Assembly (NCBI GenBank): GCA_937919625.1
Contig: CALFRK010000060.1
Span: 1 to 64,000 of the forward strand
DNA: 64,000 nucleotides
Origin: an uncultured Ilumatobacter sp.
GTDB taxonomy: Bacteria > Actinomycetota > Acidimicrobiia > Acidimicrobiales > Ilumatobacteraceae
Direction of reading: 5' to 3'
Numbering within the stretch: position 1 is the stretch's first letter; each line of letters starts with the position of its first letter. A model generated the notes under the pieces. That model made no database searches. It was not told where the DNA came from and was given only the letters and a program-made list of their open reading frames with translations. The position numbers and the translations under genes are program-made. Positions 1-64,000 of this stretch are shown in pieces.

Positions 1-322
1 GCGCCGGTGCGGTTGTCGGTGGTGATGTAGTCACCGAGATGGTGGTGGCCGGGATCGTGGCGGAAATCGTGGTCGGCGGAATGGTGTTGTCGATGGTCGT
101 CGGCGACGTTGTTGCTGTATCGGTGGCGCTGGTCGACACCGATGTGGTCGTGGAGAGACTCGAACTGCTCGTGATCTCTTCGTCGCGACTGCCGATCCAC
201 ACGGCAAACCCGATGAGCAAAACCAGCATCGCGGCTCCGCCGATGGCCGTGAGAATCCAGGGGGAGCCTCGACCCTGAGGCGGCCCCATCGCACCGGGTG
301 CTTCCATGTCCTGCCGACTCAT
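1..322 (-). CDS. Single-pass membrane protein with Ser/Thr-rich stalk (partial)
   Basis: The gene runs off the left edge of the window, so only the first 107 codons are visible. The start at 322 is well supported: GAGGAGG lies just upstream of the ATG. Residues 1-21 are Gly/Pro/Gln-rich and cytoplasmic-looking. Residues about 22-43 form one hydrophobic segment ([20 protein letters not shown]). It is followed by a long low-complexity stretch rich in Thr, Ser and Pro with repeated [11 protein letters not shown]-like units, typical of an extracytoplasmic stalk. The functional domain, if any, lies outside the window, so no function is assigned. It is divergent from gltB, with 169 bp between the two starts. 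Confidence 0.75.
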
Positions 323-491
323 GGCAACCTCCTCAACTCTCCGCAAGCGCGGCCCGATCAACCTGCAACCTAGTAGGTCGTCGACGAATACATTTCGGTT
401 CCGGCGGCTGAACCCGTATCATGGTGCGTTCTTCGGGCCAACGTCGTCCCGGACTCCCACAAGCCAACCCCCGACTTTCGTGGAAGTGCAC

Positions 492-3400
492 ATGTTGACG
501 ACTCCTGAGCCTACGGGCCTATATAACCCGCGTTTCGAACACGACTCCTGTGGAGTGTCGTTCGTGGCGCACATGAAGGGCCGTCGCTCCCACGAGCTTG
601 TCCAAACCGGTCTACTGGCGCTGACCAATCTCGAGCACCGCGGCGCGACGGGCGCAGAGTCCGACACCGGCGATGGTGCCGGCATTCTGCTTCAGGTGCC
701 AGATCGGCTGTTGCGCGGTTCGGTCGACTTCGAGCTGCCTGCCGAGGGAAAGTACGCGGTCGGGATCGTGTTCCTGCCCGCCGACGATGCCACCCGCGAA
801 AAGGCCGAGGCTCAAATCCAGTCGATAATGACCGAAGAGGGTCTGACCGTGTTGGGCTGGCGTGACGTGCCGGTCAATCCCGATTGCCTCGGCAAGACGT
901 CGCGGGCGGCGATGCCGGCGTTCGGCCAACTGTTCGTGTCGTCGCCGGGGGGCGAGGCAGGGCTCGAACTCGATAAGCGCACTTATGTGGCCCGCAAGCG
1001 CACCGAGCACGAACTGATCGGCGAGCTCGAGTCGTACTTCTCGTCGCTGTCGTCACGCACGATTGTCTACAAGGGCATGCTCACCACGCCGCAGCTGAGC
1101 CAGTTCTTTCCCGATCTCACCGACGAGCGGATCGAGAGTGCTCTGTTGCTCGTGCACTCCCGATTCTCGACCAACACTTTCCCATCATGGCCCCTGGCAC
1201 ATCCGTACCGGTACGTCGCCCACAACGGCGAAATCAACACCGTGCAGGGCAACCAGAACTGGATGCGAGCCCGCGAGGCAATGGCCACCAGCGACGAGCT
1301 GCCGGGTCTCGAACAGGCTTTTCCGATCTGCACACCGGGCGCCTCCGATACAGCAAGGTTCGACGAGGTGCTCGAACTGTTGCACCTCGGCGGCCGTCCG
1401 CTTCACCACGCCATGTTGATGATGATTCCCGAGGCGTGGGAAAACAACGACGAAATGGACGCCGACCGGCGCGCCTTCTATCAGTTCCACGCCAGCGTGA
1501 TGGAGCCCTGGGACGGCCCCGCCAGCGTCACCTTCACCGATGGCGACGTGATCGGTGCCGTGCTCGACCGCAACGGCCTGCGCCCCAGCCGGTACTGGGT
1601 CACCGACGACGACCTCGTGATCATGGCGTCAGAGGTCGGCGTGCTCGAGATCGATCCGGCCAAGGTGGTCAGCAAGGGCCGATTACAGCCGGGCAAGATG
1701 TTCCTGATCGACACCCGTGAGGGTCGCATCATCGACGACGAGGAGATCAAGAAACAGCTCGCCTCCGAGCACCCCTACGCAACATGGCTGGCCGACGGGA
1801 TGGTGCACCTCGATGACCTGCCCGATCGTGAGCACACCGTTTTCAGTCACGACAGCGTGCTGCGCCGACAGCAGATGTTCGGGTATACACACGAGGAACT
1901 CAAGATCATCTTGATACCGATGGCCCGAGACGGCAAGGAGCCACTTGGCTCGATGGGTACCGACACACCGATCGCCGTGTTGTCGAAGCGCCCACGCCTG
2001 TTGTTCGACTACTTCGCCCAGCTATTCGCCCAGGTCACGAACCCGCCGCTCGATGCCATTCGGGAAGAGGTTGTCACGGCTGTCGCCTCGTCGATCGGGC
2101 CCGAGGCGAATGTGCTCAAGCCAGGTCCCGAGAGCTGCCGCCAGTTGGAGCTGCCGTTCCCGATCCTCGACAACGACGAGCTCGCCAAGATCATCCACGC
2201 CAACGACGACGGCCAGTTCCCAGGCCTCGCTGCCCACGTGGTGAAGGGGCTGTACCGGGTCGCCGGCGGCGGTGATTCGCTGCGCACCTCGCTCGATGCG
2301 ATCTTCGAAGAGGTCACGTCGGCGATCGAACGTGGTGCTCGCGTGATTGTGTTGAGTGACCGCAACGCCGACACGGTCGACGCCCCGATTCCGTCATTGC
2401 TGCTTACGTCAGCGGTGCACCACCACCTGGTGCGCACCAAGCAGCGCACCATGGTCGGCCTGGTCGTCGAATGTGGCGACGCCCGTGAAGTGCATCACAT
2501 GGCGTTACTGATCGGGTACGGAGCGGGCGCGATCAACCCGTATCTGGCGTTCGAGTCGATCGAGGACATCATCGATCGCGGTCTGCACGGCATGGCTGCG
2601 ATGGATCCGCACAAGGCCGTCAAGAACTACATCAAGTCGTGTGGCGCGGGTGTGCTCAAGGTGATGTCGAAGATGGGAGTTTCGACGGTGGCGTCGTACA
2701 CCGGCGCCCAGATCTTCGAAGCGATCGGACTCGGCGACGACCTCGTCGAGCGGTACTTCACGGGCACCGTGAGCCGGCTCGGTGGGATCGGCCTCGACGA
2801 GATCGCGGCGGCGATCCGGATGCGCCATTCAGTCGCCAACCCGCGTCGCCCCGAAGAGCGCGCCCATCGCAAGCTCGAGCTCGGCGGTGAGTATCAGTGG
2901 CGGCGTGAGGGCGAGTATCACTTGTTCAACCCCGAGACGGTGTTCAAGTTGCAGCACGCCACGCGCGCCAAGCGCTACGACGTCTTCAAGGAATACACCG
3001 GTCTCGTCGACGATCAATCGAAGAACCTCGCCACATTGCGCGGGCTGTTCAAGTTCGCCGAGGGCCGCCAGCCGATTCCGATCGACGACGTCGAGCCGAT
3101 CAGCGAGATCGTCAAAAGGTTCTCGACCGGCGCCATGTCGTATGGGTCGATCTCGGCCGAGGCGCACGAGACAATGGCGATCGCCATGAACCAGCTTGGC
3201 GCCAAGTCGAACACGGGCGAAGGCGGCGAGGACTCAGACCGTCTCTACGACCCGACCCGGCGCTCGTCGATCAAGCAGGTCGCTTCAGGGCGGTTTGGAG
3301 TGACTTCTGAATACCTCACCAACGCCGACGACATCCAGATCAAGATGGCGCAGGGGGCCAAGCCTGGTGAGGGCGGTCAGCTGCCTGGCCACAAGGTCTA

Positions 3401-5033
3401 TCCGTGGATCGCCAAAACCCGTCACTCCACGCCGGGTGTCGGCTTGATCAGCCCGCCTCCGCATCACGACATCTATTCGATCGAGGATCTCAAGCAGTTG
3501 ATCCACGATTTGAAAAACGCCAATCCGGATGCCCGAATCCATGTCAAGCTCGTGGCAGAGATGGGAGTCGGCACCGTCGCAGCCGGCGTGTCAAAGGCGA
3601 AGGCCGACGTGGTGCTGATCTCGGGCCACGATGGTGGCACCGGGGCGTCACCGCTGACATCGCTCAAGCACGCAGGTGGTCCGTGGGAGCTCGGCCTTGC
3701 CGAAACCCAGCAGACCCTGCTGCTCAACGGGCTGCGAGATCGGATCGTCGTGCAGGCCGACGGCCAGCTCAAGACCGGTCGTGACGTCGTGGTCGCCGCC
3801 TTGCTCGGCGCCGAAGAGTACGGATTCGCGACGGCACCGTTGGTCGTGTCGGGCTGCGTGATGATGCGTGTGTGTCATCTCGACACCTGCCCGGTCGGTA
3901 TCGCCACGCAGAATCCCGAGCTGCGCCAGCGGTTCACCGGCAAGCCCGAGTTCGTCGTGAGCTTCTTCGAATACATCGCCGAGGAGATCCGTGAGCACAT
4001 GGCTGAGCTCGGCTTCCGCACGATGGCCGAGATGATCGGCCATGTCGAGGCGTTGGACATCAATCCGGCGGTCGACCACTGGAAGGCGCGAGGGCTCGAC
4101 ATCAGCCCGATCCTGCAGGTCGTCGACAACCCGTACGACCAGACGTTCTTGTGCTCCAGCAAGCAAGACCACGGACTCGCCGAGGCCCTCGATCAGGAGT
4201 TGATCCGGCTGGCCCAACCGGCGATCACGAATGCTGAGCCGGTGACGATCGACATGCCGATCCGTAACGTCAATCGTACGGTCGGCACGCTGCTCGGGCA
4301 CGAGGTCACCAAGGTCTGGAAGGGTGCCGGTCTGCCCGATGGCACGATCGACATCCGCTTCACCGGTTCAGCCGGTCAGAGCTTTGGCGCGTTCCTGCCG
4401 TCTGGCATCACGATGCGGCTGGTTGGCGACGCCAACGACTATCTCGGCAAGGGCTTGTCGGGGGGTCGCCTGATCGTGCGCCCTCCTGAGGAGTCGCGAT
4501 TTGTGGCAGAGGATCAGGTGATCGCCGGCAACGTGATCGGCTACGGCGCCACCGCCGGGGAGATCTTCCTGCGCGGCATGGTCGGCGAGCGCTTCTGTGT
4601 TCGCAACTCGGGCGCCACGGCAGTGGTCGAGGGCGTCGGCGACCACGGTTGCGAGTACATGACAGGTGGCCGGGTGATCGTGCTTGGGGCGACAGGCCGC
4701 AACTTTGGAGCCGGCATGTCCGGTGGCATCGCCTATGTGTACGACCGCCACAACGACTTCGATCGCAAGGTGAACTACGACATGGTCGAGGTCGAACAAC
4801 TCGACGCCACCGACCGTGACTTCCTGCGGACGACGATCGAGGCCCATTTCACCAACACCGATTCGGCCGTCGCCAGCCGGATGCTGGCGGCGTGGAGTGT
4901 AGAGGTCAGCCGGTTCCGAAAGGTGATGCCCGTCGACTACAAGCGTGTGCTGGCGGTGATCGCGCAGGCCGAATCGGAAGGCCTCGATCAGGCTGAAACC
5001 GTGAACAGAATCATGGAGTCAGGGCGCGGATGA
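492..5033 (+). CDS. gltB: Glutamate synthase (GOGAT), large subunit
   Basis: Converts glutamine and 2-oxoglutarate to two glutamates, working with the small subunit encoded next door. The 1513-residue length fits the family. Cys20 begins a [11 protein letters not shown] motif and is the expected N-terminal nucleophile of the class II glutaminase domain after removal of a short propeptide. The central FMN/synthase domain carries the 3Fe-4S cysteines C1122, C1128 and C1133 ([15 protein letters not shown]). The C-terminal GXGXG beta-helix is visible ([20 protein letters not shown]). The frame stays open upstream to 306, but that 62-residue extension is unlike GltB and would overlap the divergent gene. 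The ATG at 492 has GGAAG 5 nt upstream and puts the nucleophile at residue 20. gltD follows after 75 bp. Confidence 0.97.
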
Positions 5034-5108
5034 TGGGCCACTTCGAACCCAGGAGTCAGGCGCCGAGGCCAGCGCCAGCGCCGACCATCAGTGTGGGAGG
5101 AAATCGAT

Positions 5109-6560
5109 ATGGGTGAGGCAAATGGATTTCTGAAGTGGGAGCGTGAATTGCCGCAGTATCGACCGGTGGCGGTGCGGTTACGGGATTGGAAAGAGGTCTA
5201 CGAAGACTTTCCTGAAGACAAGCTGCAGACCCAAGCCGGGCGTTGCATGGACTGCGGCATCCCCTTCTGTAACAACGGCTGCCCGCTTGGCAACCTGATT
5301 CCCGACTGGAACGACTTCGTCTACCGCGACCATTGGCACGATGCCATCGATCGACTTCACGCCACGAATAACTTCCCTGAATTCACCGGACGGTTGTGCC
5401 CGGCGCCATGTGAGTCGGCGTGTGTACTCGCCATCAACCAGCCGGCCGTTGCGATCAAGCAGGTCGAGGTGGAGATCATCGACAAGGCGTTCGATGAGGG
5501 TTGGGTAGTTCCGCAGGTACCGACCGTGCGGACTGGTAAGAGGGTCGCCGTGATCGGTTCGGGCCCGGCCGGCTTGGCCGCAGCACAGCAGCTGACCCGC
5601 GCCGGTCATGACGTGATCGTGCTCGAGCGCGCCGACCGTATTGGAGGCCTGCTGCGGTATGGCATTCCTGAGTTCAAGATGGAGAAGCGTCATATCGACC
5701 GCCGGCTGGCGCAGATGACGGCCGAGGGAACCGAGTTTCGCGTGAATGCCGTGGTTGGCGACAACGTCGACATCACTGTCTTGCATGCCTCATACGACGC
5801 GATCGTGCTGGCGTGCGGCTCGACACAGTGGCGAGATCTGCCGGTTCCCGGGCGCCAACTGAACAACATCTACCAGGCGATGGAGTACTTGCCATTCGCC
5901 AACCGGGTGCAGATGGGCGATATCGAAAAGTCGCCGATCGATGTCAACGGCAAGCATGTTGTCATCATCGGCGGCGGTGACACGGGAGCCGACTGCCTAG
6001 GTACGTCGCATCGGCAAGGTGCAGCGTCGGTCACACAGCTCGAGATCATGCCTCGGCCGCCCGAGCAACGCGCCGGAAGTAACCCGTGGCCGCAGTTCGC
6101 CTTCGTCTACAAGGTCACCTCTGCCCACGCCGAGGGGGGCGAGCGGATCTACTCGGTCAATACCGAGCGATTCATTGGTGACGATGCCGGCAACGTGAAG
6201 GCGTTGGCCATCCATGAAGTCGAGATGATCGACGGCAAGTTCGTGAAGGTCGAGGGGACCGACCGCCAGCTTGTGGCCGACTTTGTGTTCTTTGCGCTTG
6301 GCTTCACAGGGCCCGAGAAGGGTTCGTGGCTGGACGCCTTGGGCGTTGATTCTGATTCGCGTGGCAATCTTGCCCGCGACCGAAACTTCATGAGCAACGT
6401 GCACGGAGTGTTCGTTGCCGGCGACATGGGTCGCGGTCAGAGCTTGATCGTCTGGGCGATCGCCGAGGGGCGCTCAGCGGCGGCCGGGGTCGACCGGTAT
6501 CTGATGGGCGACACCAAGCTGCCCGAACCCATCGAACCGACCACGCGACCATTGATGTGA
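5109..6560 (+). CDS. gltD: Glutamate synthase, small subunit (NADPH, FAD, Fe-S)
   Basis: Supplies electrons from NAD(P)H through FAD and Fe-S clusters to GltB. The protein has 483 residues. Two N-terminal cysteine clusters are present (CMDCGIPFCNNGCPLGN and CPAPCESAC), followed by the FAD-binding GSGPAGLAAA and the pyridine-nucleotide-binding IIGGGDTGADC. A GTG at 5091 would also be in frame, but ATG 5109 has GGGAGGA 7 nt upstream and gives the usual family N-terminus (MGEANGFLKWERE). It lies 75 bp after gltB and is surely co-transcribed. Confidence 0.97.
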   Translation: MGEANGFLKWERELPQYRPVAVRLRDWKEVYEDFPEDKLQTQAGRCMDCGIPFCNNGCPLGNLIPDWNDFVYRDHWHDAIDRLHATNNFPEFTGRLCPAPCESACVLAINQPAVAIKQVEVEIIDKAFDEGWVVPQVPTVRTGKRVAVIGSGPAGLAAAQQLTRAGHDVIVLERADRIGGLLRYGIPEFKMEKRHIDRRLAQMTAEGTEFRVNAVVGDNVDITVLHASYDAIVLACGSTQWRDLPVPGRQLNNIYQAMEYLPFANRVQMGDIEKSPIDVNGKHVVIIGGGDTGADCLGTSHRQGAASVTQLEIMPRPPEQRAGSNPWPQFAFVYKVTSAHAEGGERIYSVNTERFIGDDAGNVKALAIHEVEMIDGKFVKVEGTDRQLVADFVFFALGFTGPEKGSWLDALGVDSDSRGNLARDRNFMSNVHGVFVAGDMGRGQSLIVWAIAEGRSAAAGVDRYLMGDTKLPEPIEPTTRPLM

Positions 6561-6604
6561 GCGTCGTACAGGTTGCATGACGCCCGCCGCGTCGTTCCGC
6601 GTCG

Positions 6605-6610
6605 TACGCT
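6605..6610 (+). promoter_or_regulatory. -10-like box TACGCT for a leaderless gene
   Basis: TACGCT ends 7 nt before the ATG at 6618, and there is no Shine-Dalgarno. The spacing places the expected transcription start at the start codon. The same arrangement recurs across the window. Confidence 0.45.
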
Positions 6611-6617
6611 AGGGCCG

Positions 6618-7229
6618 ATGCAGGTCAAGTCGAGCGCTTTCGTGTTGGCTGCCTTCGGTGTCGGCCCACTTTTACTGGCAGCCGGATGCGGTGGCTCCAC
6701 CGGCGATGGTGCGCGCTCCACGATCTCGCCGATTCAGGCGTCGAGTTATGTCACGATCCAGCCGGCCACGACAACCACGACTACGACGATATTTTTCGAT
6801 CCGAATGTGCCGCCGGAGAATCAGATCTCTCCCATCGAGCAGATCTATACCGTCGTGCCGAACGACTCGCTTTCGAAGATCGCCTCGTTGTACGACATCA
6901 GCGTCGATGTGTTGATCGCTTACAACGGCTGGACCGACGGCATCGGCCACCTGCTGCTGGCCGGCGACGAGATTCTGATCCCGCCCGAAACGCCGATCCC
7001 CAGTGCCGATGGCCCTGCTGCCGGCGACCCCGGTTCTACCGACTCGGCCGATCCAGCCGACGAACCGGCCTGCAGGCACATCATCGTCGCCGGGGAGAAC
7101 CCGACCAAGGTCGCCCGCAAGTACGGTCTCACATTCGACGAGTTGCAGCTCGCCAATCCGTTCATGGACTTCAGGACAACCTTCGTGGTCGGCGACACAT
7201 TGAACATCCCGCCAGAAGGCACCTGCTAA
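6618..7229 (+). CDS. Lipoprotein with two LysM domains
   Basis: A 203-residue secreted lipoprotein expected to bind peptidoglycan. The N-terminus is a lipoprotein signal with lipobox LAAGC, Cys24 being the lipidation site. A Thr-rich linker follows. Then come two LysM domains, about residues 78-125 (IYTVVPNDSLSKIASLYDIS ... ILIPP) and about 153-200 (HIIVAGENPTKVARKYGLT ... LNIPP). No catalytic domain is visible, so it may be an anchor or spacer protein. An in-frame TTG at 6573 is less likely because ATG 6618 gives a clean signal peptide and has a -10-like box 7 nt upstream. A palindromic repeat follows the stop codon. Confidence 0.85.
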   Translation: MQVKSSAFVLAAFGVGPLLLAAGCGGSTGDGARSTISPIQASSYVTIQPATTTTTTTIFFDPNVPPENQISPIEQIYTVVPNDSLSKIASLYDISVDVLIAYNGWTDGIGHLLLAGDEILIPPETPIPSADGPAAGDPGSTDSADPADEPACRHIIVAGENPTKVARKYGLTFDELQLANPFMDFRTTFVVGDTLNIPPEGTC

Positions 7230-7230
7230 C

Positions 7231-7263
7231 CGTTACCAAAGGTGCCTGGCACCTGCGGTAACG
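7231..7263. repeat. Nested palindrome, GGTGCC-T-GGCACC core
   Basis: The outer arms CGTTACC (7231-7237) and GGTAACG (7257-7263) flank an inner perfect palindrome GGTGCCTGGCACC (7241-7253). It sits between the convergent LysM and acyltransferase genes. A close relative lies at 63825-63857. There is no T-run, so a simple intrinsic terminator is unlikely, though a hairpin in RNA from either strand is plausible. Confidence 0.8.
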
Positions 7264-7273
7264 GATGCATTCG

Positions 7274-8287
7274 TTAGCCGAGGTCTGGCCAGCGGCGTTG
7301 TTGACGGCGGCGCAGGCCGGCGGCGCCGAGCTTGCGGTGTTCTCCGAGTTCCCACTGGCGGCGCCACCCGTTGTATTCGGGGCCGGTCAGTTTCGGGCTG
7401 CGACCCTGGGCGGCTCGCTTGGTGGCCGTCCAATAGTCGGTCAAGGCCTCGTCGCCGAGCCGGGTGACGGCGGCCTCGATGCGCGAGTTGAAACGACGGG
7501 TGTTCTCGCCTTCGAGCGGTCGCAACGGTGCGCCGAACACAACCTTGGTGCGTCCCGGCTTGGGTCGCTTCATGCCTTTGCCGAAGATTGCACCAGATCC
7601 GTCGATGAAGACCGGCACAACCGGGGCGCCGGTGCGCGATGACAGATACGCAGCGCCGCCCTTGAACTCTTGGCCCCAACCGTCGGGTGACCGCCCGCCC
7701 TCGGGGTAGATCAGCAGGCTGTGGCCATCGGCGACGAGGTCGCGGAACTGATCGCTTGACTTGCGGCCGGTGACCTCTCGATCGATCGGGATGGCGTTGA
7801 GCGCCAGCGCCGACAGGGTCGCCTTCCACTGCTTGTCGAAGAAGTAATCGGCGGCGGCGGCGACCACCAGCCGGCGGCGCCAACAGAGCGGTATCGAGCG
7901 GATCATCAGGGTCGTGTCGACATGGCTGTGGTGGTTGGGGGCAAAGATGACGGGCGGCGATTCGTCGAGGCGGAGCAGATCGTCTAGTCGGTCGAGCCCG
8001 ACGACCTCGGGGTTGGCGATGCCCTTGACGAGCAGCCGTAGTGGGCCCTCTGCGATCAGGCCGCGGGCGGCACTAGCGATCGGGGTGCGAGCCCATTCGG
8101 TGTCATAGTTGGCTCCCAGCCTCGACGGCAGTTTGGGTACCACGACGCCTTTGGGCACGCTCGGCGGGCGGTACGGAAAGCCGTACGAGCGCAGTGGCCT
8201 GGCGGCTGAGCGCACGACCCGCTCGGCTTTGCCGGCGACTCGCTGTGCAGAACGGAGATACCGATTTGCCATCGTCAACTCGCTCAC
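7274..8287 (-). CDS. PlsC-type 1-acylglycerol-3-phosphate acyltransferase family protein
   Basis: A membrane-associated acyl transferase of the lysophosphatidate acyltransferase family. It shows the HX4D catalytic motif (APNHHSHVDTT) and the substrate-binding block YPEGGRSPDGWG. The first roughly 90 residues and the Arg-rich C-terminus are unlike plain PlsC. The acyl acceptor cannot be told from sequence, and it need not be lysophosphatidate. The start is taken as GTG 8287 because it overlaps the stop of the LarA-like gene (GTGA), a coupling seen repeatedly here; ATG 8272 is the alternative. It is the last gene of the four-gene operon that begins at 13519. Confidence 0.85.
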   Translation of the reverse strand: MSELTMANRYLRSAQRVAGKAERVVRSAARPLRSYGFPYRPPSVPKGVVVPKLPSRLGANYDTEWARTPIASAARGLIAEGPLRLLVKGIANPEVVGLDRLDDLLRLDESPPVIFAPNHHSHVDTTLMIRSIPLCWRRRLVVAAAADYFFDKQWKATLSALALNAIPIDREVTGRKSSDQFRDLVADGHSLLIYPEGGRSPDGWGQEFKGGAAYLSSRTGAPVVPVFIDGSGAIFGKGMKRPKPGRTKVVFGAPLRPLEGENTRRFNSRIEAAVTRLGDEALTDYWTATKRAAQGRSPKLTGPEYNGWRRQWELGEHRKLGAAGLRRRQQRRWPDLG

Positions 8288-9870
8288 ACGACATCGGCCA
8301 CGAGCACGCCGGGCACGTGGAGGTGGGAAATGGTGGGCGAGCGGCCAACGACATCGCTGGCGATCTCGAAGGCGTCGTCGAGCGTGCTGGCCGGGGTGAA
8401 CCCGAGTCGGCGGACGGCGGTCGGGTCGCCGCCGACGATGATCACCTTGCCGGCCCATTGCTGGCCGTGGGCACCCCAGTACCAGGCGTAGAAAGGATGC
8501 ACGCCGTGGTAGGCGTTACCGGTGCGGTACAGGTGGCGGTACCACTCGTCCTCGGCGTACTTCTTCTCCCATTTCTCCGACATCACGACAGGGTCGGTGG
8601 TGTCGGCCAGCACCTCGTCGTAGAAGTCGATGTAGCTGGGGTGGTGGACCGGGTTGAACTCGCGGTAGGTCGGGTGGGTCATGATCACCACGCCGCCCTC
8701 GCGCACCAGCGGCTTGTTGCGGTACATGTTGAACAGGTAGCCGAGGCCCATACACATCACGAGAATCGGGTTCATGATGCCCTCTGGGTTGTACGGGCTG
8801 ATGAACGGGATCCCCATCGTGAGGATGTCGGTCTGCCCCTCGACTGGCACGATGTGCTGGTCGTAAACGTGCTTGAGTGTGATCTCGTGCACCGATGGCG
8901 TGAACCCGGCCTGCACGCTGGTGGTGGCGTACGGCGATTCGATGCCGTGGAAGATCTTGCGGGCCAGCCGGTTGGGTGTGCGGTTGAGCGACTTTTGGGT
9001 GGCTAGATAGATGGCGCGGTCTTTGGCGTTCCACTCCCATTCGCGCTTCGATAGGAAGTCGAAAGGCGACGGGAAGGCATCGGTGTTGATCGTGGTTTCG
9101 ACCGTGAAGATCTTGGGGCCGTGATCCTCGAGCACTTTGCCGAGCCGCCAGACACTCTTGTGGAGGTCGCTGTTGTGGCGGTCCATCAGGCTGCGCGTGT
9201 TTTGCAGCGTGACAGGGTTGTGGTGGTAGCTGAGGCAGCGGTACGAGGCGACGCCGGTGGTGATCGACTTCCAGCCGCCGTCCATGGCGACCTGGTTGAC
9301 GTTGGCGTAGACAACGAGATCGCTCTCGGCGACACGCTTGTTGATTTCGAGCACCTCACCGTGGTCGGTCTCGCCGATCACGGTCAGGTTGTCGTAGTCC
9401 TCGGCGTCGTGCTGGTATAGCATGCCGCGCGGGTGGAAGGCGTCGAAGATCCGGTCGCCGAGCACATGGCGCAGCTCGTACTCGTGCATGCGGCGGTGCA
9501 AGCCGAGGGCGGCGATCAAGTGGATGTCGTCGACACCCGCCGCGGCCGCTAGGTCGAGCACGGCCTCGATGATCCGCTGGCGTGTGTCGGGCTTGCGCAT
9601 TTTCGGCAGCGACAGGCTGGCGTCGTCGAAGCAGATCGTGAGCTTCATATCTGGCTTCAATAGCGCCGGCAGCGGGTCCATGTCGACCGGATTCAAAAGG
9701 GCGTTGCGAATGTGGCCGTCGACATCGTCGAGTCCGGCCAGAGGCTCGGCCGGATAGATCACCCGACTGCGGTCGGCGGGCAGCCTCTCGAGGCTGAACC
9801 CCTCGCCGCGCCAGAACAAGATGGGTGGCGTCGACTTGTCAACTTCGAGGACGAATCCGGGGCGAGGCAT
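8284..9870 (-). CDS. LarA-like (lactate racemase family) nickel-pincer protein
   Basis: A 528-residue protein related to LarA, which uses a nickel-pincer nucleotide to racemise alpha-hydroxy acids. Matching to L. plantarum LarA by motif and spacing gives H125 (GLHRRM) for H108, K201 (GGWKSITTG) for the cofactor lysine K184, and H217 for the nickel ligand H200. The 76-residue spacing between the first two is preserved exactly. The position equivalent to the second catalytic His (H174) is V191, and the usual DxTRPxP loop is DDASLSLP. So cofactor binding seems retained but the chemistry or substrate is probably altered. No larB, larC or larE lies in the window. It starts 110 bp after the dehydrogenase gene and its stop overlaps the acyltransferase start. 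Confidence 0.75.
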   Translation of the reverse strand: MPRPGFVLEVDKSTPPILFWRGEGFSLERLPADRSRVIYPAEPLAGLDDVDGHIRNALLNPVDMDPLPALLKPDMKLTICFDDASLSLPKMRKPDTRQRIIEAVLDLAAAAGVDDIHLIAALGLHRRMHEYELRHVLGDRIFDAFHPRGMLYQHDAEDYDNLTVIGETDHGEVLEINKRVAESDLVVYANVNQVAMDGGWKSITTGVASYRCLSYHHNPVTLQNTRSLMDRHNSDLHKSVWRLGKVLEDHGPKIFTVETTINTDAFPSPFDFLSKREWEWNAKDRAIYLATQKSLNRTPNRLARKIFHGIESPYATTSVQAGFTPSVHEITLKHVYDQHIVPVEGQTDILTMGIPFISPYNPEGIMNPILVMCMGLGYLFNMYRNKPLVREGGVVIMTHPTYREFNPVHHPSYIDFYDEVLADTTDPVVMSEKWEKKYAEDEWYRHLYRTGNAYHGVHPFYAWYWGAHGQQWAGKVIIVGGDPTAVRRLGFTPASTLDDAFEIASDVVGRSPTISHLHVPGVLVADVV

Positions 9871-9980
9871 GGCTCAGCGACCTGACCTTTCGAGAGAAAC
9901 GTGGGTACGTGTCGAGGGAAGCGCCAGCGACCAGGCACACAGGCCGAGTAGCCGAAGCGGAGCGGAGGTGATCGAGGCCA

Positions 9981-11168
9981 TCAGCGCAGATCGAAGGCGA
10001 TCTTGACGGCGCCGCGGCGACCTGCGGCGGCGGCATGGGCGATGGCGCCGACGTGGTCGTCGAGCGGATAGGTGGCCGACAATAGGCGCTCGGCCTCGAT
10101 CTGGTTGGCGGTGTCGATCGCCAGCTCGAAAGTGCGTTCGGTGGCGCCGTCCGGCATCGTTTCAGTGCCGTAGGTGTAGGCACCCTTCAACTCTGTCTCG
10201 CGGTGCCACAAGCCGGTCAGGTCGAGCTTGACTTCGGCCGGCATTCCCATCAGCACCACCCGGCCACGCGGGCGGGTGATCCGAAGGCAATCGGTGATCG
10301 ATTCGCTGGTGCCGACGGCGTCGATCGTGGCGTGGGCGCCGGAGCTGAGCGTGTCGCCGATCAGGTGGCAGCCGGCTTCACGCCGAACGGCCCGATCGAG
10401 CTTGGCGGCCTGAACGACGAGGTCGGCCCCAAATGCGGTGGCGAGCGCGATCTGATGTGGGTAGCGGGCGCCGACGACAACTCGCACACCCGGCACATAG
10501 CGCTTGAGGCCGGCGATCGCGGCGAGCCCCATCGTGCCGGCCCCGAGCACGGCCACGAGCGGTTGTTCGACCCCTGCCACCGTTGGCGCTGTGAGCAAGG
10601 CGGCATGGATGCCGCCGGCCAGTGGTTCGACCAGCACGGCGCGCTCGTCTGGCATGTCGTCGCTGATGCGGTGCAGCTGTGAGTCGTGGGCCCAGAACCA
10701 GGGTGCCCAGCCTCCGCCCGTCGAGCAGCAGAATCCGGTTTGGATGCCAGGCCCGATGCCGCCGTTGACGGAGGAGATCGCCAGGTGGGCGTAGTCGTCG
10801 CCGTCGCCGGGTGCGGCGCCGGGAAATGGTGGAGCGGCGCCGCGGGCTTCGTGTCCCAGCACGGGTTCGAGGATGACGCGGGTTCCGTCGTCGAGCTCGC
10901 CGATCACCTCGTGCCCGGGCACGAACGGGAAGCTGACATATTCGTCGAAATATGTTGAGGCATGGCCTTCGACCAGCGACAGATCGGATCCGCAGATTCC
11001 GGCCAGGCGTGTGCGAACGCGGTGCCAACCGTCGCCTGGGCACTCGGGGTCGTCGATCGTGCGCAGTTCGAGCGGGCCAAGTTTGGCGGCTGTGGCCGGT
11101 GCCACCGCTGAGGCGATGCGGGCGATGCCGAACTTGCCGGCGCTGCGACGGATCTGAAGCGCCTTCAT
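9981..11168 (-). CDS. Zinc-dependent alcohol dehydrogenase (MDR family)
   Basis: A 395-residue medium-chain dehydrogenase. The N-terminal catalytic domain has the zinc-site motifs GICGSDLSLVEGH and FVPGHEVIGELDDG, and the Rossmann domain has VLGAGTMGLAA. A loop containing GGIGPGIQTGFCCSTGGGW is unusual for simple alcohol dehydrogenases and may shape a large substrate pocket. ATG 11168 overlaps the stop of the acyl reductase/HAD fusion (ATGA). The two are therefore translationally coupled, and this enzyme probably interconverts the aldehyde or alcohol made by that reductase. The exact substrate is unknown. Confidence 0.85.
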   Translation of the reverse strand: MKALQIRRSAGKFGIARIASAVAPATAAKLGPLELRTIDDPECPGDGWHRVRTRLAGICGSDLSLVEGHASTYFDEYVSFPFVPGHEVIGELDDGTRVILEPVLGHEARGAAPPFPGAAPGDGDDYAHLAISSVNGGIGPGIQTGFCCSTGGGWAPWFWAHDSQLHRISDDMPDERAVLVEPLAGGIHAALLTAPTVAGVEQPLVAVLGAGTMGLAAIAGLKRYVPGVRVVVGARYPHQIALATAFGADLVVQAAKLDRAVRREAGCHLIGDTLSSGAHATIDAVGTSESITDCLRITRPRGRVVLMGMPAEVKLDLTGLWHRETELKGAYTYGTETMPDGATERTFELAIDTANQIEAERLLSATYPLDDHVGAIAHAAAAGRRGAVKIAFDLR

Positions 11169-13519
11169 GAGAACACCCTTCGGCGTTCGCGCTCGACCAT
11201 CATCTTGCCGATCGGCAACAGTGGCTTGGGGGCGCCATTGGCCCGCGACCAGTTCTCGACCAGCCATCCGCGTTTGCGGGCGATCGCTGCCAGACGCGTT
11301 TCGGGGTTGACCGCAACCGGGAAGCCGACCGCCTCGAACAGTGGCAGATCACTCGACGAGTCGGCATAAGCGACACACTCGTCGAGGCGGAAGCCTTCGG
11401 CGTCGCAATAATCTGAGAGGATCTGGGCCCTCGCCTCTCCGGTGGGCGGCACGGTCTTCATCTCGCCCGAATAGGTGCCGTCGGGTCGCACGCTCATCTC
11501 CGCCGCGACGATCTCGTCGAACAGCGGCTTGAGCCCGGCGACAGCAAATTCCAGCGCACCCGTGATCAGGATCGTTCGGTGACCGAGCGCCCGATGCTGG
11601 CGCACGCGGCGCAGACCTTCCGGGAAGCTTTTGGTCATGATCAGCTGATGCATCATGGCCGTTGCGTCTTCTTCGATCTGCTCGATCGGAGCGTCCTCAT
11701 AGCGGCGGTAGAAGTGGCGCAGGAAGTCAGTTCGGTCGCGCTTGTCCATCTTCAGCAGGGCGGGCGCTTCGGCAAGGGTGCGGATCACGTAGCGGGCGCG
11801 TTCGGGGCCGTTGAGGCGTCTAGTCGCCAGAAACGAGTAGCTCTCGACGACGTTCGAGGAGATCAACGTGTTCTCGAGGTCGAACGCCACCACGTGTCGT
11901 TTGGGATCGAGCACCTGCGTGCGAAGACGAACCATCCGGTCCGCGCTGCGCGACTTGCCGGGTGTGGTTTTGACGCGGGCGTGCTGGACGATCGACGGCA
12001 GGTGGACCTGGGTGATGTAGTGCTCCCAGTCGACCACCCGGGGGTCGAAGTTGAACTCGGCCTGGTCGTGGGCATCGAGCGTGTCCCACAGTCCGATCAG
12101 ATTGTCGACCTGGTAGATCGCCTCGCATTCGGTGTAGAGGCCGTACAGCTCGACGTACTGAAGTGCCGACTCGATCTCGGTGCGGCGGCTGTCGAGCGTT
12201 GCCGTGAACTCGGCCTGGCGGCCACGCAAGGGCAGTGCCTGGAGCGTCTTCTCGGTGCGTGACAACATATTCCTGGCGCGCGTCAACTGGCCTTCGACCT
12301 TGCCGCGCCCGGGGAAGTTCCACTCGGGCACCAGGATCGGCTGCCCTTCGGGGTCGTACAGCGGGTGCTCGGTGAACCAGCCGCTGATGTAGTCGATCAT
12401 CGCCCGGTACTTGAGTGGGTTGACGCCGCCGGAGGCGACCTGCGTGATTGCTGGAGCCTTGTCGGGGCCGGCGGCGGCGACGCCGATCAGGGCGGCGACC
12501 ACGATGTCGACGGGGATCACATCGACGGTGCCTTCTGGAACGCCTGGAAACTCTTTCAGGAGACCACGTGCGTAGGAGATGATCACCGGCTCGGCCATGC
12601 GGAAACCGCGAATCCAACCCGGCTTGGGCTCGGCCCAGGCCGACTCGATGATCGACGGCCGCACGATCGACACTGGCACGTTGCCCTTGGTGTCGGTCAA
12701 CGCCTGCTCGCCGAGCGCCTTGGTGTAGGCGTAGGCGTCTGGCCAACCGACGCTGGCAGCACGGGCGCGGCCGGCTTCGACGAGTTGATCCTTGACCCAG
12801 CGCTCACGGAGCTGCTCGGTTTTGCCGGCCAGGGCAGGGGCGCCCGCCGCGCCGAGCTCGGCGCGGGCATCCTTACGGAACTGTACGAGCCGTTCGGGCA
12901 GGCGGCTGAGGGCTTCGGTATCGCCCTGCAGGCGGCGGGCGGCGGCGACCTCGGCCTTCCACGACAGCCCGATGTCGAACGGCCCGGCGCTGACGAGTTC
13001 TTCTGGCGCATTGCCGCGTCGGTTGCCGGCCACATAGCACGTGCTGACGGCGACGAGGTGTGGTGTCACGCCGAGCTCTTGGCAGAGGGCGGCGATCCGG
13101 GTGGGTCCGAGCAGGTTGATCTCGACCGCCCGATCGAGCGGCGAGTCGAAGGAGACAGAGGCGGCCGAGTGGATGATGAGGTTGGCCGTGCTCCACGTGA
13201 GACGGTCATCGTCGCTCAGGCCGAGTCCGTCGCTGCTGACGTCGCCGGCGACGGTAGTGATTCGACGCGCTGTCATCTGCTTGAACGTTTCGGTGCTGTC
13301 GGGCGCGGCGTGCTGTTCGCGCAGCCGATCGAAGGCGTCGTTTTTGAGCAACTCCCGCTCGACCCTTTGAGGTGCAGGTGTACGGCGACCGTCGCGCACG
13401 AGCAGGACCAGCTCGCAGTCCGGCACGCTGCGAAGCAACCGCTCGACGAGGGCGGTGCCGACGAATCCGGTCGAGCCGGTGATGGCGATGCGCTTGCCAG
13501 CGAGCGATTCTGCTATCAC
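11165..13519 (-). CDS. Fatty acyl-CoA reductase-like SDR fused to HAD-IB hydrolase domain
   Basis: A 784-residue two-domain protein. The N-terminal part is an extended SDR of the NAD_binding_4/fatty acyl reductase type: the cofactor motif GSTGFVG is at residues 15-21, with VSTCYVAGNRRG downstream and the active-site YxxxK within YAYTKALGE. The C-terminal part, from about residue 540, is HAD-IB: motif I FDLENTL has D547 but Glu instead of the usual second Asp at 549, motif II is ITGALEF, and motif IV is YADSSSDLP. The frame is open upstream to 13918, but that part is Arg-rich antisense of the TetR gene. GTG 13519 starts just before the Rossmann fold and has TAGACA 8 nt upstream. Likely role: reduction of an acyl thioester, with a possible phosphatase or degenerate regulatory domain. 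Confidence 0.85.
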   Translation of the reverse strand: MIAESLAGKRIAITGSTGFVGTALVERLLRSVPDCELVLLVRDGRRTPAPQRVERELLKNDAFDRLREQHAAPDSTETFKQMTARRITTVAGDVSSDGLGLSDDDRLTWSTANLIIHSAASVSFDSPLDRAVEINLLGPTRIAALCQELGVTPHLVAVSTCYVAGNRRGNAPEELVSAGPFDIGLSWKAEVAAARRLQGDTEALSRLPERLVQFRKDARAELGAAGAPALAGKTEQLRERWVKDQLVEAGRARAASVGWPDAYAYTKALGEQALTDTKGNVPVSIVRPSIIESAWAEPKPGWIRGFRMAEPVIISYARGLLKEFPGVPEGTVDVIPVDIVVAALIGVAAAGPDKAPAITQVASGGVNPLKYRAMIDYISGWFTEHPLYDPEGQPILVPEWNFPGRGKVEGQLTRARNMLSRTEKTLQALPLRGRQAEFTATLDSRRTEIESALQYVELYGLYTECEAIYQVDNLIGLWDTLDAHDQAEFNFDPRVVDWEHYITQVHLPSIVQHARVKTTPGKSRSADRMVRLRTQVLDPKRHVVAFDLENTLISSNVVESYSFLATRRLNGPERARYVIRTLAEAPALLKMDKRDRTDFLRHFYRRYEDAPIEQIEEDATAMMHQLIMTKSFPEGLRRVRQHRALGHRTILITGALEFAVAGLKPLFDEIVAAEMSVRPDGTYSGEMKTVPPTGEARAQILSDYCDAEGFRLDECVAYADSSSDLPLFEAVGFPVAVNPETRLAAIARKRGWLVENWSRANGAPKPLLPIGKMMVERERRRVFS

Positions 13520-13527
13520 AATGGGTA

Positions 13528-13547
13528 TGTCTACCAAATGGTAGACA
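13528..13547. promoter_or_regulatory. TetR operator, perfect 8-bp inverted repeat
   Basis: TGTCTACC (13528-13535), AAAT, GGTAGACA (13540-13547). It lies between the divergent TetR gene (13573) and the reductase operon (13519). Each arm contains a TAGACA -10-like hexamer on one strand: the one for the operon is 8 nt from GTG 13519. Binding would therefore cover both promoters, which fits autoregulation plus repression of the operon. Confidence 0.8.
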
Positions 13548-13572
13548 GATCCGCCACCCCTGGATCCGAACC

Positions 13573-14172
13573 ATGCCTCAGCGAGAGACCCCGACCCGAC
13601 AGCGCATCCTTGATGCGGCGCTCGACCTATTTGGCGCGCGCGGCGTCGATGCCGTCTCGCTAGACGAGATCGCACGCGAGGTTGGCGTGCGCAAACAGAC
13701 GGTCCTGTACTGGTTCGCCTCGAAGGACGAGTTGGTCGACGCCGTGCTCGAAACGGTTGCTGCCGAGTTGGTCGTGGTGATCGATGCGGCTGTGCGGTCG
13801 GCCAGTGATGATCCTCTCGAACGCATCGATCGTGTCGTGAGGGCGGTTTTTCGGCCCGCCGTACGGCGCCCGGCGATGCTGGGCCTGGTGCGAGAAATGA
13901 ACCGTCTTCCCGGTCCACAGGCCGACCGGTTGCGACTCAATGTTCAGCCGCTGGTCGAGCGGTGCGTCGAGTATTTCCAACTCGAGATGGACAAAGGTCG
14001 ACTGCGCCGGGCCGACCCGGGCCTGATCGCAGCGCTCGCCTATGCCACTGTTACGGGCATCGCCACCGAGCCGGAGGCGTTGCGGTCTGTCGGCTGGCAA
14101 CCGACCGCGGTCGGCTTGCGCCACCTGCGAGACGAATTGCGCAGCTTCCTTCGGGCTGCTCTCACCCCCTGA
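13573..14172 (+). CDS. TetR-family transcriptional repressor
   Basis: A 199-residue regulator. The N-terminal helix-turn-helix is typical (TRQRILDAALDLFGARGVDA, then VSLDEIAREVGVRKQTVLYWFASKDEL), followed by an all-helical ligand domain. It is divergent from the acyl reductase/ADH/LarA-like/PlsC operon with a perfect palindrome between them, so it very likely controls that operon and itself. A lipid or acyl-CoA ligand is plausible given the targets, but that is inference. It is convergent with the ATC-hydrolase-like gene, with a gap of only 14 bp. Confidence 0.9.
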   Translation: MPQRETPTRQRILDAALDLFGARGVDAVSLDEIAREVGVRKQTVLYWFASKDELVDAVLETVAAELVVVIDAAVRSASDDPLERIDRVVRAVFRPAVRRPAMLGLVREMNRLPGPQADRLRLNVQPLVERCVEYFQLEMDKGRLRRADPGLIAALAYATVTGIATEPEALRSVGWQPTAVGLRHLRDELRSFLRAALTP

Positions 14173-14186
14173 CATGCTCCGAACGG

Positions 14187-14693
14187 TCAGCCGGTGATCT
14201 CGACGGTGGTGTCGCTGACGGCGAACCGGAAATCGCAGTGGTCGGCCCCGGCCATGATGGTTTGGGTGCGGGTGAACTCGATGTTCGGGTTGAACCCTTC
14301 GATCAACGAGCCGTCTCGATTGCACGACATCGTGGCACCCAGTTCGGGGATCCCAAGTGCCCGATACATCTCTGCATAGCGGCAGCGATGTACATCGAAA
14401 CCGAACGTCGTTTCGGTGAGTTCGATTACCTCGCTTTCGAGTGCTCCGTCCGCAGAGAAGTCAGCGAGTCCCATCGCGAACGCCGGCAGCGAGTTGTCGC
14501 CCGTGTGTTCAGCCATCGCGGTCCCGGCCGCTCGGGCAATGTCGACGATGACGTCACGGGCTATGTCGTACACGCCCTCGCCATACTCGGCGGCGAGCTG
14601 CTCGAGCAGCGGGGCGACGATCCGGGCTTCGATCTCGCGACGCTTGAGCAGGCCGACGTCGTTAAGGGTGTCAGGAAGTTGGCTGTCGGGCAT
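14187..14693 (-). CDS. ATC-hydrolase-like protein (L-2-amino-thiazoline-4-carboxylate hydrolase family)
   Basis: A 168-residue protein resembling the L-2-amino-thiazoline-4-carboxylic acid hydrolase family (PF14196-like). The conserved-looking C-terminal part has FDVHRCRYAEMYRALGIPEL, LGATMSCNRDGSLIEGFNP and ADHCDFRF, with Cys, His and Asp residues that could form the active site. The start at ATG 14693 is supported by TACGGT 6 nt upstream. The real substrate is unknown; many family members are in genomes without the thiazoline pathway. It stands alone, 47 bp upstream of the end of ddl on the same strand. Confidence 0.65.
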   Translation of the reverse strand: MPDSQLPDTLNDVGLLKRREIEARIVAPLLEQLAAEYGEGVYDIARDVIVDIARAAGTAMAEHTGDNSLPAFAMGLADFSADGALESEVIELTETTFGFDVHRCRYAEMYRALGIPELGATMSCNRDGSLIEGFNPNIEFTRTQTIMAGADHCDFRFAVSDTTVEITG

Positions 14694-14740
14694 GATTCGA
14701 CCGTACTGGCCGGCCGCCGAACGCGTCGATCTGTCGGTGG

Positions 14741-15823
14741 TCAGTGTTTGGTGTTGCGGCGCCGCCGGCTGTGGCGTTCGAGCGCTAGCTCGACGAGGCG
14801 GTCGATGATGTCGCTGTACGACATGCCGCTGGCGATCAGCATCTTCGGGAACATCGAGATCGGCGTGAAGCCCGGCATTGTGTTGACCTCGTTGCACATG
14901 AAGCCGCGCGCTTGGCCGTGCTCTTCGAAAAAGAAGTCGCAGCGCGCCAATCCCTCGCAGCGCAGTGCTTGGTAGACAGCGAGTGCTTGCGTTCGCACGT
15001 CGGCCGTCTGCTCGGGTGTTAGTGGAGCGGGGACCAAGCTTGTGCTGGCGCCGTTTATGTACTTGTCGTCATAGCTGTAGAACTCGTCGCCCGGCACGAT
15101 CTCGCCGGGCACGGACACAAACGGCTGATTGTTGCCGATCACAGCGATTTCAATCTCGCGGCCGACGATCGCCTCTTCGACCACGACCCATTCGTCATAG
15201 GTGAGGGCGAAACTGATTGCATCTCGCAGTTCTTCGATCGTGTGGGCCTTGGTGACCCCCACCGATGAACCCATGTTGGCCGGCTTGACGAAGCACGGCA
15301 GGCCAAGTTCGTCGGCCAGTTCTGTTGGCAGGTCGAGCGTGATCTGGTGCTCGGCGAAGGCCCGGTAGCGGGCCTGGGGGACGCAAGCGGCCGTGAGCAC
15401 CTGCTTGGCCATCGCCTTGTCCATCGCCACCGCCGAGCCGAGCACACCAGAGCCGGCATAGGCGACGTTGGCGAGTTCGAGCAGCCCTTGGATCGTGCCG
15501 TCTTCACCCATCGGGCCATGCAGCAACGGCAGTACGACCGTGCGTTCAGGTTGATCCACGGCCTCGCCCAGCATGACCGACGGCGACAGACGCTCGCCAC
15601 TCGGGTCGAGCCGTGGGGGCAGCTCAGCCGGGCCGCGTGCGAGCGCTTCGGTGGCTTCGGTGGCAATCGCCCACTCGCCCTCGGTGGAGATGCCGATCGG
15701 GGTGACTCGGTACTTCTGGGGGTCAGCGGCGGCGAGGACGTGGGAGGCCGTTGTGCAGCTCACCTCGTGTTCGGCGGATTGGCCGCCGAACAACACCACG
15801 AGATGGATGCGTTCGCTGCTCAC
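14741..15823 (-). CDS. ddl: D-alanine--D-alanine ligase
   Basis: Makes D-Ala-D-Ala for peptidoglycan with ATP. The 360-residue protein has the N-terminal VLFGGQSAEHEVS, the ATP-grasp block PCFVKPANMGSSVGVTKA, VVVEEAIVGREIE and the C-terminal NEVNTMPGFTPISMFPKM. The start is taken as GTG 15823, where TACCGT lies 7 nt upstream. An ATG at 15850 would overlap the divergent murF start codon and is unlikely. murF encodes the next enzyme, which uses this dipeptide, and the two genes share a 25-bp divergent promoter region. Confidence 0.95.
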   Translation of the reverse strand: MSSERIHLVVLFGGQSAEHEVSCTTASHVLAAADPQKYRVTPIGISTEGEWAIATEATEALARGPAELPPRLDPSGERLSPSVMLGEAVDQPERTVVLPLLHGPMGEDGTIQGLLELANVAYAGSGVLGSAVAMDKAMAKQVLTAACVPQARYRAFAEHQITLDLPTELADELGLPCFVKPANMGSSVGVTKAHTIEELRDAISFALTYDEWVVVEEAIVGREIEIAVIGNNQPFVSVPGEIVPGDEFYSYDDKYINGASTSLVPAPLTPEQTADVRTQALAVYQALRCEGLARCDFFFEEHGQARGFMCNEVNTMPGFTPISMFPKMLIASGMSYSDIIDRLVELALERHSRRRRNTKH

Positions 15824-15830
15824 GTCTACG

Positions 15831-15840
15831 ACGGTACTGT
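15831..15840. promoter_or_regulatory. Back-to-back overlapping -10 boxes of ddl and murF
   Basis: On the plus strand TACTGT (15835-15840) lies 8 nt before murF ATG 15849. On the minus strand TACCGT (15836-15831) lies 7 nt before ddl GTG 15823. The two hexamers share the TA at 15835-15836. Both genes would be leaderless, and only one polymerase could bind at a time. Confidence 0.55.
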
Positions 15841-15848
15841 TCGACACC

Positions 15849-17138
15849 ATGCGGTTGTTGGCATCCCAGGTGGCCGAGGCGATCGGCGCGACGCTGGTCG
15901 GCCCCGACGTCGAGATCGACGGTGCCTCGTTCGACTCACGAACCACGTCGGCGGGCGAGTTGTTCGTGCCGCTCGTTGCAGATCGCGACGGGCATGAGTT
16001 CATCGCCGACGCCCTCGGGCGGGGCGCCGCGGCGTACTTCACCAGCGGACCAGTAATCGGCGGTTCGGCGATCGTGGTCGACGATACGGCTATGGCCCTG
16101 ATGGCTTTGGCAGCATGGGCCAGACGCCGGCTCAATATTCCGGTGGTCGGGGTGACCGGCAGCGTCGGCAAGACCAGCACGAAGGATCTGATCGCCGCCG
16201 CCCTTGCCGCGACTCGAACGGTCACCGCCAACATTCGCAGCTTTAACAACGAGCAGGGTTTGCCGGTCACGATCCTCGGAGCGCCCGACGGGGTCGAGGC
16301 GTTGGTCGTCGAGATGGGAATGCGTGGCTTTGGTGAGATAGCACGCCTGTGCGAGGTTGCGCTGCCGACAATTGGGGTCGTCACGTCGGTGGGGTTCTCA
16401 CACACTGAACTGGTTGGCGGCATCGACGGCGTGGCTCTCGCCAAACGTGAACTGATCGAGTCGCTTAGCGAAGACGGGGTGGCGATCTTGAATGGCGATG
16501 ACGAGCGCGTGGTGGCGATGGGTCGTCACGCTCGCGCCTCGGTCGTAACCTACGGCCTGGGCGGAGATGTTCGGATCACAGAGATCGAACTCGATGACTT
16601 GGCGCGACCGGCGTTTCATGTCGACTCTCCGTGGGGAAGCGGCGATCTGCAGTTGGCGGTCAGCGGCGCACACATGGCCGCCAATGCTGCGGCGGCGATC
16701 GCTGTAGCGGGTGTGGTCGAGGGCCGGATCGATGCAGCGCTGGCGGCGCTGACCTCAGCGACGGTGTCGGGGATGCGGATGGAGGTAGCTCGGGCGTCCA
16801 GCGGTGCCGTCATCATCAACGATGCCTACAACGCCAACCCCGACTCGATGCGCGCCGCCCTCGAGGCACTCAGCAAGATCCGCGCCGAACGCCGGATCGC
16901 CGTGCTTGGTGTGATGGCCGAACTCGACGATCCGGCTGCCGGACACCAACGTGTGCTGCATGACGCCATCGAGCGAGGGATCGAGGTGATCGCCGTCGGA
17001 ACCGATCTGTATGGCATTCGTCCGGTCGGTGATCCGATCGCTGCGCTCGGCGCGTTAGGTGAGGGCGACGCGGTTCTGGTCAAGGCCAGCCGAGTCGGCG
17101 GCCTCGAGCGCGTCGCCATGACCCTGCTCGAAAGCTGA
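15849..17138 (+). CDS. murF: UDP-MurNAc-tripeptide--D-Ala-D-Ala ligase
   Basis: Adds D-Ala-D-Ala to UDP-MurNAc-tripeptide in the cytoplasm. The 429-residue protein has the Mur N-terminal domain, the P-loop GVTGSVGKTSTKD, the central motif VVEMGMRGFGEIARLC and the C-terminal NDAYNANPDSMRAAL. The ATG at 15849 is chosen because longer frames run into the ddl coding strand and the Mur N-domain begins here (MRLLASQVAEAIGATL). It is divergent from ddl, so both genes for D-Ala-D-Ala use start within 25 bp of each other. Confidence 0.95.
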   Translation: MRLLASQVAEAIGATLVGPDVEIDGASFDSRTTSAGELFVPLVADRDGHEFIADALGRGAAAYFTSGPVIGGSAIVVDDTAMALMALAAWARRRLNIPVVGVTGSVGKTSTKDLIAAALAATRTVTANIRSFNNEQGLPVTILGAPDGVEALVVEMGMRGFGEIARLCEVALPTIGVVTSVGFSHTELVGGIDGVALAKRELIESLSEDGVAILNGDDERVVAMGRHARASVVTYGLGGDVRITEIELDDLARPAFHVDSPWGSGDLQLAVSGAHMAANAAAAIAVAGVVEGRIDAALAALTSATVSGMRMEVARASSGAVIINDAYNANPDSMRAALEALSKIRAERRIAVLGVMAELDDPAAGHQRVLHDAIERGIEVIAVGTDLYGIRPVGDPIAALGALGEGDAVLVKASRVGGLERVAMTLLES

Positions 17139-17148
17139 GTGTCGCGAA

Positions 17149-18462
17149 TCAGAACAGGCGGTTGGCGTTGACGGGTTTGAACGGCTCGCCGCCAGAGTGC
17201 ACCGGCAGAAAGTCGTGCTGTTCGAGCCTGCCGAGATCGGCCCACCATGCCAAGAACACTGCAAACGCGGCCCCGAACCCGAGTACCCAGCGGGCGCCGA
17301 TCGCATCCATGATAGGGCCGGCGATCAGGTTGCCAATCGGGATCGTGCCGCCGAATGCCATGAACCACAATGGCATCGCCGAGGCACGTTCGTTGTCGGC
17401 AAGGTTCTGCTGCATCACAGAGGCCAGCGCGGTTGCCGACATGAAGTAGACAAATCCGAGCGCAGCGGCGAACGGCAATGCCGCCACCACTGATGACATC
17501 AGCGAGAAGATGCCGAGGAAGACGGCGAACGACAGCATCCCGATCGGTATCAGGCGGCGCTTGTCGAAGTTGGACAACCATGTGCCGACGGCGAGTGCGC
17601 CGAAGAAGGCCCCGAGGCCCCACACGATGTACAGCAACTTGTAACTACCGCCGGTTGCCTCGATCCCGAAATTGAGTCGGGCGACGGAGGGGAACAGGCC
17701 GATGTAGGGCAGGCACACCAGCGAGAACATGAACATCGTCAGCAGCGTGCGGCTCAGCACGCGGCGCCGCCGTACGACATTGATACCGCTCATGACCTTG
17801 CGCCAGCCCTGCTCGGGCAGCCCGCCGCTGGCTTGCGGGAGCTTGACGAAGAACAACGGCACGATCAGGAACAGATAGGTCGCCGAGTTGACCACGAACA
17901 GTTGGGCGATCGAGAATCCGATCGCCGCCAGCATGGCGGCGATCGCTGGGCCGAGGATGCGGGTTGCGTTGATCATCGCCGAGTTGAGGCTGATCGCGCC
18001 GGCGAGGTCGTGGCGTTCGACCAGCATTGGGATGCTGGCGCTGAACGCCGGAGCATTGACAGTGTTGGCGATCCCGAGCGCCAGCTGAGCGGCGAACAGC
18101 ATCCACAGCGGAGCGTCGCGCCACACCAACGCGGCGAGCACGATCGCCAGCACCATCATGACCGACTGCATGGCGATCACCAGGCGGGTGCGGTTCAATC
18201 GATCGGCCAGCAGGCCGGCGGGGATCGACAGCAGGAGCAGCGGCCCGAGCTGCACGAACACCAGCAAGCCGACCAATGTGGCCGAGCCGGTACGGCTGTC
18301 GACGTAGGCCGGCAGGGTGAAGTTCTGCATCCACGTGCCGACGCTCGACAAGGCGGTGCCGACGAAAAGGATTCGGAAACTGCGGTACGACAGTGCCGCC
18401 CGGGCGGTGCCCGGTTTGTGGTGGCGGGGGAGTGCGTTCTCGGTGGAGGCGGTCGTAGTCAT
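17149..18462 (-). CDS. MFS transporter (enterobactin-exporter-like, MFS_3)
   Basis: A 437-residue polytopic membrane protein with about 12 hydrophobic segments. It has the MFS loop motif IPAGLLADRLNRTRLVIAM between TM2 and TM3, and ALSSVGTWMQNFTLP in TM1 as in EntS/MFS_3-type exporters. It probably exports a small molecule, but the substrate is unknown. A TTGACC-4-GGTCAA inverted repeat lies 13-28 bp upstream of the start and could be an operator. It is convergent with murF (10 bp gap). Confidence 0.85.
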   Translation of the reverse strand: MTTTASTENALPRHHKPGTARAALSYRSFRILFVGTALSSVGTWMQNFTLPAYVDSRTGSATLVGLLVFVQLGPLLLLSIPAGLLADRLNRTRLVIAMQSVMMVLAIVLAALVWRDAPLWMLFAAQLALGIANTVNAPAFSASIPMLVERHDLAGAISLNSAMINATRILGPAIAAMLAAIGFSIAQLFVVNSATYLFLIVPLFFVKLPQASGGLPEQGWRKVMSGINVVRRRRVLSRTLLTMFMFSLVCLPYIGLFPSVARLNFGIEATGGSYKLLYIVWGLGAFFGALAVGTWLSNFDKRRLIPIGMLSFAVFLGIFSLMSSVVAALPFAAALGFVYFMSATALASVMQQNLADNERASAMPLWFMAFGGTIPIGNLIAGPIMDAIGARWVLGFGAAFAVFLAWWADLGRLEQHDFLPVHSGGEPFKPVNANRLF

Positions 18463-18474
18463 GGCAGCAAGGGA

Positions 18475-18490
18475 TTGACCAGCGGGTCAA
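18475..18490. promoter_or_regulatory. Operator-like inverted repeat upstream of the MFS gene
   Basis: TTGACC (18475-18480), AGCG, GGTCAA (18485-18490). It lies in the 82-bp region between the divergent MFS and zinc-ribbon genes. A 6-bp arm can occur by chance, so this is a weak call. Confidence 0.3.
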
Positions 18491-18544
18491 GATACAGCGG
18501 GGTCCACGCTCCGCGTACGCGGGTCGTGCGAAACTCGTGGTCGC

Positions 18545-18709
18545 ATGTCACAGAGCGAAACGAATACATCCCTTTCGGCTCAGCCATCACAATGCCGATC
18601 GCCGATGGGCACATATCCGGAGTGTCCGTTGTGTGGAGCAGATCTGTTCCCCGAGCACGCCCACTTCAAGTGTTCTGGATGTGGGTGGCGCGACAGCTGC
18701 TGCGACTGA
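18545..18709 (+). CDS. Small zinc-ribbon protein (54 aa)
   Basis: A 54-residue protein. After a Ser/Gln-rich head of about 24 residues it has CPLCGADL, then HAHFKCSGCGWRDSCCD at the C-terminus. The CxxC...CxxC pair is a classic zinc ribbon, and the CC near the end and the two His residues may add ligands. The reading frame fits the gap between the divergent MFS gene and the PCD-VOC gene, ending 12 bp before the latter. The role is unknown; possibly a nucleic-acid or protein adaptor. The dense Cys pattern is strong evidence that the frame is coding. Confidence 0.7.
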   Translation: MSQSETNTSLSAQPSQCRSPMGTYPECPLCGADLFPEHAHFKCSGCGWRDSCCD

Positions 18710-18721
18710 TGTACTAACCAG

Positions 18722-19375
18722 ATGGAATACACCCCGGTCAGCGCCGACGAGTTCGATCAGACCGATGGCATCGGCGACTGGAGGTTCGTGCTCGGGGCGA
18801 TACGAGCCGACTTCGTAGCTTTGTCGTTCCCGGCCGCAGCGGAGTTGGTCGTCGCCATCACCGAAGCGGCGGAGCGACTCGTTCATCATCCGGACGTCGA
18901 CGTGCGCTACCCCGGTCGGGTGCGGGTGTTGCTGACGACGCACGCCACCGGCGGGCTGACGACGCTCGATGTCGAACTCGCTCGGGAGATCTCACAGCTC
19001 GCAGCGGCGAGCAATGCCACTCCAATGACCGCCGACGTGCAGGGCATCGAGGTTGCGATCGACACGATGGACGCCGACCGGATCCGCCCGTTCTGGGCTG
19101 CGGTGCTCGGCTACGGCGAAGACCGTGGCGTGCTGGTCGATCCGTTCCGTAGCGGCCCGGCGTTCTGGTTCCAGCAGATGGACGAGCCGCGCCCCGAGCG
19201 CAATCGGTTCCACGTCGACGTGTCGGTGCCGCACGACGTCGCCGAACAACGAATCGCTGCGGCGCTCGCCGCTGGCGGCACGCTTGTCAGCGACCGGCGC
19301 GCCAACGCGTTCTGGGTACTCGCTGACGCCGACGGCAACGAGGCGTGTATCTGTACATGGCAGGACCGCGGCTGA
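18722..19375 (+). CDS. Pterin-4a-carbinolamine dehydratase domain fused to a VOC domain
   Basis: A 217-residue fusion. Residues 1 to about 95 are PCD/DCoH-like: the active-site pattern HHP...Y...H...D is visible in LVHHPDVDVRYPGRV followed by TTHATGGLTTLDVE. Residues about 105-215 form a VOC (glyoxalase/bleomycin-resistance) domain (DTMDADRIRPFWAAVLGY, ending VLADADGNEACICTW). PCD recycles 4a-hydroxy-tetrahydrobiopterin, but no aromatic amino-acid hydroxylase lies nearby, so the role here is open. VOC-PCD fusions occur in actinobacteria. It follows the zinc-ribbon gene by 12 bp. Confidence 0.8.
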   Translation: MEYTPVSADEFDQTDGIGDWRFVLGAIRADFVALSFPAAAELVVAITEAAERLVHHPDVDVRYPGRVRVLLTTHATGGLTTLDVELAREISQLAAASNATPMTADVQGIEVAIDTMDADRIRPFWAAVLGYGEDRGVLVDPFRSGPAFWFQQMDEPRPERNRFHVDVSVPHDVAEQRIAAALAAGGTLVSDRRANAFWVLADADGNEACICTWQDRG

Positions 19376-19393
19376 GCCCGACTGCAGCCTGGT

Positions 19394-20437
19394 TCAGCCG
19401 TTGATCAGCTCGGCCAGCATCTCCAGCTGGTCGGCCCTGCCATTCAGTAGCACGGTGGTCAGGCAGGTTTGCTTCCAGCGCGCCAGGTCGTCGCGAATCT
19501 TGTCGACCGGGCCGACGAGGGCGATGTCTTCGACCATCGCCAGCGGGATCGAGGCGGCAGCCTCCTGCTTCTTGCCCTCGAGGTAGAGCGCTTGAACCTT
19601 GAGGGCGACCTCTTCCCAACCCATCCGGGCAAACACGTCGAAGTGGAAGTTGGCGTCTTTGGCGCCCATCCCACCGGCGTACAGAGCGACCATCGGGCGC
19701 ATCATGTCGGCACACTTTTCGACGTCGTCGCCGGGGATGATGGTGAGCATCGAGGCGACCTCGAATCGATCGGCCTTGGCGGCCTCGCCGCTGGCCTCGA
19801 ACCCGATCCGCAGCCGCTCGCGGTACCAGCCGTCGTCCTTGGGGGAGAAGAACAGCGGTAGCCAGCCGTCGCAGATCTCGGCGGCGAGCGAGACGTTCTT
19901 GGGGCCCTCTGCGCCGAGGTAGATCGGGATCTCGGTGCGCAAGGGGTGCACGGTGGCCTTGAGCGCCTTGCCGAGCCCCAATCCGTCGGCACCGGTGTAG
20001 GGCATGTCGTAGTGCTTGCCATGGAACTCTGTCGGTCCCTCGCGGCGGACGATATCGCGAACGATGCGCACGTACTCGCGGGTGCGCTCGAGCGGGCGCG
20101 GGTAAGGCTTGCCATACCAGCCCTCGACGACCTGTGGTCCTGAGGCGCCCAACCCAAGGATGAAACGGCCACCCGACAGATGGTCCATCGTGAGCGCCGA
20201 CATGGCGGTCGTTGCCGGGGTGCGGGCAGACATCTGCACGATCGATGTGCCGAGCTTGATGTTCTTGGTGTGGCTGCCCCACCAGGCGAGCGGAGTCAGG
20301 CTGTCGCTGCCGTACGCCTCGGCGGTCCAAAACGAATCGAAGTCGAGTCGGTCAGCCTCCTGGATCGCTTCGAGCGCGCCTGGGGGAGGACCCGACGACC
20401 AGTAGCCGGTTGAGTAGCCGAGTTTGAGGTCTGACAT
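19394..20437 (-). CDS. Luciferase-like (LLM class) F420-dependent oxidoreductase
   Basis: A 347-residue TIM-barrel protein of the bacterial luciferase family, of the F420-using type common in actinobacteria. Typical features are LGYSTGYWSSGPPPGALEAI at the N-terminus, TSIVQMSARTPATTAMSA, the glycine-rich GGRFILGLGASGPQVVEGW and IPIYLGAEGPKNVSLAAE. The substrate is unknown. The divergent arfB gene starts only 26 bp away, so both are probably leaderless. Confidence 0.85.
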   Translation of the reverse strand: MSDLKLGYSTGYWSSGPPPGALEAIQEADRLDFDSFWTAEAYGSDSLTPLAWWGSHTKNIKLGTSIVQMSARTPATTAMSALTMDHLSGGRFILGLGASGPQVVEGWYGKPYPRPLERTREYVRIVRDIVRREGPTEFHGKHYDMPYTGADGLGLGKALKATVHPLRTEIPIYLGAEGPKNVSLAAEICDGWLPLFFSPKDDGWYRERLRIGFEASGEAAKADRFEVASMLTIIPGDDVEKCADMMRPMVALYAGGMGAKDANFHFDVFARMGWEEVALKVQALYLEGKKQEAAASIPLAMVEDIALVGPVDKIRDDLARWKQTCLTTVLLNGRADQLEMLAELING

Positions 20438-20463
20438 GCCATAGATCGTGGCAGGCTGGCGAC

Positions 20464-20877
20464 ATGAACGACGATTTGATCGTCACCCGATCGGTGAGTA
20501 TTCCGCGCCACGAGTTACATATGTCGTTCAGCGCGTCCGGTGGTCCGGGTGGCCAACACGCCAACAAGACTGCCAGTCGCGTCGAGCTGCGGTTCGATAT
20601 CGCCAACTCGTCGGCCTTGGGACCAGTGCAACGGCAGCGCTTGGTCGAGCGACTGGGTGACGAAGTTCGGATCGTGGTCGACGACGAGCGCAGTCAACTC
20701 CGCAACCGCGCGTTGGCCGAGGAACGGCTGGCTGCAAGGCTGCAATCGGCTCTGCACGTCGAGCGCCCACGGCGCCCGACGCGACCGACAAAGGGATCAA
20801 AGAACCGTCGTCTCAAGGCCAAGCAGCAACGTGGCCAGATCAAACAGCAACGCCGTCGCCCAAACAGCGACGACTGA
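20464..20877 (+). CDS. arfB: Peptidyl-tRNA hydrolase ArfB (ribosome rescue factor)
   Basis: A 137-residue class I release-factor-like protein. The catalytic GGQ is in SASGGPGGQHANKTASRVEL, and the C-terminal tail is strongly basic (KNRRLKAKQQRGQIKQQRRR), as needed to enter the empty mRNA channel of stalled ribosomes. It lacks a codon-recognition domain, which separates it from RF1/RF2. It rescues ribosomes stalled on non-stop mRNA by hydrolysing peptidyl-tRNA. Confidence 0.92.
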   Translation: MNDDLIVTRSVSIPRHELHMSFSASGGPGGQHANKTASRVELRFDIANSSALGPVQRQRLVERLGDEVRIVVDDERSQLRNRALAEERLAARLQSALHVERPRRPTRPTKGSKNRRLKAKQQRGQIKQQRRRPNSDD

Positions 20878-21067
20878 TACCACCCGCATATGGCCGGGCC
20901 GAGTGCCCGATCGGCACAGCCGGTACATACCGCACGGTCGATCGCCGGTGTTCCGGGATGCCCGCATAGGTCGGACCTCGTGATCTGATCGGAAGGTGCT
21001 CGACTGGCGGTTGCAAACTGTAGACGCAACGGGTCGTAGAGGCATTTGGACTGATAGAACGGACCTC
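20878..21067. other. Intergenic region arfB-copC
   Basis: 190 bp with no ORF, strong hairpin or T-run that I can support. TAGAAC 7 nt before the copC ATG is a near match to the leaderless -10 pattern. Confidence 0.4.
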
Positions 21068-21580
21068 ATGAAACGACAGGTCATTCGCATCGCTCGTGTG
21101 CTGGCAGCGGGCGTGATCGCGGTCGTTGTCGTCGGTGGTCAAGGTTTCACGACGAGTGCTCATGACGATATAGGTTCATCCGATCCGGCGTCCGGGTCGA
21201 AAATCGACGAACCGATCAGCGAGGTCACACTGGTGTTTCTGTCCGAGATCGCCGATGACATCGATCTGGCTCTGCTCGACCCTGACGAGAACCTCGTCGG
21301 CTCGGTCACCACCAAGCTCTCCCCGACGGTCGCCAAGGTCGAGTTCGAGCTGCTCGATCGTAAGGGGACCTACATCGTCAGGTATATCGCCACGACCGTC
21401 TCCGACGGCCATCTCACGACGGGCGCGATCTCGTTCAAGTACGGCTCGACAGGTTCGGGAATGTCGCTTGCGGTGTGGGCACTGTTCGGTATTGTTTCCG
21501 CCGGCATCCTCGCTGTCGGCGTCCACTACAGTGTTCGAAATCATCGCCAGCTCGTCGCCGATGCGTCAGGCGTTGAGTAG
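21068..21580 (+). CDS. CopC-domain secreted/membrane-anchored protein
   Basis: A 170-residue exported protein. The signal peptide (MKRQVIRIARVLAAGVIAVV) ends before AHDDIGSSDPASGSKI, the usual CopC start where the first His can bind Cu(II). The beta-sandwich follows, with SDGHLTTGAISFKYG near its end. A C-terminal TM helix (SLAVWALFGIVSAGILAVGV) anchors it outside the membrane. No CopD is fused or adjacent. Instead a polytopic membrane protein lies convergent, its 3' end overlapping this gene by 15 bp. A role in copper binding or delivery is inferred. Confidence 0.85.
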   Translation: MKRQVIRIARVLAAGVIAVVVVGGQGFTTSAHDDIGSSDPASGSKIDEPISEVTLVFLSEIADDIDLALLDPDENLVGSVTTKLSPTVAKVEFELLDRKGTYIVRYIATTVSDGHLTTGAISFKYGSTGSGMSLAVWALFGIVSAGILAVGVHYSVRNHRQLVADASGVE

Positions 21581-22882
21581 CAGCCACAGGCCGAGGGTGC
21601 TGTAGAGCACCATCACCACAAGCATGACGGCTTGCGTGATGAAGGCGTTCGCCCCGCGGTAGCGCTCGACCGAGCGGTCGTGAGCCACGGTGATGCCCCC
21701 GACGTGGCCGGCGAGGATGGCGATGACCTGGATCCAGGCTGTGAGCGTAGGGCTGACCAGGGTGAGGTCGGTGTGGCCACCTGCACCACCAAACAGGTCC
21801 CACCCCTGTCCGCCGGGGTCGGACAGTCTGATGATGAACGTTTGCGTTTCATCGATCAAGAGTTGGGCATAGTGGGCGATGGCGTAGCCGAAAACGATCG
21901 GTACGAGGGTCGGCGCAAAGTCGTCGGCCGTGGTTCGCCACGGGGTTTCGGTCTTGCGAGCAATCCACGCTGTGCCGGCCGCGAACAGCATGGTCACGAG
22001 GGCGATCGACACGAGGACACCCGAGAGCAACACGATGCTGCCGCCCCAACCGGTTGGCCGCCCGAGCACAGACCGACCCATCTCGGATTCGGCGAACCCG
22101 TCGAACGTCGTACCGCCGAGCACCACCAACAATGTGGCGGCGGTGCCCGAAACCACCGGCATCGTCGCCAGCCCAGCCATCGGTGCCCGGATTGTGATGC
22201 CGTCAGCGCTGACGCGGACTGGCGCCATCGCCGCGATCATGTTCGACAGAGCGCCGAAGGGTTCGTGCTCGACCAGCCATGCAATGCCCCATCGTGCCGC
22301 CATGGCGAGCGACACGACGGCGTGTGTCAGCAGCACCCAGCCGAGCAGTCTCGGTGACGAACGCGATGGGTGGGCGAGCTCGAGGAACAGAAACACCAAC
22401 AGGCCAGATGCCGCCGGCCACATTCCGAGCCACGGCGGTGCAACGGCGCGTTCACGGATGGATTGAAGCCCGAACCGACCCCTTAGCCACTCGGCACCGC
22501 GTGCGATCGTGACCACTGGGTTGACCACATGCCAGACATTGCCCATGATGCCGCTGAGCAACTGCGCCCCCACCCAGGCGACGACGTAAAACGAGACGGG
22601 CACGATGCTGACGCTGTCGTCGTCGGCGCCGAACAGCCCGGCGAGCACGCTCATCAGAAACAGTGTCAACAAGATGATGCGGCCTGTCACTGCGAGGGTT
22701 CTCGTGAGGGGTCGGCCGATGCCGAATGTGTGGCCGGGCGCGAGCGCTGCCAGCCGGGGGCGTTTCCACAGCGCGCCTAGTGCAACGAACGAGACGAAGA
22801 GGGCTATCGCAGCGCCCCAAACGAACATCCAACCCGGCAGCGGTAGGTCGCCGCGTGACCCGACGCCGTGGGCGATCAGCAT
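21566..22882 (-). CDS. Polytopic membrane protein (similar to actinobacterial 'fenitrothion hydrolase')
   Basis: A 438-residue membrane protein with roughly ten hydrophobic segments. The start LIAHGVGSRGDLPLPGWMF, followed by SFVALGALW, resembles proteins annotated fenitrothion hydrolase in several actinobacteria; I recall this from memory and have not checked it. I see no catalytic motif of a known hydrolase, so that name is likely misleading. The protein contains His residues near membrane ends (NVWHVVNP, IAHYAQLLID, ILAGHVGGITVAHD) that could bind a metal. It is translated from an ATG that overlaps the stop of the cupredoxin-like lipoprotein gene by one base, so the two form an operon. Confidence 0.65.
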   Translation of the reverse strand: MLIAHGVGSRGDLPLPGWMFVWGAAIALFVSFVALGALWKRPRLAALAPGHTFGIGRPLTRTLAVTGRIILLTLFLMSVLAGLFGADDDSVSIVPVSFYVVAWVGAQLLSGIMGNVWHVVNPVVTIARGAEWLRGRFGLQSIRERAVAPPWLGMWPAASGLLVFLFLELAHPSRSSPRLLGWVLLTHAVVSLAMAARWGIAWLVEHEPFGALSNMIAAMAPVRVSADGITIRAPMAGLATMPVVSGTAATLLVVLGGTTFDGFAESEMGRSVLGRPTGWGGSIVLLSGVLVSIALVTMLFAAGTAWIARKTETPWRTTADDFAPTLVPIVFGYAIAHYAQLLIDETQTFIIRLSDPGGQGWDLFGGAGGHTDLTLVSPTLTAWIQVIAILAGHVGGITVAHDRSVERYRGANAFITQAVMLVVMVLYSTLGLWLLLNA

Positions 22883-23316
22883 CAGCTGATCTCGACTTCG
22901 ACGAGCAGCAGATCGTTATCCTCGAGCTCGACCTCGAACACGCCTGAGATATCGGCCGTGAACGTGATGACCGCTGCCGACGTCGGTGTGACGTCGCCGT
23001 GTAGTTCGTAGCCGTGCACGTGGACCTCGTCATCGACGTCGGCGGTTACGGAGAGCTCGATGGTGGCGCCCAGCGGGACAGCGACTCGGTCGTCGTCGGT
23101 TGCCACGGCACCAGCCGAGACTGTGACCGCCACGCGCACGATCCCGTCGTCAATGTGGGTGCTCACGACCTCTTCGCCGGCGCTCGCCTTCGTCGCCGGC
23201 GGGGCGCTGGTTGTGCCCGGCGATCCTGCATCGCCCCCGCTGCTGCAAGCACTAAACGCAAGGGCGATCACCGACGCCGCCGCGAGCTTCCGGAGGTCAG
23301 TCGGGGATTGCTGCAT
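22882..23316 (-). CDS. Cupredoxin-like lipoprotein
   Basis: A 144-residue protein. A lipoprotein signal ends at FSACSSGGD (Cys24), followed by a Ser/Thr/Pro-rich linker. The rest resembles a single cupredoxin-like beta-barrel: VPLGATIELSVTADVDDEVHVHGYELHGDV contains three His residues in the usual place for the first part of a copper site, and it ends FEVELEDNDLLLVEVEIS. I do not see a Cys-Met pair as in type I copper proteins. TACCGT lies 7 nt before the ATG, so it is likely leaderless. It is coupled to the downstream membrane protein. Confidence 0.75.
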   Translation of the reverse strand: MQQSPTDLRKLAAASVIALAFSACSSGGDAGSPGTTSAPPATKASAGEEVVSTHIDDGIVRVAVTVSAGAVATDDDRVAVPLGATIELSVTADVDDEVHVHGYELHGDVTPTSAAVITFTADISGVFEVELEDNDLLLVEVEIS

Positions 23317-23365
23317 CGGAAAGACGGTACTTGGAAAACGATCTGAGAGAGAGAGGCCTTACCAC

Positions 23366-23418
23366 GTGGGTTGGGAGATGTGGGTTGGGAGACGCGCGTT
23401 GGGAGATGTGCCTGGGAT
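23366..23418. repeat. 14-bp tandem repeat, about 3.8 copies
   Basis: The unit GTGGGTTGGGAGAT occurs at 23366-23379, 23380-23393 (one change) and 23394-23407 (two changes), with a partial fourth copy to 23418. It lies in the 205-bp gap between the 3' end of the P450 gene and the start of the lipoprotein gene. G-tracts spaced this way could form a G-quadruplex. The rest of the gap shows nothing I can name. Confidence 0.7.
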
Positions 23419-23521
23419 CTCAGCGGATAGGTCGCTCCGCTCTGTTCGAATGCGCACCGATCCCCCATCACGATTGGTCGCAGTTCGCCTATCGGCTCAC
23501 GATCCTGGCGCAACTGCCAAC

Positions 23522-24748
23522 TCAGGTGGGGGTGAAGCGGACCGGAAGGTTGTTGGGGCCGAAGATGCCGACCGACGATGGTTTCCAGGTGATCTCGCCA
23601 GCCAGCTCGAGGTTGGGCAGGCGTTGGGCCATCAACACCAACGCCTCTTGCTGCTCGGCTCGGGCGAGAGCCGCCCCGAGGCAGTAGTGAATGCCCGAAC
23701 CGAATGTGAGCTGTGGCTTGTTGGAGGGTTGGCGGGTGATATCGAAGTCGTTCGGGTTGTCGAAGATCTCGGGATCACGGTTGGCCAAGGCGAGCGACGG
23801 GCCGATGAACGAGCCCTTCGGGAACAGCACGTCGCGGTATTCGATGTCTTCGCTGGCGAACCGTGCGGTGTAGCGCACGGCGCCGAAGTAGCGCATAGTC
23901 TCCTCGACGGCGCGTGGGGCGAGTTCGGGTTGATCGGCCAAAAGGCGCCACTGGTCGGGGTGATTGGCAAACAACGATACCGAGCAGCCGAGTTGGTTAC
24001 GGGTGGTGTCGGTGCCGGCCATCAACACCGCCACGCACAGCATCACGAGCTCGTCGTGCGACAACCGGTCGCCGTCGGACTCGGCGGCGATCAATGACGA
24101 GATCAGGTCGTCGGACGGCGTCGAGCGGCGTTGTTCGATGATCTCGCTGACATACGCATCGAGCTCGTCCTGTGCTCGGAAGATGGTTGGCATGTCTTCT
24201 TGCAGGTTGCCGTTGAAGATCCGGAAGATGTCGGTGGCCCAGTTCGAGAACAGCTGCCAGTCTTGTTTCGGGGCCCCGAACAGTTCACAGATAATCGGGA
24301 TCGGGTAGTGCTCGCAGAAGTCGACGGCAAGGTCTGCCTGGCCCCTGGAGGCAAAGCTGTCGAGCAACTCGGTGACGACGCTGCGCATGTAGGGACGCAG
24401 CGCATCTGCATGGCGGGGCGAGAAGGCAGGTCCGACGAGACGGCGCAGTCGGGTGTGTTCGTCACCCTCAGCCGACAGGATCGAGGGTCGACGGCGGCGG
24501 GCCAGCCACTCGGGGTTGTCGATACCTGACATCTCGAGGATCTTGCCGGAGGCGCTGTGCCACCGCTTGTCGCGCAACATGGCGACGACATCGTCGTAGT
24601 GCAAGATCGAGTACCCGAACATGTTGCGGGCGATCCACGACTCGTTTGCTGCTGCACCAGCCTCAGCACGCTGTTCGTCGACGGTCGGCGTGATGCCGTT
24701 GATCGGTGTCAGGTCGGGCATCTCGATATCTGAGGCGAGCGTGGCCAT
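23522..24748 (-). CDS. Cytochrome P450
   Basis: A 408-residue soluble P450 of the bacterial CYP type. Visible are the I-helix AGTDTT motif (VAVLMAGTDTTRNQLG), the K-helix ExxR (EETMRYFGAVRYTARF) and the heme-binding loop FGSGIHYCLGAALAR with the axial Cys. TAAGGT lies 6 nt before the ATG. It needs a ferredoxin and reductase, and none lies nearby. The methyltransferase gene ends 50 bp upstream on the same strand, so a transcript could cover both. The substrate is unknown. Confidence 0.95.
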   Translation of the reverse strand: MATLASDIEMPDLTPINGITPTVDEQRAEAGAAANESWIARNMFGYSILHYDDVVAMLRDKRWHSASGKILEMSGIDNPEWLARRRRPSILSAEGDEHTRLRRLVGPAFSPRHADALRPYMRSVVTELLDSFASRGQADLAVDFCEHYPIPIICELFGAPKQDWQLFSNWATDIFRIFNGNLQEDMPTIFRAQDELDAYVSEIIEQRRSTPSDDLISSLIAAESDGDRLSHDELVMLCVAVLMAGTDTTRNQLGCSVSLFANHPDQWRLLADQPELAPRAVEETMRYFGAVRYTARFASEDIEYRDVLFPKGSFIGPSLALANRDPEIFDNPNDFDITRQPSNKPQLTFGSGIHYCLGAALARAEQQEALVLMAQRLPNLELAGEITWKPSSVGIFGPNNLPVRFTPT

Positions 24749-24798
24749 GAGAGGACCTTACGAGAGTGGGGTGCCGAGTTTTGGGTCGCAGCCAGTGG

Positions 24799-25806
24799 TC
24801 AGTCGCGACGGCGACGGCGGCGCGGCGCGGCGTCCGCGTTCGGATCGGCGACGACACTGATGGCGTTGGTGAGCGGGCCTGTGGTGGCGACGATGTGTTC
24901 GACGCTGGGCATCTCGCCCGGCTGATAATGGTCGAGCTGGTTACGCATTTCGGCAAGGTGGACCGGTGATGTGCCGCAGCATCCACCGACGATCCTCGCT
25001 CCGGAGTCGACGGCGAGTGTGGCGTAGTGGCCCATCAGCTCGGGGTTGCCGCTGTACTCGATTTCGGTTCCTCTGAACTGTGGGACCCCGCAGTTGCTCT
25101 TGGCGATAATCACGGTTTCGACGTTGCGCATCTGCTGGATCGCCAGCAGCAGGTCGGAGGCGCCCACGCCGCAGTTGGCACCGATCGCCATCGGTCGAAC
25201 CGAGAGGTCGGCAAACACGTCGATCAGTTCGGTCGGACGCAAGCCCATCATCGTGCGCCCGGCGGTGTCGAACGATGCCGTAACTGTGTACGGCAGCCCA
25301 ACCGCGATCGCCGCCAGCGCAGCCGCCCGCATCTCTTGTGCAGCCGACTTGGTTTCGATCCATGCCACGTCGGCGCCCCCGGCCTTGAGGCCTTCGATCT
25401 CTTCGATGAACGCTTCGATGGCGCCCTGCTCGGTCATCGATCCGAGCGGCTCGAGCAGCTCGCCCGTTGGCCCGACGGATCCGGCCACCAGAACCGCCCG
25501 CCCCGCCGCCTCGGCCACCTCGGAGGCGATTCTGGCAGCCCGCTCGGCGATCTCTGTTGCCCGATCCTCGGCATTGTGCAGCTTGAGCCGAAACCGATTA
25601 CAGCCGAACGTGTTGGTCAAGATGATGTCGGCACCGGCGTCGACGAACTCTTGGTGCAACTGTCGGACCTTGTCGGGTTGTTCGATATTCCAGAGCTCGG
25701 GTGGTTCGCCGGGACCGAGGCCCATATCAAAATAGTTCGTACCCGTGGCCCCATCTGCGAGCAGCGGTACGTCGAGTGCGAGGAGGGCTTCGAGTGTGGT
25801 CCGCAT
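24799..25806 (-). CDS. Homocysteine S-methyltransferase-family protein
   Basis: A 335-residue zinc TIM-barrel methyltransferase similar to betaine-homocysteine methyltransferase and the N-terminal module of MetH. It begins LLADGATGTNYFDMGL, and has NTFGCNRFRL and the zinc cysteines in GANCGVGASD and GGCCGTSPVH. The C-terminal tail ends in six consecutive arginines, which is unusual. The methyl donor cannot be told from sequence; BHMT-like, S-methylmethionine or corrinoid-dependent use are options. TAACCT lies 9 nt before the ATG. Confidence 0.85.
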   Translation of the reverse strand: MRTTLEALLALDVPLLADGATGTNYFDMGLGPGEPPELWNIEQPDKVRQLHQEFVDAGADIILTNTFGCNRFRLKLHNAEDRATEIAERAARIASEVAEAAGRAVLVAGSVGPTGELLEPLGSMTEQGAIEAFIEEIEGLKAGGADVAWIETKSAAQEMRAAALAAIAVGLPYTVTASFDTAGRTMMGLRPTELIDVFADLSVRPMAIGANCGVGASDLLLAIQQMRNVETVIIAKSNCGVPQFRGTEIEYSGNPELMGHYATLAVDSGARIVGGCCGTSPVHLAEMRNQLDHYQPGEMPSVEHIVATTGPLTNAISVVADPNADAAPRRRRRRD

Positions 25807-26028
25807 GGTGATCTCAGGTTAGTGCCCCGACCACAAACGTTTGCCCTGTTTCGACGGTCAGCTTCGCCCCTGGCTGCGTTGCGGCTCCTCATAGTGGGGC
25901 AAGGCCAGTACATCGTCGCCGCGCCTTGCCAGGAACGAACCTGACTCGCCGCCAACACCACAAACGTTCATGGTCACGGCACTAGCCAGTCGCCACCGGT
26001 AGGCAGCTCGCCAGGCAGCTCGGGGACC
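25807..26028. other. Intergenic region upstream of the methyltransferase gene
   Basis: 222 bp between the end of ald and the methyltransferase start. It holds an 11-bp direct repeat CCACAAACGTT at 25831-25841 and 25958-25968, an 8-bp inverted repeat GGCAAGGC/GCCTTGCC at 25898-25905 and 25923-25930, and AGGCAGCTCG twice at 26001-26010 and 26013-26022. On the minus strand a 37-codon frame opens at about 25972 with no clear ribosome site. I cannot assign a riboswitch class. Confidence 0.35.
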
Positions 26029-27159
26029 TCAGCCGAAGGCCGACAACGGGTCCACCGCTTCGACACCGAGAAACTCGGCGACGGGGCCATTTGTGACTTG
26101 GCCAGCAAATGTGTTGACGCCGAGCGCAAGTGCCGGGTCTCGGCGCGAGGCGCCGGCAGCTCCGTGGACGGCGACGTCGAGGATGTAGGGGAGCGTGGCG
26201 TTCGTGAGGGCGTACGTAGAGGTGTGCGGAACGGCACCCGGCATGTTGCCGACGGCATAGTGCAGCACGCCGTGCATCACGTAGGTTGGTTCGTCGTGGG
26301 TGGTCTCACGGGTCGTCTCGATGCAGCCGCCTTGATCGACCGCGACATCGACGATGACAGAGCGTGGTTTCATCGCTCGCACCATGTCGTCGCTGACCAC
26401 GACCGGTGCGCGTCCACCGGCCACCAGTACAGCGCCGATCAGCAGATCGGCCTCGAGCACCGAGCGCTCGATCGCCCCACGATTCGAGGCGAGCGTCACG
26501 ATCCGGCCCTTGTGGATCTGGTCGACAAAGCGCAGCCGATCGAGGTTCTTGTCGATCAGCACAACCTCGGCCTCCATGCCGGCCGCGATCCACGCCGCGT
26601 TCCAGCCGACGTTGCCGGCCCCGAGCACGACCACCTTTGCAGGGCGCACGCCAGGGGCACCGCCCATCAGTACTCCGCGGCCTCCGTTGTGACGTTCGAG
26701 GCAGTGGGCACCCATCTGGGGTGCCAGCCGCCCGGCCACCTCGCTCATCGGTGCTAACAGAGGTAATGATCCGTCGGCAGACTGCACGGTCTCGTAGGCG
26801 ATTCCGGTCGTGCCGGCGCCGACCAATGCCTGTGCGACTGCCGGGTACGCAGCCAGGTGCAGGTAGGTGAACAAGGTCAGGTCGGATCGCAGAAAACCGA
26901 ATTCTTCGTGCTTGGGCTCTTTGACCTTGATCACCATCTGCTGCGACCAGGCATCGGCGGCGGTCGGCACGATGTCGGCGCCGACGGCGCGGTAGTCGTC
27001 GTCGGAGATCGACGCACCCTGGCCTGCGCCAGTTTCGACGTACACGTTGATGCCATGACGCTCGAGTTCGCGAACACCGTCTGGCGTGATGGCGATGCGA
27101 TGTTCGGCAGTCTTGATTTCCTTCGGAACGCCGACGGTGCTGATCACAGATGCAGGCAT
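26029..27159 (-). CDS. ald: Alanine dehydrogenase
   Basis: NAD-dependent interconversion of L-alanine with pyruvate and ammonia. The 376-residue protein begins VGVPKEIKTAEHRIAITP and has VKVKEPKHEEF-like substrate residues (IKVKEPKHEEFGF), LHLAAYP, the Rossmann VVVLGAGNVGWNAAW and the DVAVDQGGCIETTR motif. The divergent Lrp/AsnC gene, 61 bp from the start, is the expected regulator by analogy with mycobacterial AldR. TATCT (27165-27169) and AGATA (27199-27203) between the genes form an inverted pair that could belong to its site. Confidence 0.95.
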   Translation of the reverse strand: MPASVISTVGVPKEIKTAEHRIAITPDGVRELERHGINVYVETGAGQGASISDDDYRAVGADIVPTAADAWSQQMVIKVKEPKHEEFGFLRSDLTLFTYLHLAAYPAVAQALVGAGTTGIAYETVQSADGSLPLLAPMSEVAGRLAPQMGAHCLERHNGGRGVLMGGAPGVRPAKVVVLGAGNVGWNAAWIAAGMEAEVVLIDKNLDRLRFVDQIHKGRIVTLASNRGAIERSVLEADLLIGAVLVAGGRAPVVVSDDMVRAMKPRSVIVDVAVDQGGCIETTRETTHDEPTYVMHGVLHYAVGNMPGAVPHTSTYALTNATLPYILDVAVHGAAGASRRDPALALGVNTFAGQVTNGPVAEFLGVEAVDPLSAFG

Positions 27160-27220
27160 ACGGATATCTTCCCCGTCTGGCCGGGCCCGGTGCGAGGGAG
27201 ATACCTGGCAGAATGGAACA

Positions 27221-27667
27221 ATGGCACTGGAAACAGGCGCGATTGATACGATTGATCGCCGAATCCTTGGAATACTCCGAGACGACGCACGAATCAGCTG
27301 GCGCGAGCTTGGCGAACAGGTGCACCTGTCGCCGACCTCGACGGCCGACCGCGTGCGCCGGATGGAGCGCGACGGCGTGATCGAGGGTTACGGCGTGCGG
27401 GTCGACCCAGCCGCCCTCGGTCGAACGGTTCGGGCGGTCGTCGACGCCAGCCTCGGCGCAGGCGATCAGATCGATGAGTTCGAACGCCGGCTCGCCATAC
27501 GAGATGAGGTCACCTTCGCTGCCTATGTCACCGGCACCGCCGACTATTCGATTCTGGTCGAGTGCGAGGGCGCCGAGGGTCTCGATGCCTTCGTGCGGTG
27601 GTTGCGGGCCGATGCCGGTGTCGCTCGCACCGAGACGAAGCTGTTGTTGCGGGTCGTTACCGAGTGA
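27221..27667 (+). CDS. Lrp/AsnC-family regulator, AldR-like
   Basis: A 148-residue protein with the AsnC helix-turn-helix ([20 protein letters not shown], then [19 protein letters not shown]) and a C-terminal RAM ligand-binding domain ([20 protein letters not shown]). It is divergent from alanine dehydrogenase, so it probably senses an amino acid such as alanine and controls ald and itself. The start at ATG 27221 gives the normal family N-terminus; the upstream frame is antisense of ald. Confidence 0.88.
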
Positions 27668-27812
27668 GCCTAAATCGGGGCCAATCGCAAGTGCTCCGGA
27701 GGCTTTCGGGTTGCGGCGCGGTTCGTCCGTTCGGCTCGTTCGGGTGTTGCAAACTCGGCACGCACAACTCGCGTGGCGACATGTAGGGCGCCGGTCTGCT
27801 ACACCTGGCAAA

Positions 27813-29240
27813 ATGAAGGCCTTCAAGAATTTTGTCAATGGTGAGTGGGTCGATGCCAGCGATGGTCGAACCACCCCGATCATCAACCCCAGCACTGGCG
27901 AGCAGTACGCGGATGCGGCGCTGTCCGGGCCGGCCGATGTCGACGCCGCTATGTCGGCTGCTGCAAACGCCTTCGAGTGTTGGCGCGATTCGACGCCGTC
28001 GGATCGGGCGCTGGCGCTGATTCGAATTGCCGACGCGATCGAGGAGCGTGGCGACGAGCTGATGCACCTCGAGTGTGAGAACACCGGCAAGCCGTACGCC
28101 GTGCACCGCGGCGAAGAGATCGGCCCGATGGTCGACCAGATTCGATTCTTCGCCGGCGCTGCCCGCAATCTGGAGGGCAAGGCAGCCGCCGAGTACATGA
28201 CCAACATGACCTCGTTCGTCCGACGCGAACCGGTTGGAGTGTGCGCCCAGGTCGCACCGTGGAACTATCCGATGATGATGGGGGTCTGGAAGTTCGCCCC
28301 GGCGATCGCCGCCGGCAATACCGTTGTGCTCAAACCGAGCGACACCACGCCGGCAACGTCGGGTGTGCTGGCCGAGATCGCCGCCGAGTTTTTGCCGCCC
28401 GGCGTGCTCAACGTGATCTGTGGCGATCGCGATACGGGTCGGGCGATGGTCGAGCACGACACGCCGGCGATGGTGTCGGTCACGGGTTCGGTGCGGGCCG
28501 GCATGCAGGTCGCCGAGGCAGCGTCGAAAAGCCTCAAGCGTGTCCACCTCGAGTTGGGCGGCAAGGCACCGGTCGTCGTGTTCGACGACGCCGACATCGA
28601 AGCGGCGGCCGAGGGCATCGCAATCGCCGGCTACTTCAATGCAGGACAAGACTGCACCGCGGCGACCCGCGTGATCGTCGGTCCGAAGGTCTACCGCGAC
28701 TTTGTCGACGCCCTCACCGAGCAGGCCAAGGGGTCCGGTGTCGGCGGCCCCGACGCTGAGGACGTGCTGTTCGGCCCCGTAAACAACGCTAACCAACTCG
28801 CCCATGTGCAGGGTTTCCTCGAGCGCACCCCCGATCACGCCTTGATCACCACCGGCGGCAACAGGATCGGTAGCACGGGCTACTTTCTCGAACCGACCGT
28901 CGTCGCCGACCTACGCCAAGACGACGAGATGATCCAGCGCGAGATCTTCGGTCCGGTGATCACCGTCCAGCAGTTCGAAGACGAGGAGCAAGCCCTCGCG
29001 TGGGCGAACGGCGTTGACTACGGCCTGGCATCGAGCGTCTGGACCACCAACTTCGGCCGGGCAATGCGGATGGCCAAGCGGCTCGACTTCGGCTGTGTGT
29101 GGATCAATACTCATATCCCACTCGTGGCCGAGATGCCCCACGGCGGCTATAAGAAGTCGGGATACGGCAAGGACCTGTCGGCCTATGCGATCGACGACTA
29201 CACCCGTATCAAGCACGTGATGGCCAACCTCGAGAGCTGA
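27813..29240 (+). CDS. Aldehyde dehydrogenase (aminobutyraldehyde/betaine-aldehyde type)
   Basis: A 475-residue NAD(P)-dependent aldehyde dehydrogenase. It has [20 protein letters not shown] at the N-terminus, [19 protein letters not shown], the catalytic Glu in [17 protein letters not shown], the catalytic Cys in [13 protein letters not shown] and [17 protein letters not shown] near the end. The pattern is closest to gamma-aminobutyraldehyde dehydrogenases of putrescine breakdown. TACACC lies 7 nt before the ATG. The frame is open upstream, but that part overlaps the Lrp gene. The 2-hydroxyacid dehydrogenase follows after 25 bp. Confidence 0.92.
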
Positions 29241-29265
29241 GCTAAGGCGCTAGCCTCGCTGCACC

Positions 29266-30189
29266 ATGCCGACATCCGATGCTCCGAAGATTGCCCTGGC
29301 GCCTGCTCCAGGGCCTGACTGGCTGGCCGCCGCCATTGTCGACGGTGGTGGCCACCTCGTACCGCTGACCGAGTGCGAGGCGATCATCTGGGCCGATTTC
29401 GGTGACCCGAACGGCCTCGCGGCGGCGTTGGTCGAAGCCCCCCGAGCGACCTGGGTGCAGCTTCCGTTTGCCGGCATCGAAAACTTCGTGCCACATCTCG
29501 ATCGTCATCACACATGGACCTGCGGCAAGGGCGTCTACTCCGAGCCGGTCGCCGAGATGGCGCTGGCGCTGGCGCTCGCCGGACTGCGCGGTTTCGGAAC
29601 GTACGCCCGCGCCACATCGTGGTCGCAACCGTTGGGGCACAGCCTGCTCGGAGCGCGGGTGACGATTTTGGGCGGCGGCGGCATCGCCGAAGCACTGGTG
29701 CGCTTGCTGCAGCCGTTCAACTGCCACATCACTATCGTGCGTTCAAACGTGCAGCACATGGATGGCGTCGACGTCGTACTCGAGGCCGATCGCTACGCCG
29801 ACTCGCTCCCGGGTGCCGACTTGGTCGTGCTGGCACTCCCGCTCACGCCCGATACAAAGGGTCTGATAGGTCGCGACGAACTTGCGCTGATGGAGTCGCA
29901 CACATGGCTGGTCAACGTTGCCAGGGGCGGTCACATCGTCACCGATGATCTGGTCGAGGCGTTGCGCGGGGGTGTGATTGGGGGCGCCGGGTTGGAAGTC
30001 ACCGATCCTGAGCCGCTGCCGGAGGGCCACCCGCTGTGGCATCTGGACAACTGCATCATTACGCCCCACAGCGGGACGACACCCGAGATGGGGCGGCCGC
30101 TGTTGGCTGCCCGAGTCGAGGCCAACGTGCGTCGATTCGCCGCTGGACACGAGCTGATCGGTCCGGTATACGTCGACGCCGGTTACTGA
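29266..30189 (+). CDS. D-isomer-specific 2-hydroxyacid dehydrogenase family protein
   Basis: A 307-residue NAD-binding protein. It has the nucleotide-binding loop VTILGGGGIAEALVRLL, in which the usual GxGxxG is a run of glycines, then VVLALPLTPDTKGLIGRDEL, WLVNVARGGHIV and the catalytic His in NCIITPHSGTTP. The active-site Arg and Glu positions are near NVARGG and LEVTDPEPLP. The substrate is unknown. TAGCCT lies 9 nt before the ATG, suggesting its own promoter even though the aldehyde dehydrogenase gene is just upstream. Confidence 0.88.
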   Translation: MPTSDAPKIALAPAPGPDWLAAAIVDGGGHLVPLTECEAIIWADFGDPNGLAAALVEAPRATWVQLPFAGIENFVPHLDRHHTWTCGKGVYSEPVAEMALALALAGLRGFGTYARATSWSQPLGHSLLGARVTILGGGGIAEALVRLLQPFNCHITIVRSNVQHMDGVDVVLEADRYADSLPGADLVVLALPLTPDTKGLIGRDELALMESHTWLVNVARGGHIVTDDLVEALRGGVIGGAGLEVTDPEPLPEGHPLWHLDNCIITPHSGTTPEMGRPLLAARVEANVRRFAAGHELIGPVYVDAGY

Positions 30190-30283
30190 TCCGCGGCGCG
30201 ATCATGGCCAAGCCCTAATCGGGTGCGACTGCATTCGATTCGATTGAGGCCTGCATTCCGTTTGACTGATGGAAGGAACGTAG

Positions 30284-30754
30284 ATGCGCTGGATGTGGGG
30301 TGTTGTCGGCCTGGTCGTGGTGGTCGTGGCTGTCGCTGTGGTTGCATTGAGCCTCGCCCTGGGTCAGTCGAGCACAGCGGTCTCCGAGCTCGAGTTGGGC
30401 GACTGCTTTGACTTGACGACCTTGTCGCCGGGTGTCGCCGACCAGGCTGTTGAGACCGTCGAAAGAGTTGACCTGATCGATTGCGAAGAGGCACACCTGA
30501 CGCAGGTCGTGCTGGTCGGCGAGCTGAACCCCGACGGCGACCTCGACTACCCGAGTGACACGGTGTTGTTCGAACAGATTGATCGGCGTTGCGTTGAGGC
30601 ATCGTCGCTGGTTGGCGACCAGTTCGGCCTGCTGCCCGTGGCCCCGACGGAGATCTCATGGAATCGCGTGGGAGGTCGATTCCATTGCCTTGCGGTGCCG
30701 TTCGGCGGCCGAGCTTGGACCGGTACTCTGTTGCGCTCGGGACCGAGTGGTTGA
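30284..30754 (+). CDS. Membrane-anchored Septum_form-domain protein
   Basis: A 156-residue protein with an N-terminal hydrophobic anchor (WGVVGLVVVVVAVAVVALSL) and an extracytoplasmic domain resembling Septum_form (PF13845-like). It has GDCFDLTT, then VDLIDCEEAHLTQVV, with four cysteines that could form disulfides. The domain is common in actinobacterial exported proteins; the septum name rests on little evidence. Unlike many neighbours it has a good Shine-Dalgarno (GGAAGGA at 30271-30277). Confidence 0.75.
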   Translation: MRWMWGVVGLVVVVVAVAVVALSLALGQSSTAVSELELGDCFDLTTLSPGVADQAVETVERVDLIDCEEAHLTQVVLVGELNPDGDLDYPSDTVLFEQIDRRCVEASSLVGDQFGLLPVAPTEISWNRVGGRFHCLAVPFGGRAWTGTLLRSGPSG

Positions 30755-30786
30755 GGCGCTGCGGTGTTAGTCTGCTGTCCCGGCAA

Positions 30787-30863
30787 GGGCGATTAGCTCA
30801 GATGGTTAGAGCACTGCCTTCACACGGCAGGGGTCGTTGGTTCGAGTCCAATATCGCCCACCA
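30787..30863 (+). tRNA. tRNA-Val (anticodon CAC)
   Basis: A complete cloverleaf: acceptor GGGCGAT pairs with ATCGCCC, the D-arm contains AGCTCAGATGGTTAGAGC, the anticodon stem CTGCC/GGCAG encloses loop TTCACAC with anticodon CAC at 30821-30823, and the T-loop is GGTTCGAGTCC. The 3' CCA is encoded (30861-30863). It reads GUG codons. Confidence 0.97.
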
Positions 30864-30950
30864 CGACAACCCACCCTGCAGGCCCTTCCCGAAATCCTGC
30901 ACGAAATGGGCAGCATGTGGGTCATGTCGTTCTATGAGGACCTTTTCCTC

Positions 30951-30979
30951 TTGCAATCTCGCAGCGTCGGCGCTAAAGC
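30951..30979 (+). promoter_or_regulatory. Promoter of the PNPOx-like gene
   Basis: -35 TTGCAA (30951-30956), 17-bp spacer, -10 TAAAGC (30974-30979). The predicted start of transcription is at or next to ATG 30986, so the mRNA would be leaderless. It is one of few promoters here with a recognisable -35. Confidence 0.6.
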
Positions 30980-30985
30980 TGTGCC

Positions 30986-31462
30986 ATGAGCAGCGCTGAC
31001 AATCCTCAGACCCATCACTGGCTCCCCGACGGCATGGAAGAACTCGAAGTCGCCGAATGCTGGAGGCTGCTGCGCCACGAGGAGGTCGGTCGGCTGGCGG
31101 TGGCGATCGCCGACCATCCCGACATCTTCCCGATCAACTATCTGGTCGACGGCGAGAGCATCGTCTTTCGCACCGCCGCCGGCACCAAGCTGGCTGCGAG
31201 CGTACTCGGCAAGGGTGTTGCGTTTGAGATCGACGGCTACGACGCGATTGCTGGCGAAGCCTGGAGTGTTGTCGTCAAGGGTTATGCACGCGAGATCGAG
31301 CAAATGCTCGACTACTTCGACGCCGACGATCTGCCCTTGTTCCCGTGGCATGCCTCGGTCAAACCCAACATCGTTCGCGTGACGCCCGACCTCATCAGCG
31401 GACGCCGTTTCCATGTGGTCGAACGAAGCTCGCTGGAGGCCCCTCTTCCCGAGCACGACTAG
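30986..31462 (+). CDS. Pyridoxamine 5'-phosphate oxidase-family flavin protein
   Basis: A 158-residue split-barrel flavin-binding protein of the Pyridox_ox_2 type. The pattern LRHEEVGRLAVAIADHPDIFPINYLVDGESIVFRTAAGTK is typical of small FMN- or F420-binding members in actinobacteria, followed by WSVVVKGYAREI. True PdxH residues for PLP are not evident, so a reductase or antioxidant role on an unknown substrate is more likely than vitamin B6 synthesis. It is a stand-alone gene after tRNA-Val with its own leaderless promoter. Confidence 0.8.
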   Translation: MSSADNPQTHHWLPDGMEELEVAECWRLLRHEEVGRLAVAIADHPDIFPINYLVDGESIVFRTAAGTKLAASVLGKGVAFEIDGYDAIAGEAWSVVVKGYAREIEQMLDYFDADDLPLFPWHASVKPNIVRVTPDLISGRRFHVVERSSLEAPLPEHD

Positions 31463-31533
31463 CCGTACATGCCGCCGGACCGATCGTCATGCCATAGCAG
31501 TCGGGCGGTGCCTGAGCAGGTTAGATTCGTGGC

Positions 31534-32043
31534 GTGGCGAGGCTGTGTGGGCGACCTGGGTGTTCGGAGGTCGGAGCCTTGGCGTACGGGATGGTGCCCG
31601 AGGACCTGTTGTTCTGGATCGCCCCGATCAGCGAAGCACCGATCATCGATCCCAGCCTGTTGTGTCGGCGCCATGCCGACTCGATGATCGTGCCGCGGGG
31701 ATGGACCCTCGACGACCGGCGCGAACAGATGCCGCGCTTGTTCAACACAAAAAGACTCACCAGTGATCCGTCGGCGTCGAGTAAGTCGAAGCGCCGTCGT
31801 GCTTCGGGCTCGGGTGCGCCGCAACCCGAACAGATGCAGATCGACGGCACCGGCGAGATCGAACGGCCACTGTTCGAATCTCAAGCTGCCAGTGACGCTG
31901 CCGGTGACCAACCGCTTGCTGACGCGGCCCGGGCGCCATGGCAACCGGACTTCGATGTCGATGACGACCTCGATGGGTTGCTGCAGGTCGAGAGCCCACT
32001 GCTCGCCCGTGCTTTCCGGGGCACCGACCGCCCCAAGCTCTGA
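31534..32043 (+). CDS. DUF3499-like protein
   Basis: A 169-residue protein. The N-terminal 60 residues resemble actinobacterial DUF3499: ARLCGRPGCSEVGALAYGMV followed by SLLCRRHADSMIVPRGWTL, with three Cys and one His that may bind zinc. The rest is a charged, low-complexity tail with a Lys/Arg stretch and then acidic residues. The start is GTG 31534; TAGATT lies 6 nt upstream. The function is unknown. The SRPBCC gene starts 7 bp after the stop, so they are co-transcribed. Confidence 0.7.
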   Translation: MARLCGRPGCSEVGALAYGMVPEDLLFWIAPISEAPIIDPSLLCRRHADSMIVPRGWTLDDRREQMPRLFNTKRLTSDPSASSKSKRRRASGSGAPQPEQMQIDGTGEIERPLFESQAASDAAGDQPLADAARAPWQPDFDVDDDLDGLLQVESPLLARAFRGTDRPKL

Positions 32044-32049
32044 CGACAC

Positions 32050-32505
32050 ATGCGAACGTCCGAATCGGTTGTTGTGCCGGCATCGCCAGCTGTGGTGTTC
32101 TCACATGTGTCCAATCTGGATGCCTACCCCGCTTGGCTGGGGCTTGTGCACAGGGCCGAACCCGTTGCCGATTCGTCACCCGAGCGCCCAGCCTGGTCGG
32201 TCGAACTGCGGGCGCGGGTCGGGCCGTTCGCTCGGTCGAAGCAACTCCGGATGGAGCGGACCCAGCTCGTGGTAGGCGAGTTGGCTGTGTTCGAACGAGC
32301 CGAGACAGACGGTCGCCATCACGCCAGGTGGACGCTGCGGGCCGAACTCGAGCGGACGGCTGACGAGCAGACTCGGCTGACGATGCATCTCGCCTACGAC
32401 GGTTCATTGTGGACTGGCGGTCTCCTCGAACGAGTGCTCGAGGAGGAGATCCGACGTGGGCGGCTCGGACTGACGCGACTCGTCAGCGGCGAGCCCACGC
32501 GCTGA
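32050..32505 (+). CDS. SRPBCC (START-like) family protein
   Basis: A 151-residue protein of the polyketide cyclase/START-like fold: VVVPASPAVVFSHVSNLDAYPAWLGLV is the usual N-terminal pattern. The long C-terminal helix is EEEIRRGRLGLTRLV. Such proteins bind hydrophobic ligands in a cavity; the ligand here is unknown. It lies 7 bp after the DUF3499-like gene. Its 3' end overlaps the convergent ABC ATPase gene by 23 bp, with a GCCGGCC/GGCCGGC hairpin at 32506-32523. Confidence 0.75.
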   Translation: MRTSESVVVPASPAVVFSHVSNLDAYPAWLGLVHRAEPVADSSPERPAWSVELRARVGPFARSKQLRMERTQLVVGELAVFERAETDGRHHARWTLRAELERTADEQTRLTMHLAYDGSLWTGGLLERVLEEEIRRGRLGLTRLVSGEPTR

Positions 32506-33310
32506 GCCGGCCGTCTGGCCGGCGTTCTAGCGCCAGATTCATCTCGAAGCACTCACTGAGCGACGTCTCGGTGAGTGCCTCGTCGATCGGGCCCTGCGAA
32601 ACGGCTCTGCCTTCCCGCAGCAGCAGGGCATGTGTCACACCATCGGGGACCTCGTCGACATGGTGCGTGACGAGCACGAAGGGTGGGCCGTCGCGGTCGG
32701 CGGCCAGATCGCCGAGGGCGGCGACGAGTTGTTCGCGTCCGCCTAGATCGAGGCGTGCCGAGGGCTCGTCGAGCAACACTATGCCGGGGTCGTTCATCAG
32801 CGTGCGGGCGAGGAACACGCGCTGCTGCTCGCCCGACGACAACGTACCGAGGCTTCGATCGGCGAGATCTTCGATACCCATCCTGGCCAGACAGTCATGG
32901 GCCTTCGAGCGATCGCCTTCGTCATACTGGTGCCACCACGGTTCGAGGGCGGCGTACTTGGCGGTCATCACGATCTCGGTGGCCGTGAGGGCGGGCCGGA
33001 AATCGGCCCCCAGCGCAGCCGACGCATATCCGACCCGACGACGCAACTGGCGCACATCGGTGCGTCCCAACAGTTCGCCGAGCACCCGCACCGATCCGGA
33101 AGAGGGGTGCTCATACATCGATGCGATGCGGAGCAAGGTTGTTTTGCCGCTGCCGTTGGCGCCGAGTACCAGCCAATAATGGCCGGTGGAGACATGCAGC
33201 GAGATGTCATCGAGAATCCGTCGACCTTCACGCTCGAACACGATGTGGTCGAGCTCGAGTGGTATCGCCGGCTCGTTCTGGCTCGCTTTGGTCGCCCCCA
33301 GGATGTTCAC
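32483..33310 (-). CDS. ABC transporter ATP-binding protein
   Basis: A 275-residue ATPase. Walker A is GANGSGKTTLLR, the signature is LSSGEQQRV (an LSSGE variant), Walker B is GIVLLDEPSA and the H-loop is VTHHVDEVP. No permease or binding protein is adjacent, so it may act with distant partners or be a non-transport ATPase, such as those linked to YbbA- or ModF-like roles. The start is GTG 33310 with TACACA 7 nt upstream; a longer frame to 33370 is not supported. Confidence 0.88.
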   Translation of the reverse strand: MNILGATKASQNEPAIPLELDHIVFEREGRRILDDISLHVSTGHYWLVLGANGSGKTTLLRIASMYEHPSSGSVRVLGELLGRTDVRQLRRRVGYASAALGADFRPALTATEIVMTAKYAALEPWWHQYDEGDRSKAHDCLARMGIEDLADRSLGTLSSGEQQRVFLARTLMNDPGIVLLDEPSARLDLGGREQLVAALGDLAADRDGPPFVLVTHHVDEVPDGVTHALLLREGRAVSQGPIDEALTETSLSECFEMNLALERRPDGRLSAWARR

Positions 33311-33387
33311 GTCCGACTGTGTACTGGGCCGAAGGGGTGCGAAGATGCCTGTAACCCAACTGCAATACAAGGTACGCTCCGCGACCT

Positions 33388-34605
33388 ATGACATCGGCGA
33401 TTCGCAGGATCTTCGCTGCGGCGACTGCCGCTGCGGTGATGGTTTCGGTCACCGCTCCTGTTTTCGCACAAACCGACGACGACCCTGCTCAGCAGGCGGC
33501 GCTCGAGATCGCCGCCGCCCGGGATCGCGCCAACCAGGCTGCCGAGGATTTCTTCGCTGCCGAGTCGCGACGCGAGCTTCTGTTGCTCGAACAGGAGCGC
33601 TTGCAGCTCGAAATCAAGGATCTGGCCAGCGAGGTCGCCGAACTCAAACGGGCGGTCGAACTCGTTGCCATTGCCCGATTTGTCAGCAGTGGTGCCACGG
33701 GGATCCCGATTTTGACCGACCTTCGAGCGCCAACCGAACAACTGCACGGCTATGTGCTCGCCACGGTGGTCGCCGAGTCAGGAGCCACCACACTCGATGA
33801 CTATGACGAGGCCCGTGTCCGGCTGCGCCAAAAGGAATCCGACCTGAAGGACACCGAGGCTGCGCTCGAACGTCAGAAGAATGAACTCGTCCAGCTTCAG
33901 GCCGAGGCCGAGGTCGAGGTCGTACAGCTACGTGAGGTTGAAGGACAACGTTTGCAGGATGAGGCCGTGGTGGCGGCGTTGGCGGCCCAGCAGCGGGAGG
34001 AGGGTCGCCAGCTGGTCGAGCTCGAACGCCGCCGTGCCGAGGCCGCACGTGTCGCCGCCGCCAATGCCGGCGGGGTGGCAGCACCCGTGTCAGCGGGCTC
34101 GTCCGATGGCAACACCACTGGCAATCAGGGGATCAGTGGCGGCGAGGCCGGTGGTCGAACCGGCGGCGGCGGTGTCGGCACCAATCCCCGCTCGGCCGGC
34201 GCCGGCTATCTCGATCAGACCATCATCTGCCCGGTCCAGGGCGGCTCGGCATATGGCGACACATGGGGCGCCCCGCGTAGCGGTGGGCGGCGCCATCAGG
34301 GAGTCGACATGTTGGCGCCGGCCGGAACCCCGTTGCAGGCGGTGATCGGTGGTGTTGTCTCACAGCGCGACAACATGCTCGGCGGCATCACGATCTCTCT
34401 GCAGGGCGACAACGGCAACCGGTATTACTACGCCCACCTCAGCGCATACGAGGGTGAGGGCGGCCGTGTCGAAACGGCGCAGGTGATTGGCTATGTCGGC
34501 GACACCGGCAACGCCACCGGAATTCCCCACCTGCATTTCGAGATCCGTCCGAATGGCGGCGTCCCGACGAATCCGTACCCCTCGGTGCGAGCGGCTGGCT
34601 GCTGA
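33388..34605 (+). CDS. Secreted M23 peptidase with coiled coil (cell-wall hydrolase or activator)
   Basis: A 405-residue exported protein. The signal peptide is MTSAIRRIFAAATAAAVMVS and ends near VFAQ. Residues about 30-220 are a long Glu/Gln/Arg-rich coiled coil, then a Gly/Ser linker, then the C-terminal LytM/M23 domain. In that domain the zinc ligands are visible as RRHQGVDMLAPAGTP and HLHFEIRPNGG. Both active-site motifs appear intact, so it is probably an active endopeptidase. The coiled-coil plus M23 layout resembles EnvC and actinobacterial RipA-partner proteins. TACGCT lies 9 nt before the ATG. Confidence 0.9.
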   Translation: MTSAIRRIFAAATAAAVMVSVTAPVFAQTDDDPAQQAALEIAAARDRANQAAEDFFAAESRRELLLLEQERLQLEIKDLASEVAELKRAVELVAIARFVSSGATGIPILTDLRAPTEQLHGYVLATVVAESGATTLDDYDEARVRLRQKESDLKDTEAALERQKNELVQLQAEAEVEVVQLREVEGQRLQDEAVVAALAAQQREEGRQLVELERRRAEAARVAAANAGGVAAPVSAGSSDGNTTGNQGISGGEAGGRTGGGGVGTNPRSAGAGYLDQTIICPVQGGSAYGDTWGAPRSGGRRHQGVDMLAPAGTPLQAVIGGVVSQRDNMLGGITISLQGDNGNRYYYAHLSAYEGEGGRVETAQVIGYVGDTGNATGIPHLHFEIRPNGGVPTNPYPSVRAAGC

Positions 34606-34651
34606 CCCGCCAATCTGTCGAGATAGCCGCCGCCGAGGTTTCCGCTCATGA

Positions 34652-35719
34652 TCAGGTTGACGCCTTCGGTCCGCTGGGCTTACGGCCGAGCGTCACAGGC
34701 TGCCCCGCAGCCAGTTGACCACACGCAGCGTCGATCTCGGTGCCCCGGTTTTGTCTGACGGTGGCGTTCGCCCCGAGCGACTCGAGCAGATCGCGGAACT
34801 CGTGTACCCGCTTGAGCGAGGTGCCGCGGGTCGCATAGCCGGGGGTCGGGTTGAGCGGGATCAGATTGACGTGTGCCCGTGGGCGCAACCGCCGACACAG
34901 TGCTGCCAACTCGGCGGCATCTGAATTGCGATCATTGACGCCCTCGATCATCGCCCACTCGAAACTGATCCGCCGGTTGCGGGCCGAAAGGTAATCGGAG
35001 CATGCCTCGATCAGATCGTCGATCGGGTAGCGCTTGTTGATCGGCACCAGCTCATCGCGCAACGAGTCGTTGGCGGCATGCAGCGAGACGGCCAGGTTCA
35101 CTGGAAGCGGTCGTTCGGCGAGCTTACGGATGCCAGGAATCAACCCGACGGTGCTGATCGTGATGTGCCGCGCCGACAACCCGATCTCGCCGTGGATCCG
35201 TTCGACCGACTGCCAGACGCTCTGCTCGTTGGCCATCGGCTCGCCCATCCCCATGTACACGACGTTGGAGACGCGCCGGCCGGCCTGACGGGCGCGCGCA
35301 CTGGCGCGGGCGACCTGCTCTACGATCTCTCCCGTGGTGAGGTGGCGAGTGAATCCGGCCTGCCCAGTGGCGCAGAAACCGCACCCCATCGCGCACCCGG
35401 CCTGGCTGGAGATGCACACGGTGGCACGATCGGCGTACAGCATCAGCACGGTCTCGACACGGCTGCCTCCCTCGAGTTCCCACAGGAACTTCACCGTGTC
35501 GCCGTTGCCACTCACCGTCTCGGTGACCGGGGTCAGCGCGTTCGGCAGGCGTCTGGCGAGGTCGGCCCGCAACGCCTTTGGCAGGTTCGTCCATTCGTCG
35601 GGTTCGGTGAACTGTTCGTAAAGCCCGCTCCAGACCTGGTCGACGCGGTAGCGCGGGGTGCCATCGAGCACCTCGGCGAGCTGTTCGCGGGTGACGTCGT
35701 AGCGGGTCAGCGTGGTCAT
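34652..35719 (-). CDS. rlmN: 23S rRNA (A2503-C2)/tRNA methyltransferase, radical SAM
   Basis: A 355-residue RlmN. The radical-SAM cluster is CAMGCGFC (CxxxCxxC) in ISSQAGCAMGCGFCATG. The C-terminal Cys that carries the transient methyl is in EIDAACGQL. Other family blocks are YMGMGEPMAN and STVGLIPGI. ATG 35719 overlaps the stop of pepF (ATGA). A 96-residue upstream extension in frame is antisense to pepF and rejected. Confidence 0.95.
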   Translation of the reverse strand: MTTLTRYDVTREQLAEVLDGTPRYRVDQVWSGLYEQFTEPDEWTNLPKALRADLARRLPNALTPVTETVSGNGDTVKFLWELEGGSRVETVLMLYADRATVCISSQAGCAMGCGFCATGQAGFTRHLTTGEIVEQVARASARARQAGRRVSNVVYMGMGEPMANEQSVWQSVERIHGEIGLSARHITISTVGLIPGIRKLAERPLPVNLAVSLHAANDSLRDELVPINKRYPIDDLIEACSDYLSARNRRISFEWAMIEGVNDRNSDAAELAALCRRLRPRAHVNLIPLNPTPGYATRGTSLKRVHEFRDLLESLGANATVRQNRGTEIDAACGQLAAGQPVTLGRKPSGPKAST

Positions 35720-37539
35720 TCGGCCGCTGAACGCTCGGCAGCCAGGTCGGCGTATTGGGCGATGCGACCACGACACACGTCGAGGCTCGCTGTCCAGAAT
35801 CCGACGTCGGTGACGTCGAGCCCGAACGCCTCGCCCAACTGTTCGGCCGTGTCCATGCCCGCACGAGACAGCAGATCGTCGTAGCCGATCCGGAACCGTT
35901 CTGGGTCGGCCTGGTATCGGGCGTACAACCCGAGCCCGAACAGCAGGCCGTAGGTGTACGGCCAATTGTAGAAGTGTGAACCGTAGTAGTGCGGCTTGAG
36001 GATCCACATATGTGGGTGGCGGGTGTCGAGGTCGATGCCATCGCCGTAGGCGTCGGCCTGAGCCTGCAGCATCAGCTCGTTGAGTTCGCTGACGCCGAGC
36101 GTGCCTCGCTGGCGGCGGGCGAACACCTCGCTCTCGAACAAGAATCGTGAGTGGATGTCGACCACAACCTGATTCGAACCGGCCAGATCGACGTCGAGCA
36201 GAGCCAATCTTTCGGGGCCCTCGAGTCGGCTGAGGCCGGCCTCGACGGCGAGCGTCTCGCAGAAGATGCTGGCGGTTTCGGCAAGTGCCATCGGAACCCG
36301 CTTCTGGAGTGCGGTCCGGCCGGCCAGTGTGGTGTTGTGGTAGGCGTGCCCGAGTTCGTGGGCTGTAGTTTGGGCCGAGCTGACCGAACCAGCCCAGTTG
36401 AGTAGCACTAGCGACCGGTCATCTTTGAACGACATGCAGAAGGCGCCACCCGTCTTGCCGTCACGTGGCTCGGCATCGATCCAGTGTTCGCTGAGGGAGC
36501 GGTCGACCAGGCCGGCCAGTTGATCGCTGTAGGTGGCAAATGCCGAACGAACCCAATCGATGCCGTCGCTCCAAGAGATGGATGACGCCACGTGTGGGAG
36601 CGGTGCTTCGAGGTCCCACCACGGCAGCCCCCCGGTGTGACCGTGCAGCCGCGCTTTGATTCGCATCCATCTGCGAAAATCTGGCAAGGCGTCTGTGATC
36701 GCAGCCTGCATGGCGTCGAACGTGGCTCGACTGACGCTGTTGGCGAACAGCGAGGCATCGAGCGGGCTCTTCCAGTTGCGCCGCCGATTGACGCTGTTGG
36801 CCTCGCCCTTGATGGCGTTCATGGCGGCTGCGACAGAGGTGTCGACTCGCGGCCATGCCTGCATCTCGGCGTCGTAACCGGCCCGCCTGATCTCGGGGTC
36901 GGGCGACGTACCCAACCCCCGCACGGCCGGCATCGGCATCGTTTCGGTGCGCCCGCCCGGAAATCTAACCTTGGTGGTGAGCTGGGAGGTGATGTCGCTG
37001 TGCAGTCGTCCCCACGCACCTGAACCCGTGGTTGCCAGCTCGGCGTACAAGCCTTCTTCCGCCTCGGTCATCTGGTGGCCTGCCCGCTCGTCGAGGCGCG
37101 CCAGCGGGCCCTGGTGCTCAGCTACCTCGCTGCTGACCGTCGCCAGTTCGTCGACGCCCAGTGCATGTACCCAATCGGCGAGTCGTGCGACCAGCGGTCC
37201 GATCTTCGCCTCGTGCACATCGAGCTGGCTCGCCAAGGCCTGCGCATGTTCGTGGCGCGAGTCGGTGGCGATCGTCGAGTACACCACGGCCCCCAGTTCG
37301 TTAAACTCTTCGGAGAAGGTGTTGTAGGCGCCGATCACGGCGTCGGCGGCGGCTCCATCGGCGGCTGTGACGGGCCGTGTATCGATCGCCCGTACGTCGT
37401 GCTCATCGAACAGCGCCACCAAGCGCCCGGCGCCGGCTCCGATTCGTTCCATAGCATCGACGAAACTGCGGGCGTCGAGCCCTTCATGAACGTCGGCCAC
37501 GCTCCAGCGCGGCAGTGGATCCGTCTCGGTGGTGCTCAT
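35716..37539 (-). CDS. Oligoendopeptidase F-type M3 metallopeptidase
   Basis: A 607-residue cytoplasmic peptidase. The zinc motif is AHELGHAYHN with the third ligand in ETASIFCETL. The C-terminal block HYYGSHFYNWPYTYGLLFGLGL is typical of the PepF branch. It degrades oligopeptides. ATG 37539 overlaps the mshD stop (ATGA), and its stop overlaps rlmN, so mshD-pepF-rlmN is one coupled operon. Confidence 0.93.
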   Translation of the reverse strand: MSTTETDPLPRWSVADVHEGLDARSFVDAMERIGAGAGRLVALFDEHDVRAIDTRPVTAADGAAADAVIGAYNTFSEEFNELGAVVYSTIATDSRHEHAQALASQLDVHEAKIGPLVARLADWVHALGVDELATVSSEVAEHQGPLARLDERAGHQMTEAEEGLYAELATTGSGAWGRLHSDITSQLTTKVRFPGGRTETMPMPAVRGLGTSPDPEIRRAGYDAEMQAWPRVDTSVAAAMNAIKGEANSVNRRRNWKSPLDASLFANSVSRATFDAMQAAITDALPDFRRWMRIKARLHGHTGGLPWWDLEAPLPHVASSISWSDGIDWVRSAFATYSDQLAGLVDRSLSEHWIDAEPRDGKTGGAFCMSFKDDRSLVLLNWAGSVSSAQTTAHELGHAYHNTTLAGRTALQKRVPMALAETASIFCETLAVEAGLSRLEGPERLALLDVDLAGSNQVVVDIHSRFLFESEVFARRQRGTLGVSELNELMLQAQADAYGDGIDLDTRHPHMWILKPHYYGSHFYNWPYTYGLLFGLGLYARYQADPERFRIGYDDLLSRAGMDTAEQLGEAFGLDVTDVGFWTASLDVCRGRIAQYADLAAERSAAE

Positions 37540-38456
37540 GGTGTCCCCTGTGATCGGTCGGTGCCGGTGAGGCATCCTGCAAACGCCTGGCGCTCGTGGT
37601 GAATCGTAAATCCGATCCGGTCGTAAAGCCCCACAGCAGCGGTGTTGTCGGCGTCGACATACAGCATCGCAGTCGACACGCCTCTGAGTGTGATCGAGTC
37701 GAGCCCAGCCAGTGTGAGCTGTTTGCCGAGCCCCTGACCGTGAAAGTCAGGGTCGACGGCGATCACGTAAATTTCGCCCAGCACCGGGTAGTGATCGGTG
37801 TGAAGCTTTGTCCAGCAGAAGGCCGCCAGGCGGCCTTCGCTCTCATAGATTCGAAAGCCGGCCGCATCGAACCACTTCTCGCTGATGCGGGCGGCCAACG
37901 AATCGGCCGTCCAACCACCCTGTTCGCCGTGGTCGGCAAACGCCCGATTGTTGACAGCGATCCAAGCAGCGTCGTCTTGGCCCACGACGAACGCTCGTGT
38001 GGCGACGGCGGCATGGGTGTCGGTCGGAAGCGGTCGCCGCATCTCGAACAGTGTCCGACTCGGTGTCAGCCCGATTCTATTGGCCAGCAACCGATCTGAA
38101 TCGTCGACATCGTCGGCCCACCAAGACAGATTGCCGCCTCCTTCGCGTCGAAAGCTGTCGATCGCGGTCTCGATGAGATCGTCATGGACTCGTCGTGGAT
38201 CGACCACGTCTGAACGAATCACCACTTCGAGCGACGCCGAGTCGTTGCCTGCGGAGATCTGCGCGAGTCCGAGTATGCCAGACGGGTCGGCAACGGTGAC
38301 GGCGATCAATCTGTCGCTGTCGGGAGCGTTCAGGTCGAGCCAGAGATGGTCGCTAAGCGCACGGGCTCCGCTGTTTGCTGAAACCTGATCGACGAAGGCG
38401 ACCAACCGCTGACGTTCGACATCGGTTGGACGCCGAATGATCTCCACGACCCGCAT
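37536..38456 (-). CDS. mshD: Mycothiol synthase (double GNAT acetyltransferase)
   Basis: Acetylates Cys-GlcN-Ins to finish mycothiol, the low-molecular-weight thiol of actinobacteria. The 306-residue protein has two GNAT domains. The C-terminal one has the acetyl-CoA loop DPDFHGQGLGKQLTLAG and the strongly MshD-like LYVDADNTAAVGLYDRIGF. TACCCT lies 7 nt before ATG 38456. Its presence confirms an actinobacterial host. Confidence 0.92.
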   Translation of the reverse strand: MRVVEIIRRPTDVERQRLVAFVDQVSANSGARALSDHLWLDLNAPDSDRLIAVTVADPSGILGLAQISAGNDSASLEVVIRSDVVDPRRVHDDLIETAIDSFRREGGGNLSWWADDVDDSDRLLANRIGLTPSRTLFEMRRPLPTDTHAAVATRAFVVGQDDAAWIAVNNRAFADHGEQGGWTADSLAARISEKWFDAAGFRIYESEGRLAAFCWTKLHTDHYPVLGEIYVIAVDPDFHGQGLGKQLTLAGLDSITLRGVSTAMLYVDADNTAAVGLYDRIGFTIHHERQAFAGCLTGTDRSQGTP

Positions 38457-38483
38457 TCGCTGCAGGGTACCCGGCCCCCGAGA

Positions 38484-38508
38484 CCACGTTGTGCCTGACG
38501 CAACGTGG
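38484..38508. repeat. Palindrome with CCTGA loop
   Basis: CCACGTTGTG, CCTGA, CGCAACGTGG: a 10-bp stem with one G-T pair. It sits in the 79-bp region between the divergent mshD and nth starts. A near copy (23 of 25 bases) is at 59841-59865. Confidence 0.8.
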
Positions 38509-38535
38509 CACTTCAGGTCGTAGTGTCGGCAGACG

Positions 38536-39225
38536 ATGGGTAACACTCCGACATCCGACGACGGCGAGGTTCGCCGGCCGAAGCGGCCGCGCAGTGCGAA
38601 AGGGCGGGCACGTGAAACGGCGGTACGCCTGGCCCACGAGTACCCGGAAGCATTGTGCGAACTCGATCACTCGAATCCCTACGAACTGCTCGCTGCCACG
38701 ATCCTGTCGGCCCAATGCACCGACGCCCGCGTGAACATGGTGACGCCCGCTCTGTTCGTGCGCTATCCCACGCCGGATGACCTATCGCACGCCGACCAGG
38801 GTGAGCTGGAGGAAATTGTTCGGTCGACCGGATTTTTTGCATCGAAGGCTCGCAATCTGATCGGGATGGGCAGCGCCTTGGTCGACCGCTTCGATGGCGA
38901 GGTGCCGACCGAGCTGGGCGATCTCGTCACGATCCCTGGTGTCGGTCGCAAGACCGGCAACGTGATGCGAGCCGTGGTATTCGGGTTGCCCGGCATCGCC
39001 GTCGACACCCATGTCAAACGATTGGCGAACCGACTCGGTCTTACCGAACATGACGATCCCGCCAAGATCGAGCACGATCTCGACAGGCTGCTTCCCGAAA
39101 ACGATCGAAGCGATTTCGGGCTGCGCATGATCCTGCACGGGCGGCGTGTTTGTTTCGCCCGCAAACCCGAATGTGAGAACTGCGCCTTGGAGGATTTGTG
39201 CCCGTCGTCGGCGTTGCGACCGTGA
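38536..39225 (+). CDS. nth: Endonuclease III (DNA glycosylase/AP lyase)
   Basis: Base-excision repair enzyme that removes oxidised pyrimidines. The 229-residue protein has the helix-hairpin-helix with catalytic Lys (TIPGVGRKTGNVMRA), the catalytic Asp in AVDTHVKRLANR and the C-terminal 4Fe-4S motif C-x6-C-x2-C-x5-C (CFARKPECENCALEDLC). TAGTGT lies 9 nt before the ATG. A hairpin from GAAAC/GTTTTC (39236-39250) follows the stop. Confidence 0.95.
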   Translation: MGNTPTSDDGEVRRPKRPRSAKGRARETAVRLAHEYPEALCELDHSNPYELLAATILSAQCTDARVNMVTPALFVRYPTPDDLSHADQGELEEIVRSTGFFASKARNLIGMGSALVDRFDGEVPTELGDLVTIPGVGRKTGNVMRAVVFGLPGIAVDTHVKRLANRLGLTEHDDPAKIEHDLDRLLPENDRSDFGLRMILHGRRVCFARKPECENCALEDLCPSSALRP

Positions 39226-39252
39226 ACGATCTCAGAAACGCCCTGTTTTCGT

Positions 39253-39286
39253 ACAAGTATTGGACAGATTTTCGTTGAATACTTGT
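39253..39286. promoter_or_regulatory. 9-bp inverted repeat, possible operator and promoter of the RNA gene
   Basis: ACAAGTATT (39253-39261), 16 bp, AATACTTGT (39278-39286): perfect arms. AATACT (39278-39283) has the A and T of a -10 box and would start transcription near 39290, just before the structured region. I see no good -35. Confidence 0.45.
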
Positions 39287-39289
39287 TCC

Positions 39290-39424
39290 CGCACGCGCCG
39301 CCCTGTGAGGATGTCTCCATCCAGGTTCCCGCCACCTGGATTTGAGGCAGTGCTGGGCTCCGCCGCCCAGCCTGCTCACGGGTTGGACGACCCTCCGGTT
39401 CGCCGGAGGGTCGTCCCCGTTTTT
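39290..39424 (+). ncRNA. Candidate structured small RNA with intrinsic terminator
   Basis: A three-way junction can be drawn by eye. The closing stem is CCC(T)GTGAG (39301-39309) with CTCACGGG (39375-39382). Inside are hairpin ATCCAGGT-TCCCGCC-ACCTGGAT (39319-39341) and hairpin CTGGGC-TCCGCC-GCCCAG (39353-39370). A strong terminator follows directly. Both loops are C-rich and could pair with G-rich ribosome-binding sites. The layout recalls the actinobacterial 6C RNA (paired C-rich hairpin loops), but the loops do not have six consecutive Cs. A short reading frame from 39311 crosses the terminator and is not a likely gene. Target and function are unknown. Confidence 0.55.
39385..39424 (+). 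terminator. Strong rho-independent terminator
   Basis: A perfect 14-bp stem GGACGACCCTCCGG (39385-39398), tetraloop TTCG, CCGGAGGGTCGTCC (39403-39416), then CCG and TTTTT (39420-39424). It is the clearest intrinsic terminator in the window and works on the plus strand only. It ends the candidate small RNA. Confidence 0.92.
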
Positions 39425-39436
39425 CGGCTGCTCAGC

Positions 39437-39468
39437 GGTCAGGAGGTCAGGCGGTCAGGAGGTCAGCG
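39437..39468. repeat. 8-bp tandem repeat, four copies
   Basis: GGTCAGGA, GGTCAGGC, GGTCAGGA, GGTCAGCG at 39437-39468. It overlaps the stop codon of the small minus-strand gene. Confidence 0.75.
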
Positions 39469-39684
39469 TTCGAGCGATTTGATCGCCCGTCGCAATGCCC
39501 GCGTGGCGATCAGCAGCTGGCGTTCCGCTTCGACCACAGTTGCGACGACGTCTTCGCGATCCGTGCCAAGAAACGGTTCTGCGACGGCTGCAACCCGCTC
39601 ACGTTGGCGCTCGACGGTGTCGGTGATCACGTGCAGTTCGGCGGCGGCGGAAGCGGGGTTCGAGCCCGACGGTCGATTCGACAT
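39463..39684 (-). CDS. Small helical protein of unknown function (73 aa)
   Basis: A 73-residue protein rich in Ala, Glu, Arg and Thr, predicted mostly helical (ITDTVERQRERVAAVAEP, then DVVATVVEAERQLLIATRAL and basic RRAIKSLER). I do not recognise it. The frame is open upstream to 39780, but ATG 39684 has TAGGTT 7 nt upstream, an exact match to the leaderless pattern, and this leaves a 51-bp divergent gap to hisC. The tail ends inside an 8-bp tandem repeat. Confidence 0.6.
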   Translation of the reverse strand: MSNRPSGSNPASAAAELHVITDTVERQRERVAAVAEPFLGTDREDVVATVVEAERQLLIATRALRRAIKSLER

Positions 39685-39735
39685 CGGTCCCAACCTATTC
39701 CGGTTCGTCGTGAACCGCTCGGTAACCTGCCCGAC

Positions 39736-40815
39736 GTGATCCCGGTCCGCGACGACCTTCGTGCCCTCGAGGGCTACCACTCGCCTCAGGTCGACGTGCG
39801 CGTTCGTCTCAACACGAACGAGTCGCCGCTGGCGCCGCCGACGGCTTGGCGAGATGCGCTGGCAGCTGAGATGTCACGGGTCGAGTGGCACCGGTATCCC
39901 GACCGTCAGGCGATTGGCCTGCGCCAGGCGATCGCTGACTTCCACGGCGTTTCAGCAGACATGGTGTTTGCTGCCAACGGCTCCAACGAGGTGTTGCAGA
40001 CGATTCTGCTCACCTATGCCGGAGCAGGACGTTCCGTCGCCACGTTCGAGCCGACGTATCAAATGCACGCCCAGATCGCCCGCGTGGTCGGATCGACGGT
40101 GGTCGCAGGCGAGCGCGATGCAGACTTCTCGATAGACCCGGCAGAGATGCAGCGAGTAGTCGAGTCGGCCCGGCCGCACGTGACATTTCTGACGTCACCG
40201 AACAACCCGACCGGTCTGGTCGAACCCGCCGAACGGATCGAGCAGTTGCTGCAGCTCAGCTCTGGTCTCGTCGTGGCCGACGAGGCCTACGCTCAGTTCG
40301 CCAACTGGTCGGCGTTGTCGATGCTTGACGAGCAGCGTCCGCTCGTGATCACCCGCACGTTCTCCAAGACGTGGAGCATGGCCGGTGTACGACTCGGCTA
40401 TGTGATCGGCCCGACCTGGTTCATCGGTGAACTCGACAAGGTGGTGCTGCCGTATCACCTCGACACCGCAAAGCAGATCGCCGGTCGACTGGCGCTGCGG
40501 TTCGTCGACGAAATGGACGATCGTGTGCGTCTGATCGTGGCCGAACGAGAGCGTCTGTCGGCTGCGCTGAGCGAGATGCCGATCGACGTGACCCCGAGCG
40601 GGGCCAACTTCGTCCTGTTTCGCCCGCGTGTTGTTTCCGGGCGGGCACTCTGGCAGGGGCTGCTCGACCGCAGTGTTCTGGTGCGTGATTGTTCGGGCTG
40701 GCCGCGACTTGCCGATTGCCTACGCGTAACGATCGGCACACCCGACGAGAATGAAGCTTTCCTGACTGCCGTCGCCGATGTACTTGCCGAACAAGGAGAT
40801 CACCATGAGCCGTAG
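39736..40815 (+). CDS. hisC: Histidinol-phosphate aminotransferase
   Basis: PLP-dependent transamination of imidazole-acetol phosphate in histidine synthesis. The 359-residue protein has LNTNESPLAPP, NGSNEVLQTILLTYAGAG, DEAYAQF and the PLP lysine K211 in TFSKTWSMAGVRLGY. The start GTG 39736 has TAACCT 7 nt upstream and gives the right length; a frame open to 39604 is rejected. It heads the hisC-B-H-A-F operon and overlaps hisB by 11 bp. Confidence 0.93.
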   Translation: MIPVRDDLRALEGYHSPQVDVRVRLNTNESPLAPPTAWRDALAAEMSRVEWHRYPDRQAIGLRQAIADFHGVSADMVFAANGSNEVLQTILLTYAGAGRSVATFEPTYQMHAQIARVVGSTVVAGERDADFSIDPAEMQRVVESARPHVTFLTSPNNPTGLVEPAERIEQLLQLSSGLVVADEAYAQFANWSALSMLDEQRPLVITRTFSKTWSMAGVRLGYVIGPTWFIGELDKVVLPYHLDTAKQIAGRLALRFVDEMDDRVRLIVAERERLSAALSEMPIDVTPSGANFVLFRPRVVSGRALWQGLLDRSVLVRDCSGWPRLADCLRVTIGTPDENEAFLTAVADVLAEQGDHHEP

Positions 40816-41398
40816 CGCTACCCGCAGCCGCACGACCAAGGAGACGTCGATCGAGGTCAGCATCGATCTCGACGGCACCGGGCAGACCGATGTGTCGACG
40901 GGCATTCCGTTCTACGACCACATGCTCGATCAGCTCGGTCGTCACGGCGGCTTTGATCTCACGGTCAAGGCCGAAGGTGACCTCCACATCGACACCCATC
41001 ACACGGCGGAAGACGTGGCGATCGCTGTCGGCGAAGCGTTCCGCGAGGCGCTCGGCGACAAGGCAGGCATCCGGCGTTTCGCCAGCGGCCGGTACCCGCT
41101 CGACGAGGCGTTGGTCGACATCGCACTCGACCTGTCGGGCCGTGCCCACGTCGAGTGGATCGTGCCGATACCGGAGGTGCTGCCGCTGGGTGATCCGCCG
41201 TTCGACCCGCAGCTCGCCGAGCACGTCGTGACTTCATTTGCCAATGCGGCAGCGATGACACTCCACGTCGAGCTCGTGCGCGGCCGCAATGTGCACCACA
41301 TCATCGAGGCGACGTTCAAGGGCCTGGCGCGTTCGTTGCGCGATGCCGTGCGGATCGAGAGCACCGGCGGCGTGCCGTCGACCAAGGGTGTGTTGTGA
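40805..41398 (+). CDS. hisB: Imidazoleglycerol-phosphate dehydratase
   Basis: Dehydrates imidazole glycerol phosphate using two manganese ions. The 197-residue monofunctional enzyme has the metal-binding histidine blocks IDTHHTAEDVAIAVGEA and HHIIEATFKGLARSLRDA, and FYDHMLDQLGRHGGFDL. ATG 40805 has AAGGAG (40793-40798) inside the end of hisC, an internal Shine-Dalgarno that supports coupled translation. Confidence 0.96.
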   Translation: MSRSATRSRTTKETSIEVSIDLDGTGQTDVSTGIPFYDHMLDQLGRHGGFDLTVKAEGDLHIDTHHTAEDVAIAVGEAFREALGDKAGIRRFASGRYPLDEALVDIALDLSGRAHVEWIVPIPEVLPLGDPPFDPQLAEHVVTSFANAAAMTLHVELVRGRNVHHIIEATFKGLARSLRDAVRIESTGGVPSTKGVL

Positions 41399-42063
41399 AC
41401 GATCCTGATTCGACGCCTCGACGGCCGTTGGTCGCAGTGCTCGACTACGGGATCGGCAACCTGCACTCGGCCCAAAAGGCGATCGAAACGATGGGGGCCG
41501 ACGCACGACTCACCACCGATGCCGGATTGGTCGCCGACGCCGATGGGGTCGTGTTGCCAGGTGTCGGTGCGTTTGGGGCGTGCATGAACGCCTTGCGCTC
41601 GACGGGGCTCGAGCAACCTGCTCTCGACGCCGTCGCCTCTGGGCGACCGTTCTTGGGGATCTGCGTAGGTATGCAGATGTTGTTCGACGCCAGTGAGGAG
41701 GATCAGTCCGCCAAGGGGCTCGGTGTGATCGCCGGCACGATTCGGTGGATCCCCCCCGGCGTGAAGCGGCCGCAGATGCAGTGGAACCGGCTCGAACTAC
41801 GGCTGCCGGACGATCCGATGTTGGCCGAGCTCGGCGACGACCCGTGGGTGTACTTCGTGCACTCGTTGCACGGTGTGCCCGACGACCCATCGGTGGTGGC
41901 GGCGACCTGCGAGTACGGCGCCACCCTGAATGCGGCATTCCGGCTGGACAATCTGTTCGCCACTCAGTTTCACCCCGAGAAATCGGGTCCGACCGGATTG
42001 AAGTTGTTGGCCAACTTCGTTGGCGTGTGCACCCAGGCCAGGGTCGGCGGAGGCGCGGGTTGA
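41395..42063 (+). CDS. hisH: Imidazole glycerol phosphate synthase, glutaminase subunit
   Basis: A class I glutamine amidotransferase that feeds ammonia to HisF. The 222-residue protein has the oxyanion block LPGVGAFGACM, the nucleophile C90 in FLGICVGMQML and the His-Glu pair in TQFHPEKSG. GTG 41395 overlaps the hisB stop by four bases (GTGA). Confidence 0.95.
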   Translation: MNDPDSTPRRPLVAVLDYGIGNLHSAQKAIETMGADARLTTDAGLVADADGVVLPGVGAFGACMNALRSTGLEQPALDAVASGRPFLGICVGMQMLFDASEEDQSAKGLGVIAGTIRWIPPGVKRPQMQWNRLELRLPDDPMLAELGDDPWVYFVHSLHGVPDDPSVVAATCEYGATLNAAFRLDNLFATQFHPEKSGPTGLKLLANFVGVCTQARVGGGAG

Positions 42064-42794
42064 TGGCAGCGATCATCGACCTGTACCCGGCGATCGACCT
42101 TCGCGGTGGGCGCGTCGTGCGCCTCACCAAGGGCGACTATGACGCGGAGATCGTGTACGGCGATGATCCGGTCAAGGTTGCTCTGTCGTTCGCCGATGCG
42201 GGCGCGCCATGGGTGCATGTGGTCGATCTCGACGCCGCCCGATCGGGTGACCCCGTCAACCGATCGGTCGTGGCAGCGATTGCGGCTGCACTTCGGGGTC
42301 GCGCCTCGCTGCAGAACGGCGGCGGGGTGCGGACGCTGGCCGATGCTCGTGCCTTGGCCGATGCCGGTGTCGACAGGGTCGTCATGGGGTCGGCAGCGGT
42401 GCAGGATCCATCGCTCGTCGCACGCGCCAGCGAGGTCGTGTCGGTAGCGGTCGGTCTCGATCATCGCGACGGTGATCTGGCCGTTCACGGCTGGACCGAG
42501 GCCAGTGGGGTGCGCCTCGACGATGCGCTCGACCTGTTCCCGACGGCCGACGCGTTCGTGATTACCGACATCAGCCGCGACGGCATGCTGACCGGCCCTG
42601 ATGTCATCGGCCTGGCGCGGGCGGTCGCCGCCACGCAGGTGCCGGTGATCGCCAGCGGGGGAGTGTCATCCGTCGACGACCTCGTGGCGTTGGCAGCGAT
42701 TCCGAACCTCGGCGGGATCATCACCGGCAAGGCGATCTACGAGGGCCGGTTCACAGTCGCCGAGGCGTTGGCCGCCCTGGAGGAGCCGCACTGA
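42063..42794 (+). CDS. hisA: Phosphoribosyl-formimino-AICAR isomerase
   Basis: A 243-residue TIM barrel that catalyses the Amadori rearrangement of ProFAR. It begins [20 protein letters not shown] with the catalytic Asp, and has [19 protein letters not shown], the second Asp in [13 protein letters not shown] and IASGGVSS. In some actinobacteria this protein also does the TrpF reaction (PriA); no trpF is in the window, so that is possible here. ATG 42063 overlaps the hisH stop by one base. Confidence 0.93.
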
Positions 42795-43570
42795 TGCGGG
42801 TTGCGCGCGTGATTCCGTGCCTCGATGTGACCGGCGGTCGCGTCGTAAAAGGCACCAACTTCGTCGATCTGCGCGATGCCGGCGACCCGGTCGAACTGGC
42901 AGCCCGCTACGACGCCGAGGGTGCTGATGAGCTGGTGTTTCTCGACATCACGGCCTCTTCCGATGATCGAGCCACCACCGTCGACATGGTGTTTCGGGTC
43001 GCCGAGCAGGTGTACATCCCGTTCACCGTCGGCGGAGGGATCCGGTCACTCGAGGATGCGCGCCGTATGCTGCGGGCCGGCGCCGACAAGGTCAGCGTCA
43101 ATACGGCGGCTGTTCAGCGCCCCGAGCTGATCAGCGAGATCGCCGCCGAGTTCGGCTCGCAGTGCGTCGTGTGTGCGATCGACGCAAAGCGGCGTGGCGA
43201 CTCGGCTTCTGACGGGTTCGAGGTGTACCTGCACGGTGGTCGCACGCCAACTGGCATCGACGCCGAAGAATGGGCTGTGCGGGCGGTCGAATTGGGCGCC
43301 GGGGAGATACTGCTGACCTCGATGGACCGCGACGGTACTCGCCAGGGCTTTGATCACGTGTTGACCCGGGCGGTCGTCGACGCTGTCAACGTACCGGTGA
43401 TCGCCAGCGGCGGGGTCGGCACACTCGACCACCTGGTCGACGGCGTCGTCGAAGGGGGAGCGGACGCCGTCTTGGCGGCGTCGATCTTTCACTTTCGGCA
43501 ACACACGATTGCCGAGGCGAAGGCCGCCATGGCGGCCGCCGGCATCATCGTCCGCCCACCCGGCGCCTGA
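42794..43570 (+). CDS. hisF: Imidazole glycerol phosphate synthase, cyclase subunit
   Basis: A 258-residue TIM barrel that combines ammonia from HisH with PRFAR. It has the catalytic Asp in [17 protein letters not shown] and the second in [14 protein letters not shown], and the phosphate loops [11 protein letters not shown] and [12 protein letters not shown] 42794 overlaps the hisA stop by one base. It is the last his gene of this cluster; hisI is 12 kb away with trpE, and hisD and hisG are outside the window. Confidence 0.96.
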
Positions 43571-43571
43571 C

Positions 43572-43606
43572 GTAGTTCGGAGTGTGTCAGGCACACTCCG
43601 AACTAC
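43572..43606. repeat. Perfect 15-bp palindrome with TCAGG loop
   Basis: GTAGTTCGGAGTGTG (43572-43586), TCAGG, CACACTCCGAACTAC (43592-43606). It lies 2 bp after the hisF stop and 20 bp before the kinase start. No T-run follows, yet a hairpin this strong should slow or end transcription. Read on the minus strand its loop is CCTGA, as in the other palindromes. Confidence 0.85.
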
Positions 43607-43626
43607 TGTGAGCTTTCAGGGATTCC

Positions 43627-45216
43627 ATGACCGCGCCGTACTTGCTCACCGTTGATCTCGGCACGAGTGGGCCGAAGGCTGCGGTCGTCGGGATCGACGG
43701 GCGGGTCGTCGGGTCGGGGCAAGCCAAGGTGACCACGCTGTTCCCTGCCGAAGGGGCAGCCGAGCAGGACCCGTCCGAGATCTGGGCGGTCACGCTCGAC
43801 ACTTGTCGGACAGCGCTCGCCGAATCTCAGTCGGCTGCCGGCGTCGACCCGGGCGAAGTGGTCGCCGTGATCGTCTCGAGCCAATATTCGTCCGTCGTGC
43901 CCGTCGACGCCCACGGAAACCACCTCGCCAACATGGTGATCTGGATGGACCAGCGTGGTTCGTCGAAGCGGATCAAGCACCTGCCCGGGTACCCCAGCGG
44001 AACCGACTCGCCGGCTGCTCTGGCTCGGTGGTTGCGGATCCACGGCCTTGCCCCGATCGGGGGCGGCATCGGCCTGACCCATATGCGGTGGATCCGCTTC
44101 GGTCTGCCGGATGTTTACGAGCGAACGGCAGCATTTCTGGAACCGATGGACTTTCTCGCCTTGAGGTTCAGTGGGCGCGCCACCGCCAACCAGTGCACGG
44201 CGTTCATGTCGCTCACCGTCGACAACCGCACGCTCGGTTCGACCGAGTACCACCCGAAGCTCGTCGAGCAGTCGCTGATCGACCGCGACAAGTTGCCAGA
44301 GTTGGTGCCGGTCGGCGCCAACCTCGGGTCTGTGCTGCCCGCCATCGCCGCCAAATTGGGGCTGAGCGAATCGACGATGGTGTTGAGCGGCTGCAACGAC
44401 ACGCAGGCGGGAGCGATCGCTGCCGGAGCGTTTCAAGGCTCGCACGCCGGCATCGCACTCGGTACGACTGGCGTGATTGTCACCCACAGGACCAATCGCA
44501 AGACCGATCCGTTCACCTCGATCTTCACGGTGCCGAGTCCGATCGGCGGTTGTCACCTGGTCTCGGCCGAGAATGGCGTGGCGGGAGTTGGCGTTGATCA
44601 CTTCCTTGGCACGATGGTGTATGGCGACGACCCGTTCGGCACCGCCGCCTCGTTCGTCGATGCCTACGCGGCCTTCGACCAGGCGGTTGCGCTGGCTGAA
44701 CCTGGGGCGCGCGGGGTGATGTATTTGCCGTGGCTGCGCGGTTCGATTGCTCCGAAGGCCGACTCACGCATGAGGGGAGGATTCATCAATGTCGGTCTCG
44801 ACACCGACCGCAACGATCTCGCTCGAGCCGTGTGCGAGGGGATCGCCCTCAACTTCCGTTCGTTGTGGCGGCCGGTCGAGAAGTTTGTGAAGCGCGAGTT
44901 TTCGCACGTCGTGTTCTACGGGGGCGGAGCCAAATCAGACGTGTGGTCGCAGATCATGGCCGATGTGCTGGGCGTGCCGATTCATCAGCTTGATCAACCT
45001 CGCCACGCAAACACTGTCGGCACGGCCCTGCTCGGCTTCGAGCGACTCGGATTGATCGGTGTCGACGACGTGCTGCGAATCCCCAAGGTCAACGCCGTCT
45101 TAGAACCCAACCCGGCCAACGTCGTCCGCTACGACGAACTGTCCGAGCATTTCGGGCAGGCTTTCAAGGCCACCCGCCCGCTGTTTCGTGCCCTCAACCG
45201 GCCGACCAAGACCTGA
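43627..45216 (+). CDS. FGGY-family carbohydrate kinase
   Basis: A 529-residue sugar kinase of the FGGY fold (xylulokinase/gluconokinase-like). The N-terminal phosphate loop is LTVDLGTSGPKAAVVG, with VIVSSQYSSVVPVD and NMVIWMDQRGS forming the sugar-binding region. The C-terminal ATPase part has HVVFYGGGAKSDVWSQIMAD. The exact sugar is unknown. It is 24 bp upstream of an S1P-lyase-like decarboxylase and probably co-transcribed with it. Confidence 0.88.
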   Translation: MTAPYLLTVDLGTSGPKAAVVGIDGRVVGSGQAKVTTLFPAEGAAEQDPSEIWAVTLDTCRTALAESQSAAGVDPGEVVAVIVSSQYSSVVPVDAHGNHLANMVIWMDQRGSSKRIKHLPGYPSGTDSPAALARWLRIHGLAPIGGGIGLTHMRWIRFGLPDVYERTAAFLEPMDFLALRFSGRATANQCTAFMSLTVDNRTLGSTEYHPKLVEQSLIDRDKLPELVPVGANLGSVLPAIAAKLGLSESTMVLSGCNDTQAGAIAAGAFQGSHAGIALGTTGVIVTHRTNRKTDPFTSIFTVPSPIGGCHLVSAENGVAGVGVDHFLGTMVYGDDPFGTAASFVDAYAAFDQAVALAEPGARGVMYLPWLRGSIAPKADSRMRGGFINVGLDTDRNDLARAVCEGIALNFRSLWRPVEKFVKREFSHVVFYGGGAKSDVWSQIMADVLGVPIHQLDQPRHANTVGTALLGFERLGLIGVDDVLRIPKVNAVLEPNPANVVRYDELSEHFGQAFKATRPLFRALNRPTKT

Positions 45217-45239
45217 CACCTTCCCGATAGGAGCCCACC

Positions 45240-46640
45240 GTGGCCAATCCGCTGTTTCCCTACGCTGAGCAATGGGGCATCAATCATGGAATCCCGGCCG
45301 AGCCGCTTAGCGACGAGGAGATTCTGACGCGCCTGCGCGAGGTGGGGGCGCTCGAAGATCAGCGCTGGGAGACCGGCAAGTGCTCGGGCACGATGTACTC
45401 GGGCGACCGCGAGCACTACGCCGTGCTTAACGAGGCGTTCTCGTACTTCTCGCATGTCAACACGCTGCAGCGCGACATCTGCCCGAGCATGAGTCACTTC
45501 GAGTACGAGATCATCCGGGCGACGGCCGATCTGTTGCACGGTGAGGCCGTGACCGAGCTCGACCCGAACCAGAAGGTATGTGGCGTGATCGGGGCGGGCG
45601 GCACCGAGAGCATCCTCAACGCCGTGTTGGGCTATCGCGATTGGGCCCGCTCGAAGGGCATCGCCGAGCCACAGATGATCCTTGCCGACACCGCCCACCC
45701 GGCATTCCTGAAGGGCGCCCACCTGTTCTGTCTCGAGCTGGTGATCGTGGCGACCGACCCAGTCACCACGCTCGTCGACCCGGCCGACGTGCGGGCCGCG
45801 ATCACCGATCGCACGGCGGTGATCGTGGGGTCTGCAGGCAACTACGCCTACGGCACGATCGACCCGATCACCGAATTGTCAGAGATCGCGGTCGAACACG
45901 GCGTCGGCCTTCACGTCGACGGTTGCCTTGGCGGATGGATCCTGCCGTGGGGGCAGCGGCTCGGTTACGACATCCCTGTCTTCGACTTCCGGTTGCCGGG
46001 CGTCACGTCGATCTCGGCCGACACCCACAAGTATGGATACGGCCCGAAAGGTCTTTCGGTGCTGCTGTGGCGTGACCCCAGCTACCGGCGCCACCACTAC
46101 TACGTCGAGCCCGAGTGGAACGGCGGCTTGTACGCGTCGGCCGCCCTGCTCGGCAGCCGGTCAGGTGGGGCGGTCGCCGGAACGTGGGCGGCCCTTCGCC
46201 GCTTGGGCGAGCCCGGTTACCTGCGCAAGGCGCAGGCTGTGTTCGAGGCCGCATTCGCGATGCAGGACGCGATTCGATCCCACCCCGAGCTGACGATTTT
46301 GGGAAACCCGACGTTTTGTTTCGCCTTCCGCTCCGACGAGTTCGACATCTACCACGTCAACGATCACATGAAGACCAACGGTTGGCGTTTCAACGGTCTT
46401 CAGAAGCCGCACGCGTTGCACTTCTGCATCACTGGGCCACAGACGCAACCCGGCGTCGTCGAAGCCTTCGCCGCCGACCTCGCCGAGGCCGTCGAGTACG
46501 CCAAACAGCACGCCAACGAAGCACCCCACAGCGGCTCGATGTACGGCGGCGCCGGGGCCAACATGACCAACGAAGATCGCCGGCAGGCGATCGCCCTGAT
46601 CTCCGGCTTCATGGACATGGTCACAGACGGCCCACCCTGA
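45240..46640 (+). CDS. PLP-dependent lyase/decarboxylase, sphingosine-1-phosphate lyase-like
   Basis: A 466-residue group II PLP enzyme. It has GAGGTESILNAVLGYRDWA, the PLP-binding HVDGCLGGWILPW and the PLP lysine in SADTHKYGYGPKGLSVLLW. GLYASAALLGSRSGG closely follows the S1P-lyase pattern. There is no N-terminal membrane anchor as in eukaryotic S1P lyase. The start is GTG 45240 with an AGGAG site. The substrate is unknown; sphingoid phosphates would be surprising in this group, so another phosphorylated amino alcohol or an amino acid is as likely. Confidence 0.85.
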   Translation: MANPLFPYAEQWGINHGIPAEPLSDEEILTRLREVGALEDQRWETGKCSGTMYSGDREHYAVLNEAFSYFSHVNTLQRDICPSMSHFEYEIIRATADLLHGEAVTELDPNQKVCGVIGAGGTESILNAVLGYRDWARSKGIAEPQMILADTAHPAFLKGAHLFCLELVIVATDPVTTLVDPADVRAAITDRTAVIVGSAGNYAYGTIDPITELSEIAVEHGVGLHVDGCLGGWILPWGQRLGYDIPVFDFRLPGVTSISADTHKYGYGPKGLSVLLWRDPSYRRHHYYVEPEWNGGLYASAALLGSRSGGAVAGTWAALRRLGEPGYLRKAQAVFEAAFAMQDAIRSHPELTILGNPTFCFAFRSDEFDIYHVNDHMKTNGWRFNGLQKPHALHFCITGPQTQPGVVEAFAADLAEAVEYAKQHANEAPHSGSMYGGAGANMTNEDRRQAIALISGFMDMVTDGPP

Positions 46641-46756
46641 GGTCTAGCGAGTTGAATCGGCGACGGGTGGGGCGGCAGCGTCGCTCGCGGTGAGGATTTT
46701 GGCCCTCACTGTGAGAACGTGACCGATGGCATAGTTACGAAACGGAACGGTCCCGT

Positions 46757-47371
46757 ATGGTAAATGACGTGACCCCCACGACGCTCGAAACGCACCATGC
46801 CCGGCGAGGCCGCCCGCGCGACCCTCGGCGCGATCGGGCCATCTTCGACGCGGCTCGCACAGTCCTCGCGGAAAGGGGTTTCACCGGCGCCTCGATGGAG
46901 GCCATTGCCAACACCGCGAGTGTCGGAAAGGACACGCTGTACCGGCGATGGAGCTCCAAGGAACAGCTGGTCCAGCACCTCCTTACCGTGCTGGCCGACG
47001 AGGGAATCCCGGAGCGGCGACCCGACGACGATCCCCGCATCGGACTGTTCTTGTTCCTCCAGGATGTCGTGCGGTTGAACACCGAGTCGGACTTCGGCGC
47101 GATCATTGCCGGGGTCGTCGGCGAGTCCGCCCGCAACCACCAGCTGGCGTCAGTGTTCCACGCGTTCTGGGCCGACCGCCGTCGTTTTGTGGGCGACTAC
47201 GTGCGCCGGATTGTTGGTGCCAATGCTTCGTCTCACCAGGTCGAGCGGATCGTCGACGGGCTGGTCGGTCCGATCTACTACCGACTGCTGCTCTCGGGCG
47301 ACCCGATCGACGACGAGTACCTCTGGGACCTCGTGTTGACGATTCCCTGGCCGGACGAGGATCAGTCCTGA
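46757..47371 (+). CDS. TetR-family transcriptional regulator
   Basis: A 204-residue regulator. The basic arm RRGRPRDPRRDRAIFDAA is followed by the helix-turn-helix SMEAIANTASVGKDTLYRRWSSKEQLV. The C-terminal domain resembles the TetR_C group with DVVRLNTESDFGAIIAGVVG. Imperfect palindromic sequence with ACGG/CCGT arms (ACGGAACGGTCCCGT, 46742-46756) directly abuts the start and may be its own operator. Its targets are not obvious: the USP-like/GNAT pair lies 80 bp downstream on the same strand. Confidence 0.88.
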   Translation: MVNDVTPTTLETHHARRGRPRDPRRDRAIFDAARTVLAERGFTGASMEAIANTASVGKDTLYRRWSSKEQLVQHLLTVLADEGIPERRPDDDPRIGLFLFLQDVVRLNTESDFGAIIAGVVGESARNHQLASVFHAFWADRRRFVGDYVRRIVGANASSHQVERIVDGLVGPIYYRLLLSGDPIDDEYLWDLVLTIPWPDEDQS

Positions 47372-47451
47372 TGCGACCCCTCCCGCCCCTTCCCGCCCCT
47401 TCCTCACCATCTCATCCCGGGTCTCTACAGACCACCCGAAAGGTTCCCCTC

Positions 47452-47868
47452 ATGCAATCCAACGAACACATCTTCGCCGTTATCGAACCCAACGAAGCCG
47501 GCGACACATCACTCGGCATCGCCACCGACCTCGTCGCCTCCGGCGGCAAGGCAACCCTCGTCCTACTGCTCAACAAGCAGGTGCGTGATCAGTTCCGCCA
47601 GTTCGCCGATTCCGAAGATCTCGACGTGCACATCGGCGAAGCCGTCGCCCTCAACCGACTCGTCGAGGCATACACCTCGCGCGTCGGCGGTCAAGACACT
47701 CTGGCGATCGTCGCCGACTCGAGCAGTTCAGCACGTGACCTACTCGACGCTGCCGCTGAAACACACGCCACCTCGATCGTCATCCCACAGCAGCTCGCCG
47801 CCCGGCGCAATCTCCGCAAGCTCGTATCCGACGCTCACATCCCAGTGTTGGTCACCCCAGCCGCATGA
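47452..47868 (+). CDS. Universal-stress-protein-like protein
   Basis: A 138-residue alpha/beta protein with the outline of a Usp domain: IFAVIEPNEAGDTSLGIATDL at the N-terminus and LVSDAHIPVLVTPAA at the end. The ATP-binding GxxGx9GS/T motif is missing, so it is a non-nucleotide-binding type at best. It is unusually acidic in the middle. GAAAGG precedes the start. Its stop codon overlaps the start of the acetyltransferase gene (ATGA). Confidence 0.6.
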   Translation: MQSNEHIFAVIEPNEAGDTSLGIATDLVASGGKATLVLLLNKQVRDQFRQFADSEDLDVHIGEAVALNRLVEAYTSRVGGQDTLAIVADSSSSARDLLDAAAETHATSIVIPQQLAARRNLRKLVSDAHIPVLVTPAA

Positions 47869-48470
47869 ACCCCCAGTATCCGCTCGATGTCGAGCTCGGC
47901 GATGGCACGCCGCTCCGGTTGCGGCTTGCCACACCTGACGACCGCGATGCGCTGGCAGCCGGGTTTGCGCGTCTGTCGCCCGAGTCGAGGGTCGCCCGTT
48001 TCTTCACGGGCATGCCCGATCTCTCCAACCGTCTTCTCGATCGCCTCCTCGACATCGACGGGTCGCGCCATGTGGCCATAGTTGGGCAAGACATCTCGAG
48101 GATGTCCGACGTCGAGCAGCAGAGCACCGGACTCGGCGTCGGCGTCGCCCGGTACATCACTTCCAGCACCGACGCCACCCAGGCCGAGATTGCCATCGCG
48201 GTGATCGACGAGTACCACGGGCGAGGCGTCGGGCGTCTGCTGCTCGACGCTCTCATTGACCACGCAGTCGACAGCGGCATCACCACGTGCACCGCCACCG
48301 TGCTCAGCGACAACACCAAGATGATCCGACTGCTCGCGTCGATGGGCGCCATGCCTCGCTGGGATCCCGGCGATCGCACCGTCGTCGAGTTCGAGATCCC
48401 CTCGTTTCAGATCTCACCTCATCGGACTCTGAGCGCCGCCTGGCCTGTGATGCCGGCGCGCATCGCGTGA
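47865..48470 (+). CDS. GNAT-family acetyltransferase
   Basis: A 201-residue acetyltransferase. The acetyl-CoA loop is IAVIDEYHGRGVGRLLLDAL, and the next helix/strand block is TATVLSDNTKMIRLLASMG. The first half (LRLATPDDRDALAAGFARLS, then ESRVARFF) resembles the GNAT module of protein lysine acetyltransferases such as PatZ and mycobacterial Pat, but there is no cyclic-nucleotide or NDP-ligase domain. It overlaps the USP-like gene by four bases; in mycobacteria a related acetyltransferase modifies a universal stress protein, so that gene product is a candidate substrate. Confidence 0.85.
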   Translation: MNPQYPLDVELGDGTPLRLRLATPDDRDALAAGFARLSPESRVARFFTGMPDLSNRLLDRLLDIDGSRHVAIVGQDISRMSDVEQQSTGLGVGVARYITSSTDATQAEIAIAVIDEYHGRGVGRLLLDALIDHAVDSGITTCTATVLSDNTKMIRLLASMGAMPRWDPGDRTVVEFEIPSFQISPHRTLSAAWPVMPARIA

Positions 48471-48510
48471 CCACCCGATCCGACCAACCGTCTCTGACAC
48501 TTGGCTGACG

Positions 48511-48585
48511 AGCGTCGGCTGTCATGACGGCGGATACATCGACGATCGAAGCGCCGCGGGCCGGTGACGGTGCTGCACCTCGACG
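48511..48585 (+). pseudogene. Remnant of the crotonase gene 5' end
   Basis: This 75-bp stretch matches 49831-49838 and the first 22 codons of the crotonase gene at 49839 (about 64 of 75 bases). One inserted base after codon 10 shifts the frame: read in the shifted frame it gives RRGPVTVLHLD against RHGSVMVLHLD in the intact gene. Homology stops after the Asp codon. The -10 box TAGCGT is GAGCGT here. It is a decayed partial copy, with the LLM gene lying between the two copies. Confidence 0.75.
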
Positions 48586-48721
48586 CTCGGCGGCTCGTTC
48601 GAAGAAGCTGGAGCGGCGGCCGGCCCTCAGCGATCGGCGCTGGACCTTTCCAAGACATCGACCGTGCAGACCCGTACCGTCATACGATCGACCAGGGCGG
48701 ACTGCCTGCTATCGTCCGCCC

Positions 48722-49690
48722 GTGATAGCCGGGTCGGTCATGTTGGTACCTGAGATTCCGATCCCCGCGGTGGTCGAACTTGCTCGGCAAGCTGAATCAC
48801 TCGGCTACCGGCGAGTGTGGGTACCCGACGAAGGTCTTGCCACCCGCGACGTGATGGTCACCATGGCGGCGATCGCGGCGGCGACCAGTTCGATCGAGAT
48901 CGGCACAGGGATCGTCAATCCCTATAGTCGCCATCCAGCGCTCACGGCCGCCGCGATCGCCTCTCTTGACGAGTTGTCGGGAGGCCGCGCATTTCTCGGG
49001 CTCGGTGCCGGCGGAAGCCTTACGCTCGGGCCTCTCGGCGTCGACCGCCCTCGCCCATTGATACATGTCCGTGAGGCGGTCGAAGTGGCCCGTGCCCTGT
49101 TCTCAGGTGACGTGGTCAACATAAACGGCGAGACACTGACCCTGAAGAGCGCCTCGATCGCCTACGGACGGCCCGATATCGAAATCTGGTTCGCCGGGCG
49201 GGGCCCGAAAATGCTGCATCAGGCCGGAGCGATCATGGACGGCGTGCTGCTCGAGTTTCTCCACAAGCCATCGTTGGGAAACGCCATCCGCACCGTGAGG
49301 GCTGGGGCGGACTCGACCGGAAACAGGCCCACGTTGTGCTATTCAACGATGGTGATCACGGATCCTCAACGGCTCGAACAGGTACGGCCCCACATGACCT
49401 ATCGACTCGTCGACTCTCCTTTCGCCGTGAAAGAGTCGCTCGGGATTACCGAAGACCACACCGCCGCGATCCGGGCGGCCATGGCTGATGGTCTCGACCA
49501 AGCCGCGAAACTCATACCCGATGACTGGGTGGAGCCGTTCGTGATCATGGGCTCCGTCGACGAGTGCGCAGCCGAACTCAAACTTCTGCGCGATCAACAC
49601 AGTTTCGATGAGTTCATGCTCGTGGTGGCCGACATGGAGGACGCGGCGACAATCATGGCCGAGGTGGCCGAGGTGCTGGAGCGGGTCTGA
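48722..49690 (+). CDS. Luciferase-like (LLM class) F420-dependent oxidoreductase
   Basis: A 322-residue TIM barrel of the bacterial luciferase family: SVMLVPEIPIPAVVELARQA, RVWVPDEGLATRD, GTGIVNPYSRHPALTAAA and GRAFLGLGAGGSL. The frame is open back to 48524, but that part is the crotonase-gene remnant. GTG 48722 has TATCGT 6 nt upstream and starts at the first barrel strand. It is not closely similar to the other LLM protein at 19394. The substrate is unknown. Confidence 0.87.
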   Translation: MIAGSVMLVPEIPIPAVVELARQAESLGYRRVWVPDEGLATRDVMVTMAAIAAATSSIEIGTGIVNPYSRHPALTAAAIASLDELSGGRAFLGLGAGGSLTLGPLGVDRPRPLIHVREAVEVARALFSGDVVNINGETLTLKSASIAYGRPDIEIWFAGRGPKMLHQAGAIMDGVLLEFLHKPSLGNAIRTVRAGADSTGNRPTLCYSTMVITDPQRLEQVRPHMTYRLVDSPFAVKESLGITEDHTAAIRAAMADGLDQAAKLIPDDWVEPFVIMGSVDECAAELKLLRDQHSFDEFMLVVADMEDAATIMAEVAEVLERV

Positions 49691-49838
49691 GACGGCCGAT
49701 TGCAAGCCATCCAAGAGGCGACCGCGGGTGCCTGTGCTACCGGGTGCGAGATGTCGGCCGAGATGTTATGCGCATCAAGCAATTCAGGTTCGCCCAAACC
49801 AGCTCTATGTGACACCGATATGACTAGCGTCGGCGGTC

Positions 49839-50549
49839 ATGACGACGGATGCCCTGACGATCGAACGCCACGGGTCGGTGATGGTGCTACACCTCGACGA
49901 CGGCAAGGCGAATGCCCTGTCGTTCGACCTGATCGCAGCGGTTAGGGCGGCGATCGCCGAGGCGGAAGGCGACGAGGCGATCGGTGCCGTCGTGATTCAC
50001 GGGCGCGAGGGCCGCTTCTCGGGTGGCTTCGACTTGGGTGTGATGTACGGCGGCGACCTCCCGAAGATTCTGGGGTTGGTGGCCGACGGTGGTGACCTTG
50101 TCCGCACTCTGTGGGGTTGTGGTGTGCCGGTCGTCGCCGCCTGCACGGGCCACGCTGTCGCTGCCGGCGCGCTGATCCTGCTCGGCTGCGATGTGCGGGT
50201 CGGTGCCGATATCCCCGCCAAGATCGGGCTCAACGAGGTGGCGATCAAGATGGTGTTGCCCGACTGGGCGCTCACGATCGCCGGCGATCGCCTCAGTCGC
50301 CGCCATGTCCACCGCGCCACTGCCAACGCCCGACTCACATCGCCCCGTGACGCGGTTGACGTGGGATTTCTAGACGAGGTGGTGCCAGTCGACCAGGTGC
50401 TCGATCGTGCCGTCGTGATCGCCGCAAAGCTGGCGAAAACGCTCGATCCGCCCTCGTACGCTCGCACGGTAGCCAAAGTACGAGGCGCCGTTCTCGACTG
50501 CATGGCATCCCAGATCGCCGCTGATCGCGCCGCGATCGCAACTCTTTGA
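49839..50549 (+). CDS. Enoyl-CoA hydratase/isomerase (crotonase) family protein
   Basis: A 236-residue crotonase-fold protein. It has DDGKANALSFDLIAAV, the first oxyanion-hole block GREGRFSGGFDLGVM and the second AACTGHAVAAGALILLGCD. The loop where hydratases have PGAGG is here KMVLPDWA, so it is probably not a standard beta-oxidation hydratase. TAGCGT lies 8 nt before the ATG. A truncated, frame-shifted copy of its 5' end is found 1.3 kb upstream. Confidence 0.85.
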   Translation: MTTDALTIERHGSVMVLHLDDGKANALSFDLIAAVRAAIAEAEGDEAIGAVVIHGREGRFSGGFDLGVMYGGDLPKILGLVADGGDLVRTLWGCGVPVVAACTGHAVAAGALILLGCDVRVGADIPAKIGLNEVAIKMVLPDWALTIAGDRLSRRHVHRATANARLTSPRDAVDVGFLDEVVPVDQVLDRAVVIAAKLAKTLDPPSYARTVAKVRGAVLDCMASQIAADRAAIATL

Positions 50550-50573
50550 AACGGCGTCGATAGGGTCGCCACC

Positions 50574-51557
50574 ATGGCGATTCCCAATGACAAGATGGAA
50601 TATCGACGGCTCGGTAACGCGGGGGTGAAGGTCAGCGTGCTCGGCTTTGGTAGCTGGGTCACGTTCGACAATCAACTCGACACCGACCTCGCCTTAAATT
50701 GTATGCAGGCCGCCCATGATGCGGGCTGCAACTTTTTCGACAATGCCGAGGCCTACGCAGGCGGCAAGAGCGAAACGATCATGGGTGAGGCACTGCGCCA
50801 ACTGGCGTGGCCACGCTGGTCGTATGTGGTCACCACCAAGCTGTTCTGGGGGTTGCCCGGCAACGACCCGAACATGCGCAACACGCTCAACCGTAAGTAC
50901 CTCTCGCAGGCGATCGACGCCTCGCTCGAGCGGTTCGGGCTCGACTTCGTCGATGTCGTCTACTGCCACCGTGCCGATCCCAACACTCCGATGGAGGAGA
51001 CAGTGTGGGCAATGAGTGACATGGTTGCCCAAGGCAAGGCGCTCTACTGGGGTACCAGCGAGTGGTCGGCTGACGAGATTCGGCATGCCATCGACATTGC
51101 CGACCGGCATCACCTCCACAAGCCGGTCACCGAGCAATCGCAGTACAACATCCTCGAGCGCACCAAGGTCGAGAGCGAGTACGCCCGCCTCTACGCCGAC
51201 ACCGGCTACGGCAACACGATCTGGAGCCCGCTTGCTTCGGGCCTACTGACGGGCAAGTACCGCGACGGCATCCCCGAGGGATCGCGTGCAGCACTCAGCG
51301 GCTACGAATGGCTGGCCGACCGCATGACCGATGCCGAGGCGATCGCCAAAATCGAGGGGCTGCGTCCTATCGCCGATCGGCTCGGCTGCACGATGGCTCA
51401 GCTGGCATTGGCGTGGTGCACCAAGCACCCGATGGTTTCGTCCGTGATCACCGGCGCCAGCCGTGTCGAGCAGGTTGTCCAGAACTTCGAGGCGCTCGAC
51501 ATAATTCCGTTACTCACCGACGACATCAAGGCAGAGATGGAGAGCGCCGTCAGCTGA
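50574..51557 (+). CDS. Aldo/keto reductase (Kv-beta/YghZ-like)
   Basis: A 327-residue NADPH-dependent reductase. The catalytic tetrad is visible: Asp and Tyr in [14 protein letters not shown], Lys in VVTTKLFWG and His in [11 protein letters not shown]. The C-terminal cofactor-binding block is [16 protein letters not shown]. It belongs with the potassium-channel beta-subunit-like branch. TAGGGT lies 7 nt before the ATG. It is convergent with the acyl-CoA ligase gene. Confidence 0.93.
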
Positions 51558-51578
51558 ATCGGCGAACCGCGTCACCCC

Positions 51579-53141
51579 TCAGTCGTTGTCGACGAGCGAG
51601 CGGCGCAGCAGCTTGCCGGTGGTGTTGCGGGGGAGCTCGGTGACGAAGCTGACCTGGCGCGGCACCTTGTGGCGGGCCAGGTTCTTGCGAACGTGTTCGC
51701 GTACCTGCGGTTCGGTTAGCTGCTTGCCCTTCTCTCGCACGATGAATACGGACAACACCTGGCCGAACTCGTCGTCAGGTATTCCGACGACGGCGACGTC
51801 AGCGACTGCGGGGTGGTGCTGCAGCAGATCCTCGACCTCTCGCGGAAACACGTTCTCGCCACCCGACACGATCATGTCGTCGTCGCGCCCCTCGATGAAC
51901 AGCAGGCCGTCGCGGAAATAGCCCATGTCGCCAGACGACAACATTCCGCGCAGCCTCTCCTTGTCGCTGCCGTTTGTGTAACCGTCGAACTTCATCGCCC
52001 CACCGACGAACACTCGCCCGACCTCGCCTTCGGCGACCGGAGCGCCCTGCTTGTCGACGATCTCCACCTTGACGCCCAGTGCAACCCGGCCCGCAGTACT
52101 TGGGTCACGCCGCAGATCGTTGGGGTCGGCGATCGTGGCGACCGCCACCTCGGTTGATCCGTACAGGTTGTAGAGCACGGGCCCGAAGTGGTCGAGCACT
52201 TCGGTCACGAGCTTGGGACCGATCGCCGATCCGCTCGAAGCGATTACCTCGAGGGCAGGCGTGCCCCAGCGCTGCACGGTCTCGTCGGGCAGCGCCATGA
52301 TGCGTGTCAACATCACCGGAACAACCACAAGTACCCGGGCATCGAGATGCGACGTCGCCCGCAGGGTCATCTCCGGGTCGAATTTGCGGGCCAGCACGTT
52401 GGTGGTGCAGCGCGAGAGACCGAGCAGCAGGTGGCTGAACCCCCATGAGTGAAACAGCGGGGCAGCAATCACCTGGGTGTCTCCGACTCGCATCGGGATC
52501 CGCTCCAGCAGGGCGGCGATGGCTTCGACACCGCTGGCATCGGTACCGCGGGCAGCCCCCTTCGGCCGGCCGGTTGTACCGGAAGTGAGAATCACGATCG
52601 ATCCAGACTTGGCGCCAGGACTAACTTCTCCCGACAACGCCATCTCGTCGAGAGCGGCCTCGCCCAGCAAGAGGCGAGCTCCGCAGCTCTCGACGACCGA
52701 AGCGAACTCATCATCGTGAATGACGACCTCGATGTGTTCGAGGTCGACCACGTCATCGAGTTGGGGACCCGCAAATCCTGTGTTGAGCAACACGAGGTTG
52801 GCGCCGGTGGCGGCGACCGCGGTCATCGCCTCTATGAACCCGCGGTGATTGCGCGCCAGCAAACCGACCCCGACGCCAGGCCCAACACCCTGGGCCTGCA
52901 AGCCCGATGCGATCGCCTGCGATCGGAGCCACATTTCGCGGTAGGTGATGCTGCCGACGTCGTCGTACACCGCGACACGGTCGGGATAGCGGGCGGCGGC
53001 ACCGGCGACGAGGGCGGCCAACGATTGACCCCACGGGGCCATCGCCACGAGCGCCCGCGGCAGCCGATCCGGCCGTTCGAAGTGTTTCACTACTGAACGC
53101 GCCACGATTCGGCTGGCGTGCAGTTTTGCGAGCAGCGCCAT
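51579..53141 (-). CDS. AMP-dependent acyl-CoA synthetase/ligase
   Basis: A 520-residue ANL-family ligase. It has the P-loop ILTSGTTGRPKGAARG, the adenylate motif YNLYGSTEVAVATIADP, DMGYFRDGLLFIEGRDDDMI, VSGGENVFPREVEDLL and the catalytic Lys in RNTTGKLLRR. It activates a carboxylic acid, probably a fatty or aromatic acid. The frame is open to 53432, but ATG 53141 is preferred: a 35-codon reading frame with a strong ribosome site ends 2 nt upstream and probably couples its translation. Confidence 0.92.
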   Translation of the reverse strand: MALLAKLHASRIVARSVVKHFERPDRLPRALVAMAPWGQSLAALVAGAAARYPDRVAVYDDVGSITYREMWLRSQAIASGLQAQGVGPGVGVGLLARNHRGFIEAMTAVAATGANLVLLNTGFAGPQLDDVVDLEHIEVVIHDDEFASVVESCGARLLLGEAALDEMALSGEVSPGAKSGSIVILTSGTTGRPKGAARGTDASGVEAIAALLERIPMRVGDTQVIAAPLFHSWGFSHLLLGLSRCTTNVLARKFDPEMTLRATSHLDARVLVVVPVMLTRIMALPDETVQRWGTPALEVIASSGSAIGPKLVTEVLDHFGPVLYNLYGSTEVAVATIADPNDLRRDPSTAGRVALGVKVEIVDKQGAPVAEGEVGRVFVGGAMKFDGYTNGSDKERLRGMLSSGDMGYFRDGLLFIEGRDDDMIVSGGENVFPREVEDLLQHHPAVADVAVVGIPDDEFGQVLSVFIVREKGKQLTEPQVREHVRKNLARHKVPRQVSFVTELPRNTTGKLLRRSLVDND

Positions 53142-53143
53142 AA

Positions 53144-53251
53144 CTAGAGTGCCGCCACCGGTCGTTGGCCGGTGCGTGTGTGATTGCCCACCGCCTGATC
53201 GGGGCTCGCCAGTTGACCTGGCAGTTCGATCTGGGTTGATTCTGGACTCAT
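53144..53251 (-). CDS. Short leader ORF (35 aa) upstream of the acyl-CoA ligase
   Basis: Begins at ATG 53251 with GAGGAGG (53263-53257) at ideal spacing, one of the best ribosome sites in the window, and ends at a TAG 2 nt before the ligase ATG. The peptide is MSPESTQIELPGQLASP... and is not recognised. It may be a small protein or a leader that couples translation into the ligase gene, which itself lacks a good ribosome site. Confidence 0.5.
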   Translation of the reverse strand: MSPESTQIELPGQLASPDQAVGNHTRTGQRPVAAL

Positions 53252-53379
53252 GGCGCCCTCCTCGGCTCCGTGGTCGTGTGCGGTCATGTTCGTCGCCGCA
53301 CCCCGGTTTGAAGCTACTCGCGACAACGCTGCGGAGGTGTGCCGCCGCGCCGCCGCATTCGCTGTCGTACTGTTCGGGC

Positions 53380-53748
53380 ATGAGCGAACGCGTGATCACG
53401 GTCGGATCTGTCGTCATCAATGTATGCGACATCGAGAAGCAGAAGGCGTTCTGGGGTGCGGTGCTGGGTAGCGAGGTCGCCCATCAGATCGCACCGCAGT
53501 TCGTGTGGTTCGTGCCCCAGCACCCCGGCGGGATTTCGGTCGCCCTGCAAGCGGTCAAGGACCCGACCGAAGGTCCGCGCCGTCTGCACCTCGACACATC
53601 AGCCGACGATGTCGAGGCCGCCAAGTCACAGGTGATCGATCTGGGCGGGTCGCACGTCGAAGACCGGGAAATGGGTGGCTTCCTATGGAGCGTCATGACG
53701 GATCCCGAAGGCAACGAGTTCTGCATCGCTGCCGCTGGCGCACACTGA
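53380..53748 (+). CDS. VOC (glyoxalase-like) domain protein
   Basis: A 122-residue single VOC domain with two beta-alpha-beta-beta-beta repeats: VGSVVINVCDIEKQKAFWGA, RRLHLDTSADDVEAAK and SVMTDPEGNEFCIAAAG. Likely metal ligands are His in LHLD and Glu in GNEFC. The function is unknown. TACTGT lies 6 nt before ATG 53380, supporting this start over the longer open frame. Confidence 0.83.
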   Translation: MSERVITVGSVVINVCDIEKQKAFWGAVLGSEVAHQIAPQFVWFVPQHPGGISVALQAVKDPTEGPRRLHLDTSADDVEAAKSQVIDLGGSHVEDREMGGFLWSVMTDPEGNEFCIAAAGAH

Positions 53749-53767
53749 TCCGGGTTAGCGTGGCATC

Positions 53768-54979
53768 ATGGATGCCCGCCATGCGCTGGCGAATTGGGAG
53801 CATGATGGTCTCATCTCGCCCGAGCTTGCTGCCCAGCTGGGCGACACACTCGGAGTTGATGAAAAGCAGGCCCGCACAGACAGTCTGATCCGCCTGCTCG
53901 TCGGGGTCGGAGCAATCTTGATCGGTGGAGGGCTGCTGCTGTTCATCGGCAGCCACTGGGACACCCAGTCGCCAGCCCGCCGAGTCGGCTTACTGCTGCT
54001 CGTATTTGCGCTGGTTATCGTTGCAGCGGCGGTAGCCGATCGTCAACGGCTCGAAACCACCGGTCGTGGTCTGTGGTTCGTGGCGTCGATCACGGTCGGG
54101 GTCAACATCTTCCTGCTCGGGCAAATCTTCAATCTCCCGCTCAACTTCTGGCAGGGCACGTTGTTGTGGATGATCGCAGCCTTGGCAATGGGGTGGGCTT
54201 CGCCATCCGTCGCCCAAGGCTGGCTGGTTGTCGTTCTGGGGCTGTTGACGCTGGGCTGGATTTCGGTGCCGAGCTCCCAGTTCTTCGACCAAGGGGCATT
54301 CTTGTGGGAGCCGGCCGGAATCCGCCCGTTGATCGCGCTGCTCGGGCTGGCGCTGTCGGCGGTGTCGATGTTGACCGCCCAGACGAATTTTGAGTTCCTT
54401 GCCTTACCGAGTCGGGCGATCGGGGTGTCGTTGATCGCCGTGCCGCTGACCGTGTCGACCTTTGATCCGGAGGTGTTCGACTGGGTCTGGGAAATGGATG
54501 CCAGATGGTTCCACCTCGTTCTGGCGGTGACGTGTGTTGTCGTCATCGTCGTCGCCTGGGTAGCCACGTCGAGCAGGCTGCTGGCGTGGGCGTTGCCGAT
54601 CCTGGGGCTGTTCCTGGCCGTGCTGCTGATCCAGGTCGACAGCCGATCCGACATCCCTCGCAGCGGCGTTTACCTCGATTCATCGTCGTGGCTCGCCGAG
54701 CCGATCGCCGGGTCCGAATGGATGCTGGGCCTCTACACAGCTGTGATCTTCGCATTCGCACTCGGCACGGTGGTCGCCGGTCAGCGGATGCGGGTGGCCG
54801 CCCTGGTCAATGTCGGACTGGCGGTCGTTGCGGTGCTGCTGATGTCGATCTATATCGGCCGGCTCGCCGGCGCCTTGCCGACCTCGTTGGCCGTGTTGCT
54901 CGGTGGGGTCCTACTCGTTGCCGGAGCGGTGTTCCTCGAACGAAAGCGGCGCGACCTGATCTCCGAGGTGACCTCATGA
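53768..54979 (+). CDS. DUF2157 polytopic membrane protein
   Basis: A 403-residue protein. The cytoplasmic N-terminal domain (ALANWEHDGLISPELAAQLG) is typical of DUF2157, followed by about ten TM segments starting at LLVGVGAILIGGGLLLFIGS. TAGCGT lies 6 nt before the ATG. Its stop overlaps the start of a GDYXXLXY-family gene, the usual genetic partner of DUF2157. The joint function is unknown. Confidence 0.82.
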   Translation: MDARHALANWEHDGLISPELAAQLGDTLGVDEKQARTDSLIRLLVGVGAILIGGGLLLFIGSHWDTQSPARRVGLLLLVFALVIVAAAVADRQRLETTGRGLWFVASITVGVNIFLLGQIFNLPLNFWQGTLLWMIAALAMGWASPSVAQGWLVVVLGLLTLGWISVPSSQFFDQGAFLWEPAGIRPLIALLGLALSAVSMLTAQTNFEFLALPSRAIGVSLIAVPLTVSTFDPEVFDWVWEMDARWFHLVLAVTCVVVIVVAWVATSSRLLAWALPILGLFLAVLLIQVDSRSDIPRSGVYLDSSSWLAEPIAGSEWMLGLYTAVIFAFALGTVVAGQRMRVAALVNVGLAVVAVLLMSIYIGRLAGALPTSLAVLLGGVLLVAGAVFLERKRRDLISEVTS

Positions 54980-55437
54980 CGCGCCGCCACGTGATCGCTG
55001 TCGTGATCGCGCTGCTGGCGATGGTGACGGTGCTGTTGCCGCCACTGTGGATACGAACGACGGGCGACGAGGCCACGTTGGCGATCCGCCCCGTCGATCC
55101 GCTCAGCCTGTTCCGGGGCAACTATGTCGACCTGCGCTACGACGTCGAGATGCCCAGCGAGATGTCGGATCTGGACCGCTCCGTCTTTGTGGTGTTCTCA
55201 GACGAACGCCCGGGGCGCCTGCTACGCGTGTCAGAGGACCGACCTGATCTCGACAATGGTGAGTTCTGTGTGCGGGGTGAGGCGCGGTACGGCTCGCTGT
55301 CGTTTCCTCAGCTCGAACAGTTCTTTGTCACACCTGAGCGCGGTCGAGAACTCGAGAGCCGTCTGAACGAGATGGTTGCCGTGCTCAAGGTGACGGGTCG
55401 CTGCCGCGCCGTGTTGGTCGACATCGAGTTGCGGTAG
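54976..55437 (+). CDS. GDYXXLXY-family membrane-anchored protein
   Basis: A 153-residue protein with an N-terminal TM anchor (VIAVVIALLAMVTVLLPPLW) and the family motif region LSLFRGNYVDLRYDVE, which has Asn in place of the Asp of GDYxxLxY. The rest lies outside the membrane. ATG 54976 overlaps the DUF2157 stop by four bases, so the pair is coupled. The function is unknown. Confidence 0.8.
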   Translation: MTRRHVIAVVIALLAMVTVLLPPLWIRTTGDEATLAIRPVDPLSLFRGNYVDLRYDVEMPSEMSDLDRSVFVVFSDERPGRLLRVSEDRPDLDNGEFCVRGEARYGSLSFPQLEQFFVTPERGRELESRLNEMVAVLKVTGRCRAVLVDIELR

Positions 55438-55531
55438 ACGACTGCCTCGCTAAGAACTCAGCGGTGAGTAGAGGCCCGTCGGTTATGCCGAGCTGGATGG
55501 ACTCCGGGGCTGTGACGGTACCCTCGCATCC

Positions 55532-55858
55532 GTGGCCGAAGCCGATCAAAAGATTCCGATCAAGATGTTGAATGACCGTCTGCTGGTCAAGCTCAGCAAG
55601 GAAGATGGCGAGCGCACATCGATGGGCGGGATCCTGATTCCGGCGACCGCGCAGATTGCCAAGCGCCTGGCGTGGGCCGAGGTTGTGGCGCTCGGGCAGA
55701 ACGTGCGCAGCGCCGAGGTCGGCGACAAGGTGCTGTTTAGCCCCGACGATCGGTACGAGGTCGAGGTCGGCGGCGAAGACCTGATCATGTTGCGAGAACG
55801 CGACCTGCATGCGGTGGCGGCGCAACGTATCGAATCCAGCACCGGCCTGTACCTCTAG
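55532..55858 (+). CDS. GroES-type co-chaperonin, without adjacent groEL
   Basis: A 108-residue GroES-fold protein: [20 protein letters not shown], the mobile-loop region [12 protein letters not shown], and [20 protein letters not shown]. The mobile loop has GGILIP, which matches the IVL-type contact with GroEL. The tail [11 protein letters not shown] is an addition to typical GroES. The start is GTG with TACCCT 7 nt upstream. No groEL is nearby, so it may be a second copy or a specialised co-chaperonin. Confidence 0.82.
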
Positions 55859-55877
55859 CGACCGTAGGCTGCCTGGC

Positions 55878-56249
55878 ATGCCGACCGGGATTCGTATCGA
55901 TGCCACGCCTGAACAGCTCGAACAGGTGTCGTTCAATCACGACGGGCTGGTGCCGGCGATCGCCCAAGACATCGAGAGCCGCGACGTGCTGATGATGGCC
56001 TGGATGAACCGTGACTCGCTGGCACGCACGTTTGACGAGGGGCTGATGGTCTACTGGTCGCGTAGCCGCCAAGAGCTGTGGCGCAAGGGCGACACCAGCG
56101 GCGACCGTCAGTTGGTGCGCGAGGCCTACTACGACTGCGACGGTGACACGCTGCTGTTCTTGGTCGAACAAGAGGGTGCTGGGGCGTGCCACACGGGTGC
56201 CCGTACCTGCTTCTTCCGCTCGTTCGTCGCCGCCGACTCGGCAACGTGA
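55878..56249 (+). CDS. hisI: Phosphoribosyl-AMP cyclohydrolase
   Basis: Opens the adenine ring of PR-AMP in histidine synthesis. The 123-residue single-domain enzyme has [31 protein letters not shown], the metal-binding [14 protein letters not shown] and [10 protein letters not shown] with the zinc cysteines. It is not fused to HisE. TAGGCT lies 7 nt before the ATG. trpE starts 5 bp after the stop; hisI-trpE clustering is common in actinobacteria. Confidence 0.95.
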
Positions 56250-56253
56250 CGCT

Positions 56254-57780
56254 GTGAAGATCCGGCCGTCGCGCGACGAGTTCAAGGCGTTCGCCGCAGG
56301 GCACAGCATCGTCCCGGTGTGGACCGAGGTGCTCGGTGATCTCGAAACGCCAGTCGCTGCCTTTGCCAAACTTGTCGGAGACGAACCGGGGTTTCTGCTC
56401 GAGTCGGTCGAGCACGGCGAGCGTTGGAGCCGGTTCTCGTTTGTCGGCCGCAACCCGTCGGCCACGATGGTGCTGCGCGATGGCCAACTGTCCGTGTCGG
56501 GTGACCTACCCAATTCGATTCCCACAGACCAGGGGATGTTGGCGGCGATCGAGGCGATGCTGGCGGCCTACACCAGCCCAGTGTTCGACGAGTTGCCGCC
56601 GATGCATGGCGGCATCATGGGATTTCTCGGCTACGACGTGATTCGCGAGGTCGAGCATCTTCCCGACATGCCGCACGACGACCACGGTCTGCCTGACGCG
56701 ATCATGAGCGTGATCGGCTCGCTGGCCGCTTTCGACCACTGGCGCCAACGGATCTACATGATCGAGAGCGTGCCGACTCACGGCCTGTCCGAGCAGCAGT
56801 TGAACGACGCCTACGATGCCGCCGCGGTGCGTGTGCACGCGAGCATCGATCGCCTGGCGCAACCCCTGCCATATGTGCCTGTCGAACCGCCGACCAAGGG
56901 CGACGAGTTACCCAAACTGCGTTCATCGATGCCAGACGGCATGTACCAGCGGGCAGTCGACGTCGCCAAGGAGTACATCCTCGAGGGCGACATCTTCCAG
57001 GTCGTGCTGGCACAGCGCTACGACATCGAACTCGAAGCCGACCCGTTCGACGTGTACCGCGTGCTGCGCCAGGTGAACCCCAGCCCGTACATGTACTTCC
57101 TGCGGCATCCCGAGATCACGATCGTCGGATCGTCGCCCGAACCGATGGTGCAGCTGCTCGACCGCAAGGTGATCAGTCGCCCCATCGCCGGCACTCGCAA
57201 GCGGGGCAGCACCGACGAGCACGATCGTCGTCTTGCCGCCGAGTTGATCGAACATCCTAAAGAGCGCGCCGAGCACGTGATGCTGGTCGACCTCGCCCGC
57301 AACGATGTCGGTCGAGTCGCCGAGTTCGGCACGGTGCACCTCGACGAACTGATGACACTCGAGCGCTACAGCCACGTCATGCACCTCACATCCCAGGTGT
57401 CGGGTGACCTGTGCGACGGGCTCGGGCCGATCGACGTGTTGCGGGCCACGCTTCCGGCTGGCACCGTCAGCGGCGCCCCGAAGGTTCGGGCGATGGAGAT
57501 CATCGATCAGCTCGAACCGGTCAAGCGAGGCCCGTACGCCGGTGTCGTCGGCTACATCGACTGGTCTGGCAACCTAGATACGGCGATCGCCATTCGCACA
57601 ATGTTTATCCGCCCCGATGGTGTGATCGCCAGCCTGCAGGCGGGCGCCGGCATCGTCGCCGACAGCGTTCCCGATGACGAAGACCTCGAGTGCCGCAACA
57701 AGGCGGCTGCCTTGCTGGCCGCGATCCCTGCCGCCCGCCGCATGACAGCGGCCCGCAAAGCCGCTGGCACGACCGCCTGA
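56254..57780 (+). CDS. trpE: Anthranilate synthase component I
   Basis: Makes anthranilate from chorismate with ammonia from a TrpG partner, which is not in the window. The 508-residue protein has the N-terminal block with LLESVEHGERWSRFSFVG, which includes the Trp-binding LLES feedback motif, and the chorismate-binding domain with HLTSQVSGDL, GTVSGAPKVRAMEII and AGAGIVADS. The start GTG 56254 fits family length. Confidence 0.94.
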   Translation: MKIRPSRDEFKAFAAGHSIVPVWTEVLGDLETPVAAFAKLVGDEPGFLLESVEHGERWSRFSFVGRNPSATMVLRDGQLSVSGDLPNSIPTDQGMLAAIEAMLAAYTSPVFDELPPMHGGIMGFLGYDVIREVEHLPDMPHDDHGLPDAIMSVIGSLAAFDHWRQRIYMIESVPTHGLSEQQLNDAYDAAAVRVHASIDRLAQPLPYVPVEPPTKGDELPKLRSSMPDGMYQRAVDVAKEYILEGDIFQVVLAQRYDIELEADPFDVYRVLRQVNPSPYMYFLRHPEITIVGSSPEPMVQLLDRKVISRPIAGTRKRGSTDEHDRRLAAELIEHPKERAEHVMLVDLARNDVGRVAEFGTVHLDELMTLERYSHVMHLTSQVSGDLCDGLGPIDVLRATLPAGTVSGAPKVRAMEIIDQLEPVKRGPYAGVVGYIDWSGNLDTAIAIRTMFIRPDGVIASLQAGAGIVADSVPDDEDLECRNKAAALLAAIPAARRMTAARKAAGTTA

Positions 57781-57783
57781 TAA

Positions 57784-58563
57784 TTACGACCGTCTAGCCA
57801 GGTAGTTCGAGGCGATCTCTCGAAGGCGATCACGCCCGAAGCTCGGGTCATGGCCGGCGTGCACCACATCGACCGGAAGATTTATCAGGCGCTCCATCGT
57901 TTTGCAGTAGACGGCGATGTCGGAGTGGTCGAGCTCGTCGAGCAGCGGCCCGTCATAGATCGCGTCGCCCGAGAACAGGGTGCCGGTCTCGGCTTCCCAC
58001 AGCCCGATCGATCCGGGTGAGTGGCCGGGCAGGTGAAGCACCTCGAACTGGCGATCGCCGATGTCGACGACGTCGCCTTCGTCGATCAACCGGGTCACGC
58101 GAGCCGTTCTTTGGGTGAATCCCTCGAACGCCACTCCTGCTGGGAGGGCGGTTACGAACTGTGGGTTGTCCCACTTGTAGCCGGCCCGCCGCAACGACTC
58201 GATCGCAGCCTCGCCCCACGCTTCGATGGGGTCGAGCGAGGTGAGCCGCGGATATTTCATGTCGTCGGCCTCGGCGGGGTGGACCAGCACCTCATCGAAC
58301 TCGTGATGGCCCCCGACATGGTCGCCATGGCTGTGGGTGGCAACGGCTGTTACGGGTTTGTCGAGCACGTCGACCAGCTCCTCGACAAGGCTCGCGACAC
58401 CCATTCCGGTGTCGACGATCATGTCCTTGCTGGTGCCCCTTACGTGCCAGATATTGCAGCGCATCAATGGTGTGACGTGTGGCTCCCAGAGCAGGGTGAT
58501 TTGGTTGTCGATGTGTCGGCGTTCGAACCAGCGCTCGGCGAGCGGAAGACCTATGCTGCTCAC
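57784..58563 (-). CDS. Metallo-beta-lactamase-fold hydrolase
   Basis: A 259-residue MBL protein. The zinc motif is THSHGDHVGGHHEF (HxHxDH), followed by LHLPGHSPGSIGLW, FSGDAIYDG and VVHAGHDPSFG, a complete set of ligands. The long gap between the first and second motif suggests a glyoxalase II or lactonase-like substrate pocket. The start is GTG 58563, which overlaps the stop of the upstream membrane protein gene (GTGA). The frame is open to 59022 but that part is antisense-like. Confidence 0.88.
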   Translation of the reverse strand: MSSIGLPLAERWFERRHIDNQITLLWEPHVTPLMRCNIWHVRGTSKDMIVDTGMGVASLVEELVDVLDKPVTAVATHSHGDHVGGHHEFDEVLVHPAEADDMKYPRLTSLDPIEAWGEAAIESLRRAGYKWDNPQFVTALPAGVAFEGFTQRTARVTRLIDEGDVVDIGDRQFEVLHLPGHSPGSIGLWEAETGTLFSGDAIYDGPLLDELDHSDIAVYCKTMERLINLPVDVVHAGHDPSFGRDRLREIASNYLARRS

Positions 58564-59129
58564 AGCGCCAGAGCGATCAGAAAGATGAAGCCGAGGAAAC
58601 CAAAAACCAGGCTGATCAGGATTGTCCCTAGCACCAGCCCGGGAAAGCTGGTGATCGCGCTGACGGCAGCGGTCAAACGCGCTGAGCTGTCCAAGCCCGA
58701 ACCCGCGAGGTTTTTGAACCCATGCATCTGACGGGATAAAACGATCGCCGAGCCGCCGGTTGGGCCATCCATCTGGCCACCTCCGTCGGCATCGACGGCA
58801 AATGTCTCGATCACTGTCCGTGTCGAGCCCTTGCCGTCGCTGATCAGCGAGCGGACCTCGGTCGCAAGCTCGGGCACGTGGCGCTTGATCGAGCCGACAC
58901 GCCAACGGGCCAGGAAGGCGCCGCCGATGGCGATCGACCCGAACACGATCCCGAGCACGATCCAGACCTGCTGGATCCCGCCCGACAGCGCGGCGACGCC
59001 AAGCAGGAAGCCTCCGACGCAAATGATCGTTGCGCCGATCAGCAGTTTGGTTGAGAAGCGCGCCGCTTTACGGGCGACTATCGTGACCGTGTTGACGGCG
59101 CGCTGAGCGAGTTCGTCTAGTTCTGACAT
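58560..59129 (-). CDS. Membrane protein of unknown function
   Basis: A 189-residue protein with two N-terminal TM helices (LLIGATIICVGGFLLGVAAL, VWIVLGIVFGSIAIGGAFLA), a soluble middle part (about residues 80-145) and a C-terminal hydrophobic hairpin (SFPGLVLGTILISLVFGFLG). I do not recognise the family. It is co-translated with the MBL hydrolase downstream and diverges from ygfZ, the starts lying 33 bp apart. Confidence 0.65.
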   Translation of the reverse strand: MSELDELAQRAVNTVTIVARKAARFSTKLLIGATIICVGGFLLGVAALSGGIQQVWIVLGIVFGSIAIGGAFLARWRVGSIKRHVPELATEVRSLISDGKGSTRTVIETFAVDADGGGQMDGPTGGSAIVLSRQMHGFKNLAGSGLDSSARLTAAVSAITSFPGLVLGTILISLVFGFLGFIFLIALAL

Positions 59130-59162
59130 GTGTTGTCGAGTGTGTCACGCCAGACTGGTGCG

Positions 59163-59825
59163 ATGGAACTCCCCGCTGATCTCGACCGCCTGCTCGGCCC
59201 CCGCGATGTCGTGGTGGTCGAAGGCGCCGACGCCCAGAAGTATCTGCACTCACAGGTTTCGCAAGCGCTTCAGGACCAGGCTGTCGGCGAGCAGCGCTGG
59301 ACGTTCGTGCTCGAACCGTCCGGCAAGATTGATGTGCTGGCGCGGGTGACCCGCTCGGGTGACGACCGTTTCGAACTCGACACCGACGCTGGTTTCGGCG
59401 AAGTGTTGCTGGCGCGTCTCGATCGGTTCAAGATCAGAGTGTCGGCCGACACGTCACTGCAATCGACCGAGGTCACCACGCTCGATCCGGCAATCGAGCG
59501 TGACCGAATCATCGCCGGCTGGCCCCGAATGGGGGCCGAGATCGTTCCGGGCGAAACGATTCCTGGCGGCACCGGGCTGACCGGCATCGCCGTCAGCTAC
59601 ACCAAGGGCTGTTATCCCGGCCAGGAACTCGTCGAGCGGATGGACAGCCGCGCCGCACAAGCCCCGATGTCATTGCGTCGCGTAACGGCGACGGCGGGTG
59701 TGGTGGTTGGTGACCCGGTGCTCGATGGAGACACCGATGTCGGTGTCATCACCAGCGTCTCAGGCGAAGCAGCTCTCGCCTGGATCAAACGAACCAGTGA
59801 AATCGGCACCCCCATCGGCTTTTGA
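59163..59825 (+). CDS. ygfZ: YgfZ/GcvT-domain folate-binding Fe-S assembly protein
   Basis: A 220-residue tetrahydrofolate-binding protein that helps repair or assemble certain Fe-S enzymes. The signature KGCYPGQE is in SYTKGCYPGQELVERMDSR, with the conserved Cys. The N-terminal part has VVEGADAQKYLHSQVSQAL. ATG 59163 is chosen over an upstream in-frame start at 59130, as it gives the family N-terminus. A palindromic repeat follows the gene. Confidence 0.88.
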   Translation: MELPADLDRLLGPRDVVVVEGADAQKYLHSQVSQALQDQAVGEQRWTFVLEPSGKIDVLARVTRSGDDRFELDTDAGFGEVLLARLDRFKIRVSADTSLQSTEVTTLDPAIERDRIIAGWPRMGAEIVPGETIPGGTGLTGIAVSYTKGCYPGQELVERMDSRAAQAPMSLRRVTATAGVVVGDPVLDGDTDVGVITSVSGEAALAWIKRTSEIGTPIGF

Positions 59826-59840
59826 CCAGTTCACGTGAGA

Positions 59841-59865
59841 CGACGTTGTGTCTGACGCAACGTGG
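59841..59865. repeat. Palindrome with TCTGA loop, copy of 38484-38508
   Basis: CGACGTTGTG, TCTGA, CGCAACGTGG: it differs from the copy at 38484 at two of 25 bases. The differences are in the outer stem and the loop, so only ACGTTG/CAACGT plus G-T and G-C pairs remain. It lies between ygfZ and the convergent protease gene. Confidence 0.78.
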
Positions 59866-59866
59866 T

Positions 59867-61084
59867 TCAGGCGAGGGCGGAGCGGATGCCTTGGAAGACG
59901 GGGTGGTTGCGCAGCGCCGCGAAGTCGGGGGACTGGTCCATCGTGCGGATCAACAAGGCCTTGTAGCCCTCTGGTTCGGCACCGGTCGCCTCGATCGCGG
60001 CGTGCAACCAACGCAGGCTGTTGTCGATATCGCCAAGCCGCGCCGCCGATCGGGCGACGACGCTGGCCAGCGGCGAGGTGCGGTGGTGTGCGAAGCCGCT
60101 GGCTGCGTACTCGCCGGCGCGCTGGGCATCGCCGAGCGCCAACAGGATGTCGGCCAGAACCCGGGCGCTGTAGTCGTTGCCGGCAGGCAGGTCGCGTGGT
60201 AACACGGCGACGATCGCCTGTAACTGCTCGGCAGTAGCGGCGGTCGGCGGGGTCCATCGCGGGGGCTTGTCATCTCGTAGGTCGGCCAGGATGACTCCCA
60301 TTGCTCCGCCCTGATCGCCCTTCGACAAGGCAACGTGGGCGTCGTACCAAGGTGACATGCGTTGACCGGGCTCTAGCATTCCGGGCTGTCCCGTTTGCCA
60401 GCCGTTCGCCTCGGCACTGATATAGCGGGTGGCCGGGTTCGCTTTGCTGCCCGGTTTGGCCGTGCTCTGCAGCATCTGAAACTGGTTGAGCAACAAGAAG
60501 GCGATGAAGATCCCGAAGCTGCCATGGCCCGTGGTGAACATGAGGACGGCCCCGGTTCCGGTGATCACCAGGCTGGCGATCACCATCGTGCGCAGGGCTC
60601 TCTGGCCGAGGAACGTCTCGAGCCCGGTCATAGCCAGATGGCCCCCGTCGAGCGGGAGCACCGGAATCAAGTTCAGGGCGCCGATGATCGGGCCGGCCCA
60701 CCAGATCGCCAGCGCCGCATCGGATATGCGTGCGCTGTCGATCGACAATGGGTTGACGCCCATCACGGCGAGAATCGACACGCTGATGCCGATCTGTACG
60801 CCCGGACCTGCGGCCGAGATCAGCGCCCGTCGGGAGCGGCTGAGCGGGCGCCGCGGGTCAGGTCGAAACGACGTATACCCCGCCAGAAAGTCGAGCGAGA
60901 TCGAAGCCTCGGCTCCTGCAGAGCGAGCGGCGAGTGCGTGGCCGAGCTCGTGTAGCAGCGTGAAGATCGCGATTCCTCCTGCCAGCCACAGACCAAATCT
61001 GTCTTGATAGAGAAACACGATCAAGGCGAGGAAGATCAAGAAGCCGGTTCGTACGTGTACGTCGAAACCGAGCAGGCGAAACAT
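59867..61084 (-). CDS. Site-2-protease-like (M50) membrane metalloprotease with TPR-like tail
   Basis: A 405-residue membrane protein. The N-terminal half has the zinc motif LLHELGHALAAR and the second ligand block NLIPVLPLDGGHLAM, within about six TM helices. The C-terminal soluble part (about 245-405) is Ala/Leu-rich helical hairpins such as ARVLADILLALGDAQRAGEY, resembling TPR repeats. Family members include SpoIVFB/S2P. TAGGAT lies 7 nt before the ATG. The substrate is unknown. Confidence 0.85.
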   Translation of the reverse strand: MFRLLGFDVHVRTGFLIFLALIVFLYQDRFGLWLAGGIAIFTLLHELGHALAARSAGAEASISLDFLAGYTSFRPDPRRPLSRSRRALISAAGPGVQIGISVSILAVMGVNPLSIDSARISDAALAIWWAGPIIGALNLIPVLPLDGGHLAMTGLETFLGQRALRTMVIASLVITGTGAVLMFTTGHGSFGIFIAFLLLNQFQMLQSTAKPGSKANPATRYISAEANGWQTGQPGMLEPGQRMSPWYDAHVALSKGDQGGAMGVILADLRDDKPPRWTPPTAATAEQLQAIVAVLPRDLPAGNDYSARVLADILLALGDAQRAGEYAASGFAHHRTSPLASVVARSAARLGDIDNSLRWLHAAIEATGAEPEGYKALLIRTMDQSPDFAALRNHPVFQGIRSALA

Positions 61085-61156
61085 CGAGGCAATCCTAGGG
61101 CGGTTTCACCGTGTCGACCGGGGGCACACAGCGGTCGGCCCGTAGACTTTCTTCTC

Positions 61157-63814
<2,658 letters not shown>

Positions 63815-63824
63815 CCGCAACCAC

Positions 63825-63857
63825 CGTTACTGCAGGTGCCAGGCACCTGCGCTAACG
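63825..63857. repeat. Palindrome, GCAGGTGCC-A-GGCACCTGC
   Basis: A perfect 9-bp inner stem (63832-63840 and 63842-63850) with outer CGTTA (63825-63829) and TAACG (63853-63857). It matches the element at 7231-7263 in core and outer arms. A further half copy CAGGTGCC follows at 63858-63865. It lies between the convergent ppdK and DUF445 genes. Confidence 0.82.
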
Positions 63858-63873
63858 CAGGTGCCGCCTTCCG

Positions 63874-64000
63874 TCACAGCAGATTGCTCAGAGCGTGGAT
63901 CGCGATGCCGGCCAGACCGCCTACCAGGGTGCCGTTGATCCGGATGAACTGCAGGTCGCGGCCAACCTGGAGTTCCATCTTTTGGGCGGTCACGTCGCCG
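63874..64000 (-). CDS. DUF445-family membrane protein, C-terminal end (partial)
   Basis: Only the last 41 codons are in the window; the gene continues beyond the right edge. The sequence KMELQVGRDLQFIRINGT followed by LVGGLAGIAIHALSNLL is the typical C-terminus of DUF445 (YjiN-like) proteins, ending in a TM helix. The function of the family is unknown. Confidence 0.75.
   Translation of the reverse strand, partial: GDVTAQKMELQVGRDLQFIRINGTLVGGLAGIAIHALSNLL

Follow-up and report, generated by a model that had tools for sequence, protein, structure and literature searches.

The window, the whole stretch of 64,000 nucleotides that was analysed from an uncultured Ilumatobacter sp., carries four minus-strand genes that stand back to back with a plus-strand regulator gene between positions 7274 and 14172. 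This arrangement was anticipated by the original prediction and is confirmed by the coordinates and by Pfam and NCBIfam matches. The genes and the elements around them are as follows.

7230 to 7264: strong hairpin 3' of the PlsC gene, without a T-run (-23.9 kcal/mol, z -4.66)
7274 to 8287, minus strand: PlsC-type acyltransferase, GTG start (Pfam Acyltransferase)
8284 to 9870, minus strand: LarA-like nickel-pincer cofactor (NPN) protein, LarAH14/15/16 family, one catalytic histidine (Lar_N and NCBIfam)
9981 to 11168, minus strand: zinc-type alcohol dehydrogenase (ADH), polyol/ketose-like (Pfam ADH_zinc_N)
11165 to 13519, minus strand: FAR-HAD, a putative fatty acyl-CoA reductase (NAD_binding_4 and Sterile) fused to a HAD-IB phosphatase domain, GTG start
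13528 to 13547: operator TGTCTACCA-AA-TGGTAGACA, between the divergent TetR and FAR-HAD starts
13573 to 14172, plus strand: divergent TetR-family regulator (Pfam TetR_N)

Both 4-bp gene overlaps that had been claimed are present, one between FAR-HAD and ADH (11165-11168) and the other between the LarA-like gene and PlsC (8284-8287), and a gap of 110 bp separates ADH from the LarA-like gene. The transcript probably ends at the hairpin at 7230-7264, which is not among the intrinsic terminators in a promoter and terminator scan; that scan gave no signal above chance.

The operator had been described as a perfect 20-bp element. The palindrome is real, but its perfection was slightly overstated: two perfect 9-bp arms flank an unpaired central AA, giving symmetry at 18 of 20 positions. 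It is not a product of chance: the window has a single match, and 100 shuffled controls gave none. No further sites were found in the 4.1-Mb genome when up to two mismatches were allowed. The edge of the operator lies 8 bases short of the start codon of FAR-HAD, and a repressor sitting there would be expected to obstruct this start. Beyond the window, the operator core is kept in the intergenic stretch between the TetR and FAR genes in 57 of 90 divergent loci. A D-Ala ligase gene upstream was considered as an operon partner and rejected; it looks like inherited context, because the operon has other surroundings in other families. Six-frame clustering of the neighbours returned mostly shadow reading frames.

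The locus is one regulated unit, and its conservation is strong. Within 40 Acidimicrobiales loci, the order TetR / FAR-HAD, ADH, LarA-like, PlsC is found in nearly all; the exceptions are three loci that lack ADH, those truncated at the end of a contig, and some in which no divergent TetR gene was recognised. Among named records, the closest LarA-like loci belong to Ilumatobacter and other Acidimicrobiales. The LarA-like family exceeds the cut-off in 46 of 61 relatives, and several genomes without the gene are smaller than 2 Mb. The order FAR-HAD, ADH, LarA-like, PlsC also recurs in eight further actinobacterial families (f41, f46, f47, f49, f73, f78, f93 and f94). The expectation that synteny of the four families would hold across Actinobacteria is thus strongly borne out.

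Co-occurrence tells the same story. Core LarA-like proteins and FAR-HAD are found together in 80 of 396 actinobacterial genomes, the core LarA-like protein never occurs alone (80/80), and FAR-HAD occurs alone in three (Fisher 5e-81, a value that overstates the independent evidence because the genomes are related). The core class was defined after inspection and leaves out 14 genomes with divergent, below-cut-off LarA-like proteins; one genome with such a divergent protein and FAR-HAD (G099) is counted among the three FAR-HAD-only genomes. Another genome (G392) has FAR-HAD without the LarA homologue, and its neighbouring genes are uninformative. Pairwise distances of the LarA-like and FAR-HAD proteins correlate at 0.87, as co-inheritance would give. 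The ADH is a loose member of the unit: in 27 loci, FAR-HAD and the LarA-like gene lie less than 100 bp apart with nothing between them.

The partner proteins have recognisable features. The FAR part of FAR-HAD matches the fatty acyl-CoA reductase 7eoz over its full length and is predicted to be alcohol forming from its NAD_binding_4 and Sterile domains, YxxxK motif and Rossmann motifs; the active-site motifs are kept among homologues. The HAD domain motifs are also present; 128 of 142 homologues carry DxE rather than DxD. The closest relatives of the ADH are ketose reductase and sorbitol dehydrogenase, and the motifs of PlsC are intact.

The LarA-like protein is a member of the LarA superfamily that keeps the NPN-site residues. 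It matches the NCBIfam LarAH14/15/16 family (NF052592) over its full length with 841 bits against a cut-off of 740, and its predicted model (pLDDT 91) superimposes on LarA_Sp (9q3k) with Z 39.6 and an rmsd of 2.3 over 453 residues. Active-site positions were mapped through the LarA_Sp structure (PMC12611868) in an alignment of 161 homologues. By LarA numbering, the lysine that binds NPN covalently (Lys184) is kept in 160 of the 161 and the nickel-ligand histidine (His200) in all, as are the equivalents of His108 and Asp72 (161/161 each). The second catalytic histidine (His174) is missing from the window's protein and nearly all homologues, where the loop reads NxNxVxMxGG, and the position of the carboxylate-binding Arg75 is a leucine in 152 of 161. 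LarA_Sp likewise has the same fold, NPN lysine, nickel-ligand histidine and one catalytic histidine. It differs in having an asparagine at the position of the second histidine, whereas the loop of the window's protein is shorter.

An alpha-hydroxyacid racemase or epimerase of the LarA type would be expected to have both His174 and Arg75. Because these residues are missing, the window's protein was not assigned as a racemase; a lactate-type racemase identity was rejected on the same grounds, and alpha-hydroxyacid racemase activity is probably not what this active site supports. One tested group-14 homologue, the LarAH14 of Frankia, was inactive in seven hydroxy-acid assays, none with a long-chain substrate, and LarA groups without His174 might perform a different hydride reaction (Desguin and colleagues, PMC7583248). 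A search of plasmids for LarA-like proteins found only a lactobacillar larA, and a search of viral contigs gave no match.

The original prediction proposed a search for the NPN synthesis genes larB, larC and larE elsewhere in the genome. All three are present in the window's own genome. In four other loci (L102, L103, L104 and L123), larB and larC are linked to the operon itself, lying directly and closely downstream of PlsC. LarC is found in 73 of the 80 genomes with the core LarA-like gene, compared with 142 of 316 others. Counting against use of the nickel cofactor, two genomes (G052 and G054) have none of larB, larC and larE over the cut-off, though both have the operon.

A variant of the operon is found in the family f51, which is Rubrobacteraceae by plasmid identity: contig C2 of one genome (G110) is the R. 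radiotolerans plasmid NZ_CP007516.1 (149,806 bp, 100%), and contig C2 of another (G261) is an R. marinus plasmid. PlsC was not found with the operon in this family, and PlsY, a glycerol-3-phosphate acyltransferase, is encoded directly upstream of FAR-HAD in seven of its loci. In one locus (L221), genes for a sulfatase and a chorismate-binding enzyme lie above PlsY, and MarR and MOSC proteins are encoded between ADH and the LarA homologue. In 2023, Sinninghe Damste reportedly described a putative operon for 1-O-alkyl glycerol phosphate in Rubrobacter, and it may consist of the same genes as those found here; relative to that operon, the spread to Acidimicrobiia and a role for the LarA-like protein are additions of the present analysis. 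Mixed ether/ester lipids are reported to be dominant in the Rubrobacterales, according to the title of Sinninghe Damste 2023 as listed among the references of PMC11150832. A literature search found no lipid data, ether-linked lipids included, for Acidimicrobiia.

From gene content, the unit very probably serves lipid biosynthesis with an NPN enzyme. The joint lipid function that was originally predicted is strongly supported by the synteny, the complete co-occurrence, the conserved operator, the alternation of PlsC and PlsY and the presence of larB, larC and larE in the host. As to the product, the leading reading is that the TetR-controlled operon builds an ether-type glycerolipid (1-O-alkyl-2-acyl-glycerol-phosphate lipid), a proposal to which we give an even chance. 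It is suggested by the combination of an enzyme that makes fatty alcohol, an acyltransferase for glycerolipids and a candidate hidden-redox nickel enzyme in bacteria that have ether lipids and no known enzyme for the ether bond. In this pathway, the FAR would produce the fatty alcohol by reducing a fatty acyl-CoA. The dehydrogenase and the LarA-like NPN enzyme would work on the glycerol-phosphate part, with the result that the alcohol becomes ether-bound at sn-1. PlsC (or PlsY) would acylate the glycerol and the HAD domain would remove a phosphate.

The least certain step is that of the LarA-like protein, which might oxidise the glycerol backbone transiently at a secondary alcohol and give the hydride back with retention of configuration. 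Such hidden redox is suggested because the NPN site and one catalytic histidine are kept while the second histidine and the carboxylate arginine are missing, and it would permit the exchange of acyl for alkyl at C1, as AGPS does with FAD. A bolder version, in which LarAH14 itself would form the ether bond by transiently oxidising the secondary alcohol of an acyl-glycerol phosphate, letting the fatty alcohol displace the acyl group and returning the hydride, is unlikely. We know of no NPN enzyme that forms an ether.

The proposed pathway invites comparison with established routes to ether lipids. The animal pathway uses FAR1, GNPAT, AGPS and acyl/alkyl-glycerone-phosphate reductase; the FAR, the acyltransferase and possibly the ketone reductase recur in the operon, but AGPS does not. 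No AGPS is encoded within the operon at the loci examined, the Rubrobacter operon included. A search for PF02913 FAD-oxidase proteins found GlcD- or YdiJ-like proteins, not AGPS, among those examined in R. radiotolerans and in one other Rubrobacter genome (G100). The same search found two AGPS-like proteins outside the operon in the window's genome, which may give its organism a second way to make ether lipids. The glycerol ester reductase Ger/PlsA would give the same product class proposed here, alkyl glycerolipids, with different proteins. DUF2229, which we take to be the marker of Ger/PlsA, was found in none of 15 genomes, among them the window's own and five Rubrobacteraceae.

The nearest described system is the elbA-elbE ether-lipid operon of Myxococcus xanthus, which encodes a FAR, a HAD-family protein, a glycerolipid acyltransferase and a reductase, and in which ElbC has no assigned function (PMC9131029). 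The FAR, HAD and glycerolipid acyltransferase functions are encoded together there as they are in the window. The fusions differ: ElbD combines FAR, ACS, ACP and acyltransferase in one protein, whereas the window's FAR is fused to HAD, and neither an AMP-ligase nor an ACP domain is present in that protein. The LarA-like protein and the zinc ADH are further differences from elb. Lacking the ElbD architecture in its FAR-HAD, the window's operon was not assigned to the elb type.

Other products have to be weighed against an ether glycerolipid. The idea originally put forward, a 2-hydroxy-acid or polyol lipid for which the LarA-like enzyme would act as an epimerase, is the strongest of them, although still doubtful. 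It could take the form of a glycerate-type headgroup, or of a 1,2-diol that is made by reduction of a 2-hydroxy fatty acid and then acylated by PlsC. LarA superfamily enzymes of known activity use 2-hydroxy acids, the NCBIfam name of the family is hydroxyacid isomerase, and a FAR could turn a 2-hydroxyacyl thioester into a diol. Against this stand the loss of the second histidine and the carboxylate arginine in nearly all homologues and the inactivity of the Frankia LarAH14 in its seven assays, none long-chain (PMC7583248). An alpha-hydroxy headgroup or chain is therefore not favoured, and an ether glycerolipid fits better.

It is less probable again that the FAR feeds wax esters or other neutral storage lipids, with the LarA-like protein and the ADH adjusting a precursor. 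Bacterial FARs do feed wax-ester synthesis, and this reading was retained because Ilumatobacter has WS/DGAT genes, with three to five homologues per genome (PMC10351704). WS/DGAT is not, however, a conserved partner of the operon, and the PlsC and PlsY that are conserved belong to glycerophospholipid synthesis. The same linkage weighs on a catabolic or protective role, the least probable of these readings, in which TetR would sense long-chain alcohols, aldehydes or damaged lipids for salvage or detoxification. Genes for such functions are frequently controlled by TetR regulators, and both ADH and HAD enzymes form versatile families. The conserved unit has no transporter, however, and membrane synthesis is the better match for its tie to PlsC or PlsY and for its broad retention, with absence from several of the small genomes.

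Synthesis of an ether glycerolipid by this operon would bear on two questions: what LarA homologues do when they lack the second catalytic histidine, and by what route aerobic actinobacteria such as Rubrobacter produce ether lipids in the absence of Ger and AGPS. If the proposal is true, the nickel-pincer cofactor gains a new chemistry and ether lipids are predicted in Acidimicrobiia. Were LarAH14 to form the ether, this would take NPN enzymes beyond hydroxy-acid isomerisation for the first time and add a route that depends on nickel to those of AGPS and Ger.

The ADH is the loosely kept member of the operon described here. All four structural-zinc cysteines occur in about 68 of 121 ADH homologues, all four are gone from the ADH of the window lineage (window 9981-11168), and 27 related operons lack the gene entirely. 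In the Rubrobacteraceae genome G100 two genes stand between the ADH and the LarA-like gene:

L221:10516-12107 (G100), MarR regulator and MOSC-domain protein

At locus L218 (G392:C53:122000-140000), the FAR-HAD gene is found without a LarA-like gene and with no informative neighbours, in a genome that has larC.

Four Acidimicrobiales genomes carry the operon with NPN-site residues intact and lack some or all of the cofactor-synthesis genes over the cut-off. No larB, larC or larE was found over the cut-off in G052 (locus L066) or G054 (L060), and larC was not found in G425 or G287; G054 and G425 belong to the same family, f19. Divergent LarA-like proteins, about 36% identical, are encoded at loci L111-L115, L128 and L129 (families f55, f65 and f50), where they mostly retain the NPN residues and have no FAR-HAD gene nearby. 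They are a sister group with a different gene context.

Beyond the 3' end of the operon lies a hairpin:

Window 7230-7264, hairpin formed around AGGTGCCTGGCACC, flanked by a pair of convergent genes

Its core has four strand matches against 0.02 expected, with a second copy at 63834-63848, near the window's end.

The window's genome (G000) also encodes two FAD proteins:

C18, L264:934-2409, minus strand, FAD protein 1
C26, L265:1154-2671, minus strand, FAD protein 2

The best solved relatives of both, 2uuu and 4bby, are alkyldihydroxyacetonephosphate synthases, which points to a possible second ether-lipid route in this organism.
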